From a virus: a stretch of 22,801 nucleotides of DNA. The notes beneath the pieces were generated by a model. The model ran no database searches, had not been told where the DNA came from, and worked only from the letters and a program-made list of their open reading frames with translations. Each line of letters begins with the position of its first letter. Position 1 is the first letter of the stretch. A program made the position numbers and the translations under genes. The DNA lies in IMG/VR virus record IMGVR_UViG_3300042448_000683, positions 1 through 22,801 of that record. One strand, given 5' to 3'. This document shows positions 1 through 22,801 of the stretch, piece after piece.

Positions 1-108
1 GTACTTGGCCTTGAAGGCGGGGTTGATTTTGTTGGCCTTCACGTTGTCCAGGGCGGCGAGCGCTTGGACGAGGGAGGCGGTGGCGGAGGATGTGGGCTGT
101 TTGCTCAT
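1..108 (-). CDS. ERF-like single-strand annealing protein, N-terminal fragment (cut by window edge)
   Basis: Only the first 36 residues lie in the window. The reading frame opens with MSKQPTSSAT and ends at the edge with INPAFKAKY. ERF-family single-strand annealing proteins begin with a helix of the type L..AL..V followed by an 'NPhFKsKYadL' segment, and both are visible here (ALAALDNVKANK, then NPAFKAKY). In the known family these proteins bind ssDNA and promote annealing during phage recombination and genome circularisation. It is the last gene visible in the leftward operon, a few genes after a RuvC-like resolvase, which fits a recombination module. The call rests on a short segment. Another ssDNA-related early protein cannot be excluded without the rest of the gene. 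Confidence 0.55.
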   Translation of the reverse strand, partial: MSKQPTSSATASLVQALAALDNVKANKINPAFKAKY

Positions 109-116
109 GGTGGAGA

Positions 117-338
117 TTATTTGGCGGCGTCGGCCTTAGTGACTTCACCGGCCTTGATGGTGGCCTCGATGTCGGCGAGGGACATCCGGGTGTAGTCGGG
201 GACGAAAAGGTTGTAATATGTCACGCCGTTGCGGACGGTGGGGGTCAGGAGGCGGGCGACCTTCTGATCGGGTAATACGATGTATGACGAGTCCGCGATG
301 ATGCGGTAGTCGGGAGAGGGCTTGGAGTCTTTACGCAT
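117..338 (-). CDS. small hypothetical phage protein
   Basis: Encodes 73 residues if it starts at the ATG at 338, which lies inside the last codons of the upstream membrane-protein gene (8-nt overlap). An in-frame ATG at 359 would add seven residues but lengthen the overlap. The middle reads like a small beta-rich domain (SYIVLPDQKVARLLTPT, then NGVTYYNLFV) followed by a helical tail rich in Ala and Lys. Short phage proteins with a 'v.RLL.PT..NG..YYNL' pattern are common but I cannot assign a function. It sits between a membrane protein and the ERF-like gene in a tightly packed operon. Confidence 0.6.
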   Translation of the reverse strand: MRKDSKPSPDYRIIADSSYIVLPDQKVARLLTPTVRNGVTYYNLFVPDYTRMSLADIEATIKAGEVTKADAAK

Positions 339-531
339 AGGTGAAAAGGATGGCTCCATACACGATGGAGATGAATGAGAGGGTTAGGATAGTTGCGAAA
401 ATGACTTCGGTTTTATTGCCGAACTTCCTCCATTGGTAGATGGCGGAATCCCACATATGAGCCAACGTGGATAACATGAATACGCCGAAAAGAACGCACA
501 GTGGAATGATGATGAAATATTGAGGCTTCAT
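331..531 (-). CDS. small two-TM membrane protein
   Basis: Encodes 66 residues with two clear hydrophobic segments, about residues 4-25 (FIIIPLCVLFGVFML) and 43-63 (IFATILTLSFISIVYGAIL), joined by a loop with an aromatic and basic stretch (YQWRKFGNK). The start ATG shares one base with the stop of the RuvC-like gene (TAATG), indicating translational coupling. The gene is visibly richer in A and T than its neighbours, which may mean a separate origin or simply many Ile and Phe codons. No family is recognised. Two TM segments and its size would also fit a holin or antiholin, but a better holin candidate exists elsewhere in the window. Confidence 0.65.
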   Translation of the reverse strand: MKPQYFIIIPLCVLFGVFMLSTLAHMWDSAIYQWRKFGNKTEVIFATILTLSFISIVYGAILFTYA

Positions 532-995
532 TAGTTGATGACGCCGCGGGTGGCGGAGTCGAAGATGAGGAGGGCGTCGGCGTTCCAGAGGGTGACGTCG
601 ACGGTGGGGAACAGTTCGGCAGCGCGGGCCTTAAGTTTGTTCTTCCACTGGGTCGTGGTGAGTTCGCCCTTCGTGCCGCAGGTGTGCGTCTTCTGCCAGA
701 TGGCCGGGCGGATGCGGTGAATCTTCCAGCCCATGGCGACGGCGGCGCCGTAGAGGACGCCGGTGTTCCACATGAGTTTGCCGATGGCGGAGCCGGGGAT
801 GTTCTTGCCGGCGAACAGCGGAGGTTCCTCAAGGTAGAGCGAGACGTCCTTGGCCTTGCAGCTGAGATCCGCGAGCAGTTGGCAGACCTCGATGTCTGAC
901 GACGGCATCTTAGCGCACTCGACAGGGTCGCCGTCTGCCGACCAGACGATGCCGCCATTTACGCCAGGGTCGATTGCCACGATGAGATGAGCCAC
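531..995 (-). CDS. RuvC-like Holliday junction resolvase (RNase H fold)
   Basis: Encodes 154 residues from a GTG at 995, chosen because it falls just after the preceding gene ends at 1007 and immediately before the first beta strand. The N-terminus reads LIVAIDPGVNGG, the RNase H-fold opening of RuvC with the first catalytic Asp at residue 9. A central LYLEEPP (Glu56/57) supplies the second acidic position, and WNADALLIF near residues 137-145 is the typical C-terminal acidic 'aDAlll' motif (Asp140). The segment GKLMWNTGVLYG...RIRPAIWQK matches phage RuvC-like proteins. The known family cleaves four-way DNA junctions, used to debranch replicating phage DNA before packaging. The ERF-like gene downstream supports a recombination role. 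Length is close to RuvC. Confidence 0.75.
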   Translation of the reverse strand: MAHLIVAIDPGVNGGIVWSADGDPVECAKMPSSDIEVCQLLADLSCKAKDVSLYLEEPPLFAGKNIPGSAIGKLMWNTGVLYGAAVAMGWKIHRIRPAIWQKTHTCGTKGELTTTQWKNKLKARAAELFPTVDVTLWNADALLIFDSATRGVIN

Positions 996-1006
996 GGCAA
1001 GACCCT

Positions 1007-1450
1007 TTATCGGGGCTTGGCCGAGGACAAGCGGAAAAGGTTGGCGACGCGTTCGGCGTAGTCGTTCGGGGCGAATCGCCGGGAGACGGCTCCTGACCAG
1101 CCGACATTCCAGACCAGGGCGAGTTGTTCCGGGGTCGGGTCTGGCTTGCCGATGCGCTTGAAGTTGTCGCGGATGGTGCGGAGGTGGGCGGCCGCGATCA
1201 TGTCCTGGGCGGTCGGGTTGCGCCACTTGCTGAACTGGTAATGATAGTGGCCTTCCCGCTTGAGGCGCTCGTTGGCATCGTCCCAAGCGGCCTTGCCTAC
1301 CTGATACATCCCACGCTCACCGGCCTTGCCCACGGCCTTGCGGTTCTGGCCGGACTCGACCATGGCGATGCATTCGAGGAGGGTGGCCTCAGCTGCGGCC
1401 GCGGCGTTGAAGCCGAGGAGCAGCAGGGCGACGATGGAGAAGGGGCGCAT
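1007..1450 (-). CDS. secreted lytic transglycosylase/lysozyme-like endolysin candidate
   Basis: Encodes 147 residues. The ATG at 1450 was chosen because it opens a textbook Sec signal peptide: MRPF, a hydrophobic core SIVALLLLGF, then an Ala run with likely cleavage near residue 20. The mature part begins with ECIAMVESGQN, with Glu32 matching the catalytic Glu of the 'E-S-G' motif in lysozyme-like transglycosylases. This is followed by GERGMYQV, equivalent to the 'G..G..Q' motif. The known fold cleaves the glycan backbone of peptidoglycan. A signal peptide would bring it to the periplasm without a holin. It is encoded in the left operon with recombination genes, about 2.7 kb from the holin. 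It could be the endolysin or a virion or entry hydrolase. No other peptidoglycan hydrolase was recognised in the window. Confidence 0.7.
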   Translation of the reverse strand: MRPFSIVALLLLGFNAAAAAEATLLECIAMVESGQNRKAVGKAGERGMYQVGKAAWDDANERLKREGHYHYQFSKWRNPTAQDMIAAAHLRTIRDNFKRIGKPDPTPEQLALVWNVGWSGAVSRRFAPNDYAERVANLFRLSSAKPR

Positions 1451-1454
1451 GGGC

Positions 1455-1820
1455 TTATGCACTGGGCTTGCCCTCCTTGGCGGCGAGCCAGTTCTGATAC
1501 GACTCGTCCTTGAGCATTTCTTTACGACCAAACTCATTGAGCAGGTCTTCAGCCATCGCATCCCCAGCCTTGGTCAGCCGCTCGATGTGTGCTTTCAGCG
1601 TCTTGATGTCGTCACGGCGTAGCGTGTCGGCGTAGAGATAAGCGGTGAGGGCGTCAGGTTCAGCCTTCAGCCTCTCGACCTCAGCCTTGAGCCGGGCGTA
1701 GTCCTCGTAGGATACGAACAGGCCGTCAGGCTCGGTGTGATACTTGATGGCCGCCGTCTTTTCTCCATCGATGTGATGAACGATGGTAGCGTAGAAGTTG
1801 AATCGCTTCGGTTCGCTCAT
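1455..1820 (-). CDS. hypothetical protein with coiled coil
   Basis: Encodes 121 residues, starting MSEPKRFNFYATIVHHIDG. The N-terminal third looks like a small beta-strand unit (FYATIVHHIDGEKTAAIKYH), followed by SYEDYARLKAEVERLKAE and a second helical stretch, a predicted coiled coil over roughly residues 38-95. Short phage proteins with this layout are common in early operons but have no established role. Its first four bases overlap the end of the gene upstream (ATGA-type junction), and it ends four bases before the signal peptide of the transglycosylase-like gene, so all three are probably on one transcript. Confidence 0.6.
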   Translation of the reverse strand: MSEPKRFNFYATIVHHIDGEKTAAIKYHTEPDGLFVSYEDYARLKAEVERLKAEPDALTAYLYADTLRRDDIKTLKAHIERLTKAGDAMAEDLLNEFGRKEMLKDESYQNWLAAKEGKPSA

Positions 1821-2101
1821 ACGCGTCTCGGGACTTGTGATCCGGCGACCTCGAAGCCGTCGAGCTCGTAGGAGTAGGTGATGCCGACCCAGCCACCGGC
1901 GGCGGCGTAAGCCTGGAGCGATACCTTGACGGCGCCGTCCTCGTGCAGGGCCTCGTGGTAATGGTGCAGGAGTTTCTTCATGCGGCCGGAGGCGATGGCG
2001 GTCTTGTTACTGCAAATATCACCCGTCAGAATTCGCTCATTGATTTCATATACCTCGGAGAGCAGGGCGACCATGCCGTCGAGGTGGCGGAAACTACTCA
2101 T
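1817..2101 (-). CDS. hypothetical protein
   Basis: Encodes 94 residues beginning MSSFRHLDGMVALLSEVYEI. The first two thirds look helical, with a His-rich patch (KKLLHHYHEALHEDG). The end resembles a short beta hairpin (AAGGWVGITYSYELDGFEV). No family recognised. Its start lies eight bases inside the preceding gene and its end overlaps the next gene by four bases, so it belongs to the tightly coupled left operon. Confidence 0.55.
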   Translation of the reverse strand: MSSFRHLDGMVALLSEVYEINERILTGDICSNKTAIASGRMKKLLHHYHEALHEDGAVKVSLQAYAAAGGWVGITYSYELDGFEVAGSQVPRRV

Positions 2102-2462
2102 GGGGGTGAGCGTCGGGGGTGATGGCGCCGCGGATGATACGGCTTTCCAAGTCGGCGATGACTCGCTCGTTGTGCATGGCGACGGCGTAGGCCCGGTCGT
2201 GCTTGGCGATCCAATGCTCGCGGGAGTGGGAGAGCCGGGTGACCTCGGCCTTCAGTTCGCGGTTCTCATCCATGTATCGGCCAAGGATGTTGGCCTGATT
2301 GGTGATAGTCGTGGACTGGTTGTCAGCCATCTTGCGGATGGCCACGGCGTTCTTGTGCAGCTGACGGGCGATGCTCCAGGGAAACAGCCACCAGAGGCGG
2401 GGGAGGGAGTCGGGTCGGATGATGGTCATGGGTTGGTAGGGGCGGTGGGATGGGTCAGGCAT
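2094..2462 (-). CDS. hypothetical protein with coiled coil
   Basis: Encodes 122 residues from the ATG at 2462 (MPDPSHRPYQ), which overlaps the preceding gene by eight bases in the same way as other junctions here. A second in-frame ATG at 2429 (MTIIRPDSLP) is also possible and gives 111 residues. A Trp-rich patch (RLWWLFPWSIARQL) near the N-terminus could be a short membrane-associated helix. The rest, from about residue 45, is helical with a coiled-coil pattern (ENRELKAEVTRLSHSREHW). No known family; the role is unknown. Confidence 0.5.
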   Translation of the reverse strand: MPDPSHRPYQPMTIIRPDSLPRLWWLFPWSIARQLHKNAVAIRKMADNQSTTITNQANILGRYMDENRELKAEVTRLSHSREHWIAKHDRAYAVAMHNERVIADLESRIIRGAITPDAHPHE

Positions 2463-2787
2463 GGGAGGAATTAGCAAGGGCCGCGAAAGCGGCGGCGATG
2501 CGGGCCTTGCGGCGGAGGTAGTATGCCCGCTTGTTGGCTTTAACCTTCTCGGGGTTGGCGGCCTGCCACTTGCGGACGGAGGCCATGACGCGATCAGGGT
2601 TAGCCTTCTGCCAAGCCCGGACCTTGGCTGTCATCTTGACCTTGTTCTTGGCGTAGTAGTCGCGGCAGTACTTGCGGCACTTCTCGGCGTTGTCTTTCTG
2701 CCACTTCGACAGGTATGCCTTGTGGCCCTCGGGGTTTGCGGCCACCCGAAGGCGGCGCTTGAACGCGTGGATTTCCTTGTCGGTCAT
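2455..2787 (-). CDS. basic protein made of six 15-residue tandem repeats
   Basis: Encodes 110 residues from the ATG at 2787 (MTDKEIHAFK). This start is preferred because the extended frame runs into the upstream HTH gene. Residues 11-100 divide without gaps into six units of 15 residues: 11-25, 26-40, 41-55, 56-70, 71-85 and 86-100. The pattern is roughly [VR]-R-x-[WY]-[QY]-x-A-N-P-[ED]-[KR]-x-x-A-x, clearest in units 4 (VRAWQKANPDRVMAS) and 5 (VRKWQAANPEKVKAN). The protein is very rich in Lys and Arg. Similar W/Y...NPEK repeats occur in phage proteins of unknown function, some near HNH endonucleases. No nuclease motif is visible here. Nucleic-acid binding is inferred from charge only. Confidence 0.65.
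   Translation of the reverse strand: MTDKEIHAFKRRLRVAANPEGHKAYLSKWQKDNAEKCRKYCRDYYAKNKVKMTAKVRAWQKANPDRVMASVRKWQAANPEKVKANKRAYYLRRKARIAAAFAALANSSHA
2488..2757 (-). repeat. six in-frame 45-bp units encoding 15-residue repeats
   Basis: The coding sequence for residues 11-100 of the basic repeat protein divides into six consecutive 45-base units. The units are diverged in nucleotide sequence, so the periodicity is clearest at the protein level (Trp or Tyr at position 4 in five units, NP[ED] at positions 8-10 in three, basic residues at positions 2 and 11). Divergence implies an old duplication with continued selection rather than recent slippage. Confidence 0.7.
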
Positions 2788-2792
2788 GGCGG

Positions 2793-3059
2793 TCACTTCT
2801 GACGGCGGTAAGGACCGCGCTTGTTGAGGTTGACCCACTGCGTCCCGGTGATGTCGAGCCACTGGCGGAGGGTGCAGACGGTCGTGTCCAGGGCGGCGGC
2901 GGCATCGGCCTGAGACTTGCCAGCGGCGTTGAGCGCGGCGATCTGCGGGAGGATGGCCTGTAGGCGTCGGGCGGCATACTCGGCCATCGGGCGCTTTAGG
3001 GGAAGGACGCGACCGGCGAAGGTCAGCGTCTCGGTGTAGGGGTGGTTTGCGTTGGGCAT
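2793..3059 (-). CDS. small helix-turn-helix DNA-binding protein
   Basis: Encodes 88 residues (MPNANHPYTETLTFAGRVLP). Residues about 47-72 read GKSQADAAAALDTTVCTLRQWL, a recognisable helix-turn-helix: a helix with the Ala-Ala-x-x-Leu core, a turn at Asp-Thr-Thr, then the recognition helix. The C-terminus is basic (NKRGPYRRQK). This type of small HTH protein is common in phage early regions as a regulator or DNA-binding accessory. It is third in the left operon and lies directly upstream of the basic 15-residue-repeat protein, so the pair may act on nucleic acid together. The target is unknown. Confidence 0.6.
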   Translation of the reverse strand: MPNANHPYTETLTFAGRVLPLKRPMAEYAARRLQAILPQIAALNAAGKSQADAAAALDTTVCTLRQWLDITGTQWVNLNKRGPYRRQK

Positions 3060-3072
3060 GGTGGGTGGGAAA

Positions 3073-3213
3073 TTAGCGGTGACTGCGGACGGCCTTGGCG
3101 GCTTTGACCGGCTCGGGGCCGTTGATGGCTCGGGCCAGTTCGGGGCCGCAGAAGGTGACGACGGCGAGCCAGCCGAAGATGATGAGGAAGGAAAGGGCGA
3201 TGAGGAACTTCAT
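3073..3213 (-). CDS. very small single-TM protein
   Basis: A 46-residue frame starting MKFLIALSFLIIFGWLAVV and ending KAVRSHR. The first 22 residues form one hydrophobic segment that could be a membrane anchor or an uncleaved signal, followed by a short basic tail. It fills the space between the 3224-3694 gene and the HTH gene, on the same strand. Its stop is followed by the TAATTTCC sequence also seen after other stops in this genome (for example before the portal and the capsid genes). No family known. Position, spacing and composition support it as a real gene, but it is short. Confidence 0.5.
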   Translation of the reverse strand: MKFLIALSFLIIFGWLAVVTFCGPELARAINGPEPVKAAKAVRSHR

Positions 3214-3223
3214 GGGCGTAGGA

Positions 3224-3694
3224 TTAGAGGCCAAGGGTGTGGACGAGTTGGGCGTCGCTCATGCCGTTGAGGAAGGTCGCGTTAGGATACTTCTTCTTCA
3301 TGGCGGCGAAGGCGGCGTCGAAGCCCGGGACGGTTCCGTTGTGCTTGCAGAAGGAATAGCATCCAGCCTCGAACTCGTTTTCCTTGATGAAGAGCACCTT
3401 CGTGTTCATGTCCTTGCGGACGCTGCGGATCAGGCGGGCGGTGTCCTTGGCCTTGGCGGCTTCGTCAACGAGGTCGTCGATACGATCTTCGAGCGCATTG
3501 CGGTCGATGCCCATCGCGATGCCCTCGGGGGAGAGGGTGACGAAGGTGCAACCGCCGTGGCCGTCATTCTCGGCATAGGCTACCTCGACCTTATCGAGGA
3601 AGGCTTTAGTGGTGAAGCAGTACGTCTCGCGGCTGAACGTGAGGTTCAGTTTGAGAGACTTGAGGGTGATCTGGCTGACGGTGTCGGTGTTCAT
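3224..3694 (-). CDS. hypothetical protein, first gene of the left operon
   Basis: Encodes 156 residues (MNTDTVSQITLKSLKLNLTF). The N-terminal part alternates short strands (TFSRETYCFTTKAF, VEVAYAENDGHGGCTFVTLSP). The middle is helical and acidic (EDRIDDLVDEAAKAKDTARLIRSV), and the C-terminal part contains two Cys (GCYSFCKHNG) and ends in helices. There is no signal peptide or membrane segment and I recognise no family. It is the first gene after the 219-bp non-coding gap and is therefore probably the first translated product of the leftward early operon. Confidence 0.6.
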   Translation of the reverse strand: MNTDTVSQITLKSLKLNLTFSRETYCFTTKAFLDKVEVAYAENDGHGGCTFVTLSPEGIAMGIDRNALEDRIDDLVDEAAKAKDTARLIRSVRKDMNTKVLFIKENEFEAGCYSFCKHNGTVPGFDAAFAAMKKKYPNATFLNGMSDAQLVHTLGL

Positions 3695-3913
3695 GGTTTT
3701 GGTGGTGCGTCAATAACCTTGGCGAACTGTTTCACATTCGTCAAGCACCTTTCCGCAAATACCCTGTGACCCCACTCAAGGGGTCAGGGCGCTACATATG
3801 ATACGCCCTCAGGTCATCGAGGCCCGCCATATTAAACGTACCCCTACCCGACTGAGTTCAGTTTGCCCCTAGGGTCGCCTCCGTCAAGGGGCAATAGACC
3901 CCTCTGGCTTGCC
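3695..3913. promoter_or_regulatory. intergenic regulatory region with several inverted repeats
   Basis: A 219-bp gap between the lysis cassette and the left operon. It contains TGACCCC/GGGGTCA (3767-3773 and 3780-3786, 6-nt loop), directly adjoining AGGGCG/CGCCCT (3786-3791 and 3804-3809) around a CATATG core. It also holds TTGCCCCT/AGGGGCAA (3863-3870 and 3887-3894, 16-nt loop) and a long-range CGCCTCC/GGAGGCG pair (3876-3882 and 3917-3923) that reaches into the end of the upstream gene. None is followed by a clear T-run. On the minus strand TTGACG occurs twice (3744-3739 and 3713-3708) and could be a -35 element, but no convincing -10 is placed. Most likely it combines the end of the lysis transcript with the promoter or operator of the early operon. 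Confidence 0.5.
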
Positions 3914-4237
3914 CTAGGAGGCGTTTTGACGGCGGGAGCGTAAGAAGACCGCCACCCCTACCCCTAGACACCCCACAGCCAAGGCCCAACCAAGGTCGCG
4001 GACGGACTTCAGGGCTAGGGTCGCCGTGCTCATGTTGCGCTCGAGGTCGGCCGAGTCGGACTTCAGGCCCGCGTCCGTCACGATCATGACCAGGGCGTCG
4101 GTCGATTGCAGTTGGTCGAGGACATACCCGGCGATGTAGGCCGACGACAGGGCCGAGACTCCCGCGAAGCCGGTGAGCAGCGTGACCGCCAGCAGGAGAT
4201 TACCGCTTCCGCTTAGTGACTGCTTTGCCTTTGCCAT
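3914..4237 (-). CDS. two-TM membrane protein at the end of the lysis cassette
   Basis: Encodes 107 residues (MAKAKQSLSG) starting 38 bases inside the end of the holin-like gene. Hydrophobic segments lie at about residues 12-35 (NLLLAVTLLTGFAGVSALSS) and 82-99 (LGWALAVGCLGVGVAVFL), with an intervening helical region (DQLQSTDALVMIVTD...SADLERNMSTATLALKSVRD) that would lie on one side of the membrane. The C-terminus is short and basic (RSRRQNAS). Its position directly after the holin suggests a lysis role, such as an antiholin, second holin or inner-membrane spanin subunit. There is no sequence motif to choose between these. Confidence 0.55.
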   Translation of the reverse strand: MAKAKQSLSGSGNLLLAVTLLTGFAGVSALSSAYIAGYVLDQLQSTDALVMIVTDAGLKSDSADLERNMSTATLALKSVRDLGWALAVGCLGVGVAVFLRSRRQNAS

Positions 4238-4577
4238 GGGGTTTCGGTTTGCCGACGACTGCGGCGACTTCCTTCTCTCCGCGGGCCTTGATGTAGCGCA
4301 TGAGGTAGTCCAGACATTCGGGGGCCGCGTAGCCGGCCGCACCGACGACGGCCATCTTCAGGCCCGGGCTTTGGATGTGGTCTTGGATGCCGTAGCCGAC
4401 CAAGGCCGCAGTGATCGCGGCGGCGAGGACACGGCGCACGACCCAGCCCAGGGACACGGGTTCGGTCGAGAGCAGCAGGCGGGCCGTCATGGCTAGGCCG
4501 CCAAGGACTGACGCGACGACGCCGTCCTTGAGTTCCTTCGGAATGTCCTCGGGGCTGATGGGAGGGGGAGGGCTCAC
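4200..4577 (-). CDS. holin (class II-like phage holin)
   Basis: Encodes 125 residues (MSPPPPISPEDIPKELKDGV). Hydrophobic segments lie at about residues 18-36, 46-65 and 71-88, with a very basic C-terminal tail (KPKPHGKGKAVTKRKR). The arrangement 'GGLAMTARLLL...RRVLAAAITAALVGYGI...AVVGAAGYAAPECLDYLMRYI' strongly resembles small phage holins with a Gly-Ala-rich last TM and a C-terminal helix. In the known mechanism holins accumulate in the inner membrane and permeabilise it at a set time, allowing cell-wall hydrolysis. Its start overlaps the HExxH gene by four bases (ATGA), and it is flanked by other membrane proteins, which supports a lysis cassette. Confidence 0.65.
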   Translation of the reverse strand: MSPPPPISPEDIPKELKDGVVASVLGGLAMTARLLLSTEPVSLGWVVRRVLAAAITAALVGYGIQDHIQSPGLKMAVVGAAGYAAPECLDYLMRYIKARGEKEVAAVVGKPKPHGKGKAVTKRKR

Positions 4578-4861
4578 GAGATGCGGGGAGGCTTAGAGTT
4601 GGGCGAGATGAGGACGCGGCGGTAGTCCTGAGCCCAGAGCAGGGCGGCGAGGTCTTTGCCTGCCCGGTCAACCTGGGGCTCGCTGAGTTCGGGGAAGGTC
4701 AGGTGAATCTGTTCGTGGCAGAGGACTTCGAGCTGACGCTTGGCGCCGAGGCGGGGGTCAATCTCGATAAGGTTCTCGCCGATCGTGGCCTGACCCCATG
4801 CGCGCTCCTTGCCGAGTTTGCGCCAGATGACCTTGGCTCCCTTATTCTTGCGGCGGCTCAT
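4574..4861 (-). CDS. minimal HExxH metallopeptidase-like protein
   Basis: Encodes 95 residues. The core is LEVLCHEQIHLTFPELSE, where His49, Glu50 and His53 form the HExxH zinc signature. Glu61 or Asp65 downstream (SEPQVDRAGKDLA) could be the third ligand. The N-terminus (WGQATIGENLIEIDPRLGAKRQ) supplies a small beta unit ahead of the active helix, as in compact zincin-like phage proteins. In such folds the Glu is the general base for peptide hydrolysis, but activity here is unproven. It overlaps the lipobox protein by 20 bases and the holin by four bases, so it is embedded in the lysis cassette. No signal peptide is present; it probably stays in the cytoplasm. Confidence 0.55.
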   Translation of the reverse strand: MSRRKNKGAKVIWRKLGKERAWGQATIGENLIEIDPRLGAKRQLEVLCHEQIHLTFPELSEPQVDRAGKDLAALLWAQDYRRVLISPNSKPPRIS

Positions 4862-5585
4862 CGGTGGGGGTGGGCTTGTTCACCGAGTCCCTAACGCGGT
4901 CAGTGAGCCACCAGAGGCCGAGTCCGCAGGAGATGACGAGGGTCGCCCCGGCGGCATACTCGAACCAGGGCGAGTCGATGATGAAGGGAACCGATCCGCA
5001 GAAGGCTCCACAGAGAAGCAGGGGCAGACCGATGCGAGGGCCCATGAAGGCGGTCGTCAACGCACCGACTACGGCGAGGCCGGCACCGACGAGCGTCCAT
5101 GTCTGGGAGGAGGCGTCCTTCTTCACGCGCTCGACCTCGGCTTGCAGCTCCTTGATGCGGGCATCCTTTAAATCGGACACCCTCTTGGCTTCAGATTGGT
5201 CGGCCTCTAGTCGTTCCCACGCCTTGTTTACGGCGGTGGCGAGTTTGCGTCCAAACTCCATCTGCTTGGCGTAGTCGATGGGGTCGGCCTTGGTAGCCCT
5301 AGCCATGGCGAAGGCGACGTCGGCCTCGGGTGGGGCGGGCAGATAGGACTGGGCTAGGCGAGACTCAGCCACGACGACCTTGGCCTTATCGGCGTTACGC
5401 TCGATGGCCACGAGCGCAGCGCCTACGCGGTGATCCGTCTTGTCGAGGTCTTTGCCTAGGGTCGCGACGGCGTCAGGCTTGGTCGGGGCTGGCGGCTGGA
5501 CGGGCAGGGGCGGCAGGGCGTCACCCTTGCGGAACAGACTGCACCCGGTCAGGGCCAGGACGGCGATGACCAGGAACAGTCGCAC
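4842..5585 (-). CDS. lipobox protein with coiled coil and C-terminal TM segments (u-spanin-like)
   Basis: Encodes 247 residues. MRLFLVIAVLALTGCSLF is a lipoprotein signal with lipobox LTGC (Cys15). Next come a Pro-rich linker (LPPLPVQPPAPTKP), a long helical region with a coiled coil around 120-158 (LKDARIKELQAEVERVKKD), and three hydrophobic segments at about 163-180, 185-203 and 208-227. The C-terminus is short and acidic. Single-chain u-spanins have an N-terminal outer-membrane lipid anchor and a C-terminal inner-membrane anchor and fuse the two membranes at lysis. The architecture and the neighbouring holin fit that role, but three TM segments and the size are larger than usual. It could also be a lipoprotein of another kind. 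Confidence 0.5.
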   Translation of the reverse strand: MRLFLVIAVLALTGCSLFRKGDALPPLPVQPPAPTKPDAVATLGKDLDKTDHRVGAALVAIERNADKAKVVVAESRLAQSYLPAPPEADVAFAMARATKADPIDYAKQMEFGRKLATAVNKAWERLEADQSEAKRVSDLKDARIKELQAEVERVKKDASSQTWTLVGAGLAVVGALTTAFMGPRIGLPLLLCGAFCGSVPFIIDSPWFEYAAGATLVISCGLGLWWLTDRVRDSVNKPTPTDEPPQE

Positions 5586-5588
5586 GGC

Positions 5589-5723
5589 TTATTCGCGGCC
5601 CTTGAGGGCGTCGAGGGCCTGACGGCCCTTGGCTTCCAGCGTGTCGGCCTTAGCCTTGTGCTTACGCATGACGAGGGCACCGGCGACGAAGCCGACGAGG
5701 AGGGCGAGGAGGTGGGTGATCAT
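5589..5723 (-). CDS. small single-TM protein
   Basis: Encodes 44 residues from the ATG at 5723 (MITHLLALLVGFVAGALVMRKHKAKADTLEAKGRQALDALKGRE). The first 19 residues are a hydrophobic segment with the small-residue pattern GFVAGAL, followed by a basic, helical tail. The longer in-frame start would overlap the upstream gene heavily and has a low-complexity Ser/Pro-rich N-terminus, so it was rejected. It lies three bases upstream of the lipobox gene. A single membrane anchor plus a cytoplasmic helix fits a lysis accessory protein, but nothing decides its role. Confidence 0.55.
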   Translation of the reverse strand: MITHLLALLVGFVAGALVMRKHKAKADTLEAKGRQALDALKGRE

Positions 5724-5730
5724 GGTGGTG

Positions 5731-5925
5731 TTATTCGTTGGGTAAGAGTTCGACTTTGACGAGGGGGCCGAGGTCGACTGGGGTCTGCGGTGAGTCGAAG
5801 GTGACGATGACGCTGGCTCCGTCAGAGGATGCGGGTTCGCCATCACGCTGCGGAAAGACGGCGGCCAGCAGTTCGTAAGGATTTGAAAGCACCGCGCCGA
5901 CCATGGATATTTTGTAAGTAATCAT
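5731..5925 (-). CDS. small hypothetical protein downstream of the tail fibre
   Basis: Encodes 64 residues (MITYKISMVGAVLSNPYELL) from the ATG at 5925, which overlaps the fibre stop in an ATGA junction. Predicted strands (ASVIVTFDS, LVKVELLPNE) and an acidic, Ser-rich loop suggest a small soluble beta-rich domain without membrane segments. Genes in this position are often fibre chaperones or lysis-cassette leaders, but there is no motif to support either. Confidence 0.5.
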   Translation of the reverse strand: MITYKISMVGAVLSNPYELLAAVFPQRDGEPASSDGASVIVTFDSPQTPVDLGPLVKVELLPNE

Positions 5926-8648
5926 GCTTCTAAGATAATTCCTCCAGCAAAACAACGCATCAGGTATCTGACTCCAGCCGAAGCCGTAGCCTCAACTTGC
6001 TCACGATAAAGGCCGCCGTTGTTTGCGGTAACACCCGTAGGGCCTGCCGAGGTCGTTGCCTCCAGGACTCCGTCTAGGTAAAGTGATACATTGCCAGAGC
6101 CGTCAGAGTAAATGACGTAGTCGGTGACTTGGCTTAGGGCCAGAGCCTTAGTAGTAGCAACAGCGGTTTGCGTGCTCCCGTTGTGCACGATCAGATTAAT
6201 GAAGCTTGCGACACCTCCTAGTTTGCTAAGTCCAATGCCAAAGGTTGTCATAGCTCCAGTTGTTGCGGCAGTATAGCCTCCAACCGTGATGCGTGCTGTC
6301 GTATTTGCATCTCCAAGATAGCCAGAATTGGTAAAACCAAACCGACCAAACAGCCAAATCTTCTTTGAGAAATCGACCCTAAGCTCATGAGCACGGCTTG
6401 AAAATACAGACAAGACGCCAGGAACACCAGCGTACCAACCGCCACGACCTACCGAAGCAGTTGTGGTGGTGTACATCTCTCTCCAGCAATTATATCCAGC
6501 GCTAATTTGGCCAGAGCCGCTTATCGAAGTGCTATTTAAGCCTTCAAACCTCGTAGACATTCCTTGAGCTGATGCGAAATTAAAGACCGAAGGATTTAAA
6601 CTAGTCGTCGAAGATGTTTTAGTGATGGCCTGAACCGCAGTCGCAAACGCCGGAACCGCAGTCGTGACAAACGCCGTAGTAGCCAGCGCCGTGGTATTAT
6701 TGCCAGCGGTCTGCGTGACGCCGATCGTCCCAGTCGGCAGGGAGGGCGTGCCGGTGAAGGTCTGAGAGTCTACAGCGGCCCTCGTCGTATCGGTTCCGTG
6801 GACGTGGTCAGCCCTGGCGTAGCGCAAGGAGGTTCCCACGGCGGCAGTGCCGTTGACCAGCGGGGTAGCGGACGCGGCCTGTGCGACGACGTATGCGGTC
6901 GTGGCGATCTGGGTGGTGTTCGTATCGACTGCGGCGGTCGTTGAAAGTGGGACGCCAGTAAACGTCGGACTTGCGAGGTCGGCCTTGCCGGCGATGTCGG
7001 CGGCGACCAGGAAAGACGAAGGGTTCCCGCTTAGAGGATAGTAGAGCCCATTCGCCACAGTGGTCGTCGAGTAGTCCGCAGCTGTGGCGGTCGCCATCGT
7101 GCCGAGGCCGAGGTTCGTGCGGGCCGTGCCGGTGTTCGCCAGACCGCTTAGGTTATCGGCCTTGAGCAGGAAGCCAGTCGGGCCGGGGTAGGCCACGGTC
7201 TGCGTGCTCATGCCCGTCGGGCCGTTGAAGAAAATCTGAGGATACCCGGCGGCAGTCGAAAGCGTCAGCACGTACGAGTTTGCGGTGCTAGACATCCCTA
7301 GGATGCCTGCGCCGATGCTTGTAGTATCAGGAGAACTAGAAACAAGGATGTCGTTTGTGAACGTGGCACCCGATAGGTTCGCCTTCCCCGCAGCCGATGC
7401 GATCGTGAAGTAGGTGCTGGCGGCCGTAGCACTGAGCAGATAAGGCGAGAGAGCCGTGCTTACCTGTGCCGCAGTCTGATAGCCAGCAGGGTTGGTCTGA
7501 AGGTAGTAGGTGCTCGCCGCGTCAGCCGAGGTCAGCAGGCCGAGGGCGCTGAAGGTCTTGTTCTTCCAGAGGTCGGTCGAGGACTCGTAAGCCAGGAGGT
7601 CGTTATTGGCCAGCGTGCCGATGGCCACGTCGTGCAGTTCCTCGAGCTCATAGCCGTTCTGGACCGCGACGAGGATAGTCCCGAGGGTCGGGTGCGAGCG
7701 GATGACGATGCCGACGTAGACGAGATGCTGGGGAGCGGACGGCTTGGTAGTCGTCCAAGTGCCAGCGGTCGTCGGGGAGAGGTACAGCTGCACGCCTTCG
7801 GTCAGCGCCGAGGTGTCGATGTTCTCCAGTTCGCCGCGCACGATGACGTAGCCCGTGCCGTTGTTAGCGATGGCCGTCTTGACGAAGCCGATGGTCTGGG
7901 CGGAGTTCGCGTCGTTGTTAGCCTGGGCCAGCGTGATTAGGGGCTTGTTGCCCGTGGCCCCGCTGATGTAGACGATGGAGCCAGCCGCGATCGTCGAGCC
8001 GGACTGGTTGCGGACTTCGACCTCTAGGTCGCGGGCGACCGCCGTGCCACCAGCGAGAGCAGCCTGGACGAAGGCGGTCGTCGCGAGGGAGGTATCGTTG
8101 TCGCCGAAGGTCGGGGTGACTGCCCGGGCGTCTCCCGTGAAGACTGGGCTGGCCAGCGGCGCGTAAGCCGACAGGTCCACCGTGAGGTTCCCGGTCGTGA
8201 CCGACAGGGGCGACGAGACGCTGGAGATGAAGTCGGGGGTGGTCGTGACTACTTCCCACGCGGCGTTCTTTCGAGCGTACTGCGATCCGTCCGAGGGGGC
8301 GTCGTTGACTACCGCCAGAGAGCCGAGGCCAAGGTTAGTGCGCGCCGTAGGAGCCGAGGGGAGGTCTGAGAGGTTGTTAGCCTTAACTGCGTAGACCGAC
8401 AGGTTGACCGTCGTCCAGTCGGTGTTGTAGTTCGTGCTGTCAATCTTGGTCAGGAACTGCCCAGCCGTACCGCCAGCAGGGACGCCTACGCCAGGGGCTC
8501 CCGCAGGGCCGGGGACGCCGACGCTACCCGTCAGGGTGCCAGGGACGATGCCCGAGATGGTGCCCGAGATGGTGGACTGGTCAGCGGAGAATACCCCCGA
8601 GATGGTCCCGAAGGTCGAAGCCGTCGAGGTGATCGTCGCGTCGGGCAT
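5922..8648 (-). CDS. modular tail fibre / receptor-binding protein
   Basis: Encodes 908 residues, the largest protein here. The N-terminus (1-42) is a Ser/Thr/Gly-rich repetitive segment, followed by a very short collagen-like stretch (about 46-57, GPAGAPGVG). Three fibre repeats of the type 'SP.FTG....L....ttalATTAFV' lie at about 166-198, 559-591 and 629-663. Two copies of '(A)NNLSDL...TARTNLGLG' lie at about 90-109 and 497-516. A globular domain at about 205-341 (NQSGSTIAAGSIVYISGATGN ... ELEELHDV) interrupts them. The C-terminal 220 residues form a beta-rich, LamG-like domain (YVIYSDGSGNVSLYLDGVL) that probably carries receptor binding. Known phage fibres of this type trimerise and bind the cell surface. 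The last 700 bases are visibly more A/T-rich than the rest. Confidence 0.85.
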   Translation of the reverse strand: MPDATITSTASTFGTISGVFSADQSTISGTISGIVPGTLTGSVGVPGPAGAPGVGVPAGGTAGQFLTKIDSTNYNTDWTTVNLSVYAVKANNLSDLPSAPTARTNLGLGSLAVVNDAPSDGSQYARKNAAWEVVTTTPDFISSVSSPLSVTTGNLTVDLSAYAPLASPVFTGDARAVTPTFGDNDTSLATTAFVQAALAGGTAVARDLEVEVRNQSGSTIAAGSIVYISGATGNKPLITLAQANNDANSAQTIGFVKTAIANNGTGYVIVRGELENIDTSALTEGVQLYLSPTTAGTWTTTKPSAPQHLVYVGIVIRSHPTLGTILVAVQNGYELEELHDVAIGTLANNDLLAYESSTDLWKNKTFSALGLLTSADAASTYYLQTNPAGYQTAAQVSTALSPYLLSATAASTYFTIASAAGKANLSGATFTNDILVSSSPDTTSIGAGILGMSSTANSYVLTLSTAAGYPQIFFNGPTGMSTQTVAYPGPTGFLLKADNLSGLANTGTARTNLGLGTMATATAADYSTTTVANGLYYPLSGNPSSFLVAADIAGKADLASPTFTGVPLSTTAAVDTNTTQIATTAYVVAQAASATPLVNGTAAVGTSLRYARADHVHGTDTTRAAVDSQTFTGTPSLPTGTIGVTQTAGNNTTALATTAFVTTAVPAFATAVQAITKTSSTTSLNPSVFNFASAQGMSTRFEGLNSTSISGSGQISAGYNCWREMYTTTTASVGRGGWYAGVPGVLSVFSSRAHELRVDFSKKIWLFGRFGFTNSGYLGDANTTARITVGGYTAATTGAMTTFGIGLSKLGGVASFINLIVHNGSTQTAVATTKALALSQVTDYVIYSDGSGNVSLYLDGVLEATTSAGPTGVTANNGGLYREQVEATASAGVRYLMRCFAGGIILEA
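6660..8153 (-). repeat. dispersed tail-fibre repeat units (three FTG...ATTAFV copies)
   Basis: Three diverged copies of a roughly 33-residue fibre unit lie at 8153-8058, 6974-6876 and 6764-6660. Each opens with FTG and closes with ATTAFV or ATTAYV. They are separated by a globular insertion and by the second TARTNLGLG unit. In known fibres such units form a repetitive triple-stranded shaft. The nucleotide sequences are diverged. Confidence 0.6.
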
Positions 8649-8651
8649 GGC

Positions 8652-8972
8652 TTAGACGGTGACGGAGTCGATGACGTTGACGCGGAAGAGTTCGGTGCGC
8701 GAGATGGTCGAGCCCGGGAAGACGAACTTGATGTCCCACTTGCCGAGGCCGATAGCCCAGTCAGCGGTCGAGCCCGGGTAGGTCACCGTGAAGGACAGGC
8801 CGTCTCCGGCCTTGGTCACCGTCATCGCGTAGACGTTGTTCTGGCGGTCTTCGAGGGACGAGCTGATGGTCGTCGTCAGGAGGTTGGCCGGACCCGTCGC
8901 CCCGGGCGTCCAGGTAAAGGTGCAGGCGAAGGTGTTACCCTGCGAGACGGTTACTTGATTAGTGCAGCTCAT
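8652..8972 (-). CDS. small beta-rich tail/baseplate protein
   Basis: Encodes 106 residues (MSCTNQVTVSQGNTFACTFT). The sequence alternates strands (VTVSQGNTFACTFTWTPG, NNVYAMTVTKAGDGLSFTVTYPG, WDIKFVFPGS, LFRVNVIDSVTV). It resembles the immunoglobulin-like or BppU-N-like domains found just before tail fibres, where they link the fibre to the tail tip. It ends three bases before the fibre start. Its own start is preceded by a C8 run and one copy of the recurrent TTCCAATC..GGCAAG element (site at 8984-9000). Structural role inferred from position. Confidence 0.6.
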   Translation of the reverse strand: MSCTNQVTVSQGNTFACTFTWTPGATGPANLLTTTISSSLEDRQNNVYAMTVTKAGDGLSFTVTYPGSTADWAIGLGKWDIKFVFPGSTISRTELFRVNVIDSVTV

Positions 8973-8983
8973 CGGGTCTTAAC

Positions 8984-9000
8984 CTTGCCCCGATTGGAAG
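8984..9000 (-). promoter_or_regulatory. recurrent pre-start motif, copy 1
   Basis: On the minus strand reads CTTCCAATCGGGGCAAG, after a run of eight C, and ends 11 bases before the ATG at 8972. No Shine-Dalgarno sequence is present. It is the best-matching copy together with the one before the head-tail joining gene. Confidence 0.45.
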
Positions 9001-9007
9001 GGGGGGG

Positions 9008-9445
9008 TCAGAAGGCCGTCAGTTTACCGATGGAGGTGATGGGGTCGAGCGGCGTTGTGCTTCCCGTGTTCTGGGATCCTGTGTCGAAGAAGGTCGAAGT
9101 AAGGGCATAAGAAGTGCCTGTCACGGCGACCAGTTCCCCAATCATCTCATTCTTAAACTCAGTTGTTGCCGCAGTACCAGGGAATGTTGGATCGGTTGGA
9201 ACCATGAAGAAAGTATAATTACCAGACCTCATGGCGCTCAAGATGGTAGGCTGTTGGTCGCTTATGCTTTGAACCCCACGCGGCCACCTGATTAATCCGC
9301 TTCCAGTCGCAGCCGATTTTTGACCTGAATAATATTCGATGGTAAAATCATATACCAAATAATCGTAGTTGCTCTCAAGGCACCACGCGCAACGGAACTT
9401 ACCCCAAGTCGAGACCGATGAAGAGCTGCCTACGATGCTTCCCAT
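9008..9445 (-). CDS. hypothetical tail-associated protein
   Basis: Encodes 145 residues (MGSIVGSSSSVSTWGKFRCA). Ser/Thr/Gly-rich, no membrane segment, many short strands (YDYLVYDFTIEYYSG, YTFFMVPTDPTF). Two Cys (CAWC) near the N-terminus could bind metal or be coincidental. It starts at the stop of the gene upstream and is one of a run of small tail or baseplate genes before the fibre. The coding sequence is richer in A/T than its neighbours. No family recognised; a structural role is inferred only from position. Confidence 0.55.
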   Translation of the reverse strand: MGSIVGSSSSVSTWGKFRCAWCLESNYDYLVYDFTIEYYSGQKSAATGSGLIRWPRGVQSISDQQPTILSAMRSGNYTFFMVPTDPTFPGTAATTEFKNEMIGELVAVTGTSYALTSTFFDTGSQNTGSTTPLDPITSIGKLTAF

Positions 9446-10032
9446 CAGATGCGGGCGTAGTAATAGGTCGCCGTCGCGGTTCCGAGCTTGATGCGGTCAG
9501 CCCAGAGGGAGCCGGTGACGTATTGGTCTACTGAATAGACTCCACTTCCGAGCGAGTTCACCTTAGCCAAAGCAAGGTAGCCGTAAGTGTCGGTGTCGGT
9601 GGGAAGGGTTCCACCCGTATTGAACACGGTCGGGTAGGGGTCGTCCGGGTCGTAAGGGCTGATAGGCGCCGAAGGGGGGAACTGATTGGTCGTGGCGTCC
9701 GGGCCTACGCGGAGGTAGACGATGCACGACGAGGTCGACGCGAAGTCGAGGATTAGCTGATAGCCTGTCGTCAGGTCGTCGAGATACTCGAACTCCTCTT
9801 CCGTCTCGTTGTAGACCTGTGGCATCAGGTTGTTAAATGTGCCAGGGCAGATCTCGTAGGTGACAATCGTGGACTCGCCCACCGTGACCTCTTGGACGTT
9901 CTTGACCTTGAAGGGCGAGCAAGTGTCCTGACCGGCACCGTCATACATGTCGGCGAACTCCCTCTGGATGCCGAGTATCGACTGATTGTTAGTCGTCGAA
10001 AAGACGTAGCCGTCTCCGTTGCGGATAGCCAT
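9445..10032 (-). CDS. hypothetical tail/baseplate protein
   Basis: Encodes 195 residues (MAIRNGDGYVFSTTNNQSIL). Strand-rich throughout, with an acidic patch (NETEEEFEYLDDLTTG), a Pro/Asp-rich linker (PISPYDPDDPYPTVF) and a Tyr-rich C-terminus (ATATYYYARI). No membrane segment or catalytic motif. The gene abuts its neighbours on both sides. The compact linker-plus-domain form suits a baseplate component, but this is inference. Confidence 0.55.
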   Translation of the reverse strand: MAIRNGDGYVFSTTNNQSILGIQREFADMYDGAGQDTCSPFKVKNVQEVTVGESTIVTYEICPGTFNNLMPQVYNETEEEFEYLDDLTTGYQLILDFASTSSCIVYLRVGPDATTNQFPPSAPISPYDPDDPYPTVFNTGGTLPTDTDTYGYLALAKVNSLGSGVYSVDQYVTGSLWADRIKLGTATATYYYARI

Positions 10033-10035
10033 GGC

Positions 10036-10911
10036 TTAGGAGGTGGCGGCGTAGTAGACCTTACGGCTCCAGCCTTCGTTGCTGTAGCGTACCTCGTAGG
10101 AGATTTTCAGGACAGACCCAGCGTAGCGCTCGATGTTTGCGTTAGACAGCAAGAGCTTGGGGCCGAACTCCCCATCGCCACCGGCACCGACATATGACGG
10201 GATGATGGAGACGGAGAACACCCCTCCCCAAGTCCCGTTGTTCGAGGACGCTCCGAGCAAGTCGACGAACTCAGCCGGTGCGGCCGTGTCGGTCGTGTAG
10301 AAGAATCCAGAGAAGGTCGTCGTCGGCGTGAGGTAGTTGGTCTTGCCGTAGAGCTCGCGGACGGTGGGGTCGACGAAGCCGATGAAACGGCCACCGCTGG
10401 CTTTCTCAAAGCAGGCGCCGTTGTCCCCGATGCGGGACTTGACCGGGTTTCCTGTCGGGCCTTTGACCGTCGGGCCTAGGTCGCTTTCAGGATAGTCAGG
10501 AGGGTCTCCAGGGGCGGCGTCTCCGCGTCCGGCGATGGGGCCTTCCCAGCCAGCCGCTTGGTCGAGGAAGTTGATGTGGGTCGTGATGTTCTCGGAGCCA
10601 AGCGAGTTGCTCGCGATCATCTGCGGTAGCGTGTAATTGCTTCCCGTGTAGGCCGTGTCGATGCCCACATAATCCACGGTGATGGTGGCAATGTTCAGCG
10701 CGTCGTAGGAGACCCCGACCTTGTGGGCCTTCATGTAGGTGTAGCTGGAGTCCGGGTGGGAGGAGCCGATGACGGCGACGTTGAAGTTGCCGTTCTGGTC
10801 GGACTTGAAGACGCAAGTCCCGGTCATCAGGCCGAAGCCGTCCCCTTGGACTTTCCATCCTGGTTGCAGGATGGCGTTCACCATTGCGTTGCCGTAGTCG
10901 ATGCGTGCCAT
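10036..10911 (-). CDS. hypothetical tail-tip/baseplate protein
   Basis: Encodes 291 residues (MARIDYGNAMVNAILQPGWK). The protein is Gly/Ser/Thr/Asp-rich, with strands throughout and a loop rich in Pro and Asp (GDAAPGDPPDYPESDLGP) near the middle. It begins nine bases downstream of the tape-measure candidate, which is where distal tail or tail-tip proteins are encoded in siphoviruses. I see no characteristic Dit/Tal motif, so the role is from position. Confidence 0.55.
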   Translation of the reverse strand: MARIDYGNAMVNAILQPGWKVQGDGFGLMTGTCVFKSDQNGNFNVAVIGSSHPDSSYTYMKAHKVGVSYDALNIATITVDYVGIDTAYTGSNYTLPQMIASNSLGSENITTHINFLDQAAGWEGPIAGRGDAAPGDPPDYPESDLGPTVKGPTGNPVKSRIGDNGACFEKASGGRFIGFVDPTVRELYGKTNYLTPTTTFSGFFYTTDTAAPAEFVDLLGASSNNGTWGGVFSVSIIPSYVGAGGDGEFGPKLLLSNANIERYAGSVLKISYEVRYSNEGWSRKVYYAATS

Positions 10912-10920
10912 GTTAGTAGA

Positions 10921-11775
10921 TCAGAGAGTGGACATAATCGAGGCGCTGTATTGCGCCTTCAGTTCTGTCTTGGTGAAGTCGGGGGCGGTGCTCTGCTCTC
11001 CCTTGCTGGCGATTTTGTCGAGCAGTTCGGTCTGCTTCCGTGCTTCCGCAAGGGAATCGTCGAGGGCTTGAAGCACCGGGTTGGCGCCGACGCCGACGAC
11101 GTTGGAAAAGCCCTCGGGGGCCTTGAAGGAGTTTTCCTTGGTGGCTTTTTCGTCTTCAAAGATTGAGGCGTACTTCTTGCCTTCAGGGCTTGCCAAGAAT
11201 GCTTCTAAGGCACGCCTTTGCATGGCAGGGTCTTTCTCAATAGTATCTCCGGAGCCAGGCCTAATTGTCCGTCTTGCATGGGGAGCCAATCTCCTACCTT
11301 CTTCCGTTTCCTCAAGGAAGCGCCGTGTGAGTTGTTCGCGGCCAGCCTTTACTTCGCGTTCTTCCTTTTCTCTGGCGTCCTTAGCCTTAAAGAAGTTCGC
11401 CATTTTTGTTTCTTCATCAGTAGCAAGTTTGGTTTTTCCTTCGGCGATTCGGTTTACGCCGTCAGTCGCAAGTTGATTGGCTTCGGCGATGGCGTTGCTG
11501 ACAAAGGCGATGATGCCGGAGATGATGGCAAGGGGGCCGAGGAAGGACAGGAACACCGACGAGATGGTGTTGCCGAACGCTTTGCCAATCTTGTCAAACT
11601 GACCTCCTACGGCCGATGTGGCCTTGGTCGTTGTCTGCTCAACGGCGCCGCCCGCGGTACCTACCTTGACGGACGAAGCACGCTTCTCCAGGCTGGTGAT
11701 GGCTTCCTTGGCGCGGTCGACCGCCTGCGGGACATCGGACGTAGCCTTGATCTGAACTTCAAGTGATTGGGCCAT
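10921..11775 (-). CDS. tail tape measure candidate (short)
   Basis: Encodes 284 residues (MAQSLEVQIKATSDVPQAVD) from the ATG at 11775, which lies 17 bases inside the end of the preceding gene. The N-terminal helical segment with 'QIKATSD...A...AKEAITSLEKR' is typical of tape measure openings. A hydrophobic region at about 91-119 (SVFLSFLGPLAIISGIIAFVSNAI) could be the membrane-inserting segment seen in such proteins. The rest is a charged helical stretch (REKEEREVKAGREQLTRRF). Tape measures set tail length; 284 residues implies a very short tail or a split gene. It sits after the tail tube and chaperone-like genes, as expected. Confidence 0.6.
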   Translation of the reverse strand: MAQSLEVQIKATSDVPQAVDRAKEAITSLEKRASSVKVGTAGGAVEQTTTKATSAVGGQFDKIGKAFGNTISSVFLSFLGPLAIISGIIAFVSNAIAEANQLATDGVNRIAEGKTKLATDEETKMANFFKAKDAREKEEREVKAGREQLTRRFLEETEEGRRLAPHARRTIRPGSGDTIEKDPAMQRRALEAFLASPEGKKYASIFEDEKATKENSFKAPEGFSNVVGVGANPVLQALDDSLAEARKQTELLDKIASKGEQSTAPDFTKTELKAQYSASIMSTL

Positions 11776-12361
11776 CGGTGGTAGGGGGGCTTTCCTTTGC
11801 AGGATTGGAAGCGGAGAAGTAGGCTTCCCGGGCTTCCTCATCGGCCATGAAGGCTTCCTCCTCCGTGGACATGATGGAGACATCGGCACCGTTGCGGACA
11901 CCGAAGGCCGTGTTAAGCCAGATGGCCTGACACTCGGGCATCTCCCAGGCACGCTGCTCGGGTATCCCGTTGGCAATCAGTCCAGCCACGATAGCCAAAG
12001 GCCACGGGATGTTCTTGCCGTTGCCGCCCTTGGTCTTGGTCTGTTCCCAGAACTTAGGCCAATGCCCGACAAGGATGTAGGACGAAAACAAGTTGAGTTG
12101 GCGCTGGAACTCCTCGGGGTATCTCTCGAGCTGCAAGACCCGCCAAGTGTCCCTGATGCCGAACTTACCGATGGGCTCCTCGGCGCACAGTTGCACGGCG
12201 AGGATAAGGTCTGCCGGGGTGATCGCGCGATGGCTGTCCACCAGCGGTGATTGGAAAGCCTCCAGACGCACGCGATACTTGAGGCACCAGGGGTAAAGCG
12301 TGCGACCCAGAATCCTAAAAGGAGCCGGGTCGACGTAGGCGTTAAGGAAGCGTTTATCCAC
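11759..12361 (-). CDS. tail assembly chaperone-like protein
   Basis: Encodes 200 residues from a GTG at 12361, preceded by GAGGGTA, one of few SD-like sequences here. The fold looks helical, with Trp-rich segments (GIRDTWRVLQLERYPEEFQRQL, PWPLAIVAGLIANGIPEQRAWEMPECQAIWLN). It is encoded between tail tube and tape measure, where siphoviruses place the tail assembly chaperone that coats the tape measure. The C-terminus is acidic then unstructured (SPPTTDGPIT). It ends 17 bases inside the tape-measure gene, and its last codons contain a C6 run in the right frame for a +1 shift. A GAAA-capped hairpin lies just upstream of the start. Confidence 0.5.
   Translation of the reverse strand: MDKRFLNAYVDPAPFRILGRTLYPWCLKYRVRLEAFQSPLVDSHRAITPADLILAVQLCAEEPIGKFGIRDTWRVLQLERYPEEFQRQLNLFSSYILVGHWPKFWEQTKTKGGNGKNIPWPLAIVAGLIANGIPEQRAWEMPECQAIWLNTAFGVRNGADVSIMSTEEEAFMADEEAREAYFSASNPAKESPPTTDGPIT
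11795..11811 (-). promoter_or_regulatory. recurrent pre-start motif, weak copy
   Basis: Minus strand reads CTTCCAATCCTGCAAAG, inside the last codons of the chaperone-like gene and 19 bases before the tape-measure ATG at 11775. It fits the same CTTCCAATCC..GCAA pattern but its spacing is too long for a ribosome-binding element and coding constraint may explain it. Confidence 0.25.
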
Positions 12362-12376
12362 TACCCTCTAGACTGT

Positions 12377-12390
12377 CCCCCTTTCGGGGG
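12377..12390 (-). promoter_or_regulatory. CCCCC-GAAA-GGGGG hairpin before the chaperone-like gene
   Basis: On the transcript the sequence is CCCCC, GAAA, GGGGG: five G-C pairs closed by a stable GNRA tetraloop, between the tail-tube stop and the GTG start of the next gene. No U-run follows, so it is unlikely to be an intrinsic terminator. It may adjust mRNA stability or the level of the downstream gene. Confidence 0.5.
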
Positions 12391-12396
12391 TGTCAA

Positions 12397-12777
12397 TTAC
12401 GCGTAGGTGATACCTTCGAAGTCGACCGCCGTAACGGTGACAGAAGTAAAACCCTTGTTGGTGCCCTTGTCATCGACCTTGGTCACGACTCCCGCAAACG
12501 AGACTGAAGCCGAGCCAGCCGGATAGGCAGAGAGGGTGTTGACCGTGAAGGTGATGGTGGCGCCGAGGACCGGGATGGAAGAGGTCTTGGCGATGCCTTC
12601 GATGGTGATCTCGGACTTGCGGTCGTCCAGGCGGTGCGTTTTCGTGATGCCCGTCTCATCGACGACCATGGCCTCGGAGTTGAACGAGGACGAGAGGCTG
12701 TAGCTCTGCACGAAGAGGTTAGCGACAGTACCCGCGACTCCGTAGATGCAGGTGGTTCCGTTTGAGATGGCGGCCAT
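12397..12777 (-). CDS. tail tube protein
   Basis: Encodes 126 residues (MAAISNGTTCIYGVAGTVAN). The pattern resembles small siphovirus tail tube proteins: an N-terminal loop, then strand-rich segments ending in 'DRKSEITIEGIAKTSSIPVLGATITFTV' and 'KVDDKGTNKGFTSVTVTAVDFEGITYA'. Known tail tube proteins stack as hexameric rings around the tape measure. The gene lies between the tail terminator and the chaperone-like gene, matching the usual tail order. Its start is preceded by one copy of the recurrent motif (12783-12799). Confidence 0.65.
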   Translation of the reverse strand: MAAISNGTTCIYGVAGTVANLFVQSYSLSSSFNSEAMVVDETGITKTHRLDDRKSEITIEGIAKTSSIPVLGATITFTVNTLSAYPAGSASVSFAGVVTKVDDKGTNKGFTSVTVTAVDFEGITYA

Positions 12778-12782
12778 TTGTA

Positions 12783-12799
12783 ATTGCGGGCTTTGGAAT
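12783..12799 (-). promoter_or_regulatory. recurrent pre-start motif, copy before tail tube
   Basis: Minus strand reads ATTCCAAAGCCCGCAAT, ending five bases before the ATG at 12777. It matches the ATTCCA...CGCAA form also seen before the scaffold-like gene. Confidence 0.4.
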
Positions 12800-12803
12800 T
12801 GGC

Positions 12804-13235
12804 TTAGGCGGGCAGGACCACCAGCACGTCGAACGAGAAGGAAGTCGCCCAGGAGCGCTCGTCGATGCCTTCGTCTTCGGACTGCATCGTGACGTCGTAA
12901 CAGGCCGCGTCGGTCGAGGCTACGAAGGCCGCCTTGATGCTGGTCAGGTCACGCATATTGCCGGACAGGGCGGCGCAGCGGGCGCGGTGATCGGCGAGGG
13001 TCGTGTCGTCGGCGTTCGAGAAGAGGGTGATGCGGACCGAGCAGCTGAAGTTGCCTTCGCCTTCGGGGAGGTCGGCAGGACTGCGGGCAGACTCGCAGAG
13101 GACCACGGCCTTGGGCAGGGTCTGGGTCGCGGCGCTGTCGCCCGTCAGGAAGGCCACGGTGGTCAGCCCAGTCTGGGTGGATAGGTAGGTGGCGAGGGTA
13201 GACTCGCAGATGTGCCTAATGCTCTTCGTGCCCAT
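12804..13235 (-). CDS. tail terminator / tail completion protein
   Basis: Encodes 143 residues (MGTKSIRHICESTLATYLST). It has a helix followed by strands with a pattern 'VVLCESARSPADLPEGEGNFSCSVRITLFSN', a helix (HRARCAALSGNM) and a C-terminal strand (TSFSFDVLVVLPA). This order, a small alpha/beta protein just before the tail tube, is typical of tail terminator (gpU-like) proteins, which cap the tube and join it to the head. Specific identity is inferred from position and fold pattern. It reads away from the ligase gene on the other strand. Confidence 0.55.
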   Translation of the reverse strand: MGTKSIRHICESTLATYLSTQTGLTTVAFLTGDSAATQTLPKAVVLCESARSPADLPEGEGNFSCSVRITLFSNADDTTLADHRARCAALSGNMRDLTSIKAAFVASTDAACYDVTMQSEDEGIDERSWATSFSFDVLVVLPA

Positions 13236-13241
13236 TGTACC

Positions 13242-13258
13242 TTTGCCCGCTTTGGTAG
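13242..13258 (-). promoter_or_regulatory. recurrent pre-start motif, copy before tail terminator
   Basis: Minus strand reads CTACCAAAGCGGGCAAA, six bases before the ATG at 13235. It lies in the 69-bp divergent gap shared with the ligase promoter. Confidence 0.4.
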
Positions 13259-13268
13259 GGAAAGGAAC

Positions 13269-13298
13269 TTGACAGGCTGGCTTCGGCGGTGCTTAGAT
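13269..13298 (+). promoter_or_regulatory. sigma70-like promoter for the ligase
   Basis: Plus strand carries TTGACA (13269-13274), an 18-base spacer, and TTAGAT (13293-13298). The -35 is a perfect match; the -10 is only partial. The ligase ATG follows six bases later, so a transcript from this promoter would be nearly leaderless, or the real -10 is slightly different. The gap is divergent, so this promoter serves the ligase and not the structural genes. Confidence 0.5.
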
Positions 13299-13304
13299 GC
13301 ATTT

Positions 13305-14201
13305 ATGTTCGACGACCCGGCCCTGACCAAGTTCTTCGGTATGCTACAGCGTATCGAGGAGCACCGCGTCATCCGGCCCATCAAGCGTAGGGTCGCTAAG
13401 GTTAGCCGTGGTCCTATGCTGGCCCGCCTGTATGCTGGCGAGACGCCTGCGTCCTATGTCTGCGAGCCCAAGGTCGACGGCCTCCGCGTCTTGATCACTG
13501 CGGACCTGTCCCGCCGCATCGTGCGCTTCGAGACCCGCAACGGAAACCCGATGCCCTCCCTCGACCATCTGGCCGAAGATGTGCTCGACCTCCTGTCTGG
13601 CAAGGACGGCGTCTGGCTGCTCGACGGCGAGGCCGTGTCCGGCAAGTCCTTCTTTACCTCAGTCGGCGCCCTTCGCTCCCAACAGTCTGCCGACGATGCC
13701 CGCGTCTGGCTGTTTGACCTTCCCTCTGTGGAGGGCGATTACAGCACCCGCCGTGCCTCGCTGGAGGCTTTGTTCGCCCAGTCCTACCCTACGTCCCTCC
13801 TGCTCATCCCGAGCGTCTCCTGCACCCCAGAGGAAGCCTTCCTCCGCTTTACCTCGGAGGGCTTCGAGGGTGCCATGGTCAAGGACACCGCCGCCCCCTA
13901 CTCCCAAGGCCTTCGCTCCAGGGCTTGGCTCAAGGTCAAGGACGCCGACACCACTGACGCCGAGATTGTCGACGTGGTCGAAGGCACGGGCAAGTGCGCC
14001 GGGATGGCTGGCCATATCGTCGTGCGCTGCGGACGCCGCCTCGTCAATGTCGGCACCGGCATGGATAACGCCACCCGCTCCGCCCTGCTTGCCGACAAGG
14101 CTTCAACCATCGGACGCACCGCCGAGGTCGTCTATCAGATGAAGACTCCTAAGGGTTCCCTGCGCCACCCCGTGTTTGTCGGAGTTCGCGGCGACAAGTA
14201 A
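13305..14201 (+). CDS. ATP-dependent DNA ligase
   Basis: Encodes 298 residues (MFDDPALTKF). Motif I is EPKVDG with nucleophile Lys56; motif III is VWLLDGEAV (103-111, Glu109); WLFDLP (135-140) is IIIa; EGAMVKD (188-194) is motif IV; WLKVKD (208-213) is motif V. The remaining 85 residues form an OB-fold domain ending LRHPVFVGVRGDK. The enzyme adenylylates Lys56 with ATP and seals nicks with 3'-OH and 5'-phosphate. It is small, lacking an extra N-terminal DNA-binding domain. It lies on the plus strand among minus-strand structural genes, and its stop directly abuts the stop of the neck-protein gene. An earlier in-frame start would overlap the divergent gene and promoter and was rejected. Confidence 0.9.
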   Translation: MFDDPALTKFFGMLQRIEEHRVIRPIKRRVAKVSRGPMLARLYAGETPASYVCEPKVDGLRVLITADLSRRIVRFETRNGNPMPSLDHLAEDVLDLLSGKDGVWLLDGEAVSGKSFFTSVGALRSQQSADDARVWLFDLPSVEGDYSTRRASLEALFAQSYPTSLLLIPSVSCTPEEAFLRFTSEGFEGAMVKDTAAPYSQGLRSRAWLKVKDADTTDAEIVDVVEGTGKCAGMAGHIVVRCGRRLVNVGTGMDNATRSALLADKASTIGRTAEVVYQMKTPKGSLRHPVFVGVRGDK

Positions 14202-15191
14202 TCATTTCTTATTGAAGCCGTCGATGTCCTGCTGAAGGAGTCGCTTGATTCGCTTGGGCATTTGCTTGACGCGGTTTCCGTAGACTAGTGCGAGGACATT
14301 AGCCTGGTCTGCGATGCCGTTGATGTTGCCGTCCGCGTTGAATACTATGACGTCGACGTCTTTGTCCGACGAGCTGATCGTGTTCTTTCCCTGAACAGTC
14401 TTGTGTCGGGTAATCCATGCGGCGTTGAGCAGCTTGACTCCGAAGTCTTTTGGGACGCCATTGATGACTGGCTTGGGAAGGGTGCGAAGAGCCATAGCCC
14501 AGCCGGACTTGATTGAGCCGACAGTCTTTTGCCTCTGCATGATGTATCGGTCTAGGTCTGGCTTGTTCTCAGCAACATATCGGCTCATTTTTTCGACTCC
14601 GCTGACGTTGCGTCCTGACTTCCAAAGTCGGCCACCTTCGCGCTGATAAATGGGCTTATAGACTGCGTGGATTTCAGCGATGGACTGAAGGCTTGCCTGA
14701 TTGAGAGATTCATTGGCTACCTTGTTCCCGATGCGGTTAAAGTAGTTCCGCAGCTTCTTGAACCCCCAGACAGTTCCAAAGCCGTTGTAACGGTCAGAGA
14801 GCATCCGGGCCAAAAAGCCGTTGCTGTTAAGGATAGGCGAGTTCTTGGCCGCGACTTTCCAGAATAACGAGGCGTTATCCGTAAGGGCTAGGGAGCCGAG
14901 GCGCTTAACCACCCGGGCACGCTGGGTGTCCTTCGTGCCGCCAGACATTGGGACGACTACCTTGCCGACGTCTCGGTCAATGGCCTGCTCGCCTGCCTTC
15001 TTCGCGGCTTTGGACAGGCCGTCACCCCCGCCCTTAGCCAGGGGAGGGGTAAAGGTCGCCGCGTCACTGCAAGCCAAGGCGGCCTGTTCCAGCGCCGCGT
15101 CTCGTAGGGTCTGCTTGGACTTAGAGGCGTACTTCTGGATGGCCGCCATGAAGTCCGCGTAGGACTTGGGCTCAATGACGACCTTGACCAC
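14202..15191 (-). CDS. neck / minor structural protein (gp10-like candidate)
   Basis: Encodes 329 residues from a GTG at 15191 (MVKVVIEPKSYADFMAAIQK). The helical N-terminal half with 'AALEQAALACSDAATFTPPLAKGGG' resembles HK97 gp10-like or minor head-tail connector proteins, in which a helix precedes a 'tPv.tG.l' segment. The remainder is alpha/beta and basic, with no membrane segment. The longer size than usual gp10 family members (about 150) suggests an extra domain. It lies between the head-tail joining candidate and the tail terminator, where neck proteins are encoded. Its stop abuts the convergent ligase stop with no gap. Confidence 0.5.
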   Translation of the reverse strand: MVKVVIEPKSYADFMAAIQKYASKSKQTLRDAALEQAALACSDAATFTPPLAKGGGDGLSKAAKKAGEQAIDRDVGKVVVPMSGGTKDTQRARVVKRLGSLALTDNASLFWKVAAKNSPILNSNGFLARMLSDRYNGFGTVWGFKKLRNYFNRIGNKVANESLNQASLQSIAEIHAVYKPIYQREGGRLWKSGRNVSGVEKMSRYVAENKPDLDRYIMQRQKTVGSIKSGWAMALRTLPKPVINGVPKDFGVKLLNAAWITRHKTVQGKNTISSSDKDVDVIVFNADGNINGIADQANVLALVYGNRVKQMPKRIKRLLQQDIDGFNKK

Positions 15192-15196
15192 AGGGG

Positions 15197-15577
15197 TTAC
15201 TGGTTATCGTCGATGACGACGAGCGTGATCCATGCCGACCCGGGCTTGTAGGTCTGGCTCGTGATGCGGACGGTCTTCCCGCCGGCCACGATCTTCTTCC
15301 CCTGGGCGAGGGAGGCGATGGGGGCACCCGAGGACAGTAGGGCCGCCGATGCCCCCGTAGACCCGTCTGGCTGGCTCCAGGAGGCCGTTACAGCGGGGAG
15401 CCTGACCGTATACTGGGTCCGCTCCATATACCCCCCTGCTTCGAGCACGGTCGAGACGGCGGGGTCGGAGATGAGGCAGGAGAAGGTGATGGCCCCAGAG
15501 TTGGCCGACCCGGCCACGCCGAAGTCCGCCACCATCTCTTTGGCGTCATTGAGAAACTCGGTTCCGTAGAGGCTCAT
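15197..15577 (-). CDS. head-tail joining protein candidate
   Basis: Encodes 126 residues from the ATG at 15577 (MSLYGTEFLNDAKEMVADFG). The protein is strand-rich after the first helix (AITFSCLISDP, RTQYTVRLPAVTASWSQ, KTVRITSQTY, SAWITLVVID), like small gpFII-type joining proteins. It follows the major capsid gene and precedes the neck protein, the typical position. An ATG further upstream in the same frame lies within the terminator loop and would give an unlikely N-terminus, so it was rejected. The start follows a good copy of the recurrent motif. Confidence 0.5.
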   Translation of the reverse strand: MSLYGTEFLNDAKEMVADFGVAGSANSGAITFSCLISDPAVSTVLEAGGYMERTQYTVRLPAVTASWSQPDGSTGASAALLSSGAPIASLAQGKKIVAGGKTVRITSQTYKPGSAWITLVVIDDNQ

Positions 15578-15583
15578 CCTATA

Positions 15584-15600
15584 CTTGCCCGGATTGGTAG
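15584..15600 (-). promoter_or_regulatory. recurrent pre-start motif, copy before head-tail joining gene
   Basis: Minus strand reads CTACCAATCCGGGCAAG, followed by TATAGG and then the ATG at 15577. A C5 run lies just upstream. This copy comes immediately after the capsid terminator, so it is where either a new transcript or a ribosome would need to start. Confidence 0.45.
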
Positions 15601-15607
15601 GGGGCAC

Positions 15608-15634
15608 AAAAAAGGCCCCCATTGCTGGGAGCCT
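15608..15634 (-). terminator. intrinsic terminator after the major capsid gene
   Basis: On the minus strand AGGCTCCC pairs with GGGGGCCT (one G-T wobble) around a six-base loop AGCAAT and is followed directly by six T. It is the only textbook rho-independent terminator I see here. It lies 25 bases after the capsid stop. It would attenuate expression of downstream genes relative to the capsid. Confidence 0.8.
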
Positions 15635-15659
15635 CGTTTGTTTGCCTTGCGGCGGCTGA

Positions 15660-16529
15660 TTAGGCCGTGGTGAGGCGGTTGAGCGAGGTCGCGCGACCGA
15701 CAGCGGCACCGAAGAGCAGCGTGGCGGTGACGTTGTAGTAACCGCTCTGCTCCTGGCCCATGAGGACCTGGACGCCGAGGCCGGTGTCGGCGTCGACAGC
15801 GTTGGCGACTTCGAAGCCCGGGATTTCGGACATCGGGAGGGCCGAGGCGACAGCGATGGCGTCAGCGCCGCACGAGAAGCCAGCGAGGCTTTCCGCGTTG
15901 GCAGGGAGGCTGTTCCACTGGTAGACCGAGGCGCCAGCGAGGGTGCCAATCTGGCCGGAGGTCAGGATGCCAGCACCGAGGACGGAGTTACCGATGATGG
16001 TAGCGTCGGCGAGAAGGCCGTTAGCGTAGGTCGGGTTAAGGATGAACGCGCGGGGTTCAGCGGCCTTGGCGGCGTCGAGCACGCCCTTGGAGGCGACGAC
16101 TTCAGCGTAGGTCAGGCCAGCGCCGGTGTTCGTGCCAGAAGCGAAGTTCGCAACGGTGATGAGCGCGCCGATTTCAGCCAGGCACTTTTCAGCGAGGGCG
16201 TTGGCGGCGGTCGGGACGAAGGCGTTGGAGAGGAACTGAGCGCCATACATCTTGACGTCGAGGGGCGAGAAGCGGCTCGACACCTTAAAGTGCTTGAGGG
16301 TGACGTTGGCGGCGGTGATCGTCGCGTCGTCTTGGGTGAGGTAACCGCCGGTCGAGAACTCGGTGGCGGTGGAGGTGCCGATCAGCGGAACCTGGACCGT
16401 CTTGCCGGCGCCGGATTCGGCAGCGGTGAAGACGGACGAGAAGGCGCGGAGGGCCGGGAGCTTGCCCTTGAGGGAAGCGATGACGCTTTCAGCGAGGATG
16501 CTGGGAGCGACTGCGATGGAGTTAGCCAT
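15660..16529 (-). CDS. major capsid protein (HK97-fold-like)
   Basis: Encodes 289 residues (MANSIAVAPSILAESVIASL). The sequence has an N-terminal helix, a loop-and-strand segment (SGAGKTVQVPLIGTSTATEFSTGGYLTQDD), a long helix region (AANALAEKCLAEIGALITV) and a C-terminal strand block (GYYNVTATLLFGAAVGRATSLNRLTTA). This matches short HK97-fold coat proteins that assemble into icosahedral heads. No delta domain is fused; a separate scaffold-like protein is encoded just upstream. Ala-rich with strong codon bias. The only clear intrinsic terminator in the window follows it, consistent with high expression. Confidence 0.8.
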   Translation of the reverse strand: MANSIAVAPSILAESVIASLKGKLPALRAFSSVFTAAESGAGKTVQVPLIGTSTATEFSTGGYLTQDDATITAANVTLKHFKVSSRFSPLDVKMYGAQFLSNAFVPTAANALAEKCLAEIGALITVANFASGTNTGAGLTYAEVVASKGVLDAAKAAEPRAFILNPTYANGLLADATIIGNSVLGAGILTSGQIGTLAGASVYQWNSLPANAESLAGFSCGADAIAVASALPMSEIPGFEVANAVDADTGLGVQVLMGQEQSGYYNVTATLLFGAAVGRATSLNRLTTA

Positions 16530-16562
16530 GATGTGTTAGGATAGGGTGAGGGTTGAGGGAAA

Positions 16563-17003
16563 TTAGATGCAGGCCTTGATGATGGCGTGCTTATGAGCGG
16601 CGAAGTATTCGTTGCGCTCTTTGGAGCCGACCGCCAGGGACATGAAGGTGGCGAGGTGGTCGACGGCTTCGGCGGTGGGCTTGCCATCCGCAGGGCTGAG
16701 TTCGACCGGGGAGACGCCGACGGAGGCCACGATCTTGGCGGCTTCCTTGGAGGCGCTGACCTTGCTGGCTTCGTGCTCGGCGACGAGGGCCTTGAAGGAC
16801 TCGGACTCCTTGACGGCCACTTCGAGGGCGGCGGTCAGTTCGGCGAGCTTGGCGTCCTTGGACGCGGCTTCGACCTTGAGGCTTTCGAGTTCGGCAGAGA
16901 CGCCGACCGTCATCTTCTCGACAGTGGTGCGGAGGTCGTCGCGTTCGGCGGTGAGGCCAGAGACGGCGGCGGTGGCGGCGAGCAGCTGTTCTTCGATGGT
17001 CAT
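16563..17003 (-). CDS. scaffold-like protein with coiled coil
   Basis: Encodes 146 residues (MTIEEQLLAATAAVSGLTAE). Residues 1-90 form an almost continuous coiled coil (TAERDDLRTTVEKM, LESLKVEAASKDAKLAELTAALEVAVKE). The remainder is helical and ends in basic residues (ERNEYFAAHKHAIIKACI). Its position between the protease and the major capsid gene, its acidity and its helical form fit a head scaffold that guides coat assembly and is removed by the protease. The start is preceded by a copy of the recurrent motif. Confidence 0.6.
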   Translation of the reverse strand: MTIEEQLLAATAAVSGLTAERDDLRTTVEKMTVGVSAELESLKVEAASKDAKLAELTAALEVAVKESESFKALVAEHEASKVSASKEAAKIVASVGVSPVELSPADGKPTAEAVDHLATFMSLAVGSKERNEYFAAHKHAIIKACI

Positions 17004-17010
17004 CTTAGAT

Positions 17011-17027
17011 TTGCGGTTAATGGAATT
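17011..17027 (-). promoter_or_regulatory. recurrent pre-start motif, copy before scaffold gene
   Basis: Minus strand reads AATTCCATTAACCGCAA, overlapping the protease stop and ending seven bases before the ATG at 17003. It is a diverged copy, matching the ATTCCA...CGCAA form found before the tail tube gene. Confidence 0.35.
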
Positions 17028-17811
17028 AGAACGAACGCAGGGCGTCGTTGAAAGAGTCGGCCAAGCCCGTGACCAAGCCCTGGGCGGCGGCCTGCTTGCC
17101 GGAGAAGGTCTGGCCTTCCATGGCCTCGGCCTTCACCATCTTGCGCTTCATGTTCACGGCTTCCTTAAACTCGGAGTGGATGGTTTCGACGGATGCTTGA
17201 AGATTCTGCATTTGGTCCTCATTCAAACTGGTACCTTCGATTCCAGCCCCCTTGAATTTTCCGCTTTTTAGGACCACCATCTTGATACCAGCCATCTTGG
17301 CGGCTTCGGAGTAGTCAGGGATGGCCATGTAGACGCCGATGGAGCCTACGGAACTTGAGGGACTGGCGGTCACTTTATCGCTAGCCGAGGAAATCCAGTA
17401 TGCGGCCGATGCCATCTCGCTATCGGTATAGGCCATCGTGGGCTTACCGAGGTTGCGAATCTTGTTGGCCAGTTCCTCGACGCCGGTGACCGTGCCACCA
17501 GGGGAAGAGACTTGGAAGGCAATCTTCTCGACCGCAGGGTCGGCAGCCATCGCGTCGACCTGATCAGACAGGTCGTTGATGTCCACGGCGCCCATCATCT
17601 TTTCGAGCGGGGACAGGCCCTTGCCGATTACGCCGACTACCGGGATGATGCCGATGCCGTCGACGACGTAGGGCTTAGGGGCCACGCCGAAGAGCTGCGC
17701 GAGCATATCAGTGAAGCCGAACTTCTCGGCGAGGACCGCGTGGTCTTTGGCCTTGGTCGGGTCGATGAGAAGGGGCTCGCGGCCCGACAGTCCGTTGGTG
17801 AGGAAACGCAT
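17026..17811 (-). CDS. S49-family head maturation protease
   Basis: Encodes 261 residues (MRFLTNGLSGREPLLIDPTK) from the ATG at 17811. The core has GIIPVVGVIGKG, then VSSPGGTVTGVEELANKI (oxyanion-side segment), then MASAAYWISSASDKVTASPSSSVGSIGVY. Ser135 in 'MASAAYW' matches the SppA/gpC nucleophile, and Lys187 in LKSGKFKGAG (52 residues later, as in bacterial SppA) is the likely general base. The known role is to cleave scaffold and portal-associated proteins during head maturation. It lies between portal and scaffold as in lambda-type phages. The longer in-frame start would run deep into the portal gene and was rejected. Confidence 0.8.
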   Translation of the reverse strand: MRFLTNGLSGREPLLIDPTKAKDHAVLAEKFGFTDMLAQLFGVAPKPYVVDGIGIIPVVGVIGKGLSPLEKMMGAVDINDLSDQVDAMAADPAVEKIAFQVSSPGGTVTGVEELANKIRNLGKPTMAYTDSEMASAAYWISSASDKVTASPSSSVGSIGVYMAIPDYSEAAKMAGIKMVVLKSGKFKGAGIEGTSLNEDQMQNLQASVETIHSEFKEAVNMKRKMVKAEAMEGQTFSGKQAAAQGLVTGLADSFNDALRSF

Positions 17812-17815
17812 AAAG

Positions 17816-19342
17816 TTAGGAGTTGGGTTGGTCTTCGGATTCGGGCTCTTCCTGGTCAGAGGGTTCGTCCTCCATCTCGGGGGACTCAGGGCCTTCCATG
17901 ACGTCGCCGCTGATCGTGCCGACCGGGGTGTTGGACGGACGGAACAGCAGTTCAAACGGGATGCCGTATTGCTCGGCCAAGTCCTTGATGTGGACCATAT
18001 CGGACGCGCGCTTGGCCATCTCGGTGCGGAAGTCTAGGCCGCGCTGGGCGTAGAGCTCAGACATGGACAGCAGGCCCATCTCGACGTCAGCCCGGTCGTT
18101 CGCGGCTTCGCGGCCAGCGTCGACGGTGACGGACTTCGGGGTCGTCCAGGATACGCGGTTCCAGTCCGGGTCGTCAGGCAGTTCGCCGGCGGCGATGCCT
18201 TGGCCGATGATGTAACCCCACGTCGGAACGCAGAAGTTCTCGATCATGATGGTCTGATACTTCGAGAAGACGCGGCCAGCCTTGGCAGTGATGAGGCGGA
18301 CGGTGGCGCCGCCGAGCTTGGATGAGTCGCCGACGAACTCGTAAGGCAGGACGCCCTGCGAGATGTCTCGTTCCAGCGCCGCGAGGAAGCCGGTGAAGGT
18401 GGCGTTGGGGCGGTTGCTCTGGAAGGACGTCATGTCCTCCCCGGGCTCAAGGGCGATGAGTTTGCCGCCCATCGTGTTGGCGAGGTTGGCGTAGGAGCCT
18501 GTGCCGGTCGCGCCCAGTTCGTTGGCCATGTCGCCGTCGAGGATGCCGCCAGCCTTCTTGATGATGCGGGTCACGTCGCCGTTGTCCTTCACGGCCTGCT
18601 TCTCAAGGGCGAGGATTTCCATCTCGTCCTGGATTGAGTTGATGGAGTGCTGGAGCAGGGGCACGCCGCGGGCGCCGGAGGCATACTCCTGGTCGACCAC
18701 CATCATCATCGACTGAGCGAGAATCTGGCGGGACGAGCCGTCGGAGCGGTAGATGTTCACGGCGATGTATTCGCCATACGGACCGAACTGGATGCCGTCG
18801 TGCATACCCTCGGGCACCTTGCCTTCGAGAGGGTCGCCGACGCGGTGGGCTTCCATCAGCTGGAGTTTCGCTTCCCCGGCGCCGTTACGCACCTTGGCGG
18901 CGAACGAGTCACCGTCGCGGATCATGCCGCGGAGAAGGATGGACTGAGCCTGATAGAACGAGAAGCGGTTCGTGATGTCGATGCGCTTGGCCTTCTCGGC
19001 GAAGTAAGCCTCGTAGCGTTCCTGCATCTCCGGGGTCGACGCGTGGCTCTGCGGCTTGATGCCGTCGCCCACGGTGTAGAGGCAGATGTCGGCCAGAATC
19101 TGTTTGAACAGGCCGGAGTTCCGCTCGGCCCAGCGGCACTTGCGGACCATCGTCAGGCGGTCGTAAGGAGTCAGGTCGCGGCGGAGGTCACGCGGTTCGG
19201 CGCCGTAGGCCGCACGGCGGGCACGCGTAACGCCGATGCTCTGCCAATCGCCGTAGGAGGCCTGCGGCTGCGGGGCGGTCGGGGCAGGCGTCACCGGCTT
19301 GGGACGCAGGCTGACGGTCTTAATCTTCTTGCGGATGGCCAT
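17816..19342 (-). CDS. portal protein (lambda gpB-like)
   Basis: Encodes 508 residues (MAIRKKIKTVSLRPKPVTPA). The central part has the lambda-type portal pattern: RKCRWAERNSGLFKQILADI, FSFYQAQSILLRGMIRDGDSF, ALEKQAVKDNGDVTRIIKKAG and, near the C-terminus, 'WNRVSWTTPKSVTVDAGREAANDRADVEMGLLSMSELYAQRGLDF'-type sequence spanning residues about 392-440. The C-terminal tail is acidic (EEPESEDQPNS). Portal proteins form the dodecameric channel through which DNA is packaged by the terminase. The gene lies between gpW-like and protease genes, the lambda order. Confidence 0.9.
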   Translation of the reverse strand: MAIRKKIKTVSLRPKPVTPAPTAPQPQASYGDWQSIGVTRARRAAYGAEPRDLRRDLTPYDRLTMVRKCRWAERNSGLFKQILADICLYTVGDGIKPQSHASTPEMQERYEAYFAEKAKRIDITNRFSFYQAQSILLRGMIRDGDSFAAKVRNGAGEAKLQLMEAHRVGDPLEGKVPEGMHDGIQFGPYGEYIAVNIYRSDGSSRQILAQSMMMVVDQEYASGARGVPLLQHSINSIQDEMEILALEKQAVKDNGDVTRIIKKAGGILDGDMANELGATGTGSYANLANTMGGKLIALEPGEDMTSFQSNRPNATFTGFLAALERDISQGVLPYEFVGDSSKLGGATVRLITAKAGRVFSKYQTIMIENFCVPTWGYIIGQGIAAGELPDDPDWNRVSWTTPKSVTVDAGREAANDRADVEMGLLSMSELYAQRGLDFRTEMAKRASDMVHIKDLAEQYGIPFELLFRPSNTPVGTISGDVMEGPESPEMEDEPSDQEEPESEDQPNS

Positions 19343-19347
19343 GGAAA

Positions 19348-19602
19348 TTAGTCCTGACGGTTCTGCCAGTCGGTCGAGATGATCGTGCGACGAGCGCCGT
19401 AGGTCGAAGGGTCGAGGCGGCTCAGGGCGAACATAGCCTCGGCGAGCATATCCTTCGGGGGCATGGCGAACTGCTTGGACGCGGACGAGCCTGAGTCGGA
19501 GTAGGACATCAGGGTCTTACCTTCGGTGATCATGGAGACCGCCTTGGCTTTGATGTCTAGGAGTTCGCACTCCGTAAGTCCGATAAAGAGTCCAGAGGCC
19601 AT
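19348..19602 (-). CDS. gpW-like head-tail joining protein
   Basis: Encodes 84 residues (MASGLFIGLTECELLDIKAK). It has a helix with 'ECELLDIKAKAVSMITEGKTLMSYSDSGSS' followed by 'DMLAEAMFALSRLDPSTYG', the pattern of small gpW-like proteins encoded between large terminase and portal. In lambda, gpW binds the portal ring after packaging and is needed for tail joining. An in-frame TAA directly precedes the ATG at 19602, which fixes this start. A copy of the recurrent motif lies just upstream. Confidence 0.65.
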   Translation of the reverse strand: MASGLFIGLTECELLDIKAKAVSMITEGKTLMSYSDSGSSASKQFAMPPKDMLAEAMFALSRLDPSTYGARRTIISTDWQNRQD

Positions 19603-19658
19603 TTAAACTTGCCGAGAATGGAAGTTAAAAGGGGGGTGCGCCGCCCAGCCCACGCCAT
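19557..19658 (-). CDS. possible leader ORF with a strong Shine-Dalgarno sequence
   Basis: A 33-residue frame (MAWAGRRTPLLTSILGKFKW, ending LRSANS) in the gap between the terminase and gpW-like genes. It is preceded by GGGAGGAAGA, the best Shine-Dalgarno match I see here, 7-9 bases before the ATG. It overlaps the first 46 bases of the gpW-like gene in another frame. No homology is recognised. It could be a translated leader coupled to gpW or simply chance. Confidence 0.25.
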   Translation of the reverse strand: MAWAGRRTPLLTSILGKFKWPLDSLSDLRSANS

Positions 19659-19715
19659 GAGTCTCTTCCTCCCACGACACTAAACGACGCACCCTTGCTG
19701 ATAGCGTGCCAAGGG
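19603..19715 (-). promoter_or_regulatory. non-coding gap between terminase and gpW gene
   Basis: A 113-bp gap. It holds a GGGTGCG/CGCACCC inverted repeat (19634-19640 and 19688-19694), which could pair across 47 bases and would place the SD and ATG of the possible leader ORF in the loop. No intrinsic terminator or promoter is placed. Confidence 0.4.
19608..19624 (-). promoter_or_regulatory. recurrent pre-start motif, copy before gpW gene
   Basis: Minus strand reads CTTCCATTCTCGGCAAG, then TTTAA and the ATG at 19602. A C6 run lies nine bases upstream. Spacing is five bases. Confidence 0.45.
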
Positions 19716-21503
19716 TCATGACGGTTGCAAGTCGGTTTCGGCAGTTTCCCGCCCGGCGATGCCCCAGCGGACGGCCGCCAGCAGGGCGAGGATTTCAGTA
19801 TCGAGGGCATGGTTGTCCTTCTTGCCCTGGGGAAGTATCCACATGGGCTTGCCGGTGCGCTTGTCCTTTACGCGGACTTCGGCGCTCAGCTGCTCGACGT
19901 ACTCGGGGGTCGCGTCAAGGGCGTAGGTCCAGACGCGGCGAGCCCGCAGGCCGTGCAGGAGGTCTTTGCCGGCAGTGGCCGAGTGGACGATCAGGATGGC
20001 CCGCTGCGGGATGCCAGGGACGACGATGGACTGCTTCTCGGAGTAGAAGCGGCGGGTCGTGTTGCCGGACTTGTCGGTGACCGCGAAGTCGTCGGAACCT
20101 GAGCCCTTGGCGGTCTTCCAATTACGCTTAGCCGTCTCGCGGTAGACCTCGGTCGTATTGTCGCCTGAGTCGACGAGTACCATGGCATGATGGACGCCGT
20201 GCTGCTTGGCGAACGCCTCGACGTTGCCCCATGAGTCGATACGGGCGAAGGCCATCAGGCGGCTATGCCCGGTCTTAGCCCATCGGCGGACAGTCACCCA
20301 GAAGTGGCCACGCTGGACGTCGACCCCCATCGTGCGGAAAGGGATGCTCCCGGGCACGGCGTCCTTCTGCTCGACGACGCGGGCCTTCGGCGTGATCGCG
20401 GCCTCCGCGTCCCAAGGGTCGGCCATCTTGTAGTTTGCGGCCTCCGCCAGCGCCACCATCTCGCCGCCCTCTTCGCTCCAGGGTAACGCCAGCCGCTTTT
20501 GCTTGAAGATGCGCCGCGGTTCCTCGTCGCCGTATTGGTCGACGGACTCCTTGGCCTTGAGCATCAGCACGCCGAGCTCGCCCCAGCTCATCGTCGCAAG
20601 GCTGTTCCAATGCAGGCCGATGTGCCCGGAGTTGGCGGCGGCCGATGTGGCCACGAAGGTTCCGCGGGCGTTGGCCTCTAGGCGGCTTGCGTTCGTGTCG
20701 GGCAGATGCGTCCGACAGGCCGCGCACTCGTAGGTCGTGCCGACGCTGACCTTGTGCAAGTCCCACGTGCCGGTCGCCTTGGCGTCCTCGGGGAACCTGA
20801 TCTGTTCCCAGACCCACGGCTGAAGGTGGTCGCACTTCGGGCACCTCATGTTCCAGTCACGTTGGTCGGTCGTCTCGTGGAGCTGATGCCACTCTGAACC
20901 GGCCCTCCCGCCCTGAGATAAGAAGATGCGTTTGCCCATCCAGCCGAACGCCGTCACGCGCGCGCTCAGTTCCGCCAAGTGTCCGGGCGGCGCCATCCAG
21001 CACTCGTCGGCGATGGTGTAACGCAGGGACAGGCGCTGAAGGTTGGCCTCGTTCCAGATGCCGCGACAGTAGAGCGTCATGCGGTCGAAGTCCGCAGTGG
21101 TGGAGCGGTCGAGGTCGTCGCCAGAGAGACGCGCCTTCACCGGCGGGCAGTTGTTCCAGACCGGGCGGAGGTAACGCAGGGCGAAGTCCTTGGCCTCTGG
21201 GTCCGTGGCCTGAAGCACCATCGTCGGCCCAGGTGCGTTGGCGATGATGTGACAGGTGAGCAGGCGGGCAAAGAGGGACTTGCCGGACTGGATGCTGGCG
21301 AGGACGGTGAGGAGTTTGGTCTCGGGATCGGCGGCGATGCGTAGCGCCTCGGCCACCCACGGCGTGCGCTCGGAGCGGAACGGCCCGGGCATCGGTGAGT
21401 CAGGGATGGCGTGGACGTTGGACTCAAGCCACTCCACCACGTCGCCCGAGTCTGACGGACGCAGCACGTCACGGCCTACGCGGAGCAGGTCGGCCTTATT
21501 CAT
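19716..21503 (-). CDS. terL: terminase large subunit (lambda gpA-like)
   Basis: Encodes 595 residues (MNKADLLRVGRDVLRPSDSG). The ATPase domain has Walker A ASIQSGKS (69-76) and Walker B YTIADE (162-167, Asp166 and Glu167). A zinc ribbon follows with CPKC (221-224) and CAAC (260-263). The nuclease domain shows GVDVQRG (Asp395), VLVDSGDN (Asp445) and a C-terminal NHALD segment with Asp568, the usual three acidic residues. In the known family it cuts concatemeric DNA and drives packaging into the procapsid through the portal. Large terminases of this type usually generate cos ends. The gene overlaps the small subunit by eight bases. Confidence 0.95.
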   Translation of the reverse strand: MNKADLLRVGRDVLRPSDSGDVVEWLESNVHAIPDSPMPGPFRSERTPWVAEALRIAADPETKLLTVLASIQSGKSLFARLLTCHIIANAPGPTMVLQATDPEAKDFALRYLRPVWNNCPPVKARLSGDDLDRSTTADFDRMTLYCRGIWNEANLQRLSLRYTIADECWMAPPGHLAELSARVTAFGWMGKRIFLSQGGRAGSEWHQLHETTDQRDWNMRCPKCDHLQPWVWEQIRFPEDAKATGTWDLHKVSVGTTYECAACRTHLPDTNASRLEANARGTFVATSAAANSGHIGLHWNSLATMSWGELGVLMLKAKESVDQYGDEEPRRIFKQKRLALPWSEEGGEMVALAEAANYKMADPWDAEAAITPKARVVEQKDAVPGSIPFRTMGVDVQRGHFWVTVRRWAKTGHSRLMAFARIDSWGNVEAFAKQHGVHHAMVLVDSGDNTTEVYRETAKRNWKTAKGSGSDDFAVTDKSGNTTRRFYSEKQSIVVPGIPQRAILIVHSATAGKDLLHGLRARRVWTYALDATPEYVEQLSAEVRVKDKRTGKPMWILPQGKKDNHALDTEILALLAAVRWGIAGRETAETDLQPS

Positions 21504-22038
21504 CGGTGGACAGGTCGGCCTTCACGCGGCGCACCCAAGCCTCGAGAACTTTCACCGCCTTCGCCGGGTTTTCCGGGTTGCACCCTTCGGCCACGTCGAG
21601 GGCGAGTTTGTCGAGTCGGTTGACGATGCCCGCAGTCATGTCGCGCATGGCCTCGGTGGCCTCCTTCGCAGAGATGAAGTCTCGGGCGAGGATGACGCGG
21701 CGTTCCTGTTCGGCCTCGAGCTGCACGAGCGAGCGCAGGCTGGCGTTATAGGCTGACTGGTATTTGCCCTGGTTGGTGTCCCCTTGTTCCATGGCCGCCT
21801 GCCAGACTCCGCGGGCCCGACCCACTAAGGCCCGGTGCTCTTCGATGGTCGAAGACAGGGAGCCGTCGTCGAGCTGATCGGGTGGTGTCGGAGCAAGCCG
21901 CACCCGGGCGTCTTCCTGCGATTGCCTCCAAGCGGTGGCGGCCTCGACTGAGTCGATGGGCATACCCTTCTTGACCAGGATAGAGACGCGCTGGCGGGTC
22001 AGGCCAAGGGCTTCGGCAATCTCAGTTTGGCTGGGCAT
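21496..22038 (-). CDS. terS: terminase small subunit
   Basis: Encodes 180 residues (MPSQTEIAEALGLTRQRVSI). Residues 4-24 are a helix-turn-helix (TEIAEALGLTRQRVSILVKKG) like the Nu1 DNA-binding domain. The rest is a helical, charged region (HRALVGRARGVWQAA ... RRVILARDFISAKEATEAMRDM) suited to oligomerisation and contact with TerL. The small subunit recognises the packaging site on phage DNA. It overlaps the terminase large-subunit gene by eight bases and the upstream nuclease gene by 17 bases. The sequence is characteristic of Nu1-like small subunits. Confidence 0.85.
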   Translation of the reverse strand: MPSQTEIAEALGLTRQRVSILVKKGMPIDSVEAATAWRQSQEDARVRLAPTPPDQLDDGSLSSTIEEHRALVGRARGVWQAAMEQGDTNQGKYQSAYNASLRSLVQLEAEQERRVILARDFISAKEATEAMRDMTAGIVNRLDKLALDVAEGCNPENPAKAVKVLEAWVRRVKADLSTDE

Positions 22039-22669
22039 CGTTCTGAACGGTGTTAACCCACCAGACTAGTTGGGACATCTTGATGACTGGGATGCCGTAG
22101 GACAGGCACTCGGTGACGTAGAAGGCGGCAGGCTCGATGTCGTCCGGCAGCAGGACGCAGACGAAGCGCTTGTTTAGGTGCTTACGATAGACAAGGCACT
22201 GAGCTAGGGCGGTAAGCATACCTTGCGACGAGCATTCTTTCTTAGTCTCGATTGCCCAATTATAGCCGGCCAAGTCTGCCCGCATCTGACAGCCAGGAAC
22301 CTGCACCTCGCGCTGGATGTGGCGAGCGTGCATGATATTTGCGTCCTTGAGCATCTGCTCTGCTTCGATCTGCATATGCAGTTCTGACCCGTGCGACCTT
22401 GAATACGAGCGATCGTCCCACTTGGACTTATTCGGGCTAGGCTTGAACTTATGAATAAGCACCTGGTCTCGCTTACACTTGTCGTAAACACCGGCTTTGC
22501 TGATGGCCCTTCTGACCACCTCGCGTGAGTGCGTAAAGTCAAAAGCCTTACGCGTTGAGTGGATAGTTCCGCAGCGCTTGTACGCTTCGACGATTGCCGC
22601 GTCTCGCTTGGCCTTTTCGGCCCGGGCGGACTCGGCGAGCTGCCGGGTTTTCAAATCACAGGGCTTCAT
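22022..22669 (-). CDS. PD-(D/E)XK nuclease-like protein with N-terminal possible HTH
   Basis: Encodes 215 residues from the ATG at 22669 (MKPCDLKTRQ). Residues about 22-62 are helical (AAIVEAYKRCGTIHSTRKAFDFTHSREVVRRAISKAG), which may be a DNA-binding helix-turn-helix. The C-terminal half is a PD-(D/E)XK domain: HGSELHMQIEAEQMLKDA with candidate motif I Glu102/104, QMRADLAGYNWAIETKKE with Asp132, Glu141 and Lys143, then ALAQCLVYRK with Gln157 as an additional conserved position. Such domains hydrolyse DNA in many nuclease families. The gene is somewhat A/T-rich compared with the terminase. Being just upstream of TerS, it may cut or process DNA for packaging, but could instead be a recombinase, homing-type or restriction-like enzyme. 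Confidence 0.6.
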   Translation of the reverse strand: MKPCDLKTRQLAESARAEKAKRDAAIVEAYKRCGTIHSTRKAFDFTHSREVVRRAISKAGVYDKCKRDQVLIHKFKPSPNKSKWDDRSYSRSHGSELHMQIEAEQMLKDANIMHARHIQREVQVPGCQMRADLAGYNWAIETKKECSSQGMLTALAQCLVYRKHLNKRFVCVLLPDDIEPAAFYVTECLSYGIPVIKMSQLVWWVNTVQNDAQPN

Positions 22670-22801
22670 TGTCAACAGGCTGTTTTGTCGTGGTGACCAC
22701 GTAAGAAAAGGTCGTGGTGTCGGGCCACGCGTGACGTAGGGGGGGGTCTAGGAGACTCCTTAGAGGGGGTATATGGGCCGTTTTCATCGCTTGGGCGTGG
22801 C
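22670..22801. promoter_or_regulatory. right-end non-coding region with CGTGG/CCACG dyads
   Basis: A 132-bp stretch without a gene. CGTGGTGACCACG (22689-22701) is a near-perfect palindrome; CGTGG/CCACG recurs at 22713-22717 and 22725-22729 with a seven-base loop. A run of eight G lies at 22739-22746 and a TCTAGGAG/CTCCTTAGA near-palindrome follows. On the minus strand a TTGACA immediately precedes the nuclease ATG. The dyads are candidate operator or packaging sites. No typical sigma70 -10 is placed. Confidence 0.45.

Follow-up and report, generated by a model that had tools for sequence, protein, structure and literature searches.

A PD-(D/E)XK nuclease gene between cos and terS in phages of about 29 kb, possibly a free-standing homing-type nuclease

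The window analysed here is a 22,801-nucleotide stretch of viral DNA (IMG/VR record IMGVR_UViG_3300042448_000683). Close to its right end, the gene for a 215-residue protein heads a minus-strand run that continues with terS, terL, a lambda-family portal gene and an S49 peptidase gene (Table 1). The gene lies where the initial annotation, made from the sequence alone, had placed it, and its ORF overlaps that of terS, which starts at 22038, by the 17 bp claimed. An alternative TTG start is present at 22675; the TTGAC ahead of the ATG is conserved widely, and in one relative (L049) ATA replaces the ATG. Relatives of the nuclease were found at 40 viral loci, some of them cut by contig ends, at 7 more distant loci and on 1 MAG contig. 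All 44 full-length relatives, not all of them distinct, were intact and motif-bearing, and their overlap with terS was 17 bp in 37 copies and 8 bp in 7. Each of six carrier records held one copy, and in carriers the nuclease is the sole gene between cos and terS.

Table 1. Features of the window discussed in the text
Feature	Position	Strand	Details
RuvC-type Holliday junction resolvase	531..998	-	phrog_1770, E 5e-14
terL, large terminase subunit	19716..21503	-	PF05876, PF20454 (GpA ATPase and nuclease domains); phrog_15
terS, small terminase subunit	21496..22038	-	phrog_57; N-terminal part apparently exchanged together with the nuclease
PD-(D/E)XK nuclease gene	22022..22669	-	215 aa; ATG at 22669, stop at 22022
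Predicted PD-(D/E)XK catalytic domain, residues 91-210	22040..22399	-	E96, D132, E141, K143, Q157, Y161
Predicted N-terminal helical, HTH-like region, residues 1-75	22445..22669	-	AlphaFold2 helices 3-33, 36-42, 49-58, 64-75
Spacer, cos cohesive end to nuclease ATG	22670..22716	.	cos start to ATG 58 nt
Putative cos cohesive-end sequence, TGGCCCGACAC on the - strand, 11 nt	22717..22727	.	deduced from contig ends
Conserved element beyond cos (right-end side), TAAGGAGTCTCCTAGACCCCCCCC on the - strand	22739..22762	.	candidate further part of cos

The cos site was located from contig ends. Upstream of the nuclease gene, divergent contigs end at one common base: among 71 distinct contigs that match terS and end within the flank retrieved (about 5 kb), 26 have the T of TGGCCCGACAC or of one of its variants as their first base (9 carry the nuclease and 17 lack it); a start was counted as exact if it read TGG at one of the known cos-terS spacings. 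On the right side, 26 of 83 stretches stop precisely at the final base of the 11-mer; where a locus did not span its whole contig, its own edge stood in for the contig edge. Three records, G001 (29,207 bp), G002 (28,886 bp) and G003 (28,976 bp), both begin and end on the 11-mer. The simplest reading of all these ends is a cos site with an 11-nt cohesive end, probably a 5' overhang, whose ends were filled in during library preparation. The first base of the 11-mer lies 58 nt before the nuclease ATG in the window, and the predicted cos cut thus falls where the earlier reading of the gene, as one located at the packaging start, would have it. The window contig extends 74 bp beyond cos, into the right genome end. 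There, 12-35 bp beyond cos, is an element in which 7-8 consecutive C come after an inverted repeat resembling AAGGAGTCTCCT; the element is kept in carriers and occurs with changes in non-carriers; it is a candidate for a further part of the cos signal. One contig of 32851 bp (G012, IMGVR 3300042514_000940) has two cos sites 28,230 bp apart, as would arise from a concatemer joint or from the joining of two strains.

Residues 132, 141, 143, 149 and 157 of the protein are D, E, K, Q and Q. The initial annotation had read Asp132, Glu141, Lys143 and a downstream Gln as a PD-(D/E)XK core, and in an alignment of the window protein with 26 relatives 46-98% identical to it (A2) these residues proved invariant: E96, Q100, E121, D132, E141, K143, Q149, Q157 and Y161 are the same in 27/27 rows. 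The pattern D-x(5,14)-[DE]xK-x(8,20)-QxxxY also arises in 362 of 20,000 shuffles of the window protein, so the motif alone is weak evidence for a nuclease, and the assignment is decided instead by the aligned conservation together with the predicted fold. An AlphaFold2 model from A2 had a mean pLDDT of 85.4, with most of the C-terminal half above 90; a narrower alignment (A1) had given a poor first model (pLDDT 60.7), and adding relatives of 46-56% identity raised it to the present value. The modelled order is alpha-beta-beta-beta-alpha-beta (helix 96-109, strands 119-123, 130-134 and 138-142, helix 148-164, strand 169-174).

When residues 91-213 of the model were compared with solved structures, the best match was VC1899 (Z 11.0, rmsd 2.6 over 114 residues), followed by Can2 (10.6), AF1548 (9.5), EndoMS (9.4) and PspGI (9.2), with lower scores for BsaWI (8.3) and EcoRII (7.3); Rab GTPases, which have an unrelated fold, reach Z 7.2 in the same comparison. 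The best 25 VIA rows are mostly what we take to be nucleases of the PD-(D/E)XK superfamily. VC1899/Can2, EndoMS/NucS, AF1548, PspGI and EcoRII have the fold of the catalytic domain in common with the model over about 95-116 residues (Z 7.3-11.0), but they show no significant sequence similarity to it, their accessory domains differ, and the fold does not give the target. Foldseek alone was weak (best E 0.011 in the PDB and 3.7e-4 in a viral library), and several of the best 50 rows from the viral library are annotated as restriction endonucleases. Taken together, the conservation and the modelled fold establish membership of the PD-(D/E)XK superfamily, and nuclease activity is likely. The N-terminal 75 residues are predicted to be helical and HTH-like. 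The helical character of this half, as claimed earlier, is borne out by the model; the helix-turn-helix suggested there is a tentative assignment, the sole HTH profile match being that of one member among the 27 (HTH_48, E 0.068).

Profile searches with the window protein gave no Pfam or NCBIfam match and two PHROG matches of unknown function (best phrog_32486, E 0.0094). Scattered single-member matches among the 27 relatives include pPIWI_RE_REase (E 0.02), no HNH profile matched in the Pfam and PHROG searches, and the family has no name in the profile libraries searched. A synthetic PPR protein was matched in the PDB sequence search (E 4.8e-9 with A1 and 2.1e-7 with A2, summed over repeats). 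Its single repeats had E of at least 0.63, the alignment fell on the N-terminal helices, and the match was set down to a helical-repeat resemblance; the remaining matches in that search were near E 1. No relatives of the nuclease were detected among 50,697 phage records. The sole relative in the genome collection was in an Opitutae MAG, on a contig of 28,157 bp, and a survey of 384 genomes of the class of this MAG gave a convincing copy only in the MAG itself. A weak partial match with an internal stop in another record (G066) was set aside.

Median dN/dS came to 0.067 in the nuclease domain, over 52 pairs, and to 0.18 in the N-terminal domain, over 53 pairs; these were the pairs left of 66, drawn from 12 chosen sequences, after removal of those with dS of 0 or of at least 2. 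Residues 72-125, which span the linker, the first helix and the first strand, exist in clearly different versions in L032-L039 and L042. Since both ends of the gene are alike while its middle differs, recombination within the gene is suggested for these copies, perhaps with a changed target.

The gene is optional. The distance from cos to terS is 689, 677-678 or 644-647 bp with the nuclease and, in most records, 58, 66 or 68-77 bp without it, and all relatives with enough flank lie at this one site, the cos-terS junction. Nine non-carrier records (23-33 kb, some incomplete) yielded no copy; three of them have both ends at cos. One record without the nuclease (G003) has a TerL 99% and a portal protein 100% identical to those of the window. 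Empty sites were found that lack exactly the nuclease ORF and belong to the same TerS class as the carriers: in L142, L144 and L146 the first ATG, which is that of terS, comes 58 nt from cos, directly after a stretch ending in TTTACA. An exact scan for this junction returned five contigs, those of L142-L146. A further comparison, of L147 without the nuclease to L037 with it, gave 93.5% identity over 2.9 kb from terS on, with unrelated sequence further upstream in L147, which may be a chimeric contig; the start of L037 is presumably an Illumina adapter remnant. A TerL tree was built from the 40 of 98 rows (14 of them carriers) that had 1200 nt of clean terL. It requires 12 changes of carrier state, against a mean of 11.7 and a minimum of 7 in 500 label shuffles. 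Carriage thus tracks TerL phylogeny no better than shuffled labels do.

Carriage was examined against the class of TerS in 98 rows with distinct terS starts (37 carriers and 61 non-carriers), at least five of which are short pieces that repeat other records (L184, L186, L187, L190 and L192). The TerS N-terminus was of the MPSQ class in 37/37 carrier rows; in the 61 non-carrier rows it was ALTN-like in 52 and of the PSQ type in 4. For an identity profile, each of 17 carriers was set against the best of 20 non-carriers. In the best-matched pair (L097 with and L055 without the nuclease) identity is 99% over the 900 bp up to cos and the cos 11-mer is identical; it then falls to about 53% across the spacer and the terS N-terminus and recovers to 68% in the middle of terS, 87% at its C-terminus and 95% in terL. 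Across the 17 pairs, identity ranges over 36-53% for the spacer and 52-58% for the terS N-terminus; the 900 bp ahead of cos match at 94% or more in 8 of the pairs and at 50-78% in the other nine. These profiles argue that the nuclease, the cos-proximal spacer and the N-terminal part of TerS move as one block with cos as its left border. In one carrier (L031) the nuclease is 69% identical, TerS residues 1-60 are 72% identical, and identity beyond them is about 40%.

Recent biased spread is the trace expected of active homing rather than its definition, and it was not found. Median divergence of the terS N-terminus was 14.4% versus 16.6% for terL in carrier pairs (91), and 12.8% versus 12.6% in non-carrier pairs (325); because the two genes are equally diverged within each class, there is no sign of a recent selfish sweep in this comparison. 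Pairs in which the terS N-terminus is less than half as diverged as terL numbered 4/91 among carriers and 33/325 among non-carriers, and since they are no commoner among carriers, the terS N-terminus is exchanged independently of the nuclease. The most uniform terS N-terminus is a non-carrier one, common to 29 of 94 rows. The terS classes are therefore old and in the course of being reassorted, with non-carriers exchanging their version as freely.

We consider the gene to be a free-standing homing-type nuclease at the cos of phages of about 29 kb, a reading to which we give roughly even odds (a probability of about 50%). As in free-standing homing genes, the ORF is optional and occupies a fixed site, and relatives keep that site intact and empty. 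A site-specific endonuclease would be formed by a nuclease of the PD-(D/E)XK type and, ahead of it, an N-terminus that is HTH-like and binds DNA; its gene would have been inserted precisely between cos and terS. The enzyme would cut related phages without the gene at their cos-terS junction, and the cut phage, repaired with the carrier as template, would receive the gene and its flanks. It might in addition nick or process its own cos end, a partial recruitment to packaging. This reading fits best because the insertion is exactly ORF-sized, carriage is patchy and the block is exchanged as a unit; the invariant catalytic residues, the predicted PD-(D/E)XK fold and the 44/44 intact copies also count for it. 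Against it count the lack of decayed copies among the 44 sequences checked, as a cycle of invasion and decay predicts some, and the single site shared by all flanked relatives, which fits a packaging role too. On balance we would sooner class the nuclease as a selfish or borrowed gene, lodged where packaging begins, than as something the packaging machinery requires.

An accessory of packaging, as the initial annotation had proposed, is the alternative that survives best, although we regard it as doubtful. The nuclease would help the terminase to cut or process cos, like GP74 of phage HK97 with another fold, and would be matched to its TerS class and spacer. The gene lies 58 nt from cos as the first of the terminase operon, overlaps terS in every one of the 44 full-length copies, all intact, and has a low dN/dS (0.067); the MPSQ class of TerS, found in all carrier rows, occurs in only 4/61 non-carrier rows. 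GP74 promotes cos cleavage in vitro, according to the accessible part of its description (PMC9410871). Such a role fits poorly with the dispensability of the gene: relatives without it have the same TerL, 99% identical in one case (G003), and cos ends of the same kind, and the MPSQ class also occurs without the nuclease (L142-L147). Nor does the HNH gene found at some right ends act as a consistent substitute, being present in 0/19 carrier and 4/30 non-carrier rows.

It is rather unlikely that the nuclease, the cos-proximal spacer and the DNA-binding domain of TerS form one exchangeable cassette of cos specificity, bounded on the left by the cos cut, with the nuclease cutting the packaging-start region of rival phages that have the other cassette. 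If so, the genomes of rivals would be packaged in mixed infections only after conversion to the cassette of the carrier, and homing would be aimed at, or domesticated for, a packaging signal.

We think it improbable that the nuclease is an offensive, restriction-like enzyme attacking host or rival phage DNA with no copying of itself. PspGI, BsaWI, EcoRII and Can2 are among its fold neighbours and its distribution is patchy, but a PADLOC search for defence systems gave no match, the nuclease stands alone between cos and terS in its carriers while in other phages (L084 and L120) a methyltransferase gene is found there instead, and the site at cos is single and fixed. Least probable is that the nuclease acts on branched structures (Holliday junctions or replication forks) and clears them ahead of packaging or in its course, an idea also raised by the initial annotation: it would suit the position beside the terminase and the fold matches to AF1548 (Z 9.5) and, weakly, Mus81-Eme1 (Foldseek probability 0.30), but the phage already has a RuvC-type resolvase (phrog_1770), with orthologues in all five records compared, with and without the nuclease; besides being optional, the gene is also restricted to the cos-terS junction.

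Among known systems, GP74 of HK97 is similar in being a small phage nuclease with its gene next to cos and to those of the terminase; it differs in being an HNH enzyme, and the present gene lies between cos and terS and is missing in relatives with near-identical terL. Free-standing phage homing endonucleases (HNH, GIY-YIG T5orf172, EndoVII-type F-CphI) are also optional genes between conserved elements and, in the accessible portions of the literature, often lie near the terminase; the present gene is set apart by its predicted PD-(D/E)XK fold, its position exactly at cos and the absence of decayed copies in the set checked. In its accessible portion, one paper counts PD-(D/E)-XK among the homing families and describes free-standing homing genes as optional ones flanked by conserved genes (PMC6083498). 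The region upstream of the terminase is described as a hot spot for HEG-like nucleases, and the HK97 HNH protein is discussed as a possible domesticated one, in the accessible text of Barth, Dunham and Seed (2023, PMC10448857). The earlier suggestion of a function not usually named thus holds as far as the lack of a library name goes, and fails in that GP74 beside cos and the homing-nuclease hot spot have been described, as the accessible parts of two papers attest (PMC9410871, PMC10448857). The titles and abstract openings of the literature searched mention no PD-(D/E)XK gene placed between cos and terS, a weak negative. The locus would add a second nuclease fold at a place whose occupant has been argued to be either a packaging factor (HK97 GP74) or a genome-end homing gene. 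Contig ends place cos to the base, and natural pairs exist that carry or lack the gene and are otherwise close; these matched phages make the question of packaging versus homing testable, and the exchange of a cassette bounded by cos may help to show how cos phages change their packaging specificity.

Other genes were also found around cos. L084 and L120, which lack the nuclease, have a methyltransferase gene and a small ORF (70 aa) between cos and terS; the methyltransferase of L120 has N6_N4_Mtase (PF01555) and ParB_N (PF02195) domains. The TerS of both has another N-terminus. Given this methyltransferase and the HNH gene before cos, the surroundings of cos appear to be a slot for optional DNA-modifying genes. 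The usual last gene before cos encodes a conserved protein of about 170-190 residues and ends about 56 bp before cos; its product has an HTH-like C-terminal part in L004, L097, L055 and others. The RRHVE..RW motif of this protein was present in 53/53 rows with at least 544 bp beyond cos, and a composite query for it gave no match to Pfam or PHROG families. Between its gene and cos, a few non-carriers (L113, L153, L087 and L142) have an optional HNH/endonuclease VII-like gene, which also lies right before cos at the right ends of G002 and G003; the frame in L142, one of the four counted, has a stop inside the HNH region and may be decaying. The counts of this gene given above come from rows with at least 700 bp beyond cos, which include none of the five repeated short pieces, and give a Fisher p of 0.15; a further non-carrier with the gene (L087) had been merged into L109 by de-duplication. 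A strict swap of the nuclease for the right-end HNH gene was tested, and the rows were too few to show exclusion.

The host of these phages is probably a member of the Verrucomicrobiota, given the contig of the Opitutae MAG and the TerL match to Verrucomicrobia phage P8625, which has the best E-value (9e-32, 23.5% identity) among the named phages listed (30 of 213). P8625 similarly carries a gene annotated as a Holliday junction resolvase and has a methyltransferase gene near terL; it differs in its distant TerL, and no relative of the nuclease was detected in the phage collection. A further ORF of the window, at 5922-8648 on the minus strand, encodes 908 aa and has no Pfam match. Its orthologues vary from 832 to 1105 aa in relatives whose structural genes are near-identical, and it is possibly a receptor-binding or fibre protein.
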